From the NCBI GenBank assembly GCA_004213555.1, contig SHAP01000001.1, positions 124,001 to 188,000 of the forward strand: a DNA stretch of 64,000 nucleotides, read 5' to 3'. Positions 1 through 64,000 of the stretch are shown piece after piece. The DNA comes from Phycisphaeraceae bacterium (lineage in GTDB: Bacteria > Planctomycetota > Phycisphaerae > Phycisphaerales > SM1A02). The translations under genes and the position numbers were made by a program. The number at the start of each line of letters is the position of its first letter. The first letter of the stretch is position 1. Below the pieces are notes generated by a model. That model ran no database searches and was not told the origin of the DNA. It saw nothing but the letters and a program-made list of their open reading frames with translations.

Positions 1-228
1 GATCACGCCACCCAATCCAGGGTAGAGCACAGCTTGTTGGTCGACCGTGCCCGCCGGGATGCCTTGATTTTGCTCGCTGACGGGACCGCTGAACAAAATC
101 TCAGCCAAGAACTCAAAGCTCAAGATCACTCCACCGAGGTGGTCACCGATGCCATCCAACATCTCCACGCCGACGGCTGGCTCACCTCGCCCTTACACGA
201 TGGTCTGGATTCTGATCCAGATTCATGA
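1..228 (+). CDS. C-terminal end of an unidentified protein (truncated by window edge)
   Basis: The reading frame is open from the first base to a TGA at 226-228, so only the last 75 residues are visible. They are hydrophilic and predicted mostly helical, with the pattern of a small three-helix or winged-helix-like end (ALILLADGTAEQNLSQELKA, then a helix ending HLHADGWL) and an acidic tail. The pattern recalls the three-helix repeats of RecX, but too little is visible to name it. A rhodanese gene follows 75 bases later on the same strand. The real start lies outside the window. Confidence 0.55.
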   Translation, partial: DHATQSRVEHSLLVDRARRDALILLADGTAEQNLSQELKAQDHSTEVVTDAIQHLHADGWLTSPLHDGLDSDPDS

Positions 229-303
229 ATCTCAGAATTCTTCTTTCGCTTGTGTTTGCCAGACTGATCGAAAGTGCACAAATTCTCACTCGGAGCCATG
301 CCC

Positions 304-627
304 ATGACCTTGCCTCTTGAAATAAATCTTGCCGCCTTCGACACCATCGAAAATGCCATGTTGGTGGACTGTCGAACCCCCGAAGAACGGCTTGAGGCCG
401 CGATCCCCGATCAGGCGTTCGTTCCCATGGATGAAGCCAGCGCACGGATTGAAGATTTCAAATCATGGGAAGACCAAGGCACCGTGGTGATCTATTGCCG
501 CTCAGGACGGCGGTCGTTGAACCTGACGGTGGCCCTCCGCGAGGCCGGGGTTGAAAACGTATGCAGTTTGGCCGGTGGAATTCAGGCGTGGATCAGTGAG
601 GGCCGAGAGGTCCATCCAAAATCCTAA
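304..627 (+). CDS. Rhodanese-like domain protein
   Basis: A 107-residue single rhodanese domain. The active-site loop is CRSGRRS with the catalytic cysteine at residue 65. An earlier VDCRTPEE (about 21-28) is the usual rhodanese strand and loop, and LAGGIQAW (89-96) is the typical last motif. Such proteins move sulfur as a cysteine persulfide or act as small sulfur carriers in the cytoplasm; the substrate is not visible. The ATG at 304 is preferred because a GGAG lies 8 bases upstream. ATG 298 and GTG 274 are also in frame. The stop overlaps the cdsA start (TAATG), so the two are translationally linked. Confidence 0.85.
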   Translation: MTLPLEINLAAFDTIENAMLVDCRTPEERLEAAIPDQAFVPMDEASARIEDFKSWEDQGTVVIYCRSGRRSLNLTVALREAGVENVCSLAGGIQAWISEGREVHPKS

Positions 628-1484
628 TGGCCCCCAACATCAAAAAACGCATGCTGGTGGGGACCCCAATGTTCGTGGCATTGATCGGTCTCTTTCTGCT
701 TGATTCCGTCGCCGCCAAATATGGTCTTGGGGGACTGCCCCTACTGGTTCTGGGGTGGGTCTTGATCAGCATCGGAGGGTACGAGGCAGCACAACTTCTT
801 CGATCGAGTGGGCTGGCCGCCGATCGATTCTTGATTCCCATCGGCGCGGCACTTTTTATGACGGCCATGCTCGCCGTGCATGCCCGGTACACAAGCTTGA
901 TGGTTCTGAGCATCTTTGGCGTAGGTTTTCCAGCAGTGGCCATGATCCGACCGGTCCTTGAAGGAGATTTGGGGAAAGCAACCGCCACGGCAGCCGCCTC
1001 CACGGGCATCGCCGTGTATTTGGGCGCTGGCTTGGGCAGCATTTTTGCCCTCCAACAGGATGCCGGGGCACTGGTTGCATTGATGGCGGTTTTGGCCATC
1101 AAGAGTTGTGATATCGGAGCATATTTCTCGGGCCATTGGTTTGGCCGAACTCCGCTTGCACCATCGGTCAGCCCAGCCAAAACCGTGGAAGGGCTCCTTG
1201 GGGGCATGCTTTTTTCGGCGGTGGTGCTGATTCTCGCAGGCGAGGCCGATCTGATCATGGCTTCCCGACCACAACTCTTGCTGGTGGGCATGCTCTTGGG
1301 CGTATTAGGGCAAATTGGTGATCTGGCGGAAAGTGTTTGGAAGCGTGCCGCAGGTGCCAAGGATTCTGGCAGTGGACTCCCTGGGATTGGAGGCGTGCTT
1401 GATGTTTTGGATTCTCCAATGTTTGCTGGTCCATTTGCATGGTGGATGATGAGAGGATTCGGCATCGCGGACGGGATCGGCTAG
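627..1484 (+). CDS. cdsA: Phosphatidate cytidylyltransferase
   Basis: Makes CDP-diacylglycerol from phosphatidic acid and CTP at the inner membrane, the entry point to bacterial phospholipids. The 285-residue protein is mostly transmembrane helices. The family signature appears near the C-terminus at about residues 236-261: SVWKR, then KD four residues later, then a GG...D stretch. The usual HGG...DR is here IGG...DV, so His and Arg of the consensus are replaced while Lys, Arg, Lys and Asp are kept. KTVEGLLGG (about 190) is also typical. It overlaps the rhodanese stop by one base. Confidence 0.93.
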   Translation: MAPNIKKRMLVGTPMFVALIGLFLLDSVAAKYGLGGLPLLVLGWVLISIGGYEAAQLLRSSGLAADRFLIPIGAALFMTAMLAVHARYTSLMVLSIFGVGFPAVAMIRPVLEGDLGKATATAAASTGIAVYLGAGLGSIFALQQDAGALVALMAVLAIKSCDIGAYFSGHWFGRTPLAPSVSPAKTVEGLLGGMLFSAVVLILAGEADLIMASRPQLLLVGMLLGVLGQIGDLAESVWKRAAGAKDSGSGLPGIGGVLDVLDSPMFAGPFAWWMMRGFGIADGIG

Positions 1485-1540
1485 ACTCAGACATCCGTCC
1501 AACGACTTTTGAATCACCACTATCGGAGATCTGAGCTGCA

Positions 1541-2338
1541 ATGAGCTTGATGGAACGCCTAGAACGCTTGAACCTGGTCGACGGACAACTCCGAGGACTC
1601 TCGGTTCGGGTAGAGAAAGCCACGTCTTTCCACCGAGCTCAAACCAAGCAACTTGATCTCGAAAAAAAGCGAGCCGAAGAAGCCAAGGCCAACCTTTTGC
1701 AAGTGAAAGCAGCCTATGGCGTTGTGGAGACGGAAGCGAAGGCTCTTGACGAGCAAATCGAGACCGCTCGCGAACGCATGGACACCTCGGCCACCGCGAA
1801 GGAATACAACGCCCTGCTGGTTGAGCTCAATACTGTCAAAAACGAACGATCCAAACTGGACGAGACGATGGTCCAGCAACTCAACGAAGTCGAGCGACTG
1901 GAAGCCCTTTTGACCGAGTCCGAAGCGTCTGCTGAAGAAAGGGAGTCCGTGGTGGCCACAGCGGCCCAAGAGGTCACAGAGCGCGAAGCAGAGATCGCCG
2001 AGCGGGTCTCTGAACTCCAAACCGAACGCCATCAAGCCGCAGCCGACATCCCCCCCGATGTACTTGATCTGTACGACACCCTGACCAAACAACTCGACGG
2101 GGAGGCGACCGCCCAAGTCGAAATTGAAAGCTTTCGGCACAAAGAATTTTCGTGCAGTGCTTGCAGCATGCAGATTCCTTTTGCCATCGTCTCCAACCTT
2201 TACTCAGGACTGGGTCGAGTGCAACAGTGCACCAACTGCCGGTGCATCATGCTTTTGGGAGAAGAAGTTCGAAACGAATTGGACAAAGATTCCAAAAAGA
2301 ACGTCAAGCGGCGCGAAAAAGCAGCGCGCGAAGGCTGA
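1541..2338 (+). CDS. Coiled-coil protein with C4 zinc ribbon (DUF164 family)
   Basis: The first 185 residues form a long antiparallel-type coiled coil rich in Glu, Lys, Arg and Ala. The C-terminal third holds a zinc ribbon with CxxC pairs at about residues 205/208 and 230/233 (CSAC and CTNC), followed by a basic tail. This arrangement is typical of the DUF164/zf-RING_7 family, whose members are thought to be nucleic-acid-binding or to act in cell-envelope processes; the role is not settled. It stands alone between cdsA and the convergent nrdR. Start ATG is preceded by GGAG about 12 bases upstream. Confidence 0.87.
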   Translation: MSLMERLERLNLVDGQLRGLSVRVEKATSFHRAQTKQLDLEKKRAEEAKANLLQVKAAYGVVETEAKALDEQIETARERMDTSATAKEYNALLVELNTVKNERSKLDETMVQQLNEVERLEALLTESEASAEERESVVATAAQEVTEREAEIAERVSELQTERHQAAADIPPDVLDLYDTLTKQLDGEATAQVEIESFRHKEFSCSACSMQIPFAIVSNLYSGLGRVQQCTNCRCIMLLGEEVRNELDKDSKKNVKRREKAAREG

Positions 2339-2361
2339 TGACCTCCAAAGAGGATCGTTCG

Positions 2362-2844
2362 CTAGAACAAATCTGATTCGCCAGCCGGCGGCGACCGATT
2401 TGCCTCCGCCTGAGCAGCATCCATCAAGTCACTGATGGTGGCGTGATCTTCATAGACGCTGACAAAACGAACGTACACCACCTGATCAAGCTCCCTGAGG
2501 CCCTCCGCGACACGGCGTCCAATCTCAGAAGATTCAACTTCACTTTGGAACTCCTCTTCGACGGCACGGACCACCCGCTCGACCAATTCCTGACGATCGA
2601 TTTCAGGGACTGGTCTCTTCCCACAGGCTATGTCGATGCCCTGCAAAATTTTGCTTGAGTCAAAAGCTTCTCGAGAACCGGATCGCTTCACCACACGCAA
2701 GGCACGGGCCCGTTCGGTCCGTTCCATGGTTGACCATTTGTGACCGCAACTCAAACATTTCCGACGACGCTTGATGGCCGACCCCTTGTCCGCTTTTCGG
2801 GAGTCAAACACTTCGCTCTTGGCACCACATCGAGGACAGTCCAC
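2362..2844 (-). CDS. nrdR: Transcriptional repressor NrdR
   Basis: A 160-residue protein with the two NrdR parts: an N-terminal zinc ribbon (C3, C6, C30, C33; MDCPRCG and CLSCGHKW) that binds DNA, and an ATP-cone (about 50-135, including VVKRSGSREAFD) that senses ATP/dATP. NrdR represses ribonucleotide reductase genes when dATP is high. Translation starts at GTG; the family normally begins with the first zinc cysteines at residues 3-6, which supports this start. It is divergent from thrS with 60 bases between starts. I saw no clear pair of NrdR boxes in that gap, so local autoregulation is not supported. Confidence 0.95.
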   Translation of the reverse strand: MDCPRCGAKSEVFDSRKADKGSAIKRRRKCLSCGHKWSTMERTERARALRVVKRSGSREAFDSSKILQGIDIACGKRPVPEIDRQELVERVVRAVEEEFQSEVESSEIGRRVAEGLRELDQVVYVRFVSVYEDHATISDLMDAAQAEANRSPPAGESDLF

Positions 2845-2904
2845 AACACTATTCGACGCGGAGAATGGCCCAACGTCAAGTGTTCCCCCTTAGGATATGG
2901 ATCT

Positions 2905-4995
2905 ATGCCTGTTTTGACGCTTCCAGATGGTTCCACCCGCTCTTTCGACGGTCCCGTGACTGGGGCCAACTTGGCCGCCGACATTGGGGCCGGGCTGGCC
3001 AAAGCAGCTTTGGCCATCACCGTTGATGGTGAAACCCGCGATCTGGAGTACCTCATCGAAACCGACGCCTTGGTGAGCATTCTGACCGAACCACGCAAAA
3101 ACACCGAACCTGACCCCGCGTCCCTCGAACTGCTGCGACACTCCACCGCGCACGTGATGGCCGAAGCGATCCAACGTGTGATTCCCGAAGCGATGTTGGT
3201 GTACGGCCCCCCTTTGGCCGAAGGGTTCTACTACGACATCGCATTTCCTGAAGAACGCCCCCTTCGTGAAGGAGACTTTGAAGCCATTGAAGAAGAGATG
3301 GCCAAGATCGTTGCGGAAGACCGTCCGTTTACCCGCTACGAACTAAGCCATGACGACGGATTGGAAAAGCTTCAATCTGAGGGGAGCAAATTTAAAATCG
3401 ACAACGCCCAGCGTGCGCTTGATGCCGGATCATCCAGCCTCTCCTGGTACGCCACTGGAACCCCGGGAGAACACTGGGAAGATCTTTGTCGCGGGCCCCA
3501 CTTGCCTTCGACAGGACGCATTGGAGCCTTCAAAATCATGTCCTTGGCCAGCAGTTACTGGCATGGAGATGCTGACTCGGACCGGCTCACTCGTGTTTAT
3601 GGCACAGCTTTTTTCCGAAAAGAACAACTTCAGGCGCATTTGAAGACAAGAGAAGAAGCCAAGGCACGCGACCACCGTGTCTTGGGGAAAAAGTTGGGCC
3701 TGTTCCACCTCGATGAAACGGTGGGCAGCGGGCTGGTTTTGTGGACTCCCAATGGAGCCACCCTGCGCCAGTGTTTGCAAGATTTCATTACCGAAGAACT
3801 GGACCAGCAAGGGTATCGGCAGGTCTTTACCCCGCATATTGGCAAGCTCGACTTGTACCGGACATCTGGGCATTTCCCGTACTACCGCGAGAGTCAATTC
3901 CCGCCAATTTTGGACAATGAATTGATGGGCGATTTGGCTCAAAGCAGCGGCAATGCTGCTGATTTCTCCGAACGTTTGGAATCTGGAGAGATCGATGGCT
4001 TCCTCCTGAAGCCAATGAACTGCCCCCACCACATACAAATTTATGCCTGTGAACCGCGTTCCTACCGCGACCTTCCGGTGCGGCTCGCGGAATTCGGGAC
4101 GGTGTACCGCTGGGAACAATCCGGTGAGATCGGTGGCTTGACCAGAGTCCGGGGATTCACCCAAGACGATGGGCACTGCTTCTGCACCGAAGAACAGATC
4201 CCTCAGGAGTTGCAGGGCTGTTTGTCGCTGGTCCGGACAATCTTCGAAACGTTGGGCATGACGGATTTCCGAGTGCGGGTGGGACTCCGTGACCCCGACT
4301 CCTCGAAATACGTTGGGGAAGCTGATCGATGGGACCGCGCTGAACAAGCTTGCCGCGATGCTGCAGCAACCCTCGGAGTCCCTTTCACCGAAGAAGCTGG
4401 CGAGGCAGCGTTTTACGGTCCCAAGATTGACTTTGTGGTTCGAGATGTCATTGGCCGAGAATGGCAGCTTGGTACGGTGCAAGTGGATTACAGCTTGCCC
4501 GAGCGATTCGACTTGTCATACATCGGTGCTGACAACAAACCCCACCGGCCGGTCATGATCCACCGGGCACCATTTGGCTCAATGGAAAGATTTTGTGGCC
4601 TGTTGATCGAACACTTTGCCGGAGCATTTCCAACATGGCTCGCTCCCGAACAAGTCCGGGTCCTCCCAATCAGCGACAAGAGTGCCGAGTACGCCGCACG
4701 CGTTCAGGCAGATCTGCGAGCATTCCGGCTGAGATCTCGGCTGGATGATTCAGCCGATCGGGTGCAAAACAGAATTCGTTTGGCCGCCGAAGACCGCATT
4801 CCTTGGACATTGGTGGTCGGGCCCCGAGATGAGGAAAACGACACGGTCAGCGTGCGGATGCGGGGCATCCCGAAGGACCTTGGATGTGTCCCACGCGAGC
4901 AGTTCGTCCGGGCCTTGCACGAGGAATCCACAACCAGGGGCCAGCATTCGGTCGCCGCCCAATTCTTTCCAGAAGCGTCTGAAGAATCACCTTGA
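2905..4995 (+). CDS. thrS: Threonyl-tRNA synthetase
   Basis: A 696-residue class II synthetase that charges tRNA-Thr in the cytoplasm. In order: TGS domain (about 1-60, starting MPVLTLPDGS), N2 editing domain with HxxxH at 79-83 (HSTAHVMAEA) and a conserved CRGPHLP stretch, catalytic core with MNCPHH at 371-376 (zinc Cys373), class II motif 3 (HRAPFGSMERF at 553), and C-terminal anticodon-binding domain. The start at ATG 2905 is chosen because a TGS domain begins there and an AGGA lies 9 bases upstream. The frame stays open to 2740, but that stretch overlaps nrdR and is unlike the family. infC follows after 92 bases. Confidence 0.96.
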   Translation: MPVLTLPDGSTRSFDGPVTGANLAADIGAGLAKAALAITVDGETRDLEYLIETDALVSILTEPRKNTEPDPASLELLRHSTAHVMAEAIQRVIPEAMLVYGPPLAEGFYYDIAFPEERPLREGDFEAIEEEMAKIVAEDRPFTRYELSHDDGLEKLQSEGSKFKIDNAQRALDAGSSSLSWYATGTPGEHWEDLCRGPHLPSTGRIGAFKIMSLASSYWHGDADSDRLTRVYGTAFFRKEQLQAHLKTREEAKARDHRVLGKKLGLFHLDETVGSGLVLWTPNGATLRQCLQDFITEELDQQGYRQVFTPHIGKLDLYRTSGHFPYYRESQFPPILDNELMGDLAQSSGNAADFSERLESGEIDGFLLKPMNCPHHIQIYACEPRSYRDLPVRLAEFGTVYRWEQSGEIGGLTRVRGFTQDDGHCFCTEEQIPQELQGCLSLVRTIFETLGMTDFRVRVGLRDPDSSKYVGEADRWDRAEQACRDAAATLGVPFTEEAGEAAFYGPKIDFVVRDVIGREWQLGTVQVDYSLPERFDLSYIGADNKPHRPVMIHRAPFGSMERFCGLLIEHFAGAFPTWLAPEQVRVLPISDKSAEYAARVQADLRAFRLRSRLDDSADRVQNRIRLAAEDRIPWTLVVGPRDEENDTVSVRMRGIPKDLGCVPREQFVRALHEESTTRGQHSVAAQFFPEASEESP

Positions 4996-5087
4996 ATCTT
5001 GCCGCCCCTCAGTTCCGAGGGTAAAGTTTCCCCGCCAAGACGTGCTGTCGCGTCTGGATCCTTCTGTTCCCCTTTGAGGTATTTACC
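4996..5087 (+). promoter_or_regulatory. thrS-infC intergenic leader with two small hairpins and the infC ribosome binding site
   Basis: This 92-base gap can form two short stems: CCCTC/GAGGG near 5008-5023, and AGACG/CGTCT near 5038-5057. No T-run follows either stem, so a terminator is unlikely. GAGG at 5076-5079 sits 8 bases before an ATC codon at 5088 and is the only good ribosome binding site for infC. Inference: this is the translational control leader of infC. Confidence 0.45.
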
Positions 5088-5756
5088 ATCGCACGTCGAC
5101 TAGTTCGTGGCCCCCATCAACCTGCAAACCGTGGCCCCCGCATGAATGATCAAATTCGGAGGAATCCGATTCGGTTGATCGATGAGCAGGAACAAATGGT
5201 TGGTGTGATTGACACCGCTGAGGCATTGGACAGAGCACGCGAACTGGGACTCGATTTGGTTGAAGTTGCGCCCGACGCCGATCCACCGGTGTGTCGAATT
5301 TTGGATTACGGCAAATTCCGATACGAACAGTCCAAAAAAGAGCGGGCCAACAAGAAAAATTCAAAGACCGCCGAGCTCAAAAGCATTCGCTTGGGTCGAT
5401 CTCTCAAAATTGGTCAAAACGACATCGAGATTCGAATTCGTCAAACCCAGAAGTTCTTGCTCTTGGGTCATAAAGTGCAAATTGTGCAACGGTTCCGTGG
5501 ACGTGAGGTCACACTGACCGGCAAGGGAATGGAGCGTTTGGCCGATATTGCAGATCGTCTCGCCCCGTTGTCCAAGATCGAAGCACCACCTCGACGCAAC
5601 GGCAGAGAACTCGCCATGGTCTTGGCCCCCGACAAGGTCAAGATTGAAAAATGGAAAGCAGAAAATGCTGAGTTGGCCAAAGCTGCGGAAGAAGCTCCCG
5701 AGATCGAAGAAGACCAAAACGACGTCGAAGAGGATGAGGGCACCGACTCCGAGTGA
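5088..5756 (+). CDS. infC: Translation initiation factor IF-3, probable AUC start
   Basis: IF-3 binds the 30S subunit, blocks premature 50S joining and proofreads the start codon. The N-domain (MNDQIR...DLVEVAP...PVCRILDYGKFRYEQSK), the Lys-rich linker and the C-domain (KIGQNDIEIRIRQTQKFL, GREVTLTGKGMERL) are clear, followed by an acidic tail. The first ATG is at 5142, but the upstream frame encodes a sensible extension (ARRLVRGPHQPANRGPR) that starts at ATC 5088, 8 bases after GAGG. infC is known in many bacteria for AUU, AUC or other rare starts, which let IF-3 repress its own synthesis. With this start it has 222 residues. rpmI and rplT, the usual next genes, are absent here. Confidence 0.93.
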   Translation: MARRLVRGPHQPANRGPRMNDQIRRNPIRLIDEQEQMVGVIDTAEALDRARELGLDLVEVAPDADPPVCRILDYGKFRYEQSKKERANKKNSKTAELKSIRLGRSLKIGQNDIEIRIRQTQKFLLLGHKVQIVQRFRGREVTLTGKGMERLADIADRLAPLSKIEAPPRRNGRELAMVLAPDKVKIEKWKAENAELAKAAEEAPEIEEDQNDVEEDEGTDSE

Positions 5757-5860
5757 ATCGCTCACTCGGGGGCGGAATTTTTCGAGGCCTGATTTCTCGA
5801 ACGATCATGTTGTTTTCTTTCCGAAACCAAACTCAGGCAGAGCCGAACGATGCCCGCGGT

Positions 5861-7243
5861 TCAAACTTTGGTTGATTCCCAAGCCCGGCTTCGGAAGCGC
5901 AACGCGAAAAGCACCGCGCGAAGCGTCAGCTCCCCCATCAAGGCCCACCACACACCCGCAATACCCATTTCCAGCTTGACCCCAAGCCACCAAGCCAATG
6001 GCAGTCGGACCAAATAACTGCTTCCAGTCGTAATAAACAGACACCATCGCGTATCGCCCACCCCTCGCAGGGCTTGGCGCAGAACCATGGTGATGGCGAA
6101 TGGAATCTGGAAGACCCCAGCGATGAAGAGCAGACGTGGCACTTCTTCCAAGTGAAGAGGGTTGTCGGAAACCAATTTTGTGAGAGGCAGCCCAATCGTC
6201 ATAAAGAGGATGCCGAACGCGCCCATGGCTGCTGCGGTGATCAACACACACAGCCAAACGGCCCGGCGTGCCTGACGCGGATCATTGGCACCGAGATATT
6301 GTCCAGCCAAGGTGCCCGCCGCAGTACCAATCGCAAATCCTGGCAGGAAGGAGAATGCTTCCCATTGCACCGCCACGATGTGCACCCCCTGCAAGCCCTC
6401 CTCCAATCCTCGGCGATGTCCAATGGTGGCAATGAATTGAAGAATAAAAATATTCACCGACCACATCGAGATACCCTCGGCGAACGACGGCAAGCCAATC
6501 TTCACAAAGCGTCGCAGCATCCCTCGATGTTCGTCGCCAATACGGCGGGGCAACCGAAGGTCGGTTGTACCACGCAAGGCAATGATGATCATCAATATGG
6601 CACCGCAGTAATGAGCCGCCGCGGTCCCCCAAGCGATACCAGCCACGCCAAGATCGCCCCATTCAGGGTGGGCCAATCCGGCTGAAACCACCGCATTCAC
6701 GATGTTGAGCACAATCGCCGCCATGGCCGGACGCAGGGTCTCTCCTGCCCCTTGCAAGCTCATCGAAGTGACCATGAAGAGCCCCGCCGCCGGCATGGAC
6801 AACGCGACAATACCGATGTACTGGCGGTAAAAAGTGTGCGCGCTCGGCGACAGTTCCATCAAACGGCTGATTGGGTCTGCCCCCAACCAAAGAATAGACC
6901 CAACCACAGCCCCCCAGATCAAGCTGAATTCCATGGATCGGCGCAATGCCACGCCGGCCTCATCGGCCCGGCCAGCTCCCATTGACCTCGCGATAATGGC
7001 CGATCCTCCGACACCCAAAGCAGCCATGGCGATGCCAATAAACCACCCCACGAATGAACCGATGCCAATGGCATCCAAGGCCGCAAGGACCTGATTTTCA
7101 GGCAAGCGCCCCGCGAGCATTTTGTCCACCATGCCAACCATGGCTTGCAAAAACTGCTGCAAGAGCACGGGCAAGGCCACCACCCTGATCGCACCGAAGG
7201 TCGACAAACCCGCGAGCTTGCCACTGCGAATCCCGGACTTCAC
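5861..7243 (-). CDS. MATE-family multidrug/cation antiporter
   Basis: A 460-residue inner-membrane protein with about 12 hydrophobic helices in two similar halves. The first half begins RVVALPVLLQQFLQAMVGMV, then MAALGVGGSAIIARSMGAGR, the typical MATE pattern; the second half repeats it (LPGFAIGTAAGTLAGQYLGA). Members export drugs or metabolites in exchange for Na+ or H+; the substrate cannot be told. The best start is GTG at 7243, which overlaps the previous stop as GTGA and has GGAG 7 bases upstream. The frame is open to 7291. It is last in a three-gene minus-strand operon with the dehydrogenase-like protein and the HEAT lipoprotein, and converges with infC. Confidence 0.9.
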   Translation of the reverse strand: MKSGIRSGKLAGLSTFGAIRVVALPVLLQQFLQAMVGMVDKMLAGRLPENQVLAALDAIGIGSFVGWFIGIAMAALGVGGSAIIARSMGAGRADEAGVALRRSMEFSLIWGAVVGSILWLGADPISRLMELSPSAHTFYRQYIGIVALSMPAAGLFMVTSMSLQGAGETLRPAMAAIVLNIVNAVVSAGLAHPEWGDLGVAGIAWGTAAAHYCGAILMIIIALRGTTDLRLPRRIGDEHRGMLRRFVKIGLPSFAEGISMWSVNIFILQFIATIGHRRGLEEGLQGVHIVAVQWEAFSFLPGFAIGTAAGTLAGQYLGANDPRQARRAVWLCVLITAAAMGAFGILFMTIGLPLTKLVSDNPLHLEEVPRLLFIAGVFQIPFAITMVLRQALRGVGDTRWCLFITTGSSYLVRLPLAWWLGVKLEMGIAGVWWALMGELTLRAVLFALRFRSRAWESTKV

Positions 7244-8127
7244 TGGGTGGCTCCAATCCGCACCAAGGTCCGAGCGCGGGGTTGATTCCACCAGTGAGCC
7301 ACTTCATTGAGGGCCAAGACCCGTTCAGCAAGTCCGTCAGCGCGAAGAGTCCCTTGAACGAGAGCTTCCAATCCAGAGCGAACCGACGCGGCCGCGGACG
7401 GCAGCACGGTCAATTGCTGCCGAAACAGGCTGAAGAAGTCAGCGGAAATTCGCGGGGGACGCGCCAAAACCAATCGGCCACGCGGACGCAGCAACTGCAA
7501 AAGGTTGGGGACATCCAATGCGCCATCAAGCAGCACCAAAACATCTTGATCACCGTGCTGACCGGCCTCCGACAGCAAACGCGCACGGATGCCCCGCCGC
7601 TCTGCCTCTTTTAAGGTCGATTGACGCTGGCACAACAAACGAAACCTGCTGTCTCGCTGCGATCCGAGTTCTCCGGCCAAAATCGCGGCGGCACTGTCTC
7701 CCACCACACTGACGTAGGGACGATCGCCTGGAACCACAGACCGCATCGCCCCGAGAGCCGTCGCGGCTTCTGAGGACCAAATGGCCACGTCAGGGTCGAT
7801 ATCGCTTGGCAAATCAACCAACAGCTCTTCAGCACACGACTGACGCTCGGCCAACCCTCCCTCATCCTCACCACGGCCCGGGCACCGACGTTGAAGACAC
7901 GCCTCCGGCAAGCCATCGACGCAGCTCGAACAGCCTCGACAAGGCGCGTAGGGATCACTGATCACAAGCCCTCGAGATTCGTGCTGGGCGACAAAAACAC
8001 CACCCGGGGTCCGACCTTCTGTAGAGGCATCTGGCATCGGAAGAAGGCATCGAATGGGCTGGATGTTTGCACTTGGGATCGATGGCTCGACTTCGAGCCC
8101 ACCGTGACGACGGACCAGCCGGGTCAT
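7240..8127 (-). CDS. Zinc-type alcohol dehydrogenase (MDR)-like protein, shortened N-terminus
   Basis: The 295-residue protein resembles medium-chain dehydrogenases. It has a HE pair followed by an SRG-L-V strand (about 49-55), a structural-zinc-like run CRGCSSC...C (about 63-77), the usual LPSDIDPDVAIWSSEAATALGA region, a Rossmann-like strand (YVSVVGDSAAAILAGEL) and LLRPRGRLVLARP. The GroES-like N-domain is clearly shorter than the family's usual length, and the nucleotide-binding glycines are irregular, so it may not be an active dehydrogenase. Starts and stops overlap both neighbours by 4 bases (ATGA upstream, GTGA downstream). Substrate unknown. Confidence 0.7.
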   Translation of the reverse strand: MTRLVRRHGGLEVEPSIPSANIQPIRCLLPMPDASTEGRTPGGVFVAQHESRGLVISDPYAPCRGCSSCVDGLPEACLQRRCPGRGEDEGGLAERQSCAEELLVDLPSDIDPDVAIWSSEAATALGAMRSVVPGDRPYVSVVGDSAAAILAGELGSQRDSRFRLLCQRQSTLKEAERRGIRARLLSEAGQHGDQDVLVLLDGALDVPNLLQLLRPRGRLVLARPPRISADFFSLFRQQLTVLPSAAASVRSGLEALVQGTLRADGLAERVLALNEVAHWWNQPRARTLVRIGATQ

Positions 8128-8924
8128 GGGCTGGGTTCCAAGACCAACCCAATCGGTGGACCCGAGACTTCACGGGGCCGTGGCCGCCAATAGGCCAGTT
8201 GATCAAAAAAACCTGGATCTTGGTCGTACACCGGAAAAACGTACGGCTTGGACCGGGCAAACAGTTGACCTTCTCGACGGGAGGCATTGATGGCAGATTG
8301 CCACAACGCAGAGTCCGTGCCGTGGTCCATACCGGTCAACCGTCGGAGTCCCGCTTTCCCGGCTTCGACAATGGCGTATCGAGACGCATCCAAGGAAGAG
8401 ACCAAGGCATCGACGGCAAGATCATTTTCGTATTGAGACAACGCCACCGTGAGGTCGCGCCGCACTTGGATATCTTCTTGTGGGTCGTTGGCGCTTTCTG
8501 CAAGAAATGGGATCAATTCTGGCATGTGCACACGCTGGGCGAAAATTGCCGCAGCCCTGCGTTCGACCCGATGCGTGGAAGTCAATGCGGTTTGAAACAA
8601 CGGAGCATCTTCTGGACCGCCATGTCGGGCCAAGGCCAACAATGCGGCGGCCCGAACCGCAGGATCAGAATCAGCGCCGGCCATGAGGCGATACACCGGG
8701 CCGAAGGCATCATTGTCTCCCCATGACTGATGGGTCACTCGAAAAAGGGCCTCCCGACGATCATCAGGACGATCGGACTTCAACCGTCTTGACTCCGCCG
8801 CTACCGGATTGATGAAATTCTCCACCAGCAAAGTGGTGTCTTCTTGAAGTGCACCGAAGTCTTCCTGAATGGTGTCCAATGCCGAGCACCCGGTCAATAC
8901 CACCAACGTGGTTGAAATCAACAT
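8124..8924 (-). CDS. HEAT-repeat lipoprotein
   Basis: Starting at ATG 8924 the protein has a short signal ending in the lipobox LTGC, so it should be lipidated and membrane-anchored. Most of the 266 residues are alpha-helical repeats (DPAVRAAALLALARHG, HRVERRAAAIFAQRVHM, EDIQVRRDLTVALSQYENDL) of the HEAT/PBS-lyase type, usually a protein-binding scaffold. The C-terminus (VFPVYDQDPGFFDQLAYW) is not a repeat. GTG 8942 is in frame but would spoil the signal peptide. It is first in the operon and divergent from a metallo-beta-lactamase-fold gene 40 bases away. Function unknown. Confidence 0.82.
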   Translation of the reverse strand: MLISTTLVVLTGCSALDTIQEDFGALQEDTTLLVENFINPVAAESRRLKSDRPDDRREALFRVTHQSWGDNDAFGPVYRLMAGADSDPAVRAAALLALARHGGPEDAPLFQTALTSTHRVERRAAAIFAQRVHMPELIPFLAESANDPQEDIQVRRDLTVALSQYENDLAVDALVSSLDASRYAIVEAGKAGLRRLTGMDHGTDSALWQSAINASRREGQLFARSKPYVFPVYDQDPGFFDQLAYWRPRPREVSGPPIGLVLEPSP

Positions 8925-8964
8925 GCATGGGACTCTGGGCACAGGGGGATACTATCCACCGATC

Positions 8965-9612
8965 ATGGCTTTTGACGTCTATTCGATACCTTTGGGGCCT
9001 TGGCAAACCAACGCTCTTGTTCTGCAAAGCACCAACAACGAGGTGACCATCTGCGATCCGGGGATGGACCCCGCTCCCCTGCTTGACCACCTGCAGCAAC
9101 ATGACCTGCTGGTGAAGCAGATCATCCTGACCCACGCCCATGTGGATCACATTGCCGGCATCGATGCTGTGAGCCATTGCTTTGGCGACCCGCCGATTCT
9201 GGTGCACCCCGAGGAACAACAATGGCTCAACCAACCTGAATTGAACCTCTCATCCCTCTCAGGCTTCGACGTCACCAGTCGACCTGCAACCGGCACCATC
9301 GTCGACGGCCAGTCCGTTTCTGTTGGGGTCGAAGAGGCAAAGGTATGGCATCTTCCAGGCCATTCTCCAGGGTCGATCGGCTTGTATTTCCAAACCAAAA
9401 ACATTTTGATCGGTGGAGACACCCTGTTCCAAGGCTCGATCGGAAGAACAGATTTCCCCACCAGCGAGCCAGAGGCCATGGAAGCTTCCCTTCGTCGCTT
9501 GCTCACGCTGCCTGATGAGACACGCGTGTATCCCGGGCATGGCCCCAGCACCACCATCGGTCAGGAACGGCAGACCAACCCCTTCCTGAGGGCACTCGTC
9601 GCAACCTCCTGA
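8965..9612 (+). CDS. Metallo-beta-lactamase-fold hydrolase, glyoxalase II-like
   Basis: A 215-residue cytoplasmic MBL-fold enzyme. Metal ligands are visible in order: THAHVDH (HxHxDH, about 54-60), HLPGHSPG (about 131-138), GGDTLFQGSIGRTDFP (Asp about 152) and YPGHGP near the C-terminus. The TLFxxSIGRTDxP pattern is typical of glyoxalase II-like and persulfide-dioxygenase-like hydrolases; thioester or related ester substrates are likely. The ATG at 8965 is chosen because the strand MAFDVYSIPLGPWQTNALVL is the normal fold start. The frame runs upstream to 8869 but would overlap the divergent lipoprotein gene. Confidence 0.88.
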   Translation: MAFDVYSIPLGPWQTNALVLQSTNNEVTICDPGMDPAPLLDHLQQHDLLVKQIILTHAHVDHIAGIDAVSHCFGDPPILVHPEEQQWLNQPELNLSSLSGFDVTSRPATGTIVDGQSVSVGVEEAKVWHLPGHSPGSIGLYFQTKNILIGGDTLFQGSIGRTDFPTSEPEAMEASLRRLLTLPDETRVYPGHGPSTTIGQERQTNPFLRALVATS

Positions 9613-9623
9613 AGCGCAACTTC

Positions 9624-10733
9624 TCAGCGGTTGCGTGCTTCACGAGGATCAGCCACCGTTGCAATTCGATCCAAACTCATCAAAGCCATGGCGGTGCCGT
9701 AGTTTGCTGTTCGGACCAATCTTGGATCTGTGGGGTCGCGATCATTCCAGGTTCCTCCAGGGTCTCGCACCTGTTCTAACCTTGCCCGCAGCAGCCTGGC
9801 GTACTCCCCTCGCTCTCTCCGAGGAAGAAGCATGATGGCTCGAGAAGCCTGATCGTGGGCGTACATGAAGTAGTACGGCGCGACGCCAAATGGAGCCACA
9901 TGGGTACCACGTTGCTGGCGCCGTTCTTCCAACCGCTCCCAATGGGCAAAGAAAGAGTCCAAAGCACCACGCAACTTGGAAAGATCCTCAGAACCAACCT
10001 CCACCAAGTACGACTCAACCGCCAACATGCGACCGGTGCTGCCAGGGACGGGGTCCGGACGGCTTCCTGCGTAGGCTTGGCCTCCGGACTTGGTCCGCGA
10101 TCGAAGCAAGGCTGCATCACCTCGTTCGAGGACCTCTTTGGGGAAGACGTGTCCATGCTGCATCGCCAATCGGAGAGCTCGCAGGGTCGGAACGGTCATG
10201 AATGGAGAAGCCTCACCCGGGGTTCCCGTCGCGAAGCCAGAACGACGGGAATAGTTCCAGCCTCCAGATTGAATTTCTGTGGCCAAGATGCCTCCGAGCG
10301 CGTGTCGTTCAGCCTGTCGATGGGAAGCCAGTGCAGGTTCCGGGACAAGATTGTCTCGACGAAGCATGATCAAGGTTTCGAGGGCGTAACACCACCCCCA
10401 ACCTCGGACGTCATAGGTCTCCGAAAAAACATGGGCCATGCCGGGATGGTCCATGGCCTCGACCAAAAAGGAGCGGGCTCGCTCCATCGCCGCATTTCGA
10501 TCTTTGGCCCGGACATCGTCAGCTGGCAAAGTGAGCAGAGCCTGCATCACGATGGCCGTACCTCCCACTCGGTACCCAATAGGATTTTGAAGCCCTTGAG
10601 AGCCACGCACCCGGTACACCCCTCGGTATGGCCATTCGACCTTGTTCTCCTGACGGTCCAGCAAGAAATCCACTGCCGTAGAGCGAACTTCTGCCAAATC
10701 AATTGCGGCCAAAATCAACAGCGGAATCATCAT
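9624..10733 (-). CDS. Terpenoid-cyclase/prenyltransferase-type alpha-alpha toroid protein
   Basis: The 369-residue protein begins with a short hydrophobic stretch (MMIPLLILAAIDLAEV) that may be a signal peptide. It then shows repeated helix-pair units with Gly/Trp turns typical of the alpha-alpha toroid fold (TAIVMQALLTL, WGWCYALETLIMLRR, GGWNYSRRSG, GGQAYAGSRPDPVPG, NYGTAMALMSL). Planctomycetes carry many such proteins; catalytic DxDD or zinc-site motifs of squalene cyclases or prenyltransferases are not visible, so enzymatic activity is doubtful. Divergent from trmL with a 20-base gap, convergent with the MBL gene. Confidence 0.72.
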   Translation of the reverse strand: MMIPLLILAAIDLAEVRSTAVDFLLDRQENKVEWPYRGVYRVRGSQGLQNPIGYRVGGTAIVMQALLTLPADDVRAKDRNAAMERARSFLVEAMDHPGMAHVFSETYDVRGWGWCYALETLIMLRRDNLVPEPALASHRQAERHALGGILATEIQSGGWNYSRRSGFATGTPGEASPFMTVPTLRALRLAMQHGHVFPKEVLERGDAALLRSRTKSGGQAYAGSRPDPVPGSTGRMLAVESYLVEVGSEDLSKLRGALDSFFAHWERLEERRQQRGTHVAPFGVAPYYFMYAHDQASRAIMLLPRRERGEYARLLRARLEQVRDPGGTWNDRDPTDPRLVRTANYGTAMALMSLDRIATVADPREARNR

Positions 10734-10753
10734 GGGTCATAGAGTACGGCACG

Positions 10754-11245
10754 ATGTTTCACGTCGTCCTTCATGCCCCCGAGATCCCCAACAACACGGG
10801 AAACATCGGTCGTACCGTGGCTGTGACCGGTGGGGTGCTTCATCTGATCCACCCTCTTGGGTTTGAGATTGACGAAAAAGCGGTCCGGCGAGCGGGCCTT
10901 GATTACTGGGAACGCCTTGATGTTCGGGAATATGCTGATTTTGAGACATACCTGCACAAAGCCGATCCACAGCGCCTCTTTTTGTTCACCGCGAAGGCAG
11001 GCGCGACGCCCTGGCAAACCAAGATGCAAGTTGGAGATCATCTTCTCTTCGGAGGAGAATCGCAGGGTGTCCCCGACAGCGTGCTTGAAACGGTCAAAAC
11101 ACGCTTTGGTCCAACGGCCCTGCTGAAGCTACCGATGCTTGCTGGACCACGCCGTCCCAGTTTGAATTTGGGATCAACCGTCTGCGCGGCTTTGTACGAA
11201 GGCGTCCGCCAGAACTTCGACCAGTTTGGCATGACCCTAGAATGA
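10754..11245 (+). CDS. trmL: tRNA (cytidine/uridine-34 2'-O)-methyltransferase
   Basis: A small SPOUT methyltransferase of 163 residues that methylates the wobble ribose of tRNA-Leu isoacceptors in characterised members. Motifs: HAPEIPNNTGNIGRT near the N-terminus, LLFGGESQGVP in the middle and the knot motif LPMLAGPRRPSLNLGSTVCA near the C-terminus. These are the three conserved SPOUT boxes, and the length is normal for TrmL. ATG 10754 matches the usual N-terminus; the open frame upstream to 10703 overlaps the divergent toroid gene. glyA follows 6 bases downstream. Confidence 0.92.
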   Translation: MFHVVLHAPEIPNNTGNIGRTVAVTGGVLHLIHPLGFEIDEKAVRRAGLDYWERLDVREYADFETYLHKADPQRLFLFTAKAGATPWQTKMQVGDHLLFGGESQGVPDSVLETVKTRFGPTALLKLPMLAGPRRPSLNLGSTVCAALYEGVRQNFDQFGMTLE

Positions 11246-11251
11246 AATCAT

Positions 11252-12511
11252 ATGGCCACCACAACCGACCCACTGTCTGCACTTCGTTCCACCGATCCTC
11301 ATCTGGCCGCCATGCTCGACCGAGAAGCGGAAAGGCAAGACTCAACCCTTGAGTTTATTGCCAGTGAAAATCACACCTCGAAGGCAGTGATGGAAGCCAC
11401 AGGATCTTGGCTGACGAACAAATACGCAGAGGGGTACCCCGGGAAACGGTATTACGGGGGGTGTGAATTCCACGATCAAATCGAAGACCTTGCTCGCGAT
11501 CGTGCCAAGAAGTTGTTTGGCTGCCAATTTGCGAATGTTCAACCGCACTGCGGAGCAAATGCAAACATTGCCGCTTTTATGGCATTGCTTCAACCAGGCG
11601 ACCGAGTTCTAAGTTTGCCCATTGCGCATGGCGGGCACCTTTCCCATGGGCTGAAGCCCAATTTCTCGGGAACATTCTTTGAGATTCACGACTACATTTT
11701 GGATGCCGACACCGAATTGCTTGACATGGAGCACGTTCGTGACCGAGCGTTGGAATGCAAGCCCAAGCTGATCATCTGCGGTTTCAGCGCGTATCCACGC
11801 GTGATTGACTTTGCAAAATTTCGTGAAATCGCTGATGAGGTTGGCGCTTACCTGATGGCCGATATCGCGCACATCGCGGGACTGGTGGCCGGCGGGGTTC
11901 ACCCCTCACCATTCCCACATGCTGATGTGGTCACAACCACCACCCACAAGACCCTCCGTGGTCCACGTGGTGGGTTGATCTTGAGCAACGATGAAGACAT
12001 TGCCAAAAAGATCGACCGCAAAGTATTCCCAGGCTCCCAAGGTGGACCTCTGATGCACGTCATTGCCGCCAAAGCCCAAGCATTCGGCGAGGCACTGGAA
12101 CCTTCATTTCAGGAATACCAAACCCATGTGGTTGCCAACGCCAAAGCGCTCGCCAAGGGTCTGACCGGTCACGGGTTCCGTCTCTGCTCGGGCGGCACGG
12201 ACAACCACTTGCTGCTGGTTGACCTGAGAGACCGAGACGCGGACCTCACCGGTGCCGAAGTTGAAGCATGGCTGGGTGAAGCAGGAATCGTGGTCAACAA
12301 AAATGGCATTCCCAACGATCCTCGTTCTCCCATGGTGACCAGTGGCCTGAGATTCGGAACACCTGCAACCACCACCCGTGGTCTTGGTGAAGCCGAAATG
12401 CAACAAGTTGCCGACTGGATCGAACGCGTGGTTGCGTCACGAGGAGAAGCAGCCGCATCTGTTCGAGAGGAAGTTCGTTCACTCTGCGTTCAATTCCCCC
12501 TCCCCCATTGA
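11252..12511 (+). CDS. glyA: Serine hydroxymethyltransferase
   Basis: A PLP enzyme that converts serine and tetrahydrofolate to glycine and 5,10-methylene-tetrahydrofolate. The 419 residues match the normal length. Visible motifs: [15 protein letters not shown] at the N-terminus, [17 protein letters not shown] (substrate site), [10 protein letters not shown], and the PLP lysine in [14 protein letters not shown] (about residue 232). The C-terminus has [13 protein letters not shown]. It lies close behind trmL and is followed by the EEP protein gene after 30 bases, so the three may be co-transcribed. Confidence 0.96.
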
Positions 12512-12541
12512 TTGATTCTTCAATCCATTCTGGAAATACCC

Positions 12542-13960
12542 ATGATCCCACTTCTAGTTCTCGCTGCCGCTGATGCCATCGTGATGGATGGTGACTTCAA
12601 TGACTGGGACAATGTGACCAACACCATGTGTGTGGACGCGTTCGATGCCGCAGCGGGCGGCCCAGACTTGGGCACGACCAAGTGGACCGCCAACGGGGAC
12701 ACCCTTCATTTGTGGCTTGAGCTCTGCACCAAAGATGGCCCCATGTTGAATCTGCAGGCGATGGACTACCGGCTGCTGCTGGTGATGGACACGGATGGCC
12801 GGCCCCAGAGTGGGTCAAACTGCCACGGGCTTCCCGGAACTGAAGCGATGCTGTCCATGCCTGGTCCAGATCGAAAAGACCCCAACAAGCCTGGGATGGG
12901 TGCTGCCCTGCTCGCCCCAGATGGCAAGAGATATCAAGCCGGGTGGGTCAAAAGTGGGACACAACCTGCATGGTCTGCCGGGATTGCCACCGCACCAGCA
13001 ACTTCTGGCCGTGCCTTTGAATTCTCGGTGGGACGAAGAGCAAACTTTTTAAGCGCGAATTCTGCCACGCTGAAATGGGTGGTTTTGGATGCTGCCGGTG
13101 GGGTGATTGACGAAACGCCAGCCTCGACGATCGCCTTGCCCAAATTTACCCCGGCCAAACCAACCATGGCGTCATCTTCCGACTTTGATCGAACTGCTGA
13201 TGTCGACTTCCGTCTGGTGAACTGGAATGTGGAATGGGGCAACCTTCTGGATGAGCGAGAGCCCGCGGGGCGGTTGCTCGCCGCCCTTGCCCCCGATGCC
13301 ATATTGCTCCAAGAGATGATGACCGAGCAAGATGAGGATGAGATCGTCGCCATGTTGGAAGAAGCCATGCCGGTCAACGGAGGGTGGAACGTTCAGGTTG
13401 GAAAAGCAGGCGGAAGGATCCGATGCGCCGTCGCCATTCGAGGCGATCGTGTGGCCTCGGTTCCAGGACTGTCCACGGTGGCCACCAATCGGTCCGCGGC
13501 CGCGGCCATTCGGACCGATTCGGGTCCAGTCACTCTGATCGCAACCCACTTGAAGTGCTGCGGCCGAGATGGTTCCAAAGAAGACACCAAACGAATCAGT
13601 GAAGCAGAGGAACTGCGTGATGCCATTGCCAAAAAACTTGGACAGTCGCACCGAGTGGTTCTGGCCGGGGACCTGAATCTCGTGGGAAGCCAAATTCCAC
13701 TGCAACGACTCGAGGAATCTGGCCTGACCACCATCGACATGCGACAACCTGACAACGCGACCACGGCGACCTGGGACAACGAATCCAGCAGTTTCTTGCC
13801 TGGCCGATTGGATTATGTCCTGCACAGTCGTCAATTGAGTCCAACCATGGCAGTGGTGTTTGACACCAAAGACGTGGATCCATCCTGGCTCCCGCACTCT
13901 TTGCGTCGGGAAGCCAGCGACCACCTCCCGCTGGTGGTGGATTTCAAAGTGAATCGGTGA
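12542..13960 (+). CDS. Secreted endonuclease/exonuclease/phosphatase-fold protein with N-terminal CBM9-like domain
   Basis: From ATG 12542 the 472-residue protein starts with a hydrophobic signal-like stretch (MIPLLVLAAADA). Residues about 14-210 look like a CBM9/DOMON-type beta-sandwich (MDGDFNDWDNV, LHLWLELC, YRLLLVMDTDG). The second half is an EEP domain with the expected active-site motifs: NWNVEWGN, LLQEMM, ATHLKC, LAGDLNLVG, LDYVLHSRQL and SDHLPLVVDF. The fold cuts DNA, RNA, phosphoinositides or phosphodiesters; the secreted location suggests nutrient scavenging or a surface role. TTG 12512 also opens the frame but lacks a signal peptide. It overlaps ogt by 4 bases. Confidence 0.83.
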   Translation: MIPLLVLAAADAIVMDGDFNDWDNVTNTMCVDAFDAAAGGPDLGTTKWTANGDTLHLWLELCTKDGPMLNLQAMDYRLLLVMDTDGRPQSGSNCHGLPGTEAMLSMPGPDRKDPNKPGMGAALLAPDGKRYQAGWVKSGTQPAWSAGIATAPATSGRAFEFSVGRRANFLSANSATLKWVVLDAAGGVIDETPASTIALPKFTPAKPTMASSSDFDRTADVDFRLVNWNVEWGNLLDEREPAGRLLAALAPDAILLQEMMTEQDEDEIVAMLEEAMPVNGGWNVQVGKAGGRIRCAVAIRGDRVASVPGLSTVATNRSAAAAIRTDSGPVTLIATHLKCCGRDGSKEDTKRISEAEELRDAIAKKLGQSHRVVLAGDLNLVGSQIPLQRLEESGLTTIDMRQPDNATTATWDNESSSFLPGRLDYVLHSRQLSPTMAVVFDTKDVDPSWLPHSLRREASDHLPLVVDFKVNR

Positions 13961-14463
13961 ACGCCGAACCTCCAGAAATCCGAATTCGGAAAATCGCCAC
14001 CCCATTCGGGACCATGGTGCTCAGGGGACAACAACACTTTGATGTGAGTTGGGAGACCACCCCCCCAATTCAAGGACTCGAGGACGACAGCCTCCACCCA
14101 GATCTGGTGTTGGCCGTTGAGCGGTGGTGCACTGGATTGCCGGTCAACCTGGAACCATGGCTGCCAAGAGGTGAAGATTTCAACAGCCGGGTACGCCGGG
14201 CTTGTGCTCAGATTCCTTGGGCTGAAACCAGAACGTACGGCCAGCTGGCACAATTGGCCGGTTCCCCCAAAGCCAGTCGCGCGGTTGGTCAAGCCATGCG
14301 TCGGAACCCGCTGCCTTTGCTCATCCCCTGCCACCGTGTCGTGGGCGCCTCTGGTTTGGGTGGATACGCTGGTGAAAATCAAAATGGGCCCCAACTTGCA
14401 AGAAAGCGGGCAATCTTGGCCTTCGAGCAAGATGTCCACCAAACCGAGACCGGTTCCATATAG
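13957..14463 (+). CDS. ogt: Methylated-DNA-protein cysteine methyltransferase
   Basis: A suicide DNA-repair protein that takes alkyl groups from O6-alkylguanine onto its own cysteine. The active-site motif IPCHRVVG is at about residues 125-132, preceded by the winged-helix DNA-binding region (FNSRVRRACAQIPWAETRTYGQLAQLAG) and followed by LGGYAGEN. The 168-residue length is normal for the Ogt/AGT family without an Ada domain. The GTG start overlaps the previous TGA (GTGA), indicating coupled translation with the EEP-fold gene, although a shared function is not obvious. Confidence 0.94.
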   Translation: MNAEPPEIRIRKIATPFGTMVLRGQQHFDVSWETTPPIQGLEDDSLHPDLVLAVERWCTGLPVNLEPWLPRGEDFNSRVRRACAQIPWAETRTYGQLAQLAGSPKASRAVGQAMRRNPLPLLIPCHRVVGASGLGGYAGENQNGPQLARKRAILAFEQDVHQTETGSI

Positions 14464-14476
14464 AATTATGTTTTCA

Positions 14477-14550
14477 CCGCGCTTAGCTCAGTTGGCCAGA
14501 GCGGCTCGTTTACACCGAGTAGGTCGCTGGTTCGAGTCCAGCAGCGCGGA
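14477..14550 (+). tRNA. tRNA-Val (anticodon UAC)
   Basis: A complete cloverleaf can be folded. Acceptor stem CCGCGCT/AGCGCGG (7 bp); D-stem GCTC/GAGC; anticodon stem GCTCG/CGAGT closing the loop TTTACAC, giving anticodon TAC; T-stem GCTGG/CCAGC around TTCGAGT. The discriminator base is A at 14550, and CCA is not encoded (CTC follows). The downstream lipoprotein gene starts only 4 bases after the tRNA, so its mRNA must begin within or upstream of the tRNA or be released by tRNA processing. Confidence 0.95.
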
Positions 14551-14553
14551 CTC

Positions 14554-16533
14554 ATGGTCAATGCACGCAAGACATTGCCGAACCTCTCCTTCGCCCTAAG
14601 TTTGGCTTGGTTGTCTTTGGTGGCCTGCCAACCGACCGTGGAAAGACTGGAAGACAGTGCCCCCGCCTCCACTCGGGTTCGGGCCGACTTCCGATTGGAT
14701 GTCCCTCAAGTGATGCGTGGCACGGTCGCCCAAGAATCCATTTTGGTGGGATTCGAGCCGGTGGCTGTCGAAGGGTATGGCCTGGTCGTGGGACTGGATG
14801 GCACCGGCTGCACCACAATGCCACCCGATCTCAGAGCGCACATGTCTGCGGATATGACGCGAAGGGGCATCGGTCCTTCCGGCAGTCAAGGCAGCGCCCC
14901 CCCTCCAGAGCGCATGCTCAATGATCCCCGGACCGCCGTGGTCATCGTGCGTGGCACCCTTCCGCCCGGTTCAAATGCTCGACAAAAGAGAACTCCGGGG
15001 ACCCAATTCGATCTTGAAGTCATCATCGACCCGCGAACCGATGCCACCAGCTTGCTCGGCGGACGCCTCTACACCTGTGACCTGCGTCCAGCCTCCGGCA
15101 GCGGGTTGCCTCCCACCGGATCCCGCCAAGCCGATGCCTTGGGTGAAGGCAAAGGGCCACTCTTTGTGAACCCCTTCGCTCTCCGAGGGAGCGATGGTCG
15201 TGAGCTGATTGACCTCACCCGAGCCAGAATCATTGGAGGTGGGGAAGCCACCAAGCGGGTGCCGCTGAGACTTCGTCTTGCAAGCCCAAGCCACGCCCGC
15301 GCCCGCATGATCGCGAGTGCTGTGAATGCCAGGTTCCCCCAAGACCCCGGCATGCGTGACGACGTGGCCCGTGGAGAAAGCGACGAGATGATTTCGATCG
15401 CGGTACCGCCACGTTGGTCGCAAGACACAACAACCTTCGCCCAACTGTTGCGACACACCACCATTCAACAAGCCCGTCAAGAAGCTTCGGCCGCTCTGGT
15501 CGCACGAGAAGTGCAACGCAATCCACGCATGGCCCTCGACGCAGCGTGGCGGTGGCGGGCCATGGGCCCCAAAGCCTTGGCCACCACGCGAGGCCTGTAT
15601 GACGCCCCCGAACGGAGAGTTCGAGAAGCCGCTTTGAAGGCAGGAGCTTGGCTGGATGACCCCTTGGTCCTGCCCCATCTTGAGGTGTTTGCCCAAAGCG
15701 AAGATCCAGAATCGCGTCGACTTTCGGCAGTCTTGATGGCCGAACTCCCGTGGGATCCTCGTTTGGAGTTCGCGCTCACCAAATTGGTTGATGATTCCGA
15801 GCTGGACATTCGTCTGGCGGCGTATGAAGCTCTGGTTGATTTGGGATCTTCGACCGTGCGACGTGTTCGATTTCATCCTGAGTTTGAGGTGGATCTGGTC
15901 GACAGCAACGACCCCTTGATCTATGTCACCCAAACGTTGATCCCCAGAGTAGTGGTGTTCGCCCCACAGCACGAGTTGGCCCGCCCACTCTTTGCAGACT
16001 TGACCACTCAAAACATGATGGCGGTGGCTGAAGACGGCGACGATTTGGTTCGCTTGCGTTATGACGGAAAAGTCATCGGTTCCGCCCCAACACTCTTGGC
16101 ACTGGTGCAATCTTTGGCGACACCTGAAAATAGCGCTTTGGGACGCAAAGGATTTGGGCTGGACTATGCCGCGACGGTTGGAGCGCTGTATGGCATCTGC
16201 CGCAACGTCGATCGAGGTATTCCTTTCCGCGCGCAACAAGACCGGATGCTGGCAACTTTGGCCCGACGATTTGAAGTGCGTCCAGACCAAACTCGAAGCA
16301 TCCGGCAAGATTTTGATGAGGACATCACCTTCGCAATCGAAGATCCTGGTGAAGGGCGTGCCGATTTTGAGCCGCTTCCCGAAGAGTTGGCACCACCCCT
16401 ACCACCCACCGCTGAATCCAACGAGATCTCAGACTTGAACCCGTCCGCTGCCCCGCCAGACGAGCCCCGCAGGGATTTCAAACCTGAATCACCATCCACG
16501 GATCGTCCTGATTTTGATCCGCCTTCCGCCTGA
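14554..16533 (+). CDS. FlgI-like domain lipoprotein with HEAT-like repeats (non-flagellar P-ring relative)
   Basis: The signal ends in the lipobox LVAC (about residue 25), so it is probably a lipoprotein. Residues about 55-330 resemble flagellar P-ring protein FlgI: GYGLVVGLDGTGC, AVVIVRGTLPPGS, TQFDLEVIIDPRTDATSLLGGRLYTCDLRP, then an IIGGGEATK stretch. Helical HEAT-like repeats follow (VREAALKAGAWLDDPLVLPHL, ESRRLSAVLMAEL, DIRLAAYEALVDLGS), and the C-terminus is Pro/Asp/Glu rich. FlgI normally forms the periplasmic ring around the flagellar rod. There are no other flagellar genes here, and the HEAT fusion plus lipid anchor point to another envelope role. It starts 4 bases after tRNA-Val. Confidence 0.78.
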   Translation: MVNARKTLPNLSFALSLAWLSLVACQPTVERLEDSAPASTRVRADFRLDVPQVMRGTVAQESILVGFEPVAVEGYGLVVGLDGTGCTTMPPDLRAHMSADMTRRGIGPSGSQGSAPPPERMLNDPRTAVVIVRGTLPPGSNARQKRTPGTQFDLEVIIDPRTDATSLLGGRLYTCDLRPASGSGLPPTGSRQADALGEGKGPLFVNPFALRGSDGRELIDLTRARIIGGGEATKRVPLRLRLASPSHARARMIASAVNARFPQDPGMRDDVARGESDEMISIAVPPRWSQDTTTFAQLLRHTTIQQARQEASAALVAREVQRNPRMALDAAWRWRAMGPKALATTRGLYDAPERRVREAALKAGAWLDDPLVLPHLEVFAQSEDPESRRLSAVLMAELPWDPRLEFALTKLVDDSELDIRLAAYEALVDLGSSTVRRVRFHPEFEVDLVDSNDPLIYVTQTLIPRVVVFAPQHELARPLFADLTTQNMMAVAEDGDDLVRLRYDGKVIGSAPTLLALVQSLATPENSALGRKGFGLDYAATVGALYGICRNVDRGIPFRAQQDRMLATLARRFEVRPDQTRSIRQDFDEDITFAIEDPGEGRADFEPLPEELAPPLPPTAESNEISDLNPSAAPPDEPRRDFKPESPSTDRPDFDPPSA

Positions 16534-16607
16534 TCTAGGTACGATCAATCCAGACGTGGAGACGTCACTGACCACCACATGTGAAGACAAGGAGGTCTTC
16601 CCCCACC

Positions 16608-19600
16608 ATGCGTCTTGAGCGACTCACACTTTCTGGATTCAAAAGCTTCGCAGATGCCACCGAAGTTAGGTTTGATGCGCCCATCAATGGCATTGTTGGT
16701 CCCAATGGCTGCGGCAAGTCGAATGTCGTCGACGCATTAAAATGGGTACTCGGGGAACGTTCAGCGAAGAGCCTTCGAGGCGGTTCCATGCTGGACGTGA
16801 TTTTTGCCGGAGCACATGCCCGGTCTCCATCTGATCTCGCCAAAGTGGAATTGGTCTTCTCCAATCCCATCGTGGATCGTGATCAAGATGGCCAGCCACA
16901 ACGAGAATTGCCCATCAATACTGAGGAAGTATCCATCTGCCGTGCTCTGGACCGAGACAACACCTCTCGTTATTTCATCAATGGCTCCAAAGCCAAAGCA
17001 AAAGAAATACGGGAGCTGCTGTACGGGACAGGCATGGGCAAGGGCGGATACGCCATGATCGAACAAGGCCAGGTGGCGGCCATGCTCCAAGCCAAGCCCG
17101 AAGAACGCCGTAGAATTTTAGAAGAAGCGGCAGGAATCTCAGGATTCCGGGACCGGCGGCAAGAATCTTCTCGAAGTTTGGAGCGTTCTGAATCGAAGCT
17201 GGAAGTTTTCCGGGCCTCCTTGGCCTCAACAGAGCGACGTCTCAGAACCATCCGCAACCAAGCCGAGCGAGCGCGTCAGTATCAGGTTTTAGAATCCGAG
17301 CGTGTCGACCTGCAGCGTTACTTGCTAACCGAGACGTTCCTTCGACTCGAAACGGAACTGAACGATGCCATCCAACGGCGACGTGAATCAGCGGCGGAAG
17401 GTGCAGTCTGGTTGGCGGCGTTGGAGGAGGCCGAAGCAGATCTGACCTCCAAGAAGCAAAGCGAAACCGAGGCATGGCAGCTGCGTCGCAAAGCCGAACA
17501 AACACAAAGCAAAGCAGAGGCGGAACATGCGGCCGCAGCTGAAGCGCTTCGGGCCGCCAAGGAACGATACGAAGCTGCGACTCAGGCCAACGCCGAGGAT
17601 AAACGCGAACTCGAAGAACTTGACACGCGGGAGTCCCACCTCAAGGCAGAGCGGAACACCCACGAATGTCTGAATGCAGAAGCGTCCACCCAACTGGACC
17701 AGACACGGAAAGCACTTGACGAAGCAGTTGCAACCCGCACTCGAACGCGGCAAATGGCAGTTGATGCAGAGCGACAAGCCATACGTGCAGAAGAGGCGGT
17801 CACCGACACCCAACAAGAGGCGGAGCGTCGACGCTCAGAAGCGGCCGAGAGCGAAGCGAGAAGAGAAGGCACTCGTGAGCAAGAAGAAGCCGCCAACGTC
17901 CGCCTTCAGAACCTTCGTGAACAGACCAGTTCCATCGCGCAAAAGCTTGAATCGGCTCGAGGATCTTTCACTGCTGCTGAACGCGCCAAAGTCATTGCCG
18001 AAGAAAACACCTCAGTTCAGGCGGCAAGGCTGGCGTCTTTGGGGGATCAACAATCGGTTTTGGCGTCAAATCTCTCCGAAATCCGCGCGGCCGAAGCTCG
18101 CATCCAAAGTCGTCTGGACGCGCTCGTTGAGCTCCGCCAAAGCCGTGAAGGTCTGGCTGAAGGCATTCGAAAAGTACTGGAGCGACCCGAGTCTCACCCT
18201 GGCTTGATTGGCGTTCTGGCCGAACTTATTGAAACTGACACTGACGCCGCCGATCGACTTGAGCTTGCGTTGGGTGAACACGCCCAGACGCTGGTCTTTG
18301 ACACGCGGCAGTCGGCCCAGCAAGCGAGTGCCCGATTGGCTGAAGCACCCGGCCGCATCAGGATTGCCAGTCTGGAGCCACAAGGAAGCAATCCCCTTCC
18401 GAGACACAACGGCTCACGCCCAAATGTCTTGCACAACGTGCATCTTGGCGGCCCTGGGGCCTGGTTGACCCGTCGAATCCTGCAAAAAACCTACCCCGCC
18501 ACAAACATTCAGGACGCCAAACAGCAGTCCCTTTTATATCCGGGGTCCAGATTCCTCTTGGACGATGGAACGGTCTTGGAATCCGACGGCCGAATCGTGG
18601 TAGGACGCGAGACCAGCGCTGCAGGAACTATTGTTCGCCGAGCAGAGGAACGCCGGCTGCAAGAGGAACTCGATGAACTCCTCGTCCGACAGCTTCGGCT
18701 CAACGAAAATCTTGCCGGAGTTCAGGCGGGAGAAAAAGAGGCACGGCAAAATCTCGAGGAAGCCAACCTCAAAGAGCGTGAAGCTCGAGAAGCGCTCAAC
18801 ACTGTGCAAGCTCAGATTGACCGCGAAGAAGCCGACCAAAAACGACTCCGAACTGAAACCGAATCGGCCGAACAAACCTGTTCCTCCATGGCTGCACGTT
18901 CAAAGCAGTTCACCATGCTTGCCGAAGAAGCACGCGAACGTGCCCAAGTGGCCGAAGACCGCTTGGGCACCCTGCGCTCGGCCCGAGATGAAGCTCGCGC
19001 GTTGCTTGATCTCCAAAGAAAAGACGACGCGGCGGCTGAAAAGGCCGTCGACGATGCCCACGAAGACCACCGTGAAGCCGCCACTCAAGCCGAGGCAGCC
19101 CATCGGACCTTGGCGGCCACCAATCGTGAATTGGACGAGTCCATCAAAAGGCGTCAGGTCTGGCTCGAACGACACAAGAAAAGACAAACAGAGCAAAAGT
19201 ATGCAGAGGAATCCAGAAACACCAACCAGGACCGCTTGAACCTCGCCGAAACCATGTTGGCGAGGCGACGTTCCGAATCAACCAAGGCAAATCAACATGC
19301 CGAAGCAGCGGTGATCGCCCGTCAGGACGCTGAAAGTGCACGAGAGATCCCAAGATCTGGCTCCATTCAAGCTGAAAAAGAAATTCAGAGCGTTGAAGGT
19401 CTGTTGGCCCGAATTGCCCTTGAGCGAGATCACCTTGGAGAAAGCATTCGGTCTGAGGAAGCCTTCCAAATGGAAGATATTGCGGCCTCAGCCGTAAACT
19501 TCGATCCCAATCCCAGCAATGACTCCGATCGGGCCAGCCGTGAAGAAAGGCTTGAGGAAGTACGAGCAGAAATTCGATCTCTGGGGCACATCAACTTGGA

Positions 19601-20267
19601 TGCCATCCAAGAAGAGCAAGAGCTTGACGAGAACAACGAAAAACTCATCGAACAAGTCGCCGACCTTGAATCCACCATTGTTCGTCTGACCGAACTGATC
19701 GAACGCCTTGACACCGAAAGTCGAGCCATGTTTGGCGAGGCATTTGAGCGAATTCGTGACCATTTTGCTGGTGAAGACGGCATGTTCCGACAACTGTTTG
19801 GAGGTGGTTCCGCCCAATTGGAACTGGTACCCACGGAATCTGGTGATATTGACCTCCTGGAGTCTGGCATCGAAATCAGGGCCACCCCTCCCGGGAAGCG
19901 GCCTCGTGTGCTTTCGCAACTTTCAGGTGGTGAAAAGACCATGACTGCGGTCGCTTTGGTGATGGCCATTTTTCGTTCCAATCCAAGCCCAGTTTGTGTG
20001 CTTGACGAAGTCGATGCCGCACTTGATGAAGCCAACGTCGCCCGATTCTGCAAAACCATTCAGAGCTTCACCGACCGCAGCCAGTTTGTTGTTATCACCC
20101 ACCGAAAACTCACCATGCGTTCGTGCCAGCGGCTGTACGGAGTCACCATGCAGGAACGTGGGGTCTCCAAGTTGGTTGGAGTGCGAGTCGATGATGTTCA
20201 AGAGACCAAGCAAGGCGACGTCGCCTTAATCGAGACCTTGCCAACCTCAATTGCTCATCCGGTGTAA
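16608..20267 (+). CDS. smc: Chromosome segregation protein SMC
   Basis: The ATPase of the bacterial condensin, which loops DNA and helps segregation with ScpA/ScpB (not in this window). The 1219 residues show Walker A GPNGCGKSN (31-39), a Q-loop region, a long coiled coil (about 170-500), a hinge (about 525-660, GLIGVLAELIETDTDAADRL), a second coiled coil, the ABC signature LSGGEKTMTA (1105-1114) and Walker B VCVLDEVDAALDEAN (about 1130-1144). Start ATG 16608 fits the universal beginning (LERLTLSGFKSF) and has AGGAGG 12 bases upstream; GTG 16581 is also in frame. Confidence 0.96.
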   Translation: MRLERLTLSGFKSFADATEVRFDAPINGIVGPNGCGKSNVVDALKWVLGERSAKSLRGGSMLDVIFAGAHARSPSDLAKVELVFSNPIVDRDQDGQPQRELPINTEEVSICRALDRDNTSRYFINGSKAKAKEIRELLYGTGMGKGGYAMIEQGQVAAMLQAKPEERRRILEEAAGISGFRDRRQESSRSLERSESKLEVFRASLASTERRLRTIRNQAERARQYQVLESERVDLQRYLLTETFLRLETELNDAIQRRRESAAEGAVWLAALEEAEADLTSKKQSETEAWQLRRKAEQTQSKAEAEHAAAAEALRAAKERYEAATQANAEDKRELEELDTRESHLKAERNTHECLNAEASTQLDQTRKALDEAVATRTRTRQMAVDAERQAIRAEEAVTDTQQEAERRRSEAAESEARREGTREQEEAANVRLQNLREQTSSIAQKLESARGSFTAAERAKVIAEENTSVQAARLASLGDQQSVLASNLSEIRAAEARIQSRLDALVELRQSREGLAEGIRKVLERPESHPGLIGVLAELIETDTDAADRLELALGEHAQTLVFDTRQSAQQASARLAEAPGRIRIASLEPQGSNPLPRHNGSRPNVLHNVHLGGPGAWLTRRILQKTYPATNIQDAKQQSLLYPGSRFLLDDGTVLESDGRIVVGRETSAAGTIVRRAEERRLQEELDELLVRQLRLNENLAGVQAGEKEARQNLEEANLKEREAREALNTVQAQIDREEADQKRLRTETESAEQTCSSMAARSKQFTMLAEEARERAQVAEDRLGTLRSARDEARALLDLQRKDDAAAEKAVDDAHEDHREAATQAEAAHRTLAATNRELDESIKRRQVWLERHKKRQTEQKYAEESRNTNQDRLNLAETMLARRRSESTKANQHAEAAVIARQDAESAREIPRSGSIQAEKEIQSVEGLLARIALERDHLGESIRSEEAFQMEDIAASAVNFDPNPSNDSDRASREERLEEVRAEIRSLGHINLDAIQEEQELDENNEKLIEQVADLESTIVRLTELIERLDTESRAMFGEAFERIRDHFAGEDGMFRQLFGGGSAQLELVPTESGDIDLLESGIEIRATPPGKRPRVLSQLSGGEKTMTAVALVMAIFRSNPSPVCVLDEVDAALDEANVARFCKTIQSFTDRSQFVVITHRKLTMRSCQRLYGVTMQERGVSKLVGVRVDDVQETKQGDVALIETLPTSIAHPV

Positions 20268-20274
20268 AAGGAAT

Positions 20275-20308
20275 GTCACCATCCACGATCAGACTTCGTG
20301 GCAGTGAC
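20275..20308. terminator. Stem-loop between convergent smc and a small minus-strand gene
   Basis: The stretch pairs GTCAC with GTGAC and, inside, CCACG with CGTGG, separated by small bulges and a 9-base loop. It begins 7 bases after the smc stop. There is no T-run on either strand, so it is either a Rho-type end, an mRNA-stabilising hairpin or chance. It is listed because it is the only structure in the convergent gap. Confidence 0.4.
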
Positions 20309-20319
20309 CGGACATCAAG

Positions 20320-20589
20320 TCAGTTGGAATCGCTTTCGGAGTCCCCGCGGAGAAGTCCCCGCAAGCGCTCATTGTCACGCTTGGTTGCCTCCAAATCGAA
20401 CACCAAATATTTCACGCTTACCCGCAACCAATCCATAGAGGATTGAAGATTGTCGAGTGCGGTACGAACCTTTTCCTTGCGGGCAGCCCCTTCCCCTTCA
20501 GGGAAGGATGACTCGAGTCCCTCGGGAAGGGCGGCGAGTTGTTGCAGCAAGGCGCTCATACGCCGATCAAAAGTATGTTCATCAGCCAT
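20320..20589 (-). CDS. Small helical/coiled-coil protein, unknown function
   Basis: Translation from ATG 20589 has an excellent site: GGGAG 7 bases upstream. The product is 89 residues, acidic and almost entirely helical, with two heptad-like segments (FDRRMSALLQQLAAL and VKYLVFDLEATKRDNERLRGLL), so an oligomeric coiled coil is likely. No enzymatic motif is seen. It lies 114 bases downstream of the DUF3553 gene on the same strand and converges with smc. Not recognised as a named family. Confidence 0.7.
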   Translation of the reverse strand: MADEHTFDRRMSALLQQLAALPEGLESSFPEGEGAARKEKVRTALDNLQSSMDWLRVSVKYLVFDLEATKRDNERLRGLLRGDSESDSN

Positions 20590-20703
20590 GTGGATTCTCC
20601 CGTTGTCGACCTCAGAAGAGGACAAAGGGAGATTGCGGCAACTTCAGCCCAACACAAGCAAGAAACTCAGGACCGTACAGTCTGTGACATTCGTTCCGTT
20701 TGG

Positions 20704-21306
20704 TTAGGAACGAACTGGGCCTCGAGAACCGCTGAGTTGGCGTTCAATTTCTTTCCGGTGGTCCGCGGGCAGTTTTTTCCAGTCAGTCGGAGACAAAGAT
20801 TTCAATTCTCGCAGCGTTCGGTCGCGCACTTCACGCCATCTGCCAAAGAGAGATTCCAATTCATGGCGTGGAAGTTGATCCATCGGATCTTGCAAGCCGG
20901 TTTGGGCCACGGCCCAGGCCATAAGGCCAGTTGAATCATTCCCAAATCGATACAAGCTGGCACAGGCCCGAATGCGCCCTTCAACGGGATGAAAAGGATC
21001 GGTCACGTCCTCTGGAAGTCGAGTCATGACGTCAATAAGAAGCTTCTGACGTGCACCTGCACTCAGAGCGACTTCTTCGGAACGAAAGAACGCCGCGGCT
21101 GGGGGTTCCCAACTCTCTGAATCAGGGCGATCATCGGCCGAGGCTGAAGCCAGGGGGGCGACTTTGGGGTCCATGTGTTTCAATCCGGCGAATTCGAATC
21201 GAACGGCCAGTTTTCCACCTGGTTCAAGCCGAACGATGGTTCCCACGCCCCATTCGGGTCGAGCGGTGTTGCGGATTTGATCGCCAAAGGCATAGTTGTG
21301 TGGCAT
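20704..21306 (-). CDS. DUF3553-domain protein
   Basis: The N-terminal 50 residues form a small beta-barrel-like module (FGDQIRNTARPEWGVGTIVRL, KLAVRFEFAGLKHM) that matches the DUF3553 pattern of PEWGxGxV...VxFxxAG. The rest of the 200 residues is helical, with ESLFGRWREVRDRTLRELKSL near the end. The function of DUF3553 is not established; similar modules occur at the ends of UvrD-type helicases. ATG 21306 is used; a GTG at 21324 is also in frame. A 495-base gap separates it from the divergent AAA+ gene. Confidence 0.75.
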   Translation of the reverse strand: MPHNYAFGDQIRNTARPEWGVGTIVRLEPGGKLAVRFEFAGLKHMDPKVAPLASASADDRPDSESWEPPAAAFFRSEEVALSAGARQKLLIDVMTRLPEDVTDPFHPVEGRIRACASLYRFGNDSTGLMAWAVAQTGLQDPMDQLPRHELESLFGRWREVRDRTLRELKSLSPTDWKKLPADHRKEIERQLSGSRGPVRS

Positions 21307-21801
21307 AAAGGTCTCTAAAGACACGGTTTGGCCGCCAAACAGACAAAATTGGCTGCATTATCGGGCATGAATTTCATGAAAGAACTGTGACCGGCTTTAT
21401 CCACAGGCGACACGTTCGTATCTGGAGAACCTTAGTCGATTTCTCCCCTCGAAATCCTTGATGGGGGGCCAAAAAGCCAAACTTTGGTGACTTTCTGTCA
21501 GGTTCACGCAGTATTAATAAGGCGACACTTGCATCCGGAAAACTAGGGGCTACATTCGACATCGAGAAGAGACCTGGGCCAAGTTGGCCCGACATCCGCG
21601 GCGCGGAAGGAGAGAGAGCCCCCACAATCAACTTGGCATGCGATGCGGTATGCCTTCTTGCCATGAGAGACACCCCAAAAGCACTCGGGAGTGGGCAAGA
21701 GAGACGGGAGCACTCTTTCATGATTCGTTGCTTGTCCAATCGGGATCGAGATCCCGGCTGTGGTTCCGTCCGCACCGAGCGGAGGGAAGAGAGAGAAAGA
21801 A
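21307..21801 (+). promoter_or_regulatory. Long upstream region of the AAA+ activator gene with palindromes
   Basis: This 495-base stretch has no convincing gene. It contains a TATTAATA (21511-21518) that could be a -10 element, a GCGACA at 21522-21527 resembling the TGTCGCA boxes found further on, a perfect palindrome GGGCCAA-G-TTGGCCC at 21576-21590, and another, CGGGATC-GA-GATCCCG, at 21741-21756. The last 60 bases are strongly purine-rich and lead into the start codon (GAGAGAGAAAG). Inference: a long regulated 5' leader. No tRNA or known riboswitch pattern was recognised. Confidence 0.4.
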
Positions 21802-22767
21802 ATGGCCAACAGCCCCCCCGCCCCTGGCTTTGGTAAATCAAGATCACCCACCGACGAATCCAGAGATTCAATCCTGGCCCCTTTGTGGTTGCAGGAGGCA
21901 GAACGTGCTGCGAAGCGCCATTGCACCATTTTGATCACTGGTGAAACTGGGGTGGGCAAGGGGCATTTGGCCAATTTCATCCACCAGAACAGCCCACGAG
22001 CAAATCAACCTTTTGTTCCTATCAACTGTGGAGCCATTCCAGAAACACTCATGGATTCCCAGCTCTTTGGTCACGCCAAGGGGGCCTTCAGCGATGCACG
22101 TCGTGAACATCCCGGCATGATTCGAGCCGCCGCAGGCGGAACAATTTTCCTTGATGAAATTGGTGAACTGACTCCTTCGGCACAAATTCGCATGCTGCGT
22201 CTGTTGCAAGAATTCGAGGTGCAACCTGTGGGCTACTCAGAGCCCGTAGAAGTTGACGTGAGGGTCTTGAGCGCGACCAATCGGAGTCTTGAAGACGCGG
22301 TCGCTTCGCGTTCATTCCGCGAAGACCTGTTGTATCGACTCGATGTCATCCGGGTGGAAGTGCCACCTCTGCGGCAACGGAGAAACGAGATCGCTGATCT
22401 CATCCTTCAGTTCAATGAAGAATTCTGCCGGATTCACCGCACCCCTACCCTTGATTTTCATCCCGAAGCCGTCGAATGCTTGATCAGGCATCCGTGGCCA
22501 GGAAACATTCGACAGTTAAGGACCGTCATTGAACGACTTCATGTGCTCTGTGAATCTCCGCACGTGACACCAAAAACACTGCAGGATGTTTCAAAGTTAG
22601 ATCTCATCGAATCTAGGGGTGTCCCAAGCACCGCCCGATTCGACTTGTCTGCACAACGGAAGCAAATGATTGAGGTTCACTTGGAGCAAGGTGGCACGGT
22701 CGAATCCTTTGCCAAAGGTATTGGGGTTCATCGCAGCACGGTTTACCGCTGGCTCAAGCCGACGTAA
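21802..22767 (+). CDS. Sigma-54-type AAA+ activator without receiver domain, GAFSDA variant
   Basis: A 321-residue bacterial enhancer-binding protein. The AAA+ core has Walker A GETGVGKG (47-54), GAFSDA (94-99) where sigma-54 activators have GAFTGA, Walker B GGTIFLDEIG (112-121), RxLSATNR, and the sensor/arginine stretch FREDLLYRLDVIRVEVPPLRQR. The C-terminus ends in a Fis-type helix-turn-helix (VESFAKGIGVHRSTVYRWLK). There is no N-terminal sensory domain, only about 25 disordered residues. Such proteins use ATP to open sigma-54 promoters. The T-to-S, G-to-D change in the loop is unusual but related GAFTDA forms are known to me. A candidate -24/-12 promoter lies just downstream. Confidence 0.88.
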   Translation: MANSPPAPGFGKSRSPTDESRDSILAPLWLQEAERAAKRHCTILITGETGVGKGHLANFIHQNSPRANQPFVPINCGAIPETLMDSQLFGHAKGAFSDARREHPGMIRAAAGGTIFLDEIGELTPSAQIRMLRLLQEFEVQPVGYSEPVEVDVRVLSATNRSLEDAVASRSFREDLLYRLDVIRVEVPPLRQRRNEIADLILQFNEEFCRIHRTPTLDFHPEAVECLIRHPWPGNIRQLRTVIERLHVLCESPHVTPKTLQDVSKLDLIESRGVPSTARFDLSAQRKQMIEVHLEQGGTVESFAKGIGVHRSTVYRWLKPT

Positions 22768-22803
22768 CAGCTGATCAAAGAGTTCACAAAAATGACCCAT
22801 TGA

Positions 22804-22838
22804 CCTGATCAGTAATGATCGGGTTTTTTCTTTTTTTC
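22804..22838 (+). terminator. Rho-independent terminator after the AAA+ activator gene
   Basis: CCTGATCA (22804-22811), loop GTAA, and TGATCGGG (22816-22823) form an 8-bp stem with one G-T pair, followed by six T, a C and seven more T. It lies 37 bases after the stop codon. It should separate the activator transcript from the downstream gene, so the latter needs its own promoter. Confidence 0.88.
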
Positions 22839-22865
22839 CTCTTTCTTATCGAACAATCTGTGCGT

Positions 22866-22959
22866 GTTGTCGCAGCTTTGCGAAAGGTTGTCGCACAACT
22901 CGATTTGGCGTTCAGAACCATGTCGCGTTTGTGCGAATCGAGAATTCGCCATGCGACAT
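22866..22959 (+). promoter_or_regulatory. Cluster of TGTCGCA boxes, candidate activator sites
   Basis: GTTGTCGCA occurs at 22866-22874 and again at 22887-22895, exactly 21 bases (two helix turns) apart. ATGTCGC at 22920-22926 and GCGACAT at 22953-22959 form an inverted pair enclosing a second inverted pair GCGAAT/ATTCGC (22933-22938 and 22944-22949). The sites lie about 100-195 bases upstream of the expected start of the -24/-12 promoter, the usual distance for enhancer-binding sites. Binding by the neighbouring AAA+ protein is inferred from position only. Confidence 0.5.
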
Positions 22960-23034
22960 CCCACCAGAAGAGGAACCCAACAGAGCCGCGTTGAGCGTCT
23001 GATCGGCTTTTTCCACGTGTCTCGATGAGAACAC

Positions 23035-23051
23035 TTGGCATGGTTGTTGCA
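23035..23051 (+). promoter_or_regulatory. Candidate sigma-54 (-24/-12) promoter
   Basis: The sequence TTGGCATGGTTGTTGCA matches the sigma-54 consensus TTGGCACG-N4-TTGCA at all positions but one. The GG (23037-23038) and GC (23049-23050) are separated by the required 10 bases. Transcription would start near 23062. It follows the activator terminator and the TGTCGCA cluster and points into the next gene. Confidence 0.65.
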
Positions 23052-23061
23052 GTTGTCTTGT

Positions 23062-23592
23062 GTGTCTGATTGTGATTCCCAATTCGTGGTCCTCGCTGGT
23101 GCCGCGGAAGCCATTCGCCAAATCGGCGGTGAACTTCGCCAGTCCGGCATTGCCCCCAAGGCAACGGCCACCCATCTCACTGCATTGAGACAGGGACTCA
23201 TCCTTCAGCCACCGAGCTTCGTGGTCATCTGCGTCGCTCTGTCAGAGAAGAGTACGAAGCGTCACGACCATGACCTGAAAATCTTCCTTGACGACATGCG
23301 GTCTCTTCCTGGAACCGTCCGAAGCATTGGCGTGACACCAAATTCGGCTCCGGGACTGACCGGCCAGTTGGCTTCGCTTGGATTTGATCTCTACCTCAGT
23401 GATCCACACCAGGCGGCATCGGCCATCGAGTCTATCCGTTTGGAAACCTCGAAAACTGGCGCTTCTCGATTCGACGCCCTTTGTGAAATCGAACTTGAAG
23501 ACAACAACTGGCCCGTGCGTTTGGGAACCCCACAAGCAAAGGCCATAGAAGGAACACCCGGAGTTGAACGTTTCAACTTCGACCACGACTGA
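23062..23592 (+). CDS. Pseudo-receiver-like small protein, unknown function
   Basis: The frame opens at TTG 23035, but that codon is inside the -24 element, so GTG 23062 (or GTG 23086) is more likely. The roughly 176 residues alternate strands and helices in the order of a CheY-like receiver: QFVVLAG, a helix, ATHLTAL, a helix, SFVVICVAL, a helix, VRSIGVTPN with a conserved-looking Thr, then FDLYLSDP and a last helix. The acidic pair after strand 1, the phospho-Asp of strand 3 and the Lys of strand 5 are all absent, so it should not be phosphorylated. This is my reading of pattern, not a search result. A 50-residue tail follows. Confidence 0.55.
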   Translation: MSDCDSQFVVLAGAAEAIRQIGGELRQSGIAPKATATHLTALRQGLILQPPSFVVICVALSEKSTKRHDHDLKIFLDDMRSLPGTVRSIGVTPNSAPGLTGQLASLGFDLYLSDPHQAASAIESIRLETSKTGASRFDALCEIELEDNNWPVRLGTPQAKAIEGTPGVERFNFDHD

Positions 23593-23865
23593 AGAGCGAG
23601 AAGTCCCGAGAAGGGGGCGAAAAGAGGAGAACACATCCCCGGAGTCATCAGGAGAGTCAAGAGATCAACATCATTGATTTGCAACCAATGCTTTCAAGAG
23701 AGCAATTGCGAAAGATCAGACCACCGAAGAGCGAGCTTGGGAGAGCGGTCTGGAAAGAGGTGAAGAGATCGAGACCGGACGTGTGAAGACTGAGAATGAG
23801 GAGATGCAGGGACCCCGGCTGCACATTCTCTTTCCTTGTCTGAACCAGTGGAAACACTGCCTTCA
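23593..23865. other. Purine-rich non-coding stretch between convergent genes
   Basis: After the stop at 23592 there are about 270 bases without a believable gene. The plus strand is rich in GA (many GAGAG and GAAGAG runs), unlike neighbouring coding DNA. No clear hairpin plus T-run was seen. It leads directly into the 71-bp tandem repeat and may be part of one non-coding transcript with it. Confidence 0.4.
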
Positions 23866-24037
23866 GACCTTGGGCCCAGATCCTGGGTCGACAACTCTCT
23901 CTCTTCTCTCCGCATCAGTTCTCTTGGACTGATGCGGACCTTGGGCCCAGATCCTGGGTCGACAACTCTCTCTCTTCTCTCCGCATCAGTTCTCTTGGAC
24001 TGATGCGGACCTTGGGCCCAGATCTTGGGTCGACACC
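23866..24037. repeat. 71-bp tandem repeat (about 2.4 copies) carrying a perfect hairpin
   Basis: Units begin at 23866, 23937 and 24008. The first two appear identical; the third is cut off after about 30 bases and has a C-to-T change (GATCTTGGG instead of GATCCTGGG). Each full unit contains TTGGGCCCA, a pyrimidine tract (CTCTCTCTTCTCTC) and a hairpin, CCGCATCAGT, loop TCTCTTGG, ACTGATGCGG, at 23910-23937 and 23981-24008. The repeat lies between two convergent genes. No T-run follows the hairpins on either strand, so they are not standard terminators. Confidence 0.9.
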
Positions 24038-24080
24038 TGTCGTAGGCACTGTGGAACGTCCGTTTTCGTCCGAAAGTGGA

Positions 24081-25301
24081 TCAGTCCGACAGAACCGAAT
24101 TCATGATGGCCGGAACTTGTGCCTGGAGTTTTCCACTCCAGCGAGCCTTGATCATGCCATCGCCTCCAATGTGCAAAAGCAAGGGCAACTCTGTGACCTG
24201 CAACCCGCTGTATAAGTTCGACGATGGATCGAAGAGCGAGCGGACAGTGGAAACACGGAGCGAGGCGAAAGTCTCAGAAGCCTTTTGCCACCGCTCAGCG
24301 TCAATGGCACCAGGTTCAGCGACATTGATGCAAGTCATGTCGCAACCCTTTGGGTTGTTGGAGAGACCTTGAAGAGACCGGATGAACAATCGAGATGGCG
24401 AATTGGAAGAATTCCAAAAAAGATACAGATGATCCTGTCCCACGATTGTTTTGGAGGACCACGGCTGACCGGAGAATGAGTTGAGCTCCACTGTGGGGAA
24501 CAAATCACCGGGCATCCCTCCATTTGGAGACGAACCCGACTTCGGATTTTCCCAAGTGAAAAGGGCTTCAATGGTTGGGTACTTGATTCGATCTCCAGGA
24601 TCAAAAATAATTTGAGGGTCCAGCTCATTGGGGAATTTCCAAGTGCATTCAATGGTTCTGCGAATGCGGACCGATTCGGGAGCTGTTGGTGGCGAATAGT
24701 CCGTTGAGAGACGCATCACCAATTGTGAATCAGGATGGATGTCCCAATGGGTCTGACCTCGTGGTGTTTCAAGTGTGATTCGCTCAAGAGTCCCATGGAT
24801 CTCATGAACCACTTCTGAGTTGGGGCCAAACTTCAAAGTTTCGTCCAATCCCAGTCCAAGCTTCTGGAGTATTTCTTGAGTTGACTTTTCTGAGCCTAGA
24901 GCAACAAAAGTCGAAACCACGTTCTTCAAGCGTCCAATCTCGTCAAAAAAGGAACCCTCTGCGGATCGCCAAACGCACCTTTCAGGTTTGGTTGAGTTGA
25001 CGAATCCAAAAGTATCGTTGAGCAACACCGAACGCGTATTCTGGGTGATCAAATCGTAATTTCCTCGATCGTGTCGAAGAGATTGACGACTTTGGGTGGG
25101 ATCGAGGTTGAGAAATTGAACGGCCTCTTGCAAGTCGAGGGTGTAGGTTTTGAGTTGGCGGAGGTGATCTCGGGTTTTTTCGAATTGGCCCGGGATACCA
25201 CCAATTTCTAGAGCTGTGGATTCTGGGCCTCGAACATCTTCCTCACTTGAATCCAATGGCATCGACGAGCAGATACTCAAAGAACAGACAGTTAAGAACA
25301 T
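24081..25301 (-). CDS. Secreted thioredoxin-fold protein lacking the CxxC cysteines, with DUF2092-like N-domain
   Basis: A 406-residue protein. The start has a near-perfect Shine-Dalgarno (AGGAGG, 7 bases) lying inside the end of folK. The first 13 residues are signal-like (MFLTVCSLSICSS). Residues about 35-260 resemble the LolA/DUF2092-type beta-rich domain common before redoxins in planctomycetes. The C-terminal 130 residues look like a TlpA thioredoxin: PTVELNSFSGQPW, LYLFWNSSNS in place of WCxxC (about 296-301), and ELPLLLHIGGDGMI with the cis-proline near 373. Both redox cysteines are absent, so it should not be an oxidoreductase. Last gene of a four-gene operon. Confidence 0.68.
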   Translation of the reverse strand: MFLTVCSLSICSSMPLDSSEEDVRGPESTALEIGGIPGQFEKTRDHLRQLKTYTLDLQEAVQFLNLDPTQSRQSLRHDRGNYDLITQNTRSVLLNDTFGFVNSTKPERCVWRSAEGSFFDEIGRLKNVVSTFVALGSEKSTQEILQKLGLGLDETLKFGPNSEVVHEIHGTLERITLETPRGQTHWDIHPDSQLVMRLSTDYSPPTAPESVRIRRTIECTWKFPNELDPQIIFDPGDRIKYPTIEALFTWENPKSGSSPNGGMPGDLFPTVELNSFSGQPWSSKTIVGQDHLYLFWNSSNSPSRLFIRSLQGLSNNPKGCDMTCINVAEPGAIDAERWQKASETFASLRVSTVRSLFDPSSNLYSGLQVTELPLLLHIGGDGMIKARWSGKLQAQVPAIMNSVLSD

Positions 25302-25795
25302 TCAAAGACCTCCTGATCTTTTTGTTCTTTCGGCCAATGCGAGGAAAAGGATCGAACGATTTCTCGAATTGACAGTGGAATCTCATCCAAGGGCAGGGTT
25401 TGGGATGGCCCAAGCACAAAAGGACGTTCTTGAGCGCGGGGATGGGGCAGCTCCAACCCAGGAACCGAACATCGAACGTTCCCGAACGCAATCAGATCGA
25501 GATCCAACCTTCTTGGGCCCCAACGAATCTCACGATCACGATCACGGCCAAAAGTTTTCTCCACCTCCAACAGTCGAACCATCAATTCCCGGGGTCCACA
25601 ACTTGTCCGAGCCGCAACTACGGCATTGGCATACTCCGGTTGATCCGTTGGACCGCCCACCGGAGGTGTGGAAAAAATTGGGCTGCATAGAACGGCCCGA
25701 AGAACTTCTTGGGCGACCAAGAGGTCCAAGGCCGAATGGAAGGTGTGTACGGGCTGACCAAGATTGGCACCAAAAGCAACAAGAACTTGGTTCAC
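25292..25795 (-). CDS. folK: 2-amino-4-hydroxy-6-hydroxymethyldihydropteridine diphosphokinase
   Basis: Transfers pyrophosphate from ATP to 6-hydroxymethyl-dihydropterin in folate synthesis. The 167 residues contain the HPPK signatures: VAFGANLGQP at the N-terminus, the GPRRLDLDLIAFG motif (about 92-104) with the two metal-binding Asp, and LPHPRAQERPFVL (about 115-127). The length is normal. GTG start overlaps the cinA-like stop (GTGA), and its own end overlaps the thioredoxin-like start by 10 bases, so all are in one operon. Confidence 0.95.
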   Translation of the reverse strand: MNQVLVAFGANLGQPVHTFHSALDLLVAQEVLRAVLCSPIFSTPPVGGPTDQPEYANAVVAARTSCGPRELMVRLLEVEKTFGRDRDREIRWGPRRLDLDLIAFGNVRCSVPGLELPHPRAQERPFVLGPSQTLPLDEIPLSIREIVRSFSSHWPKEQKDQEVFECS

Positions 25796-26265
25796 GACCC
25801 AAGCTGTTCCAAAAGAAATTCAAAGCAGGCGTCGACCGTTTGTCGTCGAACAGACAGCCGGTCTCCAGAAAAATGATATCGGCGGGCAAGAGTACCGTTG
25901 GGAGTGGCGATACCAATCCAGACCAGGCCCACTGGCTTCTCCGCCGTACCGCCACCAGGCCCCGCGATGCCAGTGGTCGAACACGAAACCGAACTTTCAC
26001 AATGTGATCTGACGCCCTCAGCCATTGCCAAGGCCACTGGCTCACTCACAGCACCATGCTGCCGCAAATCATCTTCTGGAACGTGCAAGAGTTTGTGTTT
26101 TACGTCGTTGGAGTAAGCCACAACACCTCCGGAATACCAAGTGCTGGATCCAGGAAGATCCACCAATGCCGCCGCGCACAGCCCTCCGGTACAAGATTCT
26201 GCAGTCGAGATGGTCCACCCGCGGGTCAACAGAGCATCACGCAACATTTCAACGCTAGAACTCAT
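25792..26265 (-). CDS. pncC: Nicotinamide-nucleotide amidohydrolase, CinA C-terminal family
   Basis: The 157-residue protein is a stand-alone CinA C-terminal domain, which deamidates NMN to nicotinate mononucleotide in pyridine nucleotide salvage. Signature motifs: TAESCTGG with the catalytic Ser24, YSGGVVAYSNDVKHKLL, GAVSEPVALAMAEG and TGIAGPGGGT. The length matches the E. coli PncC enzyme, and no N-terminal CinA/MoaB-like domain is present. ATGA overlap with the upstream amidohydrolase and GTGA overlap with folK show it belongs to the operon. Confidence 0.93.
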   Translation of the reverse strand: MSSSVEMLRDALLTRGWTISTAESCTGGLCAAALVDLPGSSTWYSGGVVAYSNDVKHKLLHVPEDDLRQHGAVSEPVALAMAEGVRSHCESSVSCSTTGIAGPGGGTAEKPVGLVWIGIATPNGTLARRYHFSGDRLSVRRQTVDACFEFLLEQLGS

Positions 26266-27710
26266 GGCAAATCACCATAGACCACTTGTCCATGACGGAC
26301 GGTGGCCAAAATATTTGGCACTCGGCCTTCAAGCAAAGCCTTTCGGGGATCCTCATCCAACGCCACGAAGGAGGCTGGTCCTCCAACGCAAATTGTTGGA
26401 TCCGGAAGTCGAACCATGCGGGCGGCAGCTGTTGTCACAGCTTCAAGGGCGGTCATGACATCAATGGATTCCGATCGGTCTGGCCGAACGGCTTCAAGCA
26501 TGGCGTTGAGCGGATTGGCTGCGACCACGGGCCAATCGCTGGAAAAGGCCAATTGACCGCCGGCTTCATGCAAAGATCGGTAACGGAACGCGAGCTTTGG
26601 GTCCGCACATTTTTCGATTTCTCGAGCATCATCAATGTGGTGGGTCGGCTGCATGGAACACCAATGGCCTTCAAAGCGCGACAGATCAGCATCACGCACA
26701 AACTGGGCGTGTTCCACTCGGCCTGACACGATGCCAACCGATTCAAAAGCGCTCAAAACCGCCGCAACGGCCGCGCTGCCGATGGCGTGGACGGCAGGAT
26801 CCAGTTCCTCGGCACGCACTTGGCTGGCCCAGGAGTCCAAAGTGCCTTGGGCGGTATGGTCAAGCGGCCAGCCCTTGGGAGCGCCGTCGGCCCAAGGGCT
26901 ATGCATCCAAGCCGTACGAGCCCCCAACGTGCCGTCTGCAAACGATTTCATACCCGCCAGCACAAGATTTACGTGTTTGGCAAACGCTCTTCGGAGAGAA
27001 GCAAGATCCAGATCATCAGAGCGGTCCAACAAAGTGATCGAAAGATCCAAGCCGGGGATATCTGGGGCGAGCACCGACTCGACGTGGCGAAAATATTCCA
27101 TGCTGCCGACCCCGAGAATGCCTTGGGCGTGCAGAAAGGGAACCGTCTGCTGCACGAAAGCGCGATCTGCGGAAGGCTTGGGCTCAGGGACGATGGGGTT
27201 CAGGCGGTGCCAGGCAGCGGCCTCTTCCAAACGTCCTGTCAACTCTCCACTTTCGTTGCGATGAAAGCACCCCCCCTCAATGGGCGATGTATCCAGTTTC
27301 GACAAGACCGCATCATTCACCACCGCGACGTGAATGTCTCGACTCCAAAGAACACATGGACGGTCCCCGACGCCTTCCAGCCATGACCGGTCTGGAGTCG
27401 ATTCCAGTCGACCGGCGTCCCATCCCCCACCAATCAGCCAACCATCAGGTTGGTCACGGTGAGCCATGTCCAAGCAGCGAGAAAAATCTTCTTGAGATCT
27501 GCAGTGTGAAAAATCGGCCCGCTGGACATGCCGTGCACCAAGAATCAAATGAACATGCGGATCCACAAACGCGGGCACGATGCAGGGCACGGATTTCCCT
27601 GAGGCGGCCTCGAGGCCAGTGACCACACCGTCTCGCCAACATACCCCTCCAGCCCCGCCTCCCGAGGGCTTCAGCAGGACATTGGTGTGAAGTTCGAAAC
27701 TTTGATCCAT
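26262..27710 (-). CDS. YtcJ-type metal-dependent amidohydrolase
   Basis: A 482-residue member of amidohydrolase family 3. The metal motif FVDPHVHL is at about 49-55; later motifs include KSFADGTLGARTAWM (usual position of the metal-bridging residue), VHAIGSAAV, RVEHAQFV, MQPTHH and AFSSDWPVVAANP, all typical of the YtcJ-like group. Substrate is unknown, and the protein has no signal peptide, so cytoplasmic. The start at ATG 27710 is preferred because the upstream frame to 27743 overlaps the divergent lipoprotein start. First gene of the operon with pncC, folK and the thioredoxin-like gene. Confidence 0.88.
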   Translation of the reverse strand: MDQSFELHTNVLLKPSGGGAGGVCWRDGVVTGLEAASGKSVPCIVPAFVDPHVHLILGARHVQRADFSHCRSQEDFSRCLDMAHRDQPDGWLIGGGWDAGRLESTPDRSWLEGVGDRPCVLWSRDIHVAVVNDAVLSKLDTSPIEGGCFHRNESGELTGRLEEAAAWHRLNPIVPEPKPSADRAFVQQTVPFLHAQGILGVGSMEYFRHVESVLAPDIPGLDLSITLLDRSDDLDLASLRRAFAKHVNLVLAGMKSFADGTLGARTAWMHSPWADGAPKGWPLDHTAQGTLDSWASQVRAEELDPAVHAIGSAAVAAVLSAFESVGIVSGRVEHAQFVRDADLSRFEGHWCSMQPTHHIDDAREIEKCADPKLAFRYRSLHEAGGQLAFSSDWPVVAANPLNAMLEAVRPDRSESIDVMTALEAVTTAAARMVRLPDPTICVGGPASFVALDEDPRKALLEGRVPNILATVRHGQVVYGDLP

Positions 27711-27731
27711 GATGCGACGTACGATAAACGC

Positions 27732-28382
27732 ATGAGGATCCAATTTGCATTGTCGATACTGTTCATTGCCAGTTGCGCAGACGAGCCAACCCGCGTCGGG
27801 GAGATTCCTGAACCCCCCACCAAGCCCGCCGCATCACCTGCTGTGGTGAGTTCAGAATCAAACGCGTCCCCGCCCGGCAATGAAAGGCTGCCTACTCCCA
27901 GCACCGATGGCGCCACCCAAGCCAGGTTCGCGGGATTCCAAGCACCAATCCCCGCCAGTTGGACCCTCCGGCCCGAGCCAAGGCAGTTTCGTGCCGCGAC
28001 TTTTGTTGTTCCCGCCCCAGGGGACGGTGATCAAGGTGAGTTGGCCATTTTTGCGGGCATTCGTGGAAGCGACGAAGCCAACATCGATCGGTGGGAAGGC
28101 CAGTTCCAAGAACCAACTGGGGGCCCGGGGCAAGCGGTTGTGGACCCTCTGCCAAACGCTCCGTTCCCAACGGTTCTGGTTGAATTGAGAGGCAAGTATC
28201 AGGGCATGGGGATGCCGAGCCCACGAGGTGGCATGGCCTTCCTGGCGGCCATCGTGCGGGCTCCTGGAAGAGAAATTCTCCACATCAGACTCACCGGACC
28301 TGAAGCGACGGTGGATGCGGCCCGCGAAGACTGGCTCGCCTTTGTGGGTGGGCTCAGTATTGTTGAAGGAGGCCAGCAATGA
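27732..28382 (+). CDS. Lipoprotein of unknown function
   Basis: From ATG 27732 the protein begins with a signal sequence ending in the lipobox IASC (residues 12-15). A long Pro/Ser/Ala-rich linker follows to about residue 55, then a compact domain of about 150 residues (FQAPIPASWTLRPEP, FVVPAPGDGDQGELAIF, LVELRGKYQG, REILHIRLTGPEATVDAAREDW). The domain looks like the beta-rich module often found beside TlpA proteins in planctomycetes; no enzyme motif is visible. It overlaps the TlpA gene by 4 bases (ATGA), so the two are probably made together at the membrane. Confidence 0.75.
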   Translation: MRIQFALSILFIASCADEPTRVGEIPEPPTKPAASPAVVSSESNASPPGNERLPTPSTDGATQARFAGFQAPIPASWTLRPEPRQFRAATFVVPAPGDGDQGELAIFAGIRGSDEANIDRWEGQFQEPTGGPGQAVVDPLPNAPFPTVLVELRGKYQGMGMPSPRGGMAFLAAIVRAPGREILHIRLTGPEATVDAAREDWLAFVGGLSIVEGGQQ

Positions 28383-29038
28383 GCATGATCACACTGTTGA
28401 TTTGCTGCATCATTGAACCACCACAGAGTGTCCCAGCCACGCCATTGGTGCCCATGAAGGCCCCCGCTGCTTCTCCGGAAACCAACCAACACGTATCAGA
28501 ATTTCCCAACAGCTGGTTTTACACCCGGGGTGGTCAGCGGTACTCCGAAAATCTCATGGTTGAAGGAAAGCCGCTCCCCAAGCTGTTGTTGGAAAGCTGG
28601 CGTGGCAAGCCTGTTGATGTCAACAACAACCCAGGGAAAGTCATGGTCATTGACTTTTGGGCAACTTGGTGTGGACCGTGTCGCCGCGCCTTGCCCAAAA
28701 ACGTTGAGATGGCAAAGAAATACAGCGACCAGCCATTTGTCTTGGTCGGCATTCATGATGCTCGACGCGGCAAAGATCGCATCGAAGAAGTGGTTGGCCC
28801 TTTGAACGCCAAGTATCCAATGGCGGTCGATGTCTTGGACCCCAAGAGCAAGAGTGGCAGCAGTGCCCAAGCTTGTCGTCTGAAATATTGGCCAACCTAC
28901 TTGGTCGTGGATCACAAAGGTATCGTCCGGGCTTGCGGTCTTCAGCCCAGCCGAGTCGAAGATGTGGTCAAACGTCTGCTGAAAGAAATCCCCCAAGAAA
29001 CATCACCTGAGCCCAAACGGACTTCTGATCCATCTTGA
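28379..29038 (+). CDS. TlpA-family thiol-disulfide protein
   Basis: A 219-residue exported thioredoxin-like protein. A short hydrophobic start (MSMITLLICCIIE) and a Pro/Ala-rich linker precede a TlpA domain with the redox motif WCGPC (Cys98 and Cys101), VLVGIHD, and the cis-proline in YWPTYLVVDHKG. TlpA-like proteins reduce or isomerise disulfides in the periplasm, often for cytochrome or metal-site assembly. The partner here is probably the lipoprotein encoded just upstream, with which it overlaps by 4 bases. It converges with a small unknown gene. Confidence 0.9.
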   Translation: MSMITLLICCIIEPPQSVPATPLVPMKAPAASPETNQHVSEFPNSWFYTRGGQRYSENLMVEGKPLPKLLLESWRGKPVDVNNNPGKVMVIDFWATWCGPCRRALPKNVEMAKKYSDQPFVLVGIHDARRGKDRIEEVVGPLNAKYPMAVDVLDPKSKSGSSAQACRLKYWPTYLVVDHKGIVRACGLQPSRVEDVVKRLLKEIPQETSPEPKRTSDPS

Positions 29039-29068
29039 GGCAATTCAGCCAGTGGCAAGGGGGTGAAC

Positions 29069-29497
29069 TCAGCCGGCAGCGACGGGGAGAAATCCTGCGC
29101 CAGATTCCACGTGGCCATTCACCATGGAACCCTCGGTCAAGATGGACCAGTCTTGGCCAGCAGGCATGCTGACCAAAATGGGCATCGGCGCTTTCAAAAC
29201 AACCAAGGCATTGTTTTCATCCACCGCAACCACCCGACCAGCCAGCAAACGAGGTTCGCCATCGGAAGGCTCCACAAAAAGACCACCCGCCGAAGCAGCG
29301 TGAAAGCGCAGGCCTCGAGCGAACACAACCCCGCTGATTCTCCGATTCGATGTGGGAGAGACCGGGTCTTGGCAGGTGAGTTGAAGGTCGTATGAAGATC
29401 CCGGCCATCCAACCCTGATACCGTCTGAATCTTGGGATTTCAGTCGAAAGAGAGCCGAAGCGGAAGCAAGTATGGGTTCAGGAAGACTGGCGTACAT
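29069..29497 (-). CDS. Small beta-rich protein, unknown function
   Basis: A 142-residue protein that I do not recognise. It has several strand-like segments (IRVGWPGSSYDLQLTC, RISGVVFARGLRF, RLLAGRVVAVDENNALVVL, PMPILVSMPAG) and ends NGHVESGAGFLPVAAG. It might be a small beta-barrel. No signal peptide or metal motif is visible. It follows the esterase gene by 5 bases on the same strand, so it is probably the third or fourth gene of that operon. Confidence 0.62.
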   Translation of the reverse strand: MYASLPEPILASASALFRLKSQDSDGIRVGWPGSSYDLQLTCQDPVSPTSNRRISGVVFARGLRFHAASAGGLFVEPSDGEPRLLAGRVVAVDENNALVVLKAPMPILVSMPAGQDWSILTEGSMVNGHVESGAGFLPVAAG

Positions 29498-29502
29498 GGT
29501 GA

Positions 29503-30531
29503 TTATTCTTTCGTCTCTTGTTCGGTCGCCGTGGCGACCACTTGCTCAATGGGCCAAATTGAATCAAAAAAAGCCGAACAACTGGTGCCGAGGTGCCGGT
29601 CCATAAATCGAGAAATGGTTCGGAAGACATCAGGGTCGGTGGGCACATGACCAATCTCAGGATAGAACGCGAGGTGCACTTCCGTCCCGGCTTTCATGGC
29701 GGCGGCCGCCATGTCTCTGGCTTGGGCGGAAGCACAGAGTGAATCCTTTCCCCCCTGAATCAAAAGAAGCGGAGGGTCTGCACGGTCAAGATGGTTCACT
29801 GGGGACGCTTCCCGGGCCCGGGCACGTATGGCGTCTTCAGCACCCTCCGCCATACCCAAAGGATCCGCCGGATCACGAAGGAAGTTTCGAACCATCATCT
29901 CACCAAACGGAGACGCGTCCTCTTCGAGAAGCAGGTCGTAAGGGCCAGCAACGCCAACAGCACAGCGAATACCTTGCGCTCGATCAGGATCGAAAACAGC
30001 CGTGTGGATGGCCAAGTGAGCCCCGGCAGAATGTCCCCAAATCGCGATCCGATTGGGATCCACGCCAAGCGGATCGGCGTTGGCTCGAATCCAAGCCACC
30101 GCGGCGGCCACATCTTGCAGAGCCGCCGGATAAGGAGCTTCGCCAGCAAGTCGATACGACAGAGTCCCCGCCACAGCACCACCACCGGCGAACAAAGGCA
30201 AGAAATCTTCACCCATCGATCGGTTGCCGCGGGACCATCCGCCACCGTGGACAAAAAGAACCAAAGGCCTTGGCTTGCTGATTGAATCAGCAGGATGCAA
30301 CAAATCCAAGGCCAAACTGGTGGTGGATTTCCCATCTTTCACCGGTAAAGCTTTGGAAAAAGTCACGTCACGCTGCCATCTCAGAGTCGACATAACTGGG
30401 GCGGACCGCGATTTCAGCTCTGCATCAAGTTGAGCGTATTGGGCGAACATGGTCGCCATGTCTTGAGCAGAGGCAGTTGCCCCCAGAGACAAACCCCACC
30501 AGACGAAGAGTGAGAGAATTCGATCAATCAT
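29503..30531 (-). CDS. Secreted alpha/beta-hydrolase, carboxylesterase type (BD-FAE-like)
   Basis: The N-terminus has a signal peptide ending around ATASAQ (residue 23). The 342-residue protein is an esterase/lipase of the HSL/BD-FAE type: oxyanion motif HGGGWS (95-100), nucleophile GHSAG with Ser168, a catalytic Asp in LIQGGKDSLCA (about 268) and His in PEIGHVPTD (about 302). Members remove acetyl or feruloyl groups from polysaccharides or hydrolyse small esters. It overlaps the upstream glutamine amidotransferase gene by 4 bases, although the functions do not clearly match. Confidence 0.87.
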   Translation of the reverse strand: MIDRILSLFVWWGLSLGATASAQDMATMFAQYAQLDAELKSRSAPVMSTLRWQRDVTFSKALPVKDGKSTTSLALDLLHPADSISKPRPLVLFVHGGGWSRGNRSMGEDFLPLFAGGGAVAGTLSYRLAGEAPYPAALQDVAAAVAWIRANADPLGVDPNRIAIWGHSAGAHLAIHTAVFDPDRAQGIRCAVGVAGPYDLLLEEDASPFGEMMVRNFLRDPADPLGMAEGAEDAIRARAREASPVNHLDRADPPLLLIQGGKDSLCASAQARDMAAAAMKAGTEVHLAFYPEIGHVPTDPDVFRTISRFMDRHLGTSCSAFFDSIWPIEQVVATATEQETKE

Positions 30532-31124
30532 GATTGAGGTTCCTCGGTCAAGAAATTGTGCATGAGCACGTCTCCACCTTGGGTCAAAAACGATTCGGGA
30601 TGGTACTGAACACCATGGATGGCAAATCGCCCTGAGGTTCCCGGACGCATGAGCCCCATGATCTCTCCCTCCTCCGTCCAGGCGGTGACGGAAAGGTCAG
30701 AAGGAAGATCATCACCTTCGACAATCAAGGAGTGGTATCGCATCGCGGTGAAGGGGTTTGGCAGGTTGGCGTGCACGCCTTCGTTGCTGTGGTGGATCAA
30801 ACTGGTTTTTCCATGCATCAAACGCGGCGCTCGATCCACGGTCCCCCCGTGAACATCGGCCAAGGACTGGTGACCAAGACAGACACCTAGTGCTGGTATT
30901 TGGCCCCCGAAATGGGTCAACATTTCTCGACTGCACCCACTTTCAGTAGGAGTGCATGGTCCGGGTGAAATCAACAAGTGGGTTGGCCCCCAGGCTTCAG
31001 CCTCAGACACAAGAATGGCATCATTGCGTTCAACACGGACTTCGGCACCAGGACAGACCTGGTGTACAAGATGGACCAAGTTCCATGTAAAGGAGTCGTA
31101 ATTGTCAATGACCAAAACTTGCAT
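30528..31124 (-). CDS. Anthranilate/aminodeoxychorismate synthase glutamine amidotransferase subunit
   Basis: A 198-residue class I glutamine amidotransferase that supplies ammonia to TrpE or PabB. It begins MQVLVIDNYDSFTWNLVH, the standard PabA/TrpG start, and has the catalytic triad: Cys82 in GVCLGHQS, and His175/Glu177 in YHPESF. From sequence alone, PabA and TrpG cannot be separated, and many bacteria use one protein for both. No trpE or pabB is in the window. ATG 31124 is used; longer starts upstream would run into the DUF1444 gene. Confidence 0.9.
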   Translation of the reverse strand: MQVLVIDNYDSFTWNLVHLVHQVCPGAEVRVERNDAILVSEAEAWGPTHLLISPGPCTPTESGCSREMLTHFGGQIPALGVCLGHQSLADVHGGTVDRAPRLMHGKTSLIHHSNEGVHANLPNPFTAMRYHSLIVEGDDLPSDLSVTAWTEEGEIMGLMRPGTSGRFAIHGVQYHPESFLTQGGDVLMHNFLTEEPQS

Positions 31125-31164
31125 GGCATCGGATTGTGACACCTGCAGGCCGGTATTGCCAGCC

Positions 31165-31956
31165 TTAGGCAGCTTCTCGGACCGTTCCACTGACACCGTC
31201 GCGTGAGACATGGAAAAAATCAGGTGAGATTGGGTAGGGCAATCGTCGGTGTTCGCTCTGGGTCCGTTGACGCATTCGAATGACAAAATCAGAAACCTTG
31301 GTGGAAATCGCCAAAAAGGAGTCTCGGGAAGGCAAAGAGACCAAGAAATCTCCGCCCAAAATCGGAGAGAGGCGTTCGTGGAGGTCGTCCGCCAGCAGTC
31401 GAGAGGCGTCGTAACCATCGCGGCGGCAGAACAGTGCAGCCTTCCCCCCCTCACGTGAGTCCACAATACGTGGTGCATCTCGGTGGCGCATGAGATTTCG
31501 CCGGGCCAGCACGTCGGCCTGATTGGCATCGATCCCCCAACCCAGCAACTGATCCACGGTCAAGCTGACGGTGGCTGTCGGCAGGTCCAAGACGTACACG
31601 ATGACGGTGTCGTTGACAAAGGGAAGATGGGCCACTTGCTCACGGTCCAATTTCTGAAAAATAGACAGGGGCTGAATTCTTGGCATGATTCTGGTCCGGG
31701 CCACGGCAAAGGGCACTTCAGTGGACTCGGCCGATCGCATGGCTTCCAACCGCTCCAGATATTGGGTCACGATATGTTGCCCCTGTTTGGGCTGTTGCCA
31801 AACCATTCGATACAAGTGAGACAAATCCAGGTGATGTCCATCGGCCACCACATCCAAAGGGCCAGAAAATTCAATGGTTCGCGTGGGCTGCAAGCGGATC
31901 ATTTCACGGACAATTGCTTCGCCAAAAGCTTCAGGTTCTCGAGGAAGTCGATTCAT
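31165..31956 (-). CDS. DUF1444-family (YtpQ-like) protein
   Basis: The 263-residue protein starts best at ATG 31956 (MNRLPREPEAFGEAIVREMI). It has the DUF1444 pattern: SHLYRMVWQQP, RIMPRIQPLSIF, LPFVNDTVIVYVLDLPTATV, LLGWGIDANQADVLARRNL and, near the end, SKVSDFVIRMRQRTQSEHRRLPYPISPDFF-type text in separate segments. No catalytic motif is known for the family. It is cytoplasmic by appearance. It heads the minus-strand run leading to the amidotransferase and esterase; divergent from kdsA with about 140 bases between starts. Confidence 0.72.
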   Translation of the reverse strand: MNRLPREPEAFGEAIVREMIRLQPTRTIEFSGPLDVVADGHHLDLSHLYRMVWQQPKQGQHIVTQYLERLEAMRSAESTEVPFAVARTRIMPRIQPLSIFQKLDREQVAHLPFVNDTVIVYVLDLPTATVSLTVDQLLGWGIDANQADVLARRNLMRHRDAPRIVDSREGGKAALFCRRDGYDASRLLADDLHERLSPILGGDFLVSLPSRDSFLAISTKVSDFVIRMRQRTQSEHRRLPYPISPDFFHVSRDGVSGTVREAA

Positions 31957-32096
31957 ATGGACACTCAGTCCACAAAAGATGAACCAAGCGACCCGGCAAC
32001 CAAGTGGCAAGCTTCGGCGCAAAGCGATCCGGCCCGAACAACCCTCAGAGCCCCACCAAACCGACTTTGAATTGAGGACCGCGGTACCCTTGGAGC

Positions 32097-32909
32097 ATGC
32101 AACCCATCGAGCTGAATCACGTTTCCATCGGCCCCAGCGCCCCTTTGACCATCATCTCGGGCCCGTGCGTACTGGAGCCAAATGATCTGGCTCTCCGTAC
32201 ATGCGAAGCTGTTCAGACGATTTGCCATCAACTTGGTCTGCAGTTCATCGCCAAAGCATCGTTTGACAAAGCCAACCGATCCAGTCTGGGTTCAAACCGC
32301 GGACCTGGTGTCGATGCCGGTTTGGCTGAACTGCAACGAATTGGTAAGACGCTGGACTGCCCTGTCACCACGGATGTGCATCTTCCAGAACAATGCCAGG
32401 CTGCAGGTGAAGCCGTGGAACTTCTGCAAATTCCCGCATTTCTATGCCGCCAAACGGACCTGCTCCAAGCTGCTGCCGCCACTGGGCGAGCCGTGAATGT
32501 CAAGAAAGGTCAATTCATGTCACCCGGTGAGATGTCTGGCGTCCTGGGCAAGTTGAAAGACGCCCAAGCCACCATGCTTACCGAACGTGGGACATTCTTT
32601 GGCTACAACCGCTTGGTCAACGATTTCACCGGACTGGCAGAAATGCGTGACTTTGGGGTGCCGGTTTGCTTTGATGTCACCCATTCCACCCAGCGACCCG
32701 GGGCTGGAGATGGCGTCACGGCTGGGCGACCCGAGATGGCACCTCTGTTGGCTCGGTCCGCGGTTGCCGCCGGAGTCGATGCTCTGTTTATTGAATGCCA
32801 CCCCAACCCGGACCAGGCTGCAAGCGACGGCGCGACAGTCCAACCTCTGGAACGGATGGGTGACATTTTGAACAGCTGTGCCCGAATCTCTGAAGCAGTT
32901 CGAGACTGA
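32097..32909 (+). CDS. kdsA: 2-dehydro-3-deoxyphosphooctonate aldolase (KDO8P synthase), metal-type
   Basis: Condenses phosphoenolpyruvate with arabinose-5-phosphate to make KDO8P for lipopolysaccharide core, so the cell should have an LPS-type outer membrane. The 270 residues include IISGPCVLEP near the N-terminus, FIAKASFDKANRSS, PAFLCRQTDLL, AVNVKKGQFMSP, TERGTFFGYNRLVNDF and ECHPNPDQAASDG. A Cys in the GPC motif is the mark of metal-dependent KDO8P synthases (Asn in the E. coli type), so this one probably needs a divalent metal. The coding ends 12 bases before the convergent M32 peptidase. Confidence 0.95.
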   Translation: MQPIELNHVSIGPSAPLTIISGPCVLEPNDLALRTCEAVQTICHQLGLQFIAKASFDKANRSSLGSNRGPGVDAGLAELQRIGKTLDCPVTTDVHLPEQCQAAGEAVELLQIPAFLCRQTDLLQAAAATGRAVNVKKGQFMSPGEMSGVLGKLKDAQATMLTERGTFFGYNRLVNDFTGLAEMRDFGVPVCFDVTHSTQRPGAGDGVTAGRPEMAPLLARSAVAAGVDALFIECHPNPDQAASDGATVQPLERMGDILNSCARISEAVRD

Positions 32910-32921
32910 ACAGAAATTGAC

Positions 32922-34442
32922 TCAGTCCAGTCCGTAAAGCGGCAGCAATTTGCCCTCGAGGTGTCGCATCAATGGCTCCGCAGACAATGGCTTCCCTGTC
33001 AGTTTCTCGGTCAATTCCAATGCTCCGTACCGTTTGCCTTCTGCATGCACTTTGGTGTTAAGCCATTCTCGCAGAGGGGCAAATTCACCCCGAGAAAACC
33101 CATCAACCAGGCTTGGATGGTCTAAGCACGCAGCTTCGAACAACTGGGCCGCGTGCAAATTACCGAGCGTGTACGTCGGAAAGTAGCCCATGGCCGTCAT
33201 GGACCAATGAATATCCTGAAGGCATCCGTGGGCATCATCCGTGACCTCAATGCCCAGCAACTCTCGGTACCGAGCGTTCCACGCCTCGGGAAGATCTTGC
33301 ACCGCGAGTTCGCCTTTCAACATTTGCCTTTCTAAACCAAAGCGAATAATGATGTGCAGGTTGTAGGTCGCCTCGTCAGCCTCCACTCGTATGTATCCCG
33401 GGGCAACCACATTGGCTGCGCCGAAGAGAGCCTTGGCGTCAAACGATCGAGCGTTGTCCCCCAAAATGTCATGGGCCAAAGGGGTCGCCCATTCCCAGAA
33501 AGCCGCACTGCGGCCAACTTGGTTTTCCCACATGCGGCTCTGCGATTCATGGATTCCGAGCGAAATAGAGTCTCCAACGGGCAAACCGATCGCATCCGAA
33601 CGCAATCCCTGTTCGTAAATTCCGTGCCCACACTCGTGAAGGGTGGATCCCAAGGCATCAAGAATGTTGTCGTCATGGAACCGCGTGGTCAACCGAACAT
33701 CACCACAGTGGGTTCCCGAGCAGAAAGGGTGAGTGGAAGTGTCAAGCCGGCCTCGATTGAAATCAAATCCAATCCCTTCCGCCATCCGACGAACAAAAGC
33801 TTCCTGAGCAGAACGCTCGAAGACAACTCGATTGAACGCATCACATGGGGACTGTTCCGCGGATGTAAGGTTGGCCACCAATTCGCGAAGCCGGACTTCG
33901 AGTGGCCCAAATACAGCATCAACCTCCTTGGCGGTACATCCTGGTTCATAGTCTTCGGCCAGAGCGTCCCACGGTTCTCCACCATCAGGGATGCCGTAGC
34001 ACTCCGCTTTGCGGCGAAGCAAATCAACAATCCGTTCAAGGACTGGAGCAAATTGATCAAAATCAGATGCTTTCCTTGCTTTGGCCCAAACCGCTTGACC
34101 TTCACTTTGCAAACGTGCTTCTTCTTCAACCAGTTCGACAGGAAGGAGTCGCTTTCGTTCGTGGGCTCGACGCAGTTCACGGAGATTGACCGCGTCATCG
34201 CCCAGCGGGTCCAAGCCAGTCGAAGCCTCCTCAGCTTGGGCAAGGGCGTCGGACATGGCTGAGCCAGCCATTCGTTCGTGGGCCAGTCGAGCAAGCAACG
34301 CGAGTTGCTCACCACGATAAGCCCGCCCTCCTTCCGGCAGCAGGACCTCTTGGTCCCATCCAAGCAAAGAAGCGCTCGAGCCAATAAGGGAAGCTTCACG
34401 AGAGAGGGCGGCAAGATGCTCATGCGGATTCATGGTGGTCAT
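32922..34442 (-). CDS. M32-family metallocarboxypeptidase
   Basis: A 506-residue enzyme of the thermostable carboxypeptidase 1 (Taq) family, which removes C-terminal amino acids. The zinc motif is HECGH (269-273), with the third ligand Glu299 in GIHESQSR; other family motifs are SLLGWDQEVLLP, STHPFCSG, DVRLTTRFHDDN and PTYTLGNLHAAQ. It is cytoplasmic by its lack of a signal. ATG 34442 is used; ATG 34433 is equally possible and neither has a clear ribosome binding site. A terminator of the upstream gene lies only 26 bases before the start. Confidence 0.92.
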   Translation of the reverse strand: MTTMNPHEHLAALSREASLIGSSASLLGWDQEVLLPEGGRAYRGEQLALLARLAHERMAGSAMSDALAQAEEASTGLDPLGDDAVNLRELRRAHERKRLLPVELVEEEARLQSEGQAVWAKARKASDFDQFAPVLERIVDLLRRKAECYGIPDGGEPWDALAEDYEPGCTAKEVDAVFGPLEVRLRELVANLTSAEQSPCDAFNRVVFERSAQEAFVRRMAEGIGFDFNRGRLDTSTHPFCSGTHCGDVRLTTRFHDDNILDALGSTLHECGHGIYEQGLRSDAIGLPVGDSISLGIHESQSRMWENQVGRSAAFWEWATPLAHDILGDNARSFDAKALFGAANVVAPGYIRVEADEATYNLHIIIRFGLERQMLKGELAVQDLPEAWNARYRELLGIEVTDDAHGCLQDIHWSMTAMGYFPTYTLGNLHAAQLFEAACLDHPSLVDGFSRGEFAPLREWLNTKVHAEGKRYGALELTEKLTGKPLSAEPLMRHLEGKLLPLYGLD

Positions 34443-34454
34443 AAAAAAAGCATA

Positions 34455-34495
34455 CGCAAGAAACAGAAAATGGGCCCACCAAAGGCAGGCCCATT
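34455..34495 (-). terminator. Rho-independent terminator of the DUF1573-ankyrin gene
   Basis: On the minus strand AATGGGCC (34495-34488) and GGCCCATT (34476-34469) form an 8-bp stem around an 11-base loop and are followed by TTCTGTTTCTT, a moderately T-rich tail. It lies about 48 bases after the stop of the ankyrin gene and just ahead of the M32 peptidase start, so it may partly control read-through into the peptidase gene. Confidence 0.72.
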
Positions 34496-34543
34496 CAATC
34501 TTAAGAAATGAGGCAGGAGAGAAAAAACCTCTCCCGGGGTGAG

Positions 34544-36190
34544 TCACGGTGCGGTGGGAGAAAGACCAGCCGCCTCGTAGGCTTGCTCAAGGGCAGCGAC
34601 GACGTCTTCGGCCCGGAGATCGGATCGTTTTCGAGCGGATCCCAAAGCATCCATGCCATTTTTGTCCTTCGCACTGAGTTCGCAACCAGCATCAACCAAA
34701 AGGCCAATCATCTTTGCGTCGGCTCCAGCATTTTTTGCCGCCATCAACAACGCGTTGTTGCCTTCATTGTCGGTGGCCTTGAGATCAGCCCCGGATTTGA
34801 TCAACAAGGCAACATTCTCATGCATGTTGGTCCGAGCAGCGTGCATAAGTGGGGTGGCCCCTTGCAAGACATCCTTGGCTTCCATGTCGGCATCCAACGA
34901 AAGGAGATACTCCACCACCTTCGGGTCTTCATTGAATCCAGCGCCCCAAATCAACGGGGTAAACCCGATCATGCCACCAACGACTTCTACGCCGGCGCCA
35001 GCTTGAATCAACTCTTTGACTGTCGGCAAATCACCAAAGCCAGCCGCCCAACAAAGGGGAGTATTTCCGATTTGATCTTTCTGCTTGGGATCGGCTCCGG
35101 CATCAAGAAGAGCTCGAACGATCTCAATTTTGGCAACCTTGACGCCAGGCTCCCGCCGAACAGCGAACATCAATGGATTGCGTCCCATTCGGTCAGTCTT
35201 GTCCAGTTGGTCACCCGCATCGAGGAGGGCAAAGACCACTTGTTCGTTGCCCCACCGACACGCCTTCATAAGCGGGGTTTGATAAGAACTGTCCAAAGCG
35301 TTGGGCTTGATCTCAGCGTCCGCGATCATTTTCAGAATCGTGTCGGTGCGGGCTTGACGCAAAGCAGCATCAGCCAAGACCACCGAATCTTTCAGCAGCT
35401 GATCCAAGCGCTCACTGGCTGGAAGGCTAGGGGCAGGCTTGGACGCCGCGTCGCCTTTGGTGATCGGTTTCACTGCGGACATTGCCAATGTGGTGGAAAC
35501 CGATGCACCCTTGGGGTGATCGGTACGGAACACGATTCGACGTTGCCGGTATCCCGCCTCACGGTACGCTTCCCAATCGATTCGAACTTCGTGGGATGTC
35601 TTGGCTTCGGCGGCAAACTCCGTGACCACTGGAGGGTACATGCTCTCGATTTTAAAAGGCGTGCCATCGGTACAGGAGATGGTGACCAAGCCATCGGGGT
35701 GAAGATCTGGATCCAGACGCTGTGGATCACAGTTCACAAACGCGATGGATTTTGCCGAAACTTGCATCTGGACCGGGGGATGATTCTCGATCAAGAATGT
35801 CACAGTCTTGGTGAGGGTCCGAGCCACCTGCCCCCCATCCAGACTGATCGAAACTTCTACTGTTCCACCAGGCTCAATGGTTTGTCCCTCAGGACAGTTG
35901 GCGGTCGTGCAGCCGCATGAAGTTTTGCACTTTGTCAACACCACAGCAGCCTTACCACCATTGGTCAAGGTCACGGTTCCTTTCCCTTTCTCACCGGTGG
36001 CGATTTCTCCAAGATCAAGGCGCTGGGGTTCCACAGTGACGATCCGCTCATTTGATGATGATTTGTCTGCATTGATCGTTGGCTTTTCCTTCGAGCCGAA
36101 AGAAGGCGCTGGCGAAGGGGCGACATCTTGAGCCATGGCATATCCGCACAGCAGCAGAGAAAGGGTCGTTACGAATCGTTGAGCAAGCAT
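34544..36190 (-). CDS. Exported DUF1573-ankyrin repeat protein
   Basis: ATG 36190 has GGAG 7 bases upstream and gives a clean signal peptide ending AMA before QDV (about residue 20). Residues about 45-140 form a DUF1573 beta-sandwich (RLDLGEIATGEKGKGTVTL, then KTSCGCTTANC), which is usually extracytoplasmic. After a second beta-rich part, residues about 295-530 hold six or seven ankyrin repeats (TPLMKACRWGNEQVVFALLD, GNTPLCWAAGFGDLPTVKEL, ATPLMHAARTNMHENVALLI, NNALLMAAKNAGADAKMIGL). The product probably binds other proteins in the periplasm. 548 residues in all; function unknown. Confidence 0.88.
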   Translation of the reverse strand: MLAQRFVTTLSLLLCGYAMAQDVAPSPAPSFGSKEKPTINADKSSSNERIVTVEPQRLDLGEIATGEKGKGTVTLTNGGKAAVVLTKCKTSCGCTTANCPEGQTIEPGGTVEVSISLDGGQVARTLTKTVTFLIENHPPVQMQVSAKSIAFVNCDPQRLDPDLHPDGLVTISCTDGTPFKIESMYPPVVTEFAAEAKTSHEVRIDWEAYREAGYRQRRIVFRTDHPKGASVSTTLAMSAVKPITKGDAASKPAPSLPASERLDQLLKDSVVLADAALRQARTDTILKMIADAEIKPNALDSSYQTPLMKACRWGNEQVVFALLDAGDQLDKTDRMGRNPLMFAVRREPGVKVAKIEIVRALLDAGADPKQKDQIGNTPLCWAAGFGDLPTVKELIQAGAGVEVVGGMIGFTPLIWGAGFNEDPKVVEYLLSLDADMEAKDVLQGATPLMHAARTNMHENVALLIKSGADLKATDNEGNNALLMAAKNAGADAKMIGLLVDAGCELSAKDKNGMDALGSARKRSDLRAEDVVAALEQAYEAAGLSPTAP

Positions 36191-36370
36191 TGGTGTTCTC
36201 CAAGAACTCATGCACGTGACTGGGGCCCAGCCGGGCGAAAGAAGCAAACAATAGCGTTCCTCTATCGTCACTCGTGACGAGGAGATACACAAGAGTTGAA
36301 CGCCAAAACACTCTTTTGGTTGCGTCTAAAGGCGCAAAAAAGACCGTTACGGGTTAGTTTCTTCAATTCG

Positions 36371-37606
36371 ATGAACGATTCCAACCCAGAAGCCTCTCAA
36401 CCTGAACATGTGAGCCGACCCCGCCTGCGGCCCGTTCAGGTCCTCCCCACCCAGCAAAATGGCCAGACCATCTTGGCCCTTCGCGATCCTCTCCAACTGG
36501 CGGGGCAAACGATGGCCATTCCCCCACAAGCACTGGGCATGCTTCAGCACTTCCGAGGAGAAAAGCCAATCTCAGAGATTGCCGAGGCGCTCAAAGCCCC
36601 AATCGAGAAAGTGCTGGAATTGGCGGTGGCCCTTGATCGGCTTGGCCTGCTCGAGGGACCCACGGCCGAGGCTTTGGAAGATGCCAAACTTCAGCAACTG
36701 CATGATGCAGGCCACTTCCCCCCGCGAGCAACCCAAGGTTTGGGCAACTCTGAAATTGCGAAAGCAGCAATCCGCGGCTGGTTTGCGGAGACCGAGGATC
36801 CCGAACTCTCAGGAGTGCCGGTTGCCGTCTTGGCCCCCAGCTTGTCTTACAGCCAAGCATGGGAGGTCTTCGCTGGCGCTTGGCACCCGGTCCGAAGCCA
36901 ATCCGCTCCGGACAGAGTCGTCGTGCTGGGACCGGCCCACGCCTCGATTGGCAATGGTGTTTGCGGCACCCAGTTGGGTATTGCAACCGCACTTGGCGTT
37001 TGCCCAGTGGACAAGGACCTCCTGCAACTGCTTCGACAAAGGATGGGCGACCAGTACTGTCAAGACGAGTTGGACCACTTTGCCGAGCACGGCTTGGAAT
37101 CCCAACTTCCTTGGATCCAAGAACAACATGGCAACATTCCCGTGACTGCTGCCATCTTGCCGGACCGATTGCTCGATCAAGAACCAGAAGATGGTGTGAG
37201 CTCTCCAGTATTCATTTCGGCCATGGGAGAGGCTCTTTCGCAACTCGGCGGCCGAACATTGCTGGTGGTCTCCACCGATTTGGCCCATGCCGGCCCACAG
37301 TTTGGCGAGCCACGAGCCATTGACGACAACCGAAGAGTCGACGTCGAGCAACGCGATCGTGAACTCTTGGGGAAATTTTTGGATGGAGATGCGGACGCTT
37401 TTGTAGAAGCCGTCAAATGGGACAAAAATGCCCTTCGGTGGACCGGTGTACACGCCATGTCTGCGGCCTTGCAACTCACCAAAATGATGCATCCTGAAGC
37501 ATCATGGGAACTGGTGGATTACAAACAAGCCGATACCGCAACTGGCCAGCAAGCAAGCATCATCAGCATTGCTGGTGTGGTGGCAACGGTGCCCGCTCAA
37601 GCATGA
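36371..37606 (+). CDS. MEMO-family protein with N-terminal winged-helix-like domain
   Basis: The 411-residue protein has an N-terminal domain of about 95 residues resembling a PqqD/winged-helix module (IPPQALGMLQHFRGEKPISEIAEAL). A MEMO domain follows: VVVLGPAHASIGNG, HFAEHGLESQLPWIQ, VVSTDLAHAGPQFG and ALRWTGVHAMSAALQL. The two histidines matching metal ligands of human MEMO1 are present; the position of the third (Cys) seems to be Thr or Gly. Bacterial members are annotated as AmmeMemoRadiSam protein B, but AMMECR1 and radical SAM partners are absent here. ATG 36371 lacks a strong RBS. Its end overlaps the convergent dtd gene by 44 bases. Confidence 0.85.
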   Translation: MNDSNPEASQPEHVSRPRLRPVQVLPTQQNGQTILALRDPLQLAGQTMAIPPQALGMLQHFRGEKPISEIAEALKAPIEKVLELAVALDRLGLLEGPTAEALEDAKLQQLHDAGHFPPRATQGLGNSEIAKAAIRGWFAETEDPELSGVPVAVLAPSLSYSQAWEVFAGAWHPVRSQSAPDRVVVLGPAHASIGNGVCGTQLGIATALGVCPVDKDLLQLLRQRMGDQYCQDELDHFAEHGLESQLPWIQEQHGNIPVTAAILPDRLLDQEPEDGVSSPVFISAMGEALSQLGGRTLLVVSTDLAHAGPQFGEPRAIDDNRRVDVEQRDRELLGKFLDGDADAFVEAVKWDKNALRWTGVHAMSAALQLTKMMHPEASWELVDYKQADTATGQQASIISIAGVVATVPAQA

Positions 37607-38030
37607 TGGTCACGGGTCCGTCGTTGACCAATTCCACCTGCATGTGCTCGCCAAACATCCCGTTCTTCACGCAACCGATCCCATCGGTCTTGTGCAATTT
37701 ATGGACAACATGTTGGTAGAGCGGCGCGGCAACTTCTGGTGCGGCGGCCGGTGAAAATGAAGGCCGATGACCGGCTGAGGTATCCGCCAACAGAGTGAAC
37801 TGGCTGACCACCAAGACATCAAGACCATGATCAACGACCGCACGACTCATCTTCTGAGATTCGTCTGGGAACACCCGCAAGTGGGCAATGCGATGCGCCA
37901 TCCAATCGGCTTCTTCAAGTCCGTCACCTCGTGCAACGCCAAGCAGCACCAGCAGGCCCTCTTGGATTGATTTTGTTTGAGCACCATTGGTGACCGAGGC
38001 TCTCTGTACCCTCTGAACCACGGCTTTCAT
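37563..38030 (-). CDS. dtd: D-aminoacyl-tRNA deacylase
   Basis: Removes D-amino acids wrongly attached to tRNA. The 155 residues have the DTD signatures: MKAVVQRVQRASV at the start, VSQFTLLAD, and KNGMFGEHMQVELVNDGPVT at the C-terminus with the NDGPVT motif that binds the D-aminoacyl group. GLEEADWMAHRIAHLRVFPDE is also characteristic. The ATG overlaps the stop of the upstream UDG-like gene (ATGA), so both are one operon. The 3' end overlaps the convergent MEMO gene. Confidence 0.95.
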   Translation of the reverse strand: MKAVVQRVQRASVTNGAQTKSIQEGLLVLLGVARGDGLEEADWMAHRIAHLRVFPDESQKMSRAVVDHGLDVLVVSQFTLLADTSAGHRPSFSPAAAPEVAAPLYQHVVHKLHKTDGIGCVKNGMFGEHMQVELVNDGPVTIMLERAPLPPHQQC

Positions 38031-38593
38031 GGCGAGATGGCTTTCATAACCGCCTGCATGTGCAACCACATTTCTTTCGCTTTCGCTTCATCTCTTCCCT
38101 GACGGGTAAGCACCGAAAATTCGTGGGTGATGTGCACGGGAGTGGGGCTCCGAACGCCCTCCAAATCGACAGACGAGATTTGACCAGCCCCACAATCTTG
38201 AATCTCACCCGAAGTAAGCATTGCACCAACTTTGGAACCAAACGCAACGATGACTCGGGGAGAGAGCCAACGCAACTGACGGTTCAACCATGGTCGATCC
38301 CTCCGAACATCTGCGGGATGAGGAGAACGAGAAGCCAGAGCCAGGGTCTTGATCACCGTGGTGATGTAGACATCGTCCAATTCAAGTTGCATCGCGTTTC
38401 GGAGTTGAGTGAATTTCTCCTCACCCTCTGCATCAAGTGGGTGAAGCCCGCTTGGTAATCCCAGAACAAAAACAACTTGGGGTTCTGTGCCTCCCTGGCC
38501 AAAGCAAACTTGCGGCGGAGATGGAATGCCACAAATCGATGAAATAAGCTTCCGGTAATCGGCTTCAAGGTCGGCCAGTCCTTCGCTCGTCAT
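38027..38593 (-). CDS. Uracil-DNA-glycosylase-superfamily protein, degenerate active site
   Basis: The 188-residue protein follows the outline of family 4/5 uracil-DNA glycosylases: CFGQGGTEPQVVFVLGLPSG where active enzymes have an xFVGEAPG motif, DDVYITTVIKTLAL where they have YITNVVKCRPP, and LNRQLRWLSPRVIVAFGSKV, the conserved Q...L.P..I..LG helix-strand. The second active-site motif (HPS/HPG) appears to be replaced by THEFSV, and the four iron-sulfur cysteines are mostly missing. Activity is therefore doubtful. ATG 38593 has a GGAG 9 bases upstream; TTG 38620 and ATG 38608 are alternatives. Coupled to dtd. Confidence 0.7.
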   Translation of the reverse strand: MTSEGLADLEADYRKLISSICGIPSPPQVCFGQGGTEPQVVFVLGLPSGLHPLDAEGEEKFTQLRNAMQLELDDVYITTVIKTLALASRSPHPADVRRDRPWLNRQLRWLSPRVIVAFGSKVGAMLTSGEIQDCGAGQISSVDLEGVRSPTPVHITHEFSVLTRQGRDEAKAKEMWLHMQAVMKAISP

Positions 38594-38940
38594 CTCGGGG
38601 CTCTCCATCAGATTCTGCAAAACATGGTGGCAACCGTCACCAATTGTGGACGCTTTGTTTGGTGTCAGAACGACCTATTCAGATAGAACGCCGGACATTG
38701 CCCCAAAACACGGGAAATTCGGCCGGAATGGCCTCTGGGACGCCTGCGAAACAGTACCCGAACCGTTGACCAGTCGCGGCAGACTCCTACGCTATGTCCA
38801 TGGCCACAAATGGCGAACCCAGCGGAAACTGTTCCGTAAAGCCCTTTTTGGCCGAAATCTCTCACGGCGTCGAGGATCGACGCCCGGGTCCGACCCCGCA
38901 GGTCGGTTGTCCCAATCTCGCGAAGGATCGCGTCAATACC
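38594..38940. other. Divergent gap between UDG-like and DUF2617 genes
   Basis: About 350 bases hold no convincing gene. The plus-strand frame leading into the DUF2617 gene stays open back to ATG 38794, which could mean a 49-residue N-terminal extension, but it does not resemble the family. One small perfect hairpin, CCGACC-CCGCA-GGTCGG, lies near 38900. No T-run or clear promoter was identified. Confidence 0.35.
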
Positions 38941-39483
38941 ATGAGCACCTCCCCCAAAATTCCATCCCTGCAGGCCTACCAGTTGGCCCTCTATCGAGGC
39001 CCGCTGCACCCTGAATTTTTTCAAGTGGCCACTCGAAAGACCCTGCTTCACAACGGATACGAAGCCGAAGCCTGGCTGTTCCCAGGCGGGCACACCGCTC
39101 GCTTTGAATACGGCCCGAGCTGTGCGACCGAAGTCCTCTCTGAGGAGGTTGACACCCTTCCGGTCCGTGGCGTGATCGCTTCCCTTCCGTGTGCTGGTGA
39201 ACGGGAACACGAGTGCAAAGCGGCCGAAAAAGTCGATTACATGACATCTGTGCAAACAGAGACCCTCGAGCCGCATCTTTACCGTTCTACGTTCCTGGAA
39301 ATGCTCGAATATGCCGGGTCACCCGATTGCATCCACCATCGTTGGCGTGAGGCAGAAGGGGAGAACCTTTCGGTCTTGGAACTCCAACGCTACAACGACG
39401 AGCTCCATATGCAGACCTGGCACCTCCGAGCAGACACGGGACTGGTGTTGCGTTCGCAATCCGTCTTCATGATCAAAAATTGA
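38941..39483 (+). CDS. DUF2617-family protein
   Basis: The 180-residue protein begins PSLQAYQLALYRGPLHPEFF, the recognisable DUF2617 start, and continues with a beta-rich body (YEAEAWLFPGGHTARFEYGP, RGVIASLPCAGEREHE, VDYMTSVQTETLEPHLY). No enzyme motif is known for the family, which occurs in planctomycetes and actinobacteria. It seems cytoplasmic. ATG 38941 has only a weak ribosome site; ATG 38794 is an alternative. Confidence 0.75.
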   Translation: MSTSPKIPSLQAYQLALYRGPLHPEFFQVATRKTLLHNGYEAEAWLFPGGHTARFEYGPSCATEVLSEEVDTLPVRGVIASLPCAGEREHECKAAEKVDYMTSVQTETLEPHLYRSTFLEMLEYAGSPDCIHHRWREAEGENLSVLELQRYNDELHMQTWHLRADTGLVLRSQSVFMIKN

Positions 39484-39500
39484 TCGAATCTTTGCTTTCC

Positions 39501-39520
39501 CCCCGAAATCGCTTTCGGGG
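39501..39520 (+). terminator. Strong hairpin after DUF2617 gene (terminator-like, no T-run)
   Basis: CCCCGAAA and TTTCGGGG form a perfect 8-bp stem around the loop TCGC, 17 bases after the stop codon. The bases that follow (AACACAGAG) are not T-rich, so intrinsic termination is uncertain; a 3'-end stabilising hairpin is as likely. Confidence 0.45.
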
Positions 39521-39644
39521 AACACAGAGAATCCATGGTCGACAAGAACAAAGTGGCTGAGCCTCAATTGGCCCATCTTGGAGACCGCCACCCTCTTCTG
39601 TGATTCTGCGGCCTATGCTTTGCGCATCTATTCTGGAGATGACT

Positions 39645-40265
39645 ATGGCTTTCGAACTTCCTTCGCTCGGATACGACTTTGACGACCTAGAACCCACCAT
39701 CGATGCCCAAACCATGGAAATTCACCATGGCAAACACCATGCTGGCTATGTCGCCAAGCTCAATGCAGCACTCGAAGGGCATGATGATCTGGCCGCCCAT
39801 TCGGTGGCCGACCTCTGCCGGAATCTGGACACTCTGCCAGAATCCATTCGAGGTGCGGTCCGCAACAATGGGGGCGGTCACTACAACCACACTTTGTTCT
39901 GGTCGGTGATGAGTCCCAATGGCGGCGGCGCTCCCGGCGGAGCTCTGGCCGAAGCCATTGACAAAGCTTTTGGATCGTTTGAAGCCTTCAAGACGGAATT
40001 TCAAAACGCTGGTGCGAGCCGCTTTGGCTCTGGTTGGGCATGGCTTTGTGCACAGGGTGGTGAAGTCTGTGTCTGCTCGACCGCCAATCAAGACAACCCC
40101 CTGATGCCAGGAGTGAGCTGCGGCAAAACCCCAATTTTGGGCTGCGATGTCTGGGAGCATGCCTACTACCTCAAATACCAAAATCGCCGTCCCGACTACC
40201 TCACGGCGTGGTGGGAAGTGGTGGACTGGAACAAGGTCTCCGAGGCCTTCGGCAACGCTGATTGA
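39645..40265 (+). CDS. sodA: Fe/Mn superoxide dismutase
   Basis: Converts superoxide to hydrogen peroxide and oxygen. Metal ligands are visible: H27 (MEIHHGKHH), the [11 protein letters not shown] stretch, and D and H in [20 protein letters not shown]. GGGHxNH with a glycine before the histidine, and the [15 protein letters not shown] end, lean to the manganese or cambialistic type, though metal choice cannot be fixed from sequence. The 206 residues are normal. ATG 39645 has GGAG 7 bases upstream. A strong terminator follows. Confidence 0.95.
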
Positions 40266-40306
40266 ACCAGTACACACTTCAAACACCACTCAAAAACACC
40301 GATTCA

Positions 40307-40331
40307 CCCCCCCAGCGCGGGGGGTTTTTTT
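40307..40331 (+). terminator. Rho-independent terminator after sodA
   Basis: A run of seven C (40307-40313), loop AGCGC, six G (40319-40324) and then seven T (40325-40331) make a textbook intrinsic terminator 42 bases after the sodA stop. The TPR gene starts 15 bases further on, so its promoter is either inside this region or it depends on read-through. Confidence 0.92.
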
Positions 40332-40345
40332 GGCAAAGTAGAGAC

Positions 40346-41257
40346 ATGTCCGACTTCCTTGCCAACTTGGCGTTGATGGCTGCTCATGCGATCGCCACCG
40401 CGCCTTCGGCTCACGATGGCCTCGAAGAACTGCTGGCCCAAGCACACGCAGCTGTTGCCAGACATCCCGAAGCTCTGTCCCCGCGGCTGCACCGTGCGTC
40501 GTTGTATCGACAGCATGAAGAATGGGAACTGGCGGCCCTTGATCTTCAAGCCGCCATCAAGATCTCAGGGGCCGACGATCCTGTCGTCATGTTGGGGCAG
40601 GCAGAACTTGACCTTGCTCAAGGTCGGGCGGCTGAAGCTGTCCCCCTCCTGCTTCAATTGCTGACCAAAGACAACATGTCTCTGGTCGCCCACGACCGCC
40701 TGGGGCGAGCGTTCGGCCAAATGAAGCAATGGCCCAATTGCATCAAACATCTCCGTGCCGTGATTCAAGAGCATCCAGCGCCAAGACCACAACACTACAT
40801 GGCGCTCAGTGAGGCCCATCGCTCGGCCAAGGATCTCGAACAAGCCACAGCTGTGCTCATGCGGGCCCGCGGAAAATTTGGCCCCTTGCATCCGCTCGAA
40901 GATCAGCTTGCAGAACTTGAGTCGCGAGTTGGGCGACATGCGGATGCCATCGAACGAATCACCCACGTGCTGGACGATGCCTCCCGCAAGGAGTTCTGGC
41001 TTGCCCGGCGGGCTGATCTTCGAGAGGCCGCGGGCCAATTGACCCTCGCCCACATCGACCGTTTGCGGGCGGTGCGGCTGATCGATCAGCAGCAGATCCA
41101 AAAAGGACAGAGTGCGGCCACCGAACGACTTCGTGAAACACTCCAAGATGCCATCCAAAGGGTAAAAGTCCGCGCGGATGAAGACCTCAATGAACTCGGA
41201 TCAGCTTCGACTCAGGGTGGTGGGAAGGTGTTGGGACCTCAAAAACCAACCGAGTAG
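40346..41257 (+). CDS. TPR-repeat protein
   Basis: A 303-residue, all-helical protein with several tetratricopeptide units (HPEALSPRLHRASLYRQHEEWELAALDLQ split over two helices, DDPVVMLGQAELDLAQGRAAEAV, MSLVAHDRLGRAFGQMKQWPNCI, PQHYMALSEAHRSAKDLEQA, HADAIERITHVLDD). TPRs bind other proteins; no catalytic domain or signal peptide is present. The last 60 residues (LTLAHIDRLRAVRLIDQQQI) look like a capping coiled coil. Its end overlaps the convergent outer-membrane protein gene by 19 bases. Confidence 0.85.
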   Translation: MSDFLANLALMAAHAIATAPSAHDGLEELLAQAHAAVARHPEALSPRLHRASLYRQHEEWELAALDLQAAIKISGADDPVVMLGQAELDLAQGRAAEAVPLLLQLLTKDNMSLVAHDRLGRAFGQMKQWPNCIKHLRAVIQEHPAPRPQHYMALSEAHRSAKDLEQATAVLMRARGKFGPLHPLEDQLAELESRVGRHADAIERITHVLDDASRKEFWLARRADLREAAGQLTLAHIDRLRAVRLIDQQQIQKGQSAATERLRETLQDAIQRVKVRADEDLNELGSASTQGGGKVLGPQKPTE

Positions 41258-42114
41258 CCCACGTGGAAGGCGATGTCATCGCCTGAGCCATCGTCTTGCT
41301 CGAGCCCCACTGTGACGCCAACATCAATCATGGTGTTGTCATCGGTGAGCCAGTCGTACACCCAGGCAAGGCGAGTACCTGAGGTGCGAACCTCAGGGTC
41401 TGTGTTCATATCAAACCGCACCCCCAAAGAGCCATGGAACGTCTCTCCAAATTGGGTTCTGAGTCCCAACGCTCCACTCACCAAGGGGGGATCAACATTC
41501 TTGTCGTACAAACGACTGGTCAGCATCATTCGCAGTTCGCGCTCTTCATCAAGTTGATACGTCGCTGGGACATCGAGCCCAAGGGCCAGATCATCAACAT
41601 CAAAGCCAGATGTCAGATCTCCAATTCCGATCCAAGGCCGAAGTGCAACCGCCCAGTCCCCCCCGTCGTTGCCGATCAAATTGATTTTTGCGGCAACCTG
41701 AGGGGTGAATTCAAATTCACCATCCAAAGTGCTGGAGCCTGGGGCAACCGGCTCAAAGACATAGGTACTTACCGAGAGTTGCAGTTCGATGTCTGCGGTC
41801 ACCCCACGGCGCAAGTTGATGAACTCGCCGAAAGTGATGGAGGTGTCGTCGAACAACGATTCGTCTTGGTAGTTGCGGAGGGTGAATTGTCCGGCGGTAA
41901 TTTCCAGTTGCCACGCGCCAGGAACGATGGTGCCAGCGTCCCGAGTCAGGGCCAATTGCTCCCGACGGAATGGCCGTGGATCAGGAACACCGTCATCCTC
42001 CAAGAGCTCCACCAATGAGGCCACTTCATCAGGATCAGATTCGACTTGGGCGTTTGCGGCGCAAGACCAGAACAAGCCCACAAGGCACAAACAGGATCGA
42101 TTCATAGCCTTCAT
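41239..42114 (-). CDS. Outer-membrane beta-barrel protein (transporter-like)
   Basis: Starting at ATG 42114, a signal peptide ends at about AANA before QVE (residue 21). The rest of the 291 residues has many alternating amphipathic strands with paired Gly and aromatic residues (GAWQLEITAGQFTLRNY, VTADIELQLSVSTYVF, WAVALRPWIGIGDL, TRLAWVYDWLTDDNTMIDV) and a C-terminal aromatic (VGYSVGF), as in outer-membrane barrels. It resembles the MetA-pathway phenol-degradation transporter-like family. ATG 42105 is an alternative start. Confidence 0.78.
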   Translation of the reverse strand: MKAMNRSCLCLVGLFWSCAANAQVESDPDEVASLVELLEDDGVPDPRPFRREQLALTRDAGTIVPGAWQLEITAGQFTLRNYQDESLFDDTSITFGEFINLRRGVTADIELQLSVSTYVFEPVAPGSSTLDGEFEFTPQVAAKINLIGNDGGDWAVALRPWIGIGDLTSGFDVDDLALGLDVPATYQLDEERELRMMLTSRLYDKNVDPPLVSGALGLRTQFGETFHGSLGVRFDMNTDPEVRTSGTRLAWVYDWLTDDNTMIDVGVTVGLEQDDGSGDDIAFHVGYSVGF

Positions 42115-42143
42115 TTCCATGAACGGGATCATATGAGTCTGGT

Positions 42144-43067
42144 TCAGCAAACGCGATGGTTTGGTTCAGAACCAGTAAGGACTGCCATTACGTCTCGGAC
42201 CACCCAGCCCATGGCTTCCACGGCACTCTCAGTCCGGCTGGCCAGATGAGGCAAGAGTCGGGCATTGCTGAGGTTTCGTAGGGGATGCGCCGCCGAAACC
42301 GGCTCCTCTTCGTACACGTCCAAGATGGCTCTGGCTTGGTGATGACGTGCCAACCAATGCCGCAAGTCTGCGGTGTTGATGACCAGCCCTCGACTTGTGT
42401 TGAGCAACAATCCTGATGGACCAAGGCTTTCCAAGAGGTCACCCGTGACCAAACCACGGTTTTCCGAACGGCCATCAACGTGGACCGAAACAATATCTGA
42501 CCAGGCAAAAAGATCTTCCAGAGATCGAGAGGAAAAGCCACGTGGGAAGTACGAATCATCTTTGAGGTCATGAAAGGCAACCTCAGCACCAAGAACCTTC
42601 AAGACTTCTCCCAGCCGTTGGCCGATACGACCGAAGCCCAAAATGCCGATGCGATGTTCGGCCAACCTCCGCCCTCCAGTGAGTTGTCTCCGGGACGACT
42701 CCCAAACCTCATGGCTGGGCTCGTTTGGGATGTCACCTCGCGGGCGTACGGCGTCCAGCAGGAGCGCAATGGCGTACTCCACCACCGAACCCGTGTTGGC
42801 TTCCGGTGTGTTGACCACAGTGATCCCTCGTGCGACGCACGTCTCGAGATCGATGTGATCCATGCCCACCCCAGCTCGACCAACGCAGCGGAGATGAGGC
42901 ATGAGGTCCAGCAAATTCCGATCAACGGGCGTTGCGGTTCGAACCACCACGGCATCAACTTCAGAACTGGGCTCTTCGGCCAACTTGGAGCATGCTGAAA
43001 GCCAGGCTTGGCACGCGGCGGGAATGGGATCGGCCAGCCAAATGGTGGGTTGAGTGTCAACGCTCAT
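42144..43067 (-). CDS. D-isomer-specific 2-hydroxyacid dehydrogenase (SerA-like, short form)
   Basis: A 307-residue NAD-dependent dehydrogenase without an ACT or ASB regulatory domain. Visible: VGRAGVGMDHIDLE, NTPEANTGSVVEYAIALLLD, the nucleotide motif GILGFGRIGQRLGEVL (about 136-151), a RSENRGLVTGDLLESL stretch, and the active-site region VYEEEPVSAAHPLRNL and LPHLASRTE (His acid-base). It could be phosphoglycerate dehydrogenase for serine synthesis or another 2-hydroxyacid enzyme. ATG 43067 is chosen; the frame is open to 43175. Divergent from the DUF6580 gene. Confidence 0.88.
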   Translation of the reverse strand: MSVDTQPTIWLADPIPAACQAWLSACSKLAEEPSSEVDAVVVRTATPVDRNLLDLMPHLRCVGRAGVGMDHIDLETCVARGITVVNTPEANTGSVVEYAIALLLDAVRPRGDIPNEPSHEVWESSRRQLTGGRRLAEHRIGILGFGRIGQRLGEVLKVLGAEVAFHDLKDDSYFPRGFSSRSLEDLFAWSDIVSVHVDGRSENRGLVTGDLLESLGPSGLLLNTSRGLVINTADLRHWLARHHQARAILDVYEEEPVSAAHPLRNLSNARLLPHLASRTESAVEAMGWVVRDVMAVLTGSEPNHRVC

Positions 43068-43173
43068 AAGTTCATGATGCCATGGATTGGTGGTGGCCGA
43101 ATCGTGGTGGGCCGGTGGAAATTCAATTGCAACACGCTGCAGAAAATTCACCCGCGGCGTAGCATAGAAAATC

Positions 43174-43740
43174 ATGAAGAGTCCTTCCTCTTACTGGATC
43201 TACGCCCTCGCCCTGCTTGCTTTTGCATCACTTGGGCGTCTCGCGCCGATGCCTGAAAATTTCACGCCAGTCGCCGCCGTGGCACTGTTTGGGGGATTTC
43301 TTTTGCCACGTGGTTGGCAAGCTGTTGCTGTGGTTTGGGCCACACTCCTGATCACAGATCTCTTCTTGGGCCTGTACAACCCAGCCCTCATGGCCGCGGT
43401 GTACATCGCGGCCTGTGCACCGATTGGGCTGAGATCATTCCTCCGCAAGAATCCCACGGTATGGCGTGCCGGTGGATGCGCCCTCGCCGGATCGGCCCTG
43501 TTCTTTGTCTCGACCAACACCGCCGTCTGGATGCTGGGCACGGGTTACAGCCCAGACGCCAGTGGTTTGCTGGCATCCCTGAGCGCTGGCGTGCCGTTCT
43601 GGCGAAATGCCCTGCTCGGTGATTTGATGTTCTCAACCCTGCTGTTCGGAGCGTGGGTCACTGCGGGACAAACGATCTCGTCTTGCCGAGATCTGCGAAG
43701 AGACGGTCGATTGCTACCGGATGGCGTGTCCTCGCACTGA
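43174..43740 (+). CDS. DUF6580-family membrane protein
   Basis: A 188-residue inner-membrane protein with five to six hydrophobic segments (YALALLAFASLGRLAP, FTPVAAVALFGGFLL, AVAVVWATLLITDLFLGLY, ALMAAVYIAACAP, GCALAGSALFFVSTNTAVWM, LLGDLMFSTLLFGAW). The FTPVAAVALFGG and NTAVWMLGTGYS motifs are typical of the DUF6580 group, which looks like the substrate-binding component of ECF vitamin transporters. Its substrate is not known and no ECF ATPases are nearby. Confidence 0.8.
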   Translation: MKSPSSYWIYALALLAFASLGRLAPMPENFTPVAAVALFGGFLLPRGWQAVAVVWATLLITDLFLGLYNPALMAAVYIAACAPIGLRSFLRKNPTVWRAGGCALAGSALFFVSTNTAVWMLGTGYSPDASGLLASLSAGVPFWRNALLGDLMFSTLLFGAWVTAGQTISSCRDLRRDGRLLPDGVSSH

Positions 43741-43905
43741 CACCTCGGTCCTCCGTCCTATAAAAGAGACATTTCTCAAAATCAACTCCGCCACATCGGC
43801 AGGACTTTTTGGCATGCATTAAGTTTGCGTGTTCATTGACATAAGTCCCTTGTGGTAATCGTCTTAAGTCTATATTTGATCGGGAGAGAGAAGAAAGGCA
43901 TTTCG

Positions 43906-44490
43906 ATGCGACTTCTTCTTGCCACCACTTTGTGCTTCTTTTCGATGGCCGACGCTGACCTGCTGATCGTCAACGATGCTCAGGTTCATGGACAACTCTC
44001 GCAGAACAACGGGATCTTGTTTTCAGACTGGAGTTTGTTGGATGGCTTCGATCCCATCGATGTCTACACCAACGAAGATGAACTTTTCGGATGGTCACTG
44101 ACCGCAAACAACGGAGTGCAGGGCCTTGATGGGATCGGTGCAACCTCACTTGAAGCTGGCGAAGCTCTGACGATCTCGTTTCTTGGCGAGGACGTCTGCT
44201 CGGTTGGAGCGATGTTCGGACTCAACGACGAATCCGTGGAAGCGGTCAGCGGGACGCTGCAACTGACGTTGGATGATGGCTCCAGTTTTTTCACCACCAT
44301 CCAGCAAGATGGGGGATTCGGCGGATTCATCAGCTTAAACCAAACCATTCAAAGCCTGACGTTCCAACCTTTTGGTGAATCCGATCACAATGCCATTGTC
44401 TCGTCCATTCGAGTCGGTGTTGTGCCGAGTCCTGGCGTGGCCTGCGTCTTGCTGATTGGGCTTCACGCCCGTCGCAGTAGACTCAGCTGA
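43906..44490 (+). CDS. Secreted PEP-CTERM-like protein 1
   Basis: ATG 43906 has AAAGG 8 bases upstream and gives a signal peptide (MRLLLATTLCFFSMADA). The 194-residue beta-rich protein has LEAGEALTISFLGEDVCSVGAMFGL and LQLTLDDGSSFFTTIQQDGG, then FGGFISLN. The C-terminus VVPSPGVACVLLIGLHARRSRLS has the VPSP motif, hydrophobic helix and Arg cluster of PEP-CTERM-like sorting tails, so it is probably processed and displayed at the cell surface. It is a relative of the minus-strand gene at 46030. The lost DALLG-type helix is weakly hydrophobic for the class. Confidence 0.75.
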   Translation: MRLLLATTLCFFSMADADLLIVNDAQVHGQLSQNNGILFSDWSLLDGFDPIDVYTNEDELFGWSLTANNGVQGLDGIGATSLEAGEALTISFLGEDVCSVGAMFGLNDESVEAVSGTLQLTLDDGSSFFTTIQQDGGFGGFISLNQTIQSLTFQPFGESDHNAIVSSIRVGVVPSPGVACVLLIGLHARRSRLS

Positions 44491-44512
44491 TCTTCAAAGC
44501 CTATGGTTGGGG

Positions 44513-44890
44513 ATGCCCCACGAAGAAAAATCCTGCCAAGCGTGCGGGAGAACCATCCAGTGGCGCAAAAAATGGGCCAAGAATTGGGACGGGGTGAAAT
44601 GGTGTTCGGACCGCTGCCGACGGCAAAAAGTTCGCCCTGTGGACCAGCAATTGGAAACAGCCATCGAGCAACTTCTGAACAGCCGGGAAGCCTTCAAAAG
44701 TATTTGCCCCAGCGAAGCGGCAAAATTGGTCGACCCAGTGAATTGGCGGCAACTTCTTGAACCTGCCCGTTCAGCAGCACGAAGACTGGTCACGGCGGGC
44801 ACCCACGAAATCACTCAAAAGGGCCAAATTGTTGATCCCTCACGAGCACGTGGGCCCATCCGGATCCGACGAGCGACATCTCTGGCTTGA
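44513..44890 (+). CDS. DUF2256-DUF3253 fusion protein
   Basis: The 125-residue protein begins with a zinc-ribbon-like DUF2256 module (KSCQACGRTIQWRKKWAKNW, then VKWCSDRCRRQK), giving CxxC and CxxxC metal ligands. DUF3253 follows (LETAIEQLLNSREAFKSICP, PARSAARRLVTAGTHEITQK, IRIRRA), a small winged-helix-like domain. The two modules are often joined in planctomycetes and cyanobacteria; function is unknown, possibly nucleic-acid binding. It starts 22 bases after the secreted protein's stop. Confidence 0.85.
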   Translation: MPHEEKSCQACGRTIQWRKKWAKNWDGVKWCSDRCRRQKVRPVDQQLETAIEQLLNSREAFKSICPSEAAKLVDPVNWRQLLEPARSAARRLVTAGTHEITQKGQIVDPSRARGPIRIRRATSLA

Positions 44891-45035
44891 CCGGCCGTTC
44901 TCAAGGGTGAGGCCCACCTCACGGGTTCAGTGACTGGCTCGCCGAGCTGCTGGGAAATAAAGAACCCATATCCTGTTGGGCGGTCCAAAGCGTGGACCAG
45001 ACGCGTACCCCTGAAATCGAGAGGTTGATCCACAA

Positions 45036-46019
45036 TTGCTTGCAGCAAGACTCGCGAATCGGATGCGGCATCTTGGCCGCTGGGGCCCCAAGCAAGGAAT
45101 CACTTGCTTTCGTCTGTACGAGCGGGACATTCCTGATTTCCCCCTCATCGTCGACTGGTTTGCCGACTTGGATGCCAAAGATCCATCTTCCGAAGGGGAC
45201 GCCATCGTCTGGGCATTTCCCCGCACCCGAGACCGTGGTGATCCCGGAGCAGAACGTGAATACCTCGAGAGAGTGTGCCTCGAAGTTGGGCAAGGACTCA
45301 ACATTTCGGAGGATCGGGTGCATCTTCGCTCACGAGGTCGGCAAAGAGACGGCTCAGGCCAGCGCCAACAATACGTTCGGATGGCACACAAGAACCAACG
45401 CAAAGTGGTTCAAGAGTTCGGCGTTCAGTTCGAGATCAACCTCAGCGATTACCTCGATGTTGGCCTTTTTCTTGACCACCGTGTCCTACGCCGGGAAATA
45501 GGTCAGCGAATCGCGGGTCGATCCATGCTGAACTTGTTTGCCTATACGGGTGCTTTTTCTGTCCATGCTCGAGCGGGTGGAGCAAGCCGCACCACCACGG
45601 TTGATCTTTCCAAGACCTACTTGGAGTGGTACCAAAGGAACTGCGATCTCAACGCATTGGCAGAAGATGATCGTCACATCTGGATCCAAGACGACTGTTT
45701 GCAGTTTCTGGAAGATGGGCCCCAACCCGGAGAACTCTACGACACGATTGTCCTGGACCCACCGACGTTCTCAAACTCAAAGCGCATGAGGGACACATTT
45801 TCGGTTGGACGAGATCATGCGTACCTGATCGAGTGCGCTAGCACTTTTATGGCCAAGGACGGAGAACTCTTCTTCTCAACGAACGACCGAGGCTTTGAAC
45901 TGGACAAGGAAAGAATTCCCAGTCAACTGGAATGGAAAGAAATTTCGAATCGGACCGTGCCAGAAGACTTTCGAAACCGCAGAGTTCATCGTGCGTGGCG
46001 GTTTCGCGAGGCCAGATAA
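45036..46019 (+). CDS. RlmK-like 23S rRNA methyltransferase (SAM-dependent)
   Basis: A 327-residue methyltransferase resembling the C-terminal half of RlmKL (RlmK, m7G2069 of 23S rRNA). The start ARLANRMRHLGRWGPKQGIT, then CFRLYERDIPDFPLIVDWF, matches the family. The SAM site is LNLFAYTGAFSVHARAGGA and TTVDLSKTYLEWYQRNCDLN; the catalytic motif is LDPPTFSNSKRM. The RlmL/THUMP half is absent. The TTG start at 45036 is preferred because family similarity begins there; ATG 45063 is an alternative. GAGAGG lies 11 bases upstream of the TTG. Confidence 0.88.
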   Translation: MLAARLANRMRHLGRWGPKQGITCFRLYERDIPDFPLIVDWFADLDAKDPSSEGDAIVWAFPRTRDRGDPGAEREYLERVCLEVGQGLNISEDRVHLRSRGRQRDGSGQRQQYVRMAHKNQRKVVQEFGVQFEINLSDYLDVGLFLDHRVLRREIGQRIAGRSMLNLFAYTGAFSVHARAGGASRTTTVDLSKTYLEWYQRNCDLNALAEDDRHIWIQDDCLQFLEDGPQPGELYDTIVLDPPTFSNSKRMRDTFSVGRDHAYLIECASTFMAKDGELFFSTNDRGFELDKERIPSQLEWKEISNRTVPEDFRNRRVHRAWRFREAR

Positions 46020-46029
46020 CCACAGTGGA

Positions 46030-46659
46030 TCAAACAGCCCTCTGCCGCCTTCGGGCCACTCCTGCGGTGCCAAGCAAAGCAAGACCTGCTGGTGAAGGGA
46101 CGGCCCCAAGTTTCAAGGCAGAGACCGCAGGAGCGGCAAACATTGAGGGTCCAAAGCCACGAAGAGACAAGCTTTCGATGTTTGCGGTGGTGCTGATGAA
46201 CCCGGCAAACCCACCGTCCTTGGTCAAGGATGCCACATACGAGTTGCCATCACTTAGGGTCAGTTCCAAGAGGCCCATCTCTGGCAGTTGAAACTCGTCG
46301 ACCAGAAAGAAGAAGCCACCCACCGATCGGACCTCTTCTTCGAAGTCAATGACAAGCGTCTCGCCGATGGAATCGGCTTTCATATACGAACCCAGTACAC
46401 CCTGGAGTCCAGAAGACGACCTCAAACCAACTGTTCCAAGTGAGCAAGCAATATCGAGAGATGAAAATGCACCTTCGTAGGCCGTGAAGTCGAGTGATTC
46501 ATTTCGGACACCCAAAGCATCAGAAAACATGTCAAAGGCGTCGCAGTTGTCAAACACAACAACGCCCGCCTGGGCGTGGTAGACAAAGAAAGACAACAAC
46601 AGGGGCGATACGGCGTATCGAGCCAACAAGGGAGACCTCACATTCTTGGATGCAAGCAT
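46030..46659 (-). CDS. Secreted PEP-CTERM-like protein 2
   Basis: The 209-residue protein has an N-terminal signal (LLLSFFVYHAQAG), then a beta-rich body with an IGETLVIDFEEEVRSVGGFF stretch and LLELTLSDGNSYVASLTKDG, then FAGFIST and an IESLSLRGFG segment. The C-terminus LGAVPSPAGLALLGTAGVARRRQRAV, read in parts, is a clear PEP-CTERM-like tail: VPSP, a hydrophobic helix and RRRQR. It shares order and motifs with the protein encoded at 43906-44490. It converges with the RlmK-like gene, 10 bases apart. Confidence 0.8.
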   Translation of the reverse strand: MLASKNVRSPLLARYAVSPLLLSFFVYHAQAGVVVFDNCDAFDMFSDALGVRNESLDFTAYEGAFSSLDIACSLGTVGLRSSSGLQGVLGSYMKADSIGETLVIDFEEEVRSVGGFFFLVDEFQLPEMGLLELTLSDGNSYVASLTKDGGFAGFISTTANIESLSLRGFGPSMFAAPAVSALKLGAVPSPAGLALLGTAGVARRRQRAV

Positions 46660-46813
46660 CCAGTTCACTGCAGCCCGCAGGCCACACAAGACGACTCCTC
46701 CGCTGAGGAAATCGAATGCATGACTCCCGTGTCCTCAATTCAAAATTAACCCATAAAATGGCCCCTTCAAATCCCTTTGACAAAAAATTATTGCCCTCCT
46801 CTAGGACGAAGTC
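46660..46813. promoter_or_regulatory. Divergent promoter region of the PEP-CTERM-like gene 2 and purT
   Basis: This 154-base gap is AT-rich at its right half. TTGACA occurs at 46777-46782 on the plus strand, but the matching -10 position (TCTAGG, 46800-46805) is poor and the transcript would start almost at the purT GTG. I regard it as a possible but weak promoter. No purine-responsive motif was recognised. Confidence 0.35.
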
Positions 46814-48013
46814 GTGACCAAGCCAGCCCACCCACCCAAACTCATGCTTCTCGGCTCTGGCGAGCTGGGAAAAGAATTCGCCATCTGTGCGCAACGCTAC
46901 GGATGCACAGTGATTGCCGTCGACAACTACCCTGACGCACCGGCGATGCAGGTTGCCGACGAGGCGGTTGTGTTGGACATGCTGGATGGAAGATCTCTAA
47001 AAAAAGCTGTGCGGAAGTACCGGCCCAATCATGTGGTGCCAGAGGTTGAAGCCATTCGAACCGAAGCACTGCTCGAACTTGAAGCCAGCGGCGTGGATGT
47101 CATCCCCAGCGCCCATGCTGCACATCTGACCATGAACCGTGACGCCATCCGATCGCTGGCCGCTGAAGAACTTGGTTTGCCCACCGCTCGCTACGCCTAT
47201 GCCTCCTCGGAAGCGGAATTGATCGAGGTGGTGACATCGACCGTGGGCCTCCCCTGTGTCATCAAACCGGTCATGAGTTCCAGTGGAAAGGGCCAGTCTG
47301 TCGCCAAGACGAAGAGAGATCTCAAAAAATGTTGGAAGCATGCTTTGGCAGGCATGCGAGGAGACACTCCGGTGGTCATCGCGGAAGAGTTCATCCAATT
47401 TGATTCCGAGATCACGCTGCTGACCATCAAACAGAGGCCCGAAGTTGCATCTCCTGCGCGAAGAACCATCTTCGTCCCCCCCATCGGGCATCGTCAGGAA
47501 CGAGGCGATTATCAAGAGTCATGGGTTCCACATCCCATGAAAACATCCGTCCTCAGGCAGGCCCAAAGCATGGCGAAGAAAGTCACAGATCGTCTGGCTG
47601 GTCCCAAAGGGGCGGGATTGTTCGGAGTCGAATTCTTCATACGAGGGAAAGAAGTCATCTTCTCCGAGCTGTCTCCACGGCCCCATGACACCGGGATGGT
47701 GACCATGATCTCTCAGGACCTCTCCGAGTTTGAACTGCACCTCCGGGCCATCTTGGGGCTGCCCATTCATCAAGTCGTTGCTGATCGACCCAGCGCGAGT
47801 GCCGTGATCTTGGCCACGAAGACCAAGAACTGTCCCCCAAACTACCGAGGGCTTGACGCAGCCCTGCAGGTGCCCAAAACAGAGATCCGCATCTTTGGAA
47901 AGCCCTCGACAAGAAAATGGCGTCGCATGGGGGTCGCCCTCTCGCAAGGCAACTCACTCAAGCAAGCTCGAAATCGGGCGAAGAAAGCAGCGGGCTTGGT
48001 ACGCGTTTCCTGA
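46814..48013 (+). CDS. purT: Formate-dependent phosphoribosylglycinamide formyltransferase
   Basis: An ATP-grasp enzyme of 399 residues that makes formyl-GAR from GAR, formate and ATP in purine synthesis. Motifs: LMLLGSGELGKEFAICAQR at the N-terminus, VPEVEAIRTEALLELE, CVIKPVMSSSGKGQS (ATP-binding lysines), VIAEEFIQFDSEITLLT, AGLFGVEFFIRG and FSELSPRPHDTGMVTM. These are diagnostic of PurT. GTG start with AGGA 7 bases upstream. The C-terminal positively charged tail (RNRAKKAAGLVRVS) is normal. It converges with the TonB receptor gene, 14 bases apart. Confidence 0.96.
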   Translation: MTKPAHPPKLMLLGSGELGKEFAICAQRYGCTVIAVDNYPDAPAMQVADEAVVLDMLDGRSLKKAVRKYRPNHVVPEVEAIRTEALLELEASGVDVIPSAHAAHLTMNRDAIRSLAAEELGLPTARYAYASSEAELIEVVTSTVGLPCVIKPVMSSSGKGQSVAKTKRDLKKCWKHALAGMRGDTPVVIAEEFIQFDSEITLLTIKQRPEVASPARRTIFVPPIGHRQERGDYQESWVPHPMKTSVLRQAQSMAKKVTDRLAGPKGAGLFGVEFFIRGKEVIFSELSPRPHDTGMVTMISQDLSEFELHLRAILGLPIHQVVADRPSASAVILATKTKNCPPNYRGLDAALQVPKTEIRIFGKPSTRKWRRMGVALSQGNSLKQARNRAKKAAGLVRVS

Positions 48014-48027
48014 CCAAGCCAGCATGG

Positions 48028-50094
48028 TTAGAACGACTGCTCAAAGCGAAACACAAGATTCCGCCCTGGCTCGTTGACACCTGATCCGTGGCGGCGGTAG
48101 TTGACGTTAAAAACATTCTCGAGAGCGATTCCGATCGAGGATTCATGATCAAGAGGGACGCCCCATCCCAAATCCAAAACCGTCCATCCTGGCGTTCCCC
48201 CTTCGGGAATCCGCTGGGTATCGGCACGATCTCGAGTCGAGAGTCGATCTTGAAGATCAGACCAACGAACACGACCTTCAAGGTGCCATGGGGCACCATG
48301 CGGGAGCCAACGGACGGTGGAAGTCAATAAGGCAGGGGTCAGCCGACTGATTGGTTCATTGACGGAGACATCCTCCGAGGTGGGAAATGTGGCCACGTCC
48401 CCTCGTTGCGCGCTGAATTGCGTGCGCCATTTCAAATTCGGCGAGGGAGACCAGGTGAGGGAGCCTTCAAAACCAAACATGCGACCGTCTCCCGCATTCT
48501 GCTTGGTGACCGCGGTCCCCCCATCAATCACGTCTCCGGTTGGCCGTCGAGTGATCATGCCATCAATGGCCGTGAAGTAGGCGGTAAACAACCAAGACAA
48601 GGAGTGGCGCTGCTCACGAATCGACGCCTCTACTCCTACGAATTCCTCGGGATCCAAACCAAAGGCCGGGACCTCGACCTCATCGGAACGGGCCACATCA
48701 AATCTCGTGAAATCCGCCAAATTGGGAAGGCGAACTCCGGTGGAGATACGACCTTCCAGTGTGGTGGCTGGCCGTTTGGATGATGTCCATCGCAACCCGG
48801 CCGATGTGCTCAGGCCATCAAGAGAACTGTCCATGGAAAGAACGGCATCACTTGCCGGATCAGCCACTCGGTCAGCAAAAACCCGTGACGACGACCAACG
48901 TGCGGCCACGTGACTCTCGAACCCCGATGAGAGCGACTGACTTTTGGCAACAAATCCTTCAACCAAGTCCCGACCGCTGTCATCCCCAACTGGCCCCTGG
49001 ATGGATGCCCCCAAAAAAGAGCCGTCTGGAGCAAAATTCAATCGTTCAGAATCTGCTCGTGACGACAGCGAATCAAGTCCAAAAGACCAGTTGTCCTTTT
49101 CGGCTCGGACAGAAAAGCCGATGCCCACAAGATCAAACCCTTGCACGTCGCGCCTGCCATCGGCCCGCACTCGGTCACGAGATTCGGATTGAAACTGCCT
49201 CGAGAAGGTCCAGGACAAATGGTCCAATGCACCAGGATCCCGGCTGGATCCAGTGAGTATGGATCTTTCACGGCGGTGATCAAGGACTCGGCGAAGATCA
49301 GAACCAATCATGGTGCCCTCGAATGACTGTCCGTAAATGGTGCTATGAGTTCGCCAAGCGTCGTCGACCCGAGAGCGGTCGTGGCCAACTGTCCAATCCA
49401 CACCACCTGAGTTCCAGGCCAAGCGAAAATCCAGACCTGAGGTCCCGTAGCCGGACTGCGTTTGCACGCCTTGGCCCGTTCGGAGGTCACCAAAAGATCG
49501 AAGATTGACAGCGCACTCCAACCCAATCGCACCATCACCACCCGACAATTGAAGCCGGCCACCAGAAGATCGTTCGGCGCTTGAAAACCGACCTCGCAGA
49601 GCCCCTCCCCAAACAGATGAAGGATCCGGGCGAGATGAAATCAACTCCACAACCCCTCCGATCGCGCCAGAGCCAGCAGAAGCCGAACGAAGTCCAGGAG
49701 AAAAGAGTATTTCTGCAAACGATTCGGGGTCAAGGGTGTTCCAGTATTGAACGGGACCCTCCCGGAACACGGTGTCATCGAACCGAATGCCATCCACCAA
49801 GAGAACCGTACGCTGGCCGGTAAACCCACGCAGGAACGGAGAGCCTTGCCCATGACCGGTCTTTTGAACTTGAACGCCGGGGAACGCTTGCATAACCTCG
49901 GGCAGGGATCGGTCAATATGAAACACCGTGGGATCAAGATGAATGTGGTCTTGAGCAACAGACGGTGACAAATCAAACGCCATGACATCTGGTGTGACAG
50001 CTGGCTTCACGACCACATCGGGCAGGTCAATCACTGGGTCAGAGGCGTCCGCAGAGAATGCAGAGCAAAGGACCAAGATCGAGGAACTGGCCAT
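48028..50094 (-). CDS. TonB-dependent outer-membrane receptor
   Basis: An N-terminal signal (MASSSILVLCSAFSADA) precedes a plug domain: a VFHIDRSLPEVMQAFPGVQV stretch, then GSPFLRGFTGQRTVLLVDGI and GGVVELISS. A 22-strand-type barrel follows with many aromatic strand ends, ending NLVFRFEQSF, the usual C-terminal aromatic. The 688 residues are a normal length. It overlaps the second permease gene by one base (TGATG), so it belongs to the metal-uptake operon and most likely imports a metal chelate or free metal ion across the outer membrane. ATG 50103 is an alternative start. Confidence 0.9.
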   Translation of the reverse strand: MASSSILVLCSAFSADASDPVIDLPDVVVKPAVTPDVMAFDLSPSVAQDHIHLDPTVFHIDRSLPEVMQAFPGVQVQKTGHGQGSPFLRGFTGQRTVLLVDGIRFDDTVFREGPVQYWNTLDPESFAEILFSPGLRSASAGSGAIGGVVELISSRPDPSSVWGGALRGRFSSAERSSGGRLQLSGGDGAIGLECAVNLRSFGDLRTGQGVQTQSGYGTSGLDFRLAWNSGGVDWTVGHDRSRVDDAWRTHSTIYGQSFEGTMIGSDLRRVLDHRRERSILTGSSRDPGALDHLSWTFSRQFQSESRDRVRADGRRDVQGFDLVGIGFSVRAEKDNWSFGLDSLSSRADSERLNFAPDGSFLGASIQGPVGDDSGRDLVEGFVAKSQSLSSGFESHVAARWSSSRVFADRVADPASDAVLSMDSSLDGLSTSAGLRWTSSKRPATTLEGRISTGVRLPNLADFTRFDVARSDEVEVPAFGLDPEEFVGVEASIREQRHSLSWLFTAYFTAIDGMITRRPTGDVIDGGTAVTKQNAGDGRMFGFEGSLTWSPSPNLKWRTQFSAQRGDVATFPTSEDVSVNEPISRLTPALLTSTVRWLPHGAPWHLEGRVRWSDLQDRLSTRDRADTQRIPEGGTPGWTVLDLGWGVPLDHESSIGIALENVFNVNYRRHGSGVNEPGRNLVFRFEQSF

Positions 50095-51380
50095 CAGGGA
50101 CATTCTCCCGATGGATGAGATGGATCATCCATGGTGTCGACAGATTTCTGGAGAAGATCGTCACCGAGGTGTTCCAAATGCTCGGCTGTTCCGGGCGCAT
50201 GATCCGGGGCCAAACCGACCTCGGTGACCAAATAATTGAGCCACCGGCTCCGTCGGCCTTGCACTTCAAGGGCCAAATTTTGTCCCGCGTTGGTGAGAAA
50301 GTACTGACCTGCAATAGGTGATTGAAGAAAGCCCCGCTTGGTGGCTAAAGCAAGAATCCTTGGATCAATCGTGGACCATGGAAAGTTCACCGCAGTCCGA
50401 TGGGACTTGTGCAACAAAACAACAACATCCTCGATCGCCACTTGATCGGCAAGCTGCCGAGTCCGAGACCTTTGCATCCAGTATCCGTATCTGGGTGAAA
50501 ACAAAAGGGAGCAACCAAAAACGATCCCGCTCACCACCGTGATCGTGCCCGAGGCTTTCAAAGATTCGCCCTGCCAGAGAAGTGGGATCCAAGTGCTCAT
50601 GAGGTAGCCAGAGACCGCACAAAAGAAGGCAACCAGAATACTTACCAGGATCTGGCTCTTGAGACGGTCCGTGAAGAGTCGAGCCGTCGAAGAGGGAACG
50701 AGCAACGCCGCAATCACGAGTACCGAACCGACCGCCTCAAAAGAGGCCACCGTTGCGACCGAGACCAACAGCATCAACACCATGTTGATCGCTCGCGAGG
50801 AAAAACCAAGAGTTCGAGACAATCCGGGATCGAATGAGGCAAGACGAAGTTCCTTGAAGCAGAACAACACAAATAGTGCTGACAGCAGGACCATGATCAG
50901 CAACGACCAAATCGAGGAAGGCATGGCGTGATACACATCGGTAAAGCCAACGTCTCGAAACGAAGATGGCGCGTCGAACCAAACCAAGAGTTCCAACTGA
51001 CCGTACAAAACACAATTTGGATCAAGATCAACATGATCCGTGTGACCGACTCGAATCAGGACCACCCCTACGGCAAAAGCAATGGAAAAGACCACACCCA
51101 TGGCGGCGTTGGATTCAATGCGGCCGTATCGCCTCAAAGCTTCGATAGAGGTCACCGTCAGCAGACCGGCGACCAAAGCTCCTATGAACAGTCCGAAAGG
51201 ATCACGAGAGCCAAACACCAAGTACGCACCGACCACCCCTGGAAGCACTGTGTGGGAAAGAGCATCTCCCATCAGAGACTGGCGACGGAGAACCAAAAAG
51301 TTGCCCAACATCGTGCAACCCACCAGCACCAAAACAGATGCCAGCAAAGGAAACAAATCGAGCGCGGGGATCAGATTCAT
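50094..51380 (-). CDS. Metal ABC transporter permease fused to a DtxR-like C-terminal domain (second)
   Basis: Residues 1 to about 285 are a TroC/MntC/ZnuB-type permease of about nine membrane helices (LGNFLVLRRQSLMGDALSH, LPGVVGAYLVFG, DPGLSRTLGFSSRAINMVL, LLVPSSTARLFTDR). The last 140 residues are soluble and read like a DtxR-type repressor without its metal-sensor being complete: a winged-helix-like part (IDPRILALATKRGFLQ, YFLTNAGQNLALEV) and then RSRWLNYLVTEVGLAPDHAP and a TAEHLEHLGDDLLQKSV stretch, as in the dimerisation domain (H..EH...D...). Overlaps the first permease by 4 bases. 428 residues. Confidence 0.9.
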   Translation of the reverse strand: MNLIPALDLFPLLASVLVLVGCTMLGNFLVLRRQSLMGDALSHTVLPGVVGAYLVFGSRDPFGLFIGALVAGLLTVTSIEALRRYGRIESNAAMGVVFSIAFAVGVVLIRVGHTDHVDLDPNCVLYGQLELLVWFDAPSSFRDVGFTDVYHAMPSSIWSLLIMVLLSALFVLFCFKELRLASFDPGLSRTLGFSSRAINMVLMLLVSVATVASFEAVGSVLVIAALLVPSSTARLFTDRLKSQILVSILVAFFCAVSGYLMSTWIPLLWQGESLKASGTITVVSGIVFGCSLLFSPRYGYWMQRSRTRQLADQVAIEDVVVLLHKSHRTAVNFPWSTIDPRILALATKRGFLQSPIAGQYFLTNAGQNLALEVQGRRSRWLNYLVTEVGLAPDHAPGTAEHLEHLGDDLLQKSVDTMDDPSHPSGECP

Positions 51381-52666
51381 GGCTCAGACCCAAGCCGAAG
51401 CTGATCTTCCAATTGGGCCACAAGATCGTCGGACAACACGTGTTCAACTTGATCCACCGACCAATCAACGTGGTTGGCTGCAATATCAGCATGGCTGGTC
51501 AGATATTGGGTCCACAGACGGTGATTACGCTGGATGGTCAGTCCCCGTGATCTCCCCGATGGAGTCAGCGACCAGACGGAGGAAGAGCATTGCACAAAGT
51601 CTTTGGCTCGGAGTCGACGCATCAACCGGTTGATTTTCCGGACAGACCAGCCACGAACTGAAAACAGGGCACTCAGACCATCGTTGGCGACAGAGTCATC
51701 GTGGTCAATGAAATGTTCCAGAGCATGATCCTCAGCGATGCGCTGATTCCGGCAGTAAGAATCCCATTGACTTGAAAGAATGCCACGCCGAGGCGCAAAA
51801 ATAAGGCTGAACCCAAATATAAAACCCGCAACCAGGACAATGATGGGCCCGGTCGGCAGGTTGGGCAAGCTGGAAGAAAGAGCCGCGCCGAACCAACCTG
51901 AAATACCACCGAACAGTCCTGAGATCATCAGAACATCAATAAGTCGGGTTGACCACAACCTTGCGGCAGCACACGGCACAATCAAAAGGGCCACCACCAA
52001 CATCAAACCAACGGCTGGAATACCAATCACGCATACACCCGCCACCAACCCCATCATGAGCAGATCAATTCGGTCGACAGGCCATCCAGTGGTTGCCGCA
52101 AAATCCGCGTCAAAGCACACTTGGCCAAAAGGGTTTCGCAGGAGGATTGACGTCAGAACAACCAGCAAAGAGAGGCTCGCAAGGGTCAAGACATCAAGCT
52201 TGGTCATGGTCGATGCCTGACCGTAGATGTAAGAATCAAGTCCCGCTGTTTGGGTTGAAACAGTGGTTTGGACCACACTCAGAAGAACGATGCCTAGGCC
52301 AAAAAAAGTGCTAAGAACCAGCCCAATCGCCGCATCCTCCCGGATCCTCGGATGACGAACCAAGAACTGCACCAACCAAATTCCAAGCAGTCCACTGCAA
52401 GCGCCACCGATCAGCAGAGGCAAGATTTCGGGACCAGTGGCCCCAAAGATCAGTGACAACAAGAACCCCCCCACCACACCAGGCAATGTGGCGTGCCCCA
52501 AGGCATCGGCCATAAGTGCTCGCCGCCGAAGTACGGCGAAGGTCCCCACGACGCCACTCGCCATGCCAAGACTGGACGTGCCCAAAATGACCAGTGTGGC
52601 GTTGTAGCCAGACCGCAGCGTGAGGATATTCCAGAAGTCCAACCAAAAAGTGACGGGCCCATCCAT
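51377..52666 (-). CDS. Metal ABC transporter permease fused to a DtxR-like C-terminal domain (first)
   Basis: A 429-residue protein. The first about 290 residues form an ABC-3 metal permease (VVGTFAVLRRRALMADALGH, ATLPGVVGGFLLSLIFG, ATTGWPVDRIDLLMMGLVAG, LLIVPCAAARLWSTRLID). The soluble rest has a winged-helix-like stretch (FSVRGWSVRKINRLMRRLRA, SVWSLTPSGRSRGL) and then HRLWTQYLTSHADIAANHVD and a VDQVEHVLSDDLVAQLEDQL segment. That is the H..W..YL...H...EH.L pattern of the DtxR metal-binding and dimerisation domain. It follows the ATPase gene by 3 bases. Confidence 0.92.
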   Translation of the reverse strand: MDGPVTFWLDFWNILTLRSGYNATLVILGTSSLGMASGVVGTFAVLRRRALMADALGHATLPGVVGGFLLSLIFGATGPEILPLLIGGACSGLLGIWLVQFLVRHPRIREDAAIGLVLSTFFGLGIVLLSVVQTTVSTQTAGLDSYIYGQASTMTKLDVLTLASLSLLVVLTSILLRNPFGQVCFDADFAATTGWPVDRIDLLMMGLVAGVCVIGIPAVGLMLVVALLIVPCAAARLWSTRLIDVLMISGLFGGISGWFGAALSSSLPNLPTGPIIVLVAGFIFGFSLIFAPRRGILSSQWDSYCRNQRIAEDHALEHFIDHDDSVANDGLSALFSVRGWSVRKINRLMRRLRAKDFVQCSSSVWSLTPSGRSRGLTIQRNHRLWTQYLTSHADIAANHVDWSVDQVEHVLSDDLVAQLEDQLRLGSEP

Positions 52667-52669
52667 GAC

Positions 52670-53464
52670 TTATCTTCGCTCCGAGCGAGCAACCGCCTCC
52701 GCGGCTTCGGCCAGCATGGTCAATCGGCCGCCGTAAGTCTTCCGCAAATTGTCTTCATGAAAAACTTCAGCAACCGGACCCGAATCCACCACCCGCATGT
52801 TGAGAAAAATCACTTCGTCAAACGAGCTGGGCACGGTCTGCAAATCGTGATGAACCACAATGATGGTTCGGCCCTCATTTTTCATCTCACGTAGCACACC
52901 AAGGATGGCCTGCTCCGTTGCCGCATCGACACCGGCGAACGGCTCATCCATGAAGTACAGATCCGCCTCTTGGGCGAGGGCTCGGGCCAAGAAGACACGT
53001 TGTTGCTGCCCCCCCGAGAGTTGACGAATTTGCCGATCGGCGAGATCGGCCAGCCCCACCCGATCCAAACATACCAGAGCCGCATTTCGGTCTTTCTGTC
53101 GAACGGGACGGAACCACCCAATTTTTCGATATCGACCCATACATACGACATCAAGAGCAGTCACTGGAAATTCCCAATCCACACTTTCTCGTTGGGGGAC
53201 ATACCCAATGGTCGAACGAACGTCATCGAGCGGTTTGCCTCGAAAGGCCACCAAGCCGGAAGCACGTGGTACCAGTCCAAGGCAGGCTTTGATCAAAGTG
53301 CTCTTGCCCGCGCCATTGGGACCAACAATCGCAATCAGTCGTGGCTCCTCAGGGGCGTCGTAATCAACATCCCACAGAACTGGCTTTCGGTCGTAAGCGA
53401 CCGTCATGGCATGAATTGACAAAGGACTGTTTGTGGAGTGCTCTGGTCGATGGATGGGGCTCAT
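52670..53464 (-). CDS. Metal ABC transporter ATP-binding protein
   Basis: A 264-residue ATPase of the zinc/manganese (MntB/ZnuC/TroB) type. Walker A is GPNGAGKST (about 50-58), the signature LSGGQQQRVF is at about 149, Walker B DLYFMDEPFAG at about 169, and the H-loop is in VVHHDLQ. The Q-loop region YVPQRESVDWEFPVT matches the metal-type group. It drives uptake through the two permeases that follow. Its start overlaps the binding-protein stop by 4 bases (ATGA). Confidence 0.94.
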   Translation of the reverse strand: MSPIHRPEHSTNSPLSIHAMTVAYDRKPVLWDVDYDAPEEPRLIAIVGPNGAGKSTLIKACLGLVPRASGLVAFRGKPLDDVRSTIGYVPQRESVDWEFPVTALDVVCMGRYRKIGWFRPVRQKDRNAALVCLDRVGLADLADRQIRQLSGGQQQRVFLARALAQEADLYFMDEPFAGVDAATEQAILGVLREMKNEGRTIIVVHHDLQTVPSSFDEVIFLNMRVVDSGPVAEVFHEDNLRKTYGGRLTMLAEAAEAVARSERR

Positions 53465-54432
53465 GGTTTTGACTCAGACGACACAGAACTGTTTGTTGAA
53501 CGCCATCCTGCCTCTGGGGCTTGCCCACCAAGAGCGCGAGCAATGGCAGTCACGTTGTGATCGATCATCCCCAAGTAGGTCCCGGACCATGTTCCGGCAG
53601 TACCCATGGCATCCGAATAAAGAGAGCCACCAATGGCCACAGGGTGACCCCGAGCATCAGCGCCCTCAATAAGGGCACGAATACCTTTTTCTGGCACGGT
53701 GGATTCAACAAAAATCGCAGGAATTTTCCGCTGCACCAAGACGTCAACGAGTCGGTTGACGTCTTGGACCGAGGCTTCCGATTCAGTCGAGATACCCTGC
53801 AAGCCAATCACCTCAAATCCGAATCGCTTCCCGAAGTAACCAAATGCATCGTGAGCCGTGACGAGTACACGCATCTTTTCAGGAACCGACTGAAGAACTT
53901 GGGAGGCGTAGGCATCAAGTGCTTCCAACTGTTTGGCATACGCTTTGGTATTGGATTCATACGCCTCACGGCCGTCAGGATCCAGAAGGACACAACGATC
54001 CCGAATGGCCATGAGAACCGCACGCCAATGTTTGGGATCCATCCAAACGTGAGGGTCGTGCGCTTCGAGATCTTCGGCATCACGGAGAAGCGATTGCTCT
54101 GGCAATTCCTCTGCAACTGCACACACCGAACGGCCCGACTCTTGGGCACGAATGAATGCCTCATCCATGCGCCCCTCGAGGTGAAGTCCGTTGTAAAAAA
54201 TCACATCCGAAGCCAACACCTTCATCAAATCGGACCGGGTTGGCTGGTACAGATGAGGATCGACTCCGGAAGGCATCAGCACCTCGACCTTGCCAAGATC
54301 ACCAACCACGGCTTTCACCAAATCGCCAACCATTCCAGTGGTGGCCAAGCAACGCAACTCACCGGCCGACGCGGGCTGAACCGATACCAATGGAGCGAGA
54401 AAAAGTATGACGGCGTGCAGCAAGAGTCTCAT
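53461..54432 (-). CDS. Metal ABC transporter periplasmic-binding protein (TroA/MntA/ZnuA family)
   Basis: With ATG 54432 the protein has a signal peptide (LLLHAVILFLAPLVSVQPASA). The 323 residues show the cluster 9 metal ligands: His in GVDPHLYQPTRSD, His in HDPHVWMDPKHW, the HDAFGYFGKRFGFEV region and the Asp region near SLYSDAMG. The set (His, His, Glu/His, Asp) is that of manganese, iron or zinc binding proteins; it lacks the His-rich loop of ZnuA, which leans to Mn or Fe. GTG 54468 is an alternative start, but a candidate operator then lies in the coding region. Confidence 0.92.
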   Translation of the reverse strand: MRLLLHAVILFLAPLVSVQPASAGELRCLATTGMVGDLVKAVVGDLGKVEVLMPSGVDPHLYQPTRSDLMKVLASDVIFYNGLHLEGRMDEAFIRAQESGRSVCAVAEELPEQSLLRDAEDLEAHDPHVWMDPKHWRAVLMAIRDRCVLLDPDGREAYESNTKAYAKQLEALDAYASQVLQSVPEKMRVLVTAHDAFGYFGKRFGFEVIGLQGISTESEASVQDVNRLVDVLVQRKIPAIFVESTVPEKGIRALIEGADARGHPVAIGGSLYSDAMGTAGTWSGTYLGMIDHNVTAIARALGGQAPEAGWRSTNSSVSSESKP

Positions 54433-54436
54433 ACTC

Positions 54437-54450
54437 GTAGCATAGGCTAC
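54437..54450. promoter_or_regulatory. Inverted repeat upstream of the binding-protein gene, candidate metal-regulator site
   Basis: GTAGC-ATAG-GCTAC is a perfect palindrome with a 4-base centre, 5 bases before the probable start codon. Its core TAGGCTA also occurs in reverse (TAGCCTA, 54893-54899) just upstream of the DtxR/MntR gene. DtxR-family operators typically carry a TTAGG...CCTAA-like core, so the regulator next door could bind here. Position and core are suggestive only. Confidence 0.35.
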
Positions 54451-54488
54451 AAACGATTGCTTATCCACAGCCTGGCGTGATTCCGTGG

Positions 54489-54887
54489 CTAAGAATCTCT
54501 TATAAATTCTTTCATTTTCAGCAGAGTCTCTTTGCTGACGTGATGTTCAATGCCTTCAGCATCAATTTCCGCCGTCTTCTTCGAGACTCCTAGGGCTCGC
54601 AAAAAAGAAAAAACAAGCTCGTGACGAGCACGAGATCGCTCGGCCAGGGCGACCCCTTTCGGGCTGAGTTGAATTGGCTTTCGAGGAGGAGCGTTCAAGA
54701 GGCCTTCTCGGTCAAGCCTTCGGACAATACGAGACGCCGTCACGTGGCTTACACCAAACTTTTGGGCCAACATGGAAATCCGACACTCGCCAGATGACTG
54801 TAAGAATTCTGCAACGGCCTCGACATAATCCTCAGCGGTTTCCGAGGCGTGATCATCACGCGTGCGTTTAAAAGCAGAAGTTGACAC
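54489..54887 (-). CDS. mntR: DtxR/MntR-family metal-dependent transcriptional regulator
   Basis: A 132-residue protein with an N-terminal winged helix (SETAEDYVEAVAEFLQ, ISMLAQKFGVSHVTASRIVR, LNAPPRKPIQLSPKGVALAE) and the short metal-binding/dimerisation part ending IDAEGIEHHVSKETLLKMKE. No SH3-like third domain is present, as in MntR. The motif EGIEHHVS contains the usual metal ligands. Such proteins block uptake genes when manganese or iron is plentiful. It is the first gene of the metal-uptake locus; GTG start. The gap before it also carries a TAGCCTA core. Confidence 0.9.
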   Translation of the reverse strand: MSTSAFKRTRDDHASETAEDYVEAVAEFLQSSGECRISMLAQKFGVSHVTASRIVRRLDREGLLNAPPRKPIQLSPKGVALAERSRARHELVFSFLRALGVSKKTAEIDAEGIEHHVSKETLLKMKEFIRDS

Positions 54888-54888
54888 G

Positions 54889-54905
54889 TCTCTAGCCTAA
54901 CGAGA
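54889..54905. promoter_or_regulatory. Inverted repeat upstream of mntR, candidate operator
   Basis: TCTC-TAGCCTAAC-GAGA lies just 2 bases before the mntR start. Its centre carries TAGCCTA, the reverse of the TAGGCTA core in the palindrome ahead of the binding-protein gene. This suggests autoregulation, but the flanking arms differ between the two places, so confidence is low. Confidence 0.3.
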
Positions 54906-54911
54906 ACCTGC

Positions 54912-55808
54912 TCAGTCCTGTGATGAAGGTACAGATCGTGGAGGACGTGGTATCAGCACAGGGGTTGCCTTCTTGTAGGCCTCATAGTCTTCTTGTCCCC
55001 CCCATCGCTCGTCTGCTTTCTGTTCCAGAAGAGGAACCCCACTCATCTTCATCAAAAGAAATGTCACAAACACGGGTGAGATCAGGGTGACATACTGCCA
55101 ACCCGCGAGAACGGGGACTGCCATCAAGGCCACACCAATCCAAAGGACGATCTCTCCGAAATAATTGGGGTGGCGTGACCAAGCCCAAAGACCTGTCCGA
55201 ATGAACTGGCCTCGGTTGGTGGGATCCATTTTGAAAGATGACTTCTGAGCATCTGCGACCACTTCTACGGCAAAGCCAAACCACCAAACGCCAAATCCTG
55301 TCCAACCCAACCACGACATAGGGATCGTCTCCCCCCCGGTCACAATCGCGAGCGCTGCTGCCATGGTGGTCAACACCCACAACGCTTGCAGGGTCCACCA
55401 CACCAAAAAAGTGCTTGGCTTCGTCTTCACGCTGTCGAAACGGATGTCTTTGCCCACCCGTTTGACACGAACAAACAGAAATCCCGCCAAACGAATAGCC
55501 CAGATGGACACCATGCCCACCACTAGCGTGCTTCGGAGATCAAGCGGTTGCGATAGGACAACGGCCAGTCCTGTGACCGAGAGATAGGTCACCCCCCCCG
55601 TGAGATCGTAGTAGTGCTCAGTCCGTGCGAAGGCAGATGGCACGTACACCAACCAGTTCAAACCAAAGGCCAGACCAGCGCACCACATAAAAACCGGAAC
55701 GTCGGCCTGAACCAGACCACCAGATCCCCCGGCCAACGCCAAAGCAATGCCCAAAAGGGTGATGATGCAGACGGAAAGAAGGTCACGAGCCGAAGCTTGA
55801 ATTGGCAT
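54912..55808 (-). CDS. DUF1295-family membrane protein (steroid 5-alpha-reductase-like)
   Basis: A 298-residue integral membrane protein with about seven helices. The family motif HPNYFGEIVLWIGVAL (about 211-226), followed by SPVFVTFLLMKMSGVPLLE and RWGGQEDYEAYKK, is typical of DUF1295, related to isoprenylcysteine methyltransferase and 5-alpha-steroid reductase folds. Enzymatic substrate is unknown. It ends 25 bases before the mntR start codon on the same strand, so it may be co-transcribed, but its role in metal uptake is not evident. Confidence 0.86.
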   Translation of the reverse strand: MPIQASARDLLSVCIITLLGIALALAGGSGGLVQADVPVFMWCAGLAFGLNWLVYVPSAFARTEHYYDLTGGVTYLSVTGLAVVLSQPLDLRSTLVVGMVSIWAIRLAGFLFVRVKRVGKDIRFDSVKTKPSTFLVWWTLQALWVLTTMAAALAIVTGGETIPMSWLGWTGFGVWWFGFAVEVVADAQKSSFKMDPTNRGQFIRTGLWAWSRHPNYFGEIVLWIGVALMAVPVLAGWQYVTLISPVFVTFLLMKMSGVPLLEQKADERWGGQEDYEAYKKATPVLIPRPPRSVPSSQD

Positions 55809-55831
55809 GCTTTCACTCTAGGCGGGAGTAC

Positions 55832-57064
55832 TCATTCGGCAGGGCCGTAGACAACTTTCCGCAAGCCGGCGGGAATCTCGAAGCTGAATTCACGAGCTCG
55901 GCTCATCCAAAGCACATACATCTGGTTGCTGGGATCGATCCAGAAGTGGGTGTTGTGGTAACCCGACCAACCAAAAATACCCTGAGGCGCAGCATTCCCT
56001 TCCGACGCGGGATCACGCATCACAAAAACGCTGTACCCCATGTCCATTCCTGCTGGTCGCTCCATCTCAGCCATGATGTCGATGCTCAGGGGTGTGGTCA
56101 TCTGGTCAATACTGGCCTGCGTCAGGGTGCGTTTCCCTTGAAATTCACCACCGTTGGCCAACATCTGACAAAAGTTGGCATAGTCCGCTGCTGTTGAGAC
56201 AAGGCCCCCATCGCCAAAGTGAGCAGAACTTTTCGGGCTGTACGTCAACTCATTGAGAAGGAACGTGTAGCCCTTCAAATTTTCAGAGTTGATCCACAGA
56301 GGTTGGAACCGTGCCCGCTTTTGTTCGTCCATCACAAAAGAGGTGTCCACCATGTTCAAGGGTCCAAACAGGTTTTGACTGAGGTAATCCTCAAGAGGGA
56401 GGCCAGTCATGACCTCAATAAGGCGCCCAAGAATGGCTTGGTTTAGACCGTACATGAAGTCGGATCCCGGCTCGAACGCCAAAGGCTCCTGAGCGACTGC
56501 CTCGCAGTAATCCTGCAGGTCATTGAATCGTGTTTGGTTTGGATGCGGGCGGTCATATCCAGGAGGAACGGGATTGATGACTGAATTTGTGTTGGGAGCG
56601 CCGTCTTCCCAACCCGAGTAGTAACCCCACCCGGAACGGTGGGACATGAGATGCTCAATGGTGAGTGGCTGGGTCGCTGGTCTTACGGAATCACCGTCTT
56701 GGACAGCGAGAGATTCAAAGCAGGGCAAATAAGCTGAGACATGATCATCCATCTCAAACTTACCCTGCTCGTGAAGCATCATCATCGCCACAATGGTGAC
56801 AGGCTTGGACATAGACCAAATGGGGAACACCGTGGTCTCGTCGACATCCCGGTCTCCGGGTCGGCCCGAATTGACAACCGACATCGCTCGTGTGCCATCG
56901 GCAGCCCCGACGATGACAAGATTGCTCCCGGTGACCTCGTCATCAATAATTTGGGATTGGTATGACTTGATCCGCGAACGAAGACTTTCTTCGGATGAAC
57001 CCGTGGTGGTGCAGCCAAACAGAAAACAAAGCGTCAAGAGCGCTGTCGAAGTGCGAAAAATCAA
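55832..57064 (-). CDS. Serine hydrolase lipoprotein (beta-lactamase-related, EstB-like)
   Basis: The TTG at 57064 is preferred: GGGAG lies 5-6 bases upstream, and the product starts MIFRTSTALLTLCFLFGC with lipobox LFGC at residues 15-18. The GTG at 57097 is an upstream alternative. The 410-residue protein has the SxxK motif at Ser84-Lys87 (WSMSKPVT), the HLMSHRSGWGYY block, and FMYGLNQAILGRLIEVMTG, resembling EstB-type esterases where Y-x-x replaces the beta-lactamase YxN. The end motif FGWSGYHNTHFWIDP is class C-like. Probably an envelope esterase or peptidase rather than an antibiotic resistance enzyme. Confidence 0.88.
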   Translation of the reverse strand: MIFRTSTALLTLCFLFGCTTTGSSEESLRSRIKSYQSQIIDDEVTGSNLVIVGAADGTRAMSVVNSGRPGDRDVDETTVFPIWSMSKPVTIVAMMMLHEQGKFEMDDHVSAYLPCFESLAVQDGDSVRPATQPLTIEHLMSHRSGWGYYSGWEDGAPNTNSVINPVPPGYDRPHPNQTRFNDLQDYCEAVAQEPLAFEPGSDFMYGLNQAILGRLIEVMTGLPLEDYLSQNLFGPLNMVDTSFVMDEQKRARFQPLWINSENLKGYTFLLNELTYSPKSSAHFGDGGLVSTAADYANFCQMLANGGEFQGKRTLTQASIDQMTTPLSIDIMAEMERPAGMDMGYSVFVMRDPASEGNAAPQGIFGWSGYHNTHFWIDPSNQMYVLWMSRAREFSFEIPAGLRKVVYGPAE

Positions 57065-57182
57065 TTGAACTCCCTGGATTGGTGTTACTCGAGTCACGAG
57101 GAGATGATCCTACCAACTCACGCCAATCAAAAGAAACTCCAGAGACCTACCGTGGCATTTCTTTCATCTGCCACCCTAAGGG

Positions 57183-58448
57183 TCAGTGGTTGGGAGTGGC
57201 CTTCTTCGGGGAGAAGACAAAGAGAGCCAAGAAAATGACCGCCAACCCAACGGGAAGGTAAGCCACCTGCCCAAAGGCTTCAAGACCCGCCTCGGCTTGA
57301 ATGCTTGCCCATTGCAACGCGACTTCAGATCCTTCTTCAGCAGACTGCAATGCTTCGGCTGTCACGCCTTCAGGAATTCTGTTTGCAATGCCTTCATCGT
57401 ACCAACGTCCAATCACCGGCAACACGTAACTCACGCTGAGCATGCCAGCACCGCCCATGATGGCCAACCCCATGGCGCCAGTCTTGGGGAATCGTTCGTT
57501 GGTGTACCCCAACATGGTGGGCCAAAAGAAGCAGACCCCAAAAGCAAAGACCGTTGCTGATGCGAACAGCATTGGGCCTGAAGTCTGGCTCATCAAGAAG
57601 AGACCCGCCGCACTCAGGATAGCGCTGCCAAGCAGCATGCCCAAAGGCTGCAGGCGATGAACAAATGGACCGGCAAATTGACGGCCTACCGCCATCAGTC
57701 CAGTGATCCAGACCAGCACAAGCAGGCCGGACACGCCAGCGTTTTCCATAATGTTGGGGATCCACTGGTTGGGCCCAAGTTCTGTAGCGGCAGTCAACAG
57801 CATGCAAATCACCAGCAACAAGAACACTGGATGAAGGCAGGCCGCGAACATGTCGCCAGTGGAAACCCCCATCTCGACGCGTTCGGTCTTTGGCATGGAC
57901 TGACCAACAAACAGCACGGCATAAGCGGCCAAGGGAAGCAGCATCGTGGCAAATTGAGCCTGCCATCCCAAACCGAGTTTGCCCATGAGATATCCCACCA
58001 GCCCACCGATCACAATGCCTCCGGGGAACCAAACATGGAACTGATTCAGTTTGGTGGTTTTGTTGGCTGGGTACAAAGCGGCAATCAAAGGATTGCAGGC
58101 AGCTTCAACCGATCCATTTGCGATACCAAACAAGAGCGTGCCGCCGAACAGACTCCAGTAATCCCAAGCAAAAATCGTCAACAAGATGCCCGCCAAGTGA
58201 CCCACGAAGCCCAAGCCGACAATCCGCCGCATGCCGATGGCATCACACAGAGGGCCTCCAAACAACATTGCCAGAGTAAATCCCCAGAAGGCGGTGCCAT
58301 TGATCCAGCCGACTTGCTCGTTGGTCAATCCAAACTCTTCGGTCCATGAGCTCATGGCCGCACCGCGGATGGCAAAGCTCATGGAAGTCACAATCAAGGC
58401 CAGACAACTTGCGTTGAACAAGCGAGAAGCGTTGGGGGAAGATGACAT
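57183..58448 (-). CDS. MFS transporter, FucP-like
   Basis: A 421-residue protein with about 12 hydrophobic helices in two halves. WINGTAFWGFTLAMLFGGPL (about 50-69), the cytosolic loop GMRRIVGLG, and PVFLLLVICMLLTAATELGPN are like the FucP/GLUT-type sugar symporters of the major facilitator superfamily. It lies after the giant PA14-propeller protein on the same strand (79-base gap), so both may handle sugar-derived compounds. GGAG is well placed before the ATG. Substrate unknown. Confidence 0.87.
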   Translation of the reverse strand: MSSSPNASRLFNASCLALIVTSMSFAIRGAAMSSWTEEFGLTNEQVGWINGTAFWGFTLAMLFGGPLCDAIGMRRIVGLGFVGHLAGILLTIFAWDYWSLFGGTLLFGIANGSVEAACNPLIAALYPANKTTKLNQFHVWFPGGIVIGGLVGYLMGKLGLGWQAQFATMLLPLAAYAVLFVGQSMPKTERVEMGVSTGDMFAACLHPVFLLLVICMLLTAATELGPNQWIPNIMENAGVSGLLVLVWITGLMAVGRQFAGPFVHRLQPLGMLLGSAILSAAGLFLMSQTSGPMLFASATVFAFGVCFFWPTMLGYTNERFPKTGAMGLAIMGGAGMLSVSYVLPVIGRWYDEGIANRIPEGVTAEALQSAEEGSEVALQWASIQAEAGLEAFGQVAYLPVGLAVIFLALFVFSPKKATPNH

Positions 58449-58527
58449 GGGGAGATCTCCTCAGCGGACAAGCCGCAAAAACGTGATGTTCACCTTGTTC
58501 TTTTTCGGCACAAATGAACAAAATTGA

Positions 58528-61500
58528 TCACTCAGGCCGTGAATTCGCCGGTCGACCGGCAACCCACGCCAATCCGCCCAGCACGTGCTGTTCAAATGCT
58601 GGCTCAGAGAACGTCGCTTTCGTGTGCCCAAGCGCGGTGTAGAAGCTTCGACCTCCATCGAATTCGTGCGACCAAGCCATCGGATGCCAAGGGCCTGTGC
58701 GTCCACCGGAATACGTGTTTTCATCAATACGCAAAAGGCAATTGCAGCCTTCATGCGGGCCTTCAGATTGAAAGTCATACCACTCGTCGGTCCGAACCCA
58801 GGTTGGACCAAGATGAGCCGTCGCGGGATGCCCATGATCCATCACGACCAACCGAGCTGGCTGAACGGCAGGATGGCACCGGAATCGCGCTCCCACCAAC
58901 CGGCCAAACCAATCCCACTCGTGCTCGGTGTCAGAAGCAGCGTGGACCCCCAAAAATGCACCCCCGGATTGGTACCAAGATTGAAATGCCGCCTGCTGCT
59001 GGTCGTTCAGAACATCACCAGTGGTGTTCAGGAAGACGACCACATCAAACTCTGGCAAAGTTCGACGATTGAACATGGAGGATTCTTCGGTAGACGTGAC
59101 CTGAAACCCATGCTGTTGCGCCAAACGTCGCAAACACACATGGCCCTCGGGAATGGAGTCGTGTCTAAAGGTTTGGGTTTTGCTGAACACCAGCACCCTC
59201 AACCCCGCGACTGAGGGCATTTCGATTTCATCATCAACGACGACCAGTTTGAGCTCTGAGAGTGTGCACCCATCATCCTCTTCGCGACTGAGCGGTCCAA
59301 AAGGTTTCGCCGGTCGGTTTCCTGCGTCGATGGGTTCGTAGACCACACTTGACTGCACAATTTTACCGTTCAAACGCATTTCTTTGAGGCAAGCCGGAGC
59401 CAAGGTTCGGCCCTCAGGATCAAATCTCGGGGCGCGGAAGATGGCTTCGATGTGATGTTCTTCTGTCTCATCTCCATCGAGCAGCATTTGCGGCAGCGAG
59501 TATTGGCTTTGAAAAGCCAACCGAGGCGTCTTGCCGCTTTTGCTCGTGAATGTGGTCTCAAGTCGGGCGTCGCCATGGTCGAATGCGTTGAGTGCTGAGA
59601 GAGCTTGCAGGTCCACTTCATACGCCCGAGGACCTGCAGGGATGCGATTCAAGGTGTACCACGCTTCTTGGGACCAGAGCGCTTGACCATCTACGCTTTG
59701 TGGATCCGTTCTAAGATGCACGACCGATCCCTCTCGGAGGCCGGGGACTTTGAGTCGAACCGAAAGACCGTCATCTGATGCGATCGCCTCGCTGGCCACC
59801 AAACGCTGCTCCTCACGTTTTGGCCCGCCGTATTGCGCGGTCGCGTGGTACCTCCACTGACGCAAGGAGAAATGATCTGGATTGCCCAACCACGCCCGAT
59901 CAACCGGCTTGGTGAAGGCGATGCTGAACCCATCAGGAAGGGCATGCACCGAATGGATTTCAAAGGTGGTGATCCCATTTGGTGTCAGTCGTTGCAGACC
60001 AAATCGGGTGCCGTTCCAGCTCCAGTTGCCACTGGAGCCCGTTCCTCCCGCGTACAAGCAACCGTCTGGCCCCCAAAGAAGACGATTGACACCACACTCC
60101 AACCCTTGGGTAAAACGATAGACAGCCCCCTGGACTTCCCCTTCAACCTCTTCAAGTTGTACGCGGCGGATGCCGCCCATCGTCAATTCGCCCAGAAAGA
60201 ATTGCCCCGCAAAGGGGCCATCGGGAATTTCCAAAGGTGTGGTCGGTGAGTTCGAGATTTCATTTTGGGGAAGCCAAATCGCAGGAGGGGATTCTCCGTT
60301 GGTGTCATACCGACTGCGATAACCTCCCTCTGGATATCGCTTGCTGGAGGCCAACCCGTTGTAATGACCATAGAACTCTTCCGGTTGCACATGCACCAAC
60401 TTGCTGGTCGGAAGCCAAGCTCCCTGATTGTCGGCAACATAGATGTTTCCATTCTCGCTGACGCCAATCCCATTGGGGGTGCGAAATCCTCCCGCGATGA
60501 TTTCAACTTCTCTTGATTTGGAGTGGATGCGGTACACCGTCCCGCGATTTGGGGGGTTGGGTCCGTTCATTGAGACCACCGATCCTTCAACCCGGTCGGC
60601 TTTGATGGTGTTGTTGAAGTAAATCGCGGTCGAAAGGGTTCCGTAGATCCAACCTTCATGTTCCACCAAGCCGAAGGAGAAGTGATGGTAATTGTCCCCC
60701 ACCCATGGCTGGGCGAAGACTTCACGAGACTCGTATGTCCCATCACCATTTTCATCCCACAACCGATCAATACCCTCACGGTGCGAAACAAAAATTTCAC
60801 CATGCACAACCACAACACCGCAGGGGTCGTGGAAGTCATCTGCAATTTTTTCAACCGTCACATCAGACCACGTCCCACCAACGGCACCATCAAGAATCCA
60901 AAGGGTCCCATTGGTCGCTTGACGAAGTACCCCATTGTTGTTGGGCGTAAATGTAGACAGCAACAAGCGTCCGTCCTCGAGAAACGCCATACCACCTACC
61001 GACGGTTCAAAACCTTCAGGCCGGAGACGCTCGACTTCCCAGCTCGGGTGAACCCCCGACACCACAAGACCATCTCCAGGACGGAGATTTTGACGCCCAT
61101 CAAGGTACTTTTTGGGACCTGGTGAAACCACTCGGGTCACGCCTCTTTCGGTAAAAAAGACATCGGGCGGCACCAAGACAAAATCTTGGCTCTCTGGCGT
61201 CTTCCATTCCAACCGGAGGGATTCTTCTCCATCGCGCTCAAACATTCTTACGAGAATGGAATGCATGCCCGCAACCAAACGAACCGATCCTTGTTTGGCC
61301 TGGGCGGGGTGGATGCCATCATGGTCGATCACCAAAGTGTTCTCGATTTGAAGTTGCGAGCCATCATCGCTGGAAAGCGAGAAGATGTATTCACCTGGTG
61401 CGGTGATTTTGATCAAGCCACTGACTTCAGCCACGAAATAGTCTGGTGGAGATCGAAAACCACTCGCATTGTGGAAGTTGACTTCATCCACCTTGCAATC

Positions 61501-61653
61501 CACATTCGGTGTTTGATCGGGCCCAATCTCTGCCAGAAATTCGATTGGTCGGGCAACATCCCAAACCCTCAAGGTGAGTCCGGATTCGTACCCTGGATCC
61601 TCGACCGGATTTATCAAGCCCAGAACCACCAGTATCCCCATCGTCAATGCCAT
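58528..61653 (-). CDS. Giant secreted PA14 - sorbosone-dehydrogenase propeller - ThuA protein
   Basis: From ATG 61653 the 1041-residue protein has a hydrophobic start (MALTMGILVVLGLI). Residues about 25-175 resemble a PA14 carbohydrate-binding domain (FVAEVSGLIKITAPGEYIFS, SSDDGSQLQIENTLVIDHDG). About 200-560 is a PQQ-type glucose/sorbosone-dehydrogenase beta-propeller (GGMAFLEDGRLLLSTFTPN, DDFHDPCGVVVVHGEIFVSH, GGFRTPNGIGVSENGNIYVA, NRLLWGPDGCLYAGGTG). The end, from about 800, is a ThuA-like domain (VLVFSKTQTFRHDSIPEG, FLGVHAASDTEHEWDWFGRL, GRSFYTALGHT). Such proteins are common in planctomycetes and are thought to break down sulfated or complex glycans. ATG 61878 gives a longer frame without support. 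Confidence 0.87.
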   Translation of the reverse strand: MALTMGILVVLGLINPVEDPGYESGLTLRVWDVARPIEFLAEIGPDQTPNVDCKVDEVNFHNASGFRSPPDYFVAEVSGLIKITAPGEYIFSLSSDDGSQLQIENTLVIDHDGIHPAQAKQGSVRLVAGMHSILVRMFERDGEESLRLEWKTPESQDFVLVPPDVFFTERGVTRVVSPGPKKYLDGRQNLRPGDGLVVSGVHPSWEVERLRPEGFEPSVGGMAFLEDGRLLLSTFTPNNNGVLRQATNGTLWILDGAVGGTWSDVTVEKIADDFHDPCGVVVVHGEIFVSHREGIDRLWDENGDGTYESREVFAQPWVGDNYHHFSFGLVEHEGWIYGTLSTAIYFNNTIKADRVEGSVVSMNGPNPPNRGTVYRIHSKSREVEIIAGGFRTPNGIGVSENGNIYVADNQGAWLPTSKLVHVQPEEFYGHYNGLASSKRYPEGGYRSRYDTNGESPPAIWLPQNEISNSPTTPLEIPDGPFAGQFFLGELTMGGIRRVQLEEVEGEVQGAVYRFTQGLECGVNRLLWGPDGCLYAGGTGSSGNWSWNGTRFGLQRLTPNGITTFEIHSVHALPDGFSIAFTKPVDRAWLGNPDHFSLRQWRYHATAQYGGPKREEQRLVASEAIASDDGLSVRLKVPGLREGSVVHLRTDPQSVDGQALWSQEAWYTLNRIPAGPRAYEVDLQALSALNAFDHGDARLETTFTSKSGKTPRLAFQSQYSLPQMLLDGDETEEHHIEAIFRAPRFDPEGRTLAPACLKEMRLNGKIVQSSVVYEPIDAGNRPAKPFGPLSREEDDGCTLSELKLVVVDDEIEMPSVAGLRVLVFSKTQTFRHDSIPEGHVCLRRLAQQHGFQVTSTEESSMFNRRTLPEFDVVVFLNTTGDVLNDQQQAAFQSWYQSGGAFLGVHAASDTEHEWDWFGRLVGARFRCHPAVQPARLVVMDHGHPATAHLGPTWVRTDEWYDFQSEGPHEGCNCLLRIDENTYSGGRTGPWHPMAWSHEFDGGRSFYTALGHTKATFSEPAFEQHVLGGLAWVAGRPANSRPE

Positions 61654-61828
61654 ACAGGGAACATACCCCCATGAAGATGACCGTCTTGGGCCTTGGTGGC
61701 AAAAAATGGACCGGAACAACCCACAAACCGCAAAATTCCCCCCTTCAGGGTCGGATTCTGAGGCAAGTGTCTTAAAGTGTAGATTCGCCGTAAGACGATG
61801 CTTGAGCAAGGCAAAATGGAGTTTGACC
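61654..61828. promoter_or_regulatory. Divergent promoter region of the giant PA14 gene and kamA-like gene
   Basis: This 175-base gap between two divergent starts must hold both promoters. No strong -35/-10 pair was identified on either strand. GGAG (61813-61819 area, in AATGGAG) is 8 bases before the plus-strand ATG at 61829. Confidence 0.4.
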
Positions 61829-63247
61829 ATGAGCACAAAACACATCCCAACGGAACGTGAGTCCGCCTTTCTGGACACGGTTCAAGACATCCGCCACGAG
61901 CGCGAAATCATCAACGGTCTTGCACCATTCCTCAACGACAAGGCCCCAGAGGACATGCTGTCTTTTTACACCGAGGATGAAGTGGTCAAACTTCGGGTGC
62001 TGAAAGACACCGAGCGGGATATTGAGTCTCGCATGCCAGTCAAACTGACCCGTCACTACTACGAGTTGGCGAAACGGAGCAAGCCCATTCAGCGGATTGT
62101 GAAAGCCGACCCGGACGAAACCAACGACATGACCGGTTCAGAAGATCCCGGCAACCAAATGGACTACAGCCCCGTCGAAGGACTGCTGCACAAGTACGAG
62201 ATGGGCCTCATGTACGTCGTATCAACCTGCTCGGCCCACTGCCGATTCTGTTACCGAGAAGAATTGATCGCCCGCAAAGAAATCGAGCGTCAAGACGGCA
62301 CCAAAGCGAAGAAGGGTCTGGCCAAGATTCCTGCTGTGGTGGCATACATCAGGGAGTTCAACGAAAAAGTAGAAGCCAATGGCGGGCGGCATCCAGATTG
62401 CGGACGCGAGAAGCTTCGAGAAATTCTGCTCTCTGGCGGCGACCCCATGGTGCTGAACAATGCCAAATTGGCCGCCTGGTTCGGTGCATTGGCCGAAGCG
62501 GGAATCGAATCTATTCGTGTGGGCACCAAAGAAATGGCTTTCTATCCCCAGCGATTTGATGACACCTTCTTGGCCATGCTCGATCGGTTCCACGAGACCT
62601 ATCCTGAAGTGGGTATGCACTTCATGCTGCACTTCGAACACCCCGATGAAATCTTGGCCAAAGACGACAACGGAAACTACATCAAAGACAACAACGGCTT
62701 CTTCCAGTGGGTTCCTGAAACCGGGAAAGCCATGCGAGGTCTGACGTCCCGTGGCTGGCTTAGTGTGGAAAACCAAGCCCCAATCATCAAGGGCATCAAC
62801 GATGACCCCGAGGCCATCCGCACCCTGCAACGAGAGTTCAAGCGTGCCGGCGGAGAAAACCACTACTTCTTCTGCGGCCGTGACATCGTGGCATACAAGT
62901 CATTCAACGTGCCGATCGAGTCGGCATGGAACATCTTGAACGAGTCCCAAAAGGGTCTTTCGGGCGTCGAATGCCACGCCCGAATGTCCATCACGCACTA
63001 CAAGGGCAAGACCGAAGTCTCCGCCGTCACCAACGAACCTATCCCGGGATTACCAGGTAGCGAGAATGGTGTGGTCATCATGAAACTGCTGCGAAACTCC
63101 CACAGTGCGCCGGACCGTGGAAAAGTCTGCATCGTGGGACGCAATCCCGATGCCATGTGGTTCGACGACTACGAAGATCGCGTCTTGTACGACGAAGCCG
63201 GACTGTTTGAGTACACCCGTGTTAAGAAAGACGCTCCAAAGGGATGA
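61829..63247 (+). CDS. KamA-family radical SAM aminomutase (lysine 2,3-aminomutase-like)
   Basis: The 472-residue protein has a radical SAM cluster CSAHCRFC (about 133-140; CxxxCxxC) and SGGDPMVLNN, the PLP-dependent KamA/EpmB pattern, followed by TKEMAFYPQRFDDTFLAM and MHFMLHFEHPDEI. The CYREEL context differs from classical lysine 2,3-aminomutase (CRHCTRR) and from EpmB (CRYCFRR). The protein is about as long as B. subtilis KamA. Substrate lysine is plausible but not proven. ATG 61829 is preceded by GGAG at 8 bases. It overlaps the CoA-transferase gene by 4 bases, so they form an operon. Confidence 0.87.
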   Translation: MSTKHIPTERESAFLDTVQDIRHEREIINGLAPFLNDKAPEDMLSFYTEDEVVKLRVLKDTERDIESRMPVKLTRHYYELAKRSKPIQRIVKADPDETNDMTGSEDPGNQMDYSPVEGLLHKYEMGLMYVVSTCSAHCRFCYREELIARKEIERQDGTKAKKGLAKIPAVVAYIREFNEKVEANGGRHPDCGREKLREILLSGGDPMVLNNAKLAAWFGALAEAGIESIRVGTKEMAFYPQRFDDTFLAMLDRFHETYPEVGMHFMLHFEHPDEILAKDDNGNYIKDNNGFFQWVPETGKAMRGLTSRGWLSVENQAPIIKGINDDPEAIRTLQREFKRAGGENHYFFCGRDIVAYKSFNVPIESAWNILNESQKGLSGVECHARMSITHYKGKTEVSAVTNEPIPGLPGSENGVVIMKLLRNSHSAPDRGKVCIVGRNPDAMWFDDYEDRVLYDEAGLFEYTRVKKDAPKG

Positions 63248-63954
63248 TCAACAAGCGGATGCCGAACGCGGCCGAGGCCGTCGCGGACATCCCCGACGGA
63301 GCAAGCATCATGGTGGGGGGATTCGGCGAAGCCGGAAGCCCCATTGAATTGCTTCATGCGCTTATCGATCAAGGCGCTGAAGATCTCACGATCATCAGCA
63401 ACAACTGTGGCAGCGGCGAAGTGGGCTTGGCGGCCCTGTTGAAAGCCCGCCGAGTGACCAAAGTGATTTGCTCATTCCCCAAGACCGCCAACTCGACCGT
63501 CTTTCCTGAGTTGTACCGAGAAGGCTTCACTCAACTTGAACTGGTGCCCCAAGGCACTTTGGCCGAACGAATTCGAGCGGGAGGAGCAGGAGTCAAAGCG
63601 TTTTACACCCCAACCGCAGTGGGAACCCCTTTGGCCGAGGATAAGGAATCCCGCGATTTCGACGGCCGGACTTACCTTCTCGAACACGGGCTTACCGCCG
63701 ACTTCGCTTTGATCAAAGGTCTCCATGCCGATGAACATGGCAACGTGATTTACAACAAGACCGCCCGAAATTTTGCCCCCGTTATGGCGATGGCCGCCCA
63801 CACGAGCATTGTGCAAACTGCGAAGGTCTCTGCTCCGGGTGAACTGGATCCCGAGGTAGTGGTGACACCTGGCATCTTTATTGACCGGGTGGTGGAAGTA
63901 CCACACCCCGCCCACGAATCAGAATTGATTGCTGCCGGAGTCAGCTACCCATGA
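63244..63954 (+). CDS. 3-oxoacid CoA-transferase subunit A
   Basis: The 236-residue protein is the alpha subunit of a class I CoA-transferase: DGASIMVGGFGEAGSPIEL near the N-terminus, NNCGSGEVGLAALL, GTLAERIRAGGAGVKAFYTP (typical of AtoD/ScoA), GKS-type DFDGRTYLLE, and DFALIKGLHADEHGNVIYN near the end. It transfers CoA between acetoacetate (or a 3-oxoacid) and succinyl- or acetyl-CoA. ATG 63244 overlaps the KamA-like stop (ATGA). The combination suggests that the KamA-like enzyme and the CoA-transferase act in one amino-acid degradation route. Confidence 0.93.
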   Translation: MINKRMPNAAEAVADIPDGASIMVGGFGEAGSPIELLHALIDQGAEDLTIISNNCGSGEVGLAALLKARRVTKVICSFPKTANSTVFPELYREGFTQLELVPQGTLAERIRAGGAGVKAFYTPTAVGTPLAEDKESRDFDGRTYLLEHGLTADFALIKGLHADEHGNVIYNKTARNFAPVMAMAAHTSIVQTAKVSAPGELDPEVVVTPGIFIDRVVEVPHPAHESELIAAGVSYP

Positions 63955-64000
63955 GCACCTCTGTTCCAGTTCAAGGGTGGGGTCGAGAAGCCATGGCACG
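63951..64000 (+). CDS. 3-oxoacid CoA-transferase subunit B, N-terminal fragment (truncated by window edge)
   Basis: The ATG at 63951 overlaps the previous TGA (ATGA), and the visible residues MSTSVPVQGWGREAMAR match the usual start of subunit B (W-x-R-E-x-M-A). Only 17 residues are present; the reading frame continues past the end of the window. Its identity is supported by the regular A-B gene order. Confidence 0.75.
   Translation, partial: MSTSVPVQGWGREAMA

Follow-up and report, generated by a model that had tools for sequence, protein, structure and literature searches.

The cassette analysed here, which belongs to a marine planctomycete and recurs in its relatives as the same small self-regulating gene module, is probably (at a rough probability of 0.74) an autoregulated sigma-54/small RNA (sRNA) module. 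In the proposed circuit, a sigma-54 enhancer-binding protein (EBP) without a sensory domain would bind TGTCGCA/TGCGACA boxes and, together with RpoN, fire the promoter at 23036-23051. The transcript would start at, or a few nucleotides from, the start codon of a small open reading frame (ORF), giving a receiver-like protein from a leaderless or nearly leaderless mRNA, and would carry in its 3' region a series of identical RNA units in which CUCUCUCUCUUCUCU, left unpaired, is flanked by a first hairpin and a second one of 13 bp, the last hairpin of the array acting as a terminator in many genera. By pairing with purine-rich ribosome-binding sites, the CU strands would block initiation, in the first instance on the EBP mRNA, i.e., a negative feedback, and further on a subset of the mRNAs for exosortase-sorted (PEP-CTERM) surface proteins, which would result in a cell-surface switch when the EBP is active. 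What can be read from the sequences themselves is the conservation of the locus, a covarying RNA structure, an antisense match to the EBP leader, the joint change of seed and leader in one genus (g56), an enrichment of sites at PEP-CTERM genes and the leaderless geometry.

Organisation and conservation of the cassette

The window, i.e., the whole stretch of 64 kb that was analysed (G000:C1:124001-188000), lies within a 2.0-Mb Phycisphaerae genome assembly. The cassette comprises, in this order, the sensorless EBP gene, the TGTCGCA boxes, a -24/-12 promoter, the receiver-like small ORF and a repeat of about 71 nt, with the following features in window coordinates:

21603..21618, + strand: second purine site, GCGGAAGGAGAGAGAG, in the EBP 5' region, kept in four congeners (upstream sequences, G000-G003)
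21779..21795, + strand: ribosome-binding site of the EBP gene, GCGGAGGGAAGAGAGAG, antisense to the array's CU stretch over 18 contiguous pairs including G-U
21802..22767, + strand: sigma-54 EBP gene, 321 aa, AAA+ domain and C-terminal helix-turn-helix (HTH)
about 22805..22835, + strand: intrinsic-terminator-like hairpin and T-run 3' of the EBP gene, read from the sequence
22868..22958, no strand assigned: four enhancer-like boxes, namely TGTCGCA at 22868 and 22889, TGTCGCG at 22921 and TGCGACA at 22952
23036..23051, + strand: sigma-54 promoter TGGCATGGTTGTTGCA (GG-N10-GC), predicted start site 23062
23062..23592, + strand: small ORF of 176 aa whose GTG start codon coincides with the predicted +1 (leaderless); fold predicted to be receiver-like
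23593..23865, + strand: purine-rich spacer with blocks kept in congeners and predicted cis pairing with the CU stretches
23866..24035, + strand: tandem RNA array of period 71 nt, two full units and a partial third
23897..23911, + strand: CU stretch (seed) of unit 1
23909..23938, + strand: 13-bp hairpin H1 of unit 1 (covarying stem)
23968..23982, + strand: CU stretch (seed) of unit 2
23980..24009, + strand: 13-bp hairpin H1 of unit 2

A preliminary description of this DNA, made from the letters of the window, had named an activator, a terminator, boxes, a promoter, a small gene and a hairpin repeat, and had viewed them as a self-contained sigma-54 module. All these parts were found, including the hairpin and T-run of the terminator ('gatcgggttttttt', partly retained in congeners), and the module as a whole is also supported: RpoN is present, and the gene pair and the boxes, whose conservation in related Phycisphaerae had been suggested as a check, are kept across genera together with the promoter position. 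The small protein and the EBP adjoin in three congeners and further genera, and the cassette recurs in the genus of the window and about ten further genera, all of one Phycisphaerae family.

As described, the activator is an AAA+ protein lacking an N-terminal sensory domain, none being found by the domain search of the ORF at 21802-22767, where Sigma54_activat matched with E=1.7e-60, AAA_lid_14 with 3.8e-17 and HTH models weakly; its Sigma54_activat AAA+ domain and C-terminal HTH are those of a sigma-54 EBP. Neither of two known regulators accommodates it, namely (i) PrsR (TIGR02915), scoring 240.5 bits against a cut-off of 502.6 with a match only from position 154 and the N-terminal receiver absent, and (ii) LuxO (NF041946), scoring 203 bits against 800, again with no receiver. 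A second EBP paralogue lies near the cassette in G006, G025 and G033, where it precedes a 5-oxoprolinase-like gene; G033 and G006 were checked, and in neither is it accompanied by a separate small ORF or array.

The clustering of boxes claimed at the outset is marked, with 30 TGTCGCA/TGCGACA boxes within 300 nt past the EBP stop codon of 15 homologous loci against 1.0 expected, the exact box not being found in the g56 loci. The adjacent EBP would bind these boxes, and EBP autoregulation is suggested by seven genomes in which the box also occurs ahead of the EBP gene, at 376-471 nt from where the EBP match begins. The promoter TGGCATGGTTGTTGCA, described as near-consensus, scores 17.7, where shuffled sequence reaches at most 13.1, and is conserved in relatives; in each of 14 loci the highest-scoring promoter-like sequence is found 227-406 nt past the EBP stop codon. 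In about half of the loci, spread over several genera, the -12 element is GT and not GC, and the promoter score is weak or within the shuffled noise. A better argument for the promoter than its score is the fixed distance to the start codon: in 14/14 loci the small ORF begins 0, 3, 5 or 6 nt away from where sigma-54 transcription is predicted to start. Because of this spacing, the small-ORF mRNA should be leaderless or nearly so, and as such a message has no room for a Shine-Dalgarno (SD) sequence, translation of the small ORF should therefore escape the block predicted for the array.

No Pfam or NCBIfam family, and in particular no Pfam receiver, matched the small protein. Its fold order had been likened to a receiver without phosphorylation residues, with structure prediction as the proposed check, and the AlphaFold2 model built from nine sequences agrees: it has a beta-alpha-beta-alpha order fitting the strand and helix succession of the (beta-alpha)5 receiver fold, a core pLDDT of about 80, which is moderate confidence, and a disordered tail. 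In the alignment of homologues the phosphorylation residues are absent, i.e., there is no conserved acidic pair in strand 1 and no conserved Lys after strand 5, while a Cys (Cys57, in strand 3) is invariant. Foldseek ranked receivers and pseudo-receivers of the TadZ/CpaE type at the top, and VIA-align gave Z values of 10-11.7 to receivers, with equal Z to PurE, cobalamin-binding and other flavodoxin-like domains; "receiver-like" is a fair label for the model. A role as a pseudo-receiver that would dock on the EBP, and perhaps supply signal input, is hypothetical. The preliminary description let the small protein replace the missing sensory domain in trans; in a reading built on this, protein-level control through such docking would be the main function and the array secondary. 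While the conserved gene pair and the predicted receiver-like fold speak for this idea, several arrays lie without a nearby EBP and small ORF, and as the principal mode of control it appears possible but somewhat doubtful. Protein-level control and the RNA circuit could both be true.

The RNA array and its match to the activator leader

The array (23866-24035, period 71, 2.4 copies, 98% matches) is the only tandem array found in the window. The hairpin repeat had already been recognised, with its period confirmed here; what had been missed is its antisense match to the ribosome-binding sites of the activator and of some surface-protein genes. Each unit consists of a short hairpin, usually GACAA or similar, the CU strand and then the 13-bp hairpin in the same register, the CU-rich single strand CUCUCUCUCUUCUCU being invariant across units. 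Over 37 distinct units, the stem carries compensatory changes in 8/13 pairs with 99% of cells paired, and its covariation score is 0.454, against 0.238 when shuffled and at most 0.10 when slid, i.e., a conserved RNA structure with covariation. In most genera outside that of the window, a U-run after the last hairpin makes it a terminator; no T-run was found at the last unit in the window's genus. Folded alone, the CU strand is mostly predicted unpaired (0.85), this value falling to 0.2 in the window's genus once the purine spacer is included; since the spacer there is predicted to pair with the CU strands, their release by processing may be needed. The array would be transcribed with the small ORF and, where so required, processed.

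The string CTCTCTCTTCTCTCCGC is present in 18/181 genomes of the family, mostly in 2-4 tandem copies (array lengths in the congener assemblies are uncertain, the contigs ending inside the repeat), with zero matches in controls. Over all GTDB (257 Gb), the tandem pattern matches 13 loci, of which 12 are in Phycisphaerae or Planctomycetota; the thirteenth, in Alistipes, is a simple CT repeat and not an array, as is the one match in viral contigs, which lacks the hairpin array. A covariance model further recovered arrays of diverged sequence in G015 and in genus g56. Its class-wide matches beyond the family (G040, G052 and G284) are weak and were left out of the counts, and a single CU match in G026:C235 comes without hairpin. 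In the stretches examined around the arrays of G015, G031, G032 and G113, no EBP was found.

Pairing with the CU strand was measured as a simple duplex energy over -35..+6 of the first ATG of each gene, mRNA structure being ignored, and on this measure 9/105 genes of the cassette loci reach -19 kcal/mol or better, all nine being EBP genes, seven of them from cassettes and two of them paralogues. The EBP leader of the window reaches -29.4 kcal/mol, the best of 41 window genes. Among antisense sites outside the arrays with at most 1 mismatch in the 18 array genomes, 11 of about 18 are EBP leaders, bearing in mind that purine-rich sites of this kind resemble SD sequences. The antisense-like sites L100, L103 and L104 sit inside long open frames and are probably due to chance, and G022 has a good array, yet no antisense site near its EBP leader.

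The strongest single argument for direct pairing is the joint change of seed and leader in genus g56 (G105, G106 and G107), where the seed reads CUCUCUCUCUUUUGCUCC (change UUUUGCUCC) and the EBP leader GGAGCAAGAGAGAG (GGAGCAA), two sequences more than 1 kb apart. The g56 leader forms 18 contiguous pairs, including G-U, with its own seed against 11-16 with the standard seed. In almost every other genus it is the standard seed that gives the EBP leader its better pairing, G033 and G011 showing ties.

Relation to known systems

The locus is analogous to several described systems and a member of none. In LuxO-Qrr of Vibrio, several sRNAs, almost identical to one another, are under the control of a sigma-54 EBP whose mRNA they pair with and repress, hence a negative feedback, besides acting on further targets (PMC3262071). 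The circuit proposed here shares with it an EBP, feedback sRNAs pairing with the EBP mRNA and further targets; it differs in that LuxO has a phosphorylatable receiver and this EBP has none, in the tandem arrangement of the units in one 3' region, in seed and targets, and in that Hfq was not found in 13 genomes, five control genomes giving matches. In CcaF1-CcsR1-4/CIN1 of Alphaproteobacteria, the gene for CcaF1, a 71-aa DUF1127 protein, follows an RpoH promoter and precedes several homologous sRNAs on one transcript with a 3' terminator (PMC8625941, PMC10253847). A small protein and an RNA array in one (here predicted) transcript are common to both, whereas the protein here is receiver-like and lies behind a sigma-54 promoter; DUF1127 matched none of 13 small-protein homologues, which sets the locus apart from CcsR/CIN1. 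A likeness in the RNA itself is to alpha-r14 sRNAs such as NfeR1, where repeated hairpins with variable stems bear an invariant unpaired anti-SD seed, CCUCCUCCC, silencing the EBP operon ntrBC at its translation initiation region independently of Hfq, the sRNA being itself repressed by NtrC (PMC10746234). Repeated unpaired anti-SD seeds among hairpins and an EBP gene as the (here predicted) target are found again, with another seed, CUCUCUCUCUUCUCU, and an EBP presumed to activate the array; eight array loci gave no relevant Rfam match, to alpha-r14 or any other family, at E<=1. Finally, PrsR of the PrsK/PrsR pair of Proteobacteria has a receiver and controls PEP-CTERM genes through upstream sigma-54 sites (PMC1569441). 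A sigma-54 EBP would here likewise be linked to PEP-CTERM/exosortase surface proteins, though post-transcriptionally, via antisense matches, and not by promoter sites as in Proteobacteria.

The array is not described in the open-access literature searched. Just short of even odds is our estimate for the fuller claim, i.e., that this is a riboregulatory module of Planctomycetota not described before and without detectable Hfq, in which one sigma-54 transcript would combine a leaderless, SD-independent receiver-like protein exempt from the block with tandem RNAs directed against ribosome-binding sites, limiting both the EBP that activates them and a portion of the exosortase-sorted surface proteins, seed and target having co-evolved between genera. 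Little being known of the small RNAs of Planctomycetota, the interest of the locus lies in a computationally supported RNA family for which targets can be named, a transcription logic proposed and a natural co-variation of seed and target shown, in a feedback design like that of LuxO-Qrr in an unrelated phylum without detectable Hfq, and in a conserved and predicted leaderless sigma-54 transcript, an oddity in itself.

Surface-protein genes as candidate targets and the direction of control

Taking the genes matching PF07589 as the PEP-CTERM set, strong sites (-19 kcal/mol or better) occur at 14/50 genes of four array genomes (G000 3/10, G101 6/9, G033 5/20 and G022 0/11) against 1/39 in three array-free relatives, G012, G116 and G018 (p=0.0013), and against 0/96 non-EBP genes of the cassette loci (p=8e-8), the cut-off having been set after the values were seen and related genes being not fully independent. 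Generic anti-SD pairing is equal between the PEP-CTERM groups (p=0.86), and a rank test over all PEP-CTERM genes was not significant (p=0.27); a subset, and not the whole class, would be targeted. The pattern GAGAAGAGAGAG-N2-14-ATG, counted outside EBP genes, is found in 8/18 array genomes and 12/163 others (Fisher p=1.2e-4), a conservative test because the array-bearing G106 was counted as array-free, and most of these GAGAAGAGAGAG sites in array genomes precede PEP-CTERM proteins ending VPAPG...RRRR.

Repression is the direction these positions would imply: most sites are spaced from the start codon as a ribosome-binding site would be, and pairing there should block initiation. This makes it unlikely that the polarity is reversed, with purine leaders and 3'-UTR loops as the regulators or sponges and the array as the buffered partner, or that pairing activates translation, even if the purine spacer of the same transcript is able to pair with the array and three congeners have a purine site in the 3' UTR of a flagellin gene, past the stop codon and adjoining the terminator (in a hairpin loop in two predicted folds). 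Protein sponges such as RsmY/Z also typically consist of identical unpaired motifs set in tandem between hairpins, and the array, with its CU strands mostly predicted unpaired, is built likewise. Titration of a pyrimidine-binding protein (S1 or an unknown chaperone), which would turn the likeness to purine sites into a by-product, nevertheless predicts neither a complement of the seed in the EBP leaders of most genera nor the joint change in g56, and appears quite improbable. A repeat working at the DNA level, with protein-binding iterons or as a recombination site, or drifting as a simple repeat with no RNA role, would fit the mutability of CT-rich repeats and the breaks of congener assemblies in the array, and is made very improbable by the compensatory stem changes, the terminator-like last units, the fixed orientation behind the sigma-54 operon and the restriction to one lineage.

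A PEP-CTERM gene common to G000, G001 and G002 carries a site 4 nt before its ATG, and a further site is found 200 nt upstream of that one, in the loop of a conserved hairpin; this loop and the flagellin 3' sites could act as sponges.

The array and its flanks

In all three congeners of the window's genome (G000), namely G001, G002 and G003, the repeat is interrupted by contig ends (extracted loci L024-L041), and as these contigs stop within the repeat, array lengths from short-read assemblies correspond to lower bounds. Ahead of the array lies a spacer with blocks conserved across G000, G001 and G003, for which cis pairing is predicted with the CU strands, i.e., the unpaired CU-rich seeds of the array units.

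Window 23593-23865: purine-rich non-coding spacer between the small ORF and the array
Window 20704-21324, minus strand: DUF3553-like gene upstream of the sigma-54 activator gene (EBP)
Window 43839-44487: secreted-looking ORF with purine-rich ribosome-binding site GGGAGAGAGAAGAAAGG

ORFs resembling the DUF3553-like gene are found beyond the EBP gene in genomes G006 and G108, and synteny thus reaches past the cassette. The secreted-looking ORF ranks second among the window genes for its duplex with the CU strand (-15.7 kcal/mol). In the array-free genus g19, the GAGAGAGAAGAGAGAGTTTGT motif is conserved (G085, G021, G091 and G092; L159, L161-L163), with no evident long ORF downstream of it at these loci.

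A second EBP paralogue and other genes near the cassette

A second, convergent EBP paralogue, with a 5-oxoprolinase-like gene beside it, is located 5-11 kb away from the cassette in three genera. The leader of this paralogue is likewise antisense to the CU strand in G033 and G006.

L044 11595-12593; L043 1239-2270; L042 about 1976-2827: second EBP paralogue, convergent
L044 4644-6092 (G033); L042 11086-12753 (G025): glutamate-dehydrogenase-like gene adjoining the array

This glutamate-dehydrogenase-like neighbour of the array possibly represents a link to nitrogen.

Antisense sites behind genes and in hairpin loops

L093 1020-1085, L094, L099 (G000:C3:52035 and congeners): antisense GGAGGGAAGAGAGAG immediately 3' of the flagellin stop codon
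L092 1755 (minus strand), L095, L097: hairpin GGGCGAG-(AGAAGAGAGAGAAC)-CTCGCCC, conserved in three congeners

At the flagellin loci, a terminator adjoins the GGAGGGAAGAGAGAG site. A comparable antisense site occurs in G101 (L111), 3' of a fatty-acid-transporter-like gene, and the sites behind both genes may act as sponges. As for the hairpin, it carries the antisense site within its loop, and in G000 and G001 it is followed at a distance of ~200 nt by a PEP-CTERM target, i.e., an exosortase-sorted surface-protein gene of the subset proposed as array targets.
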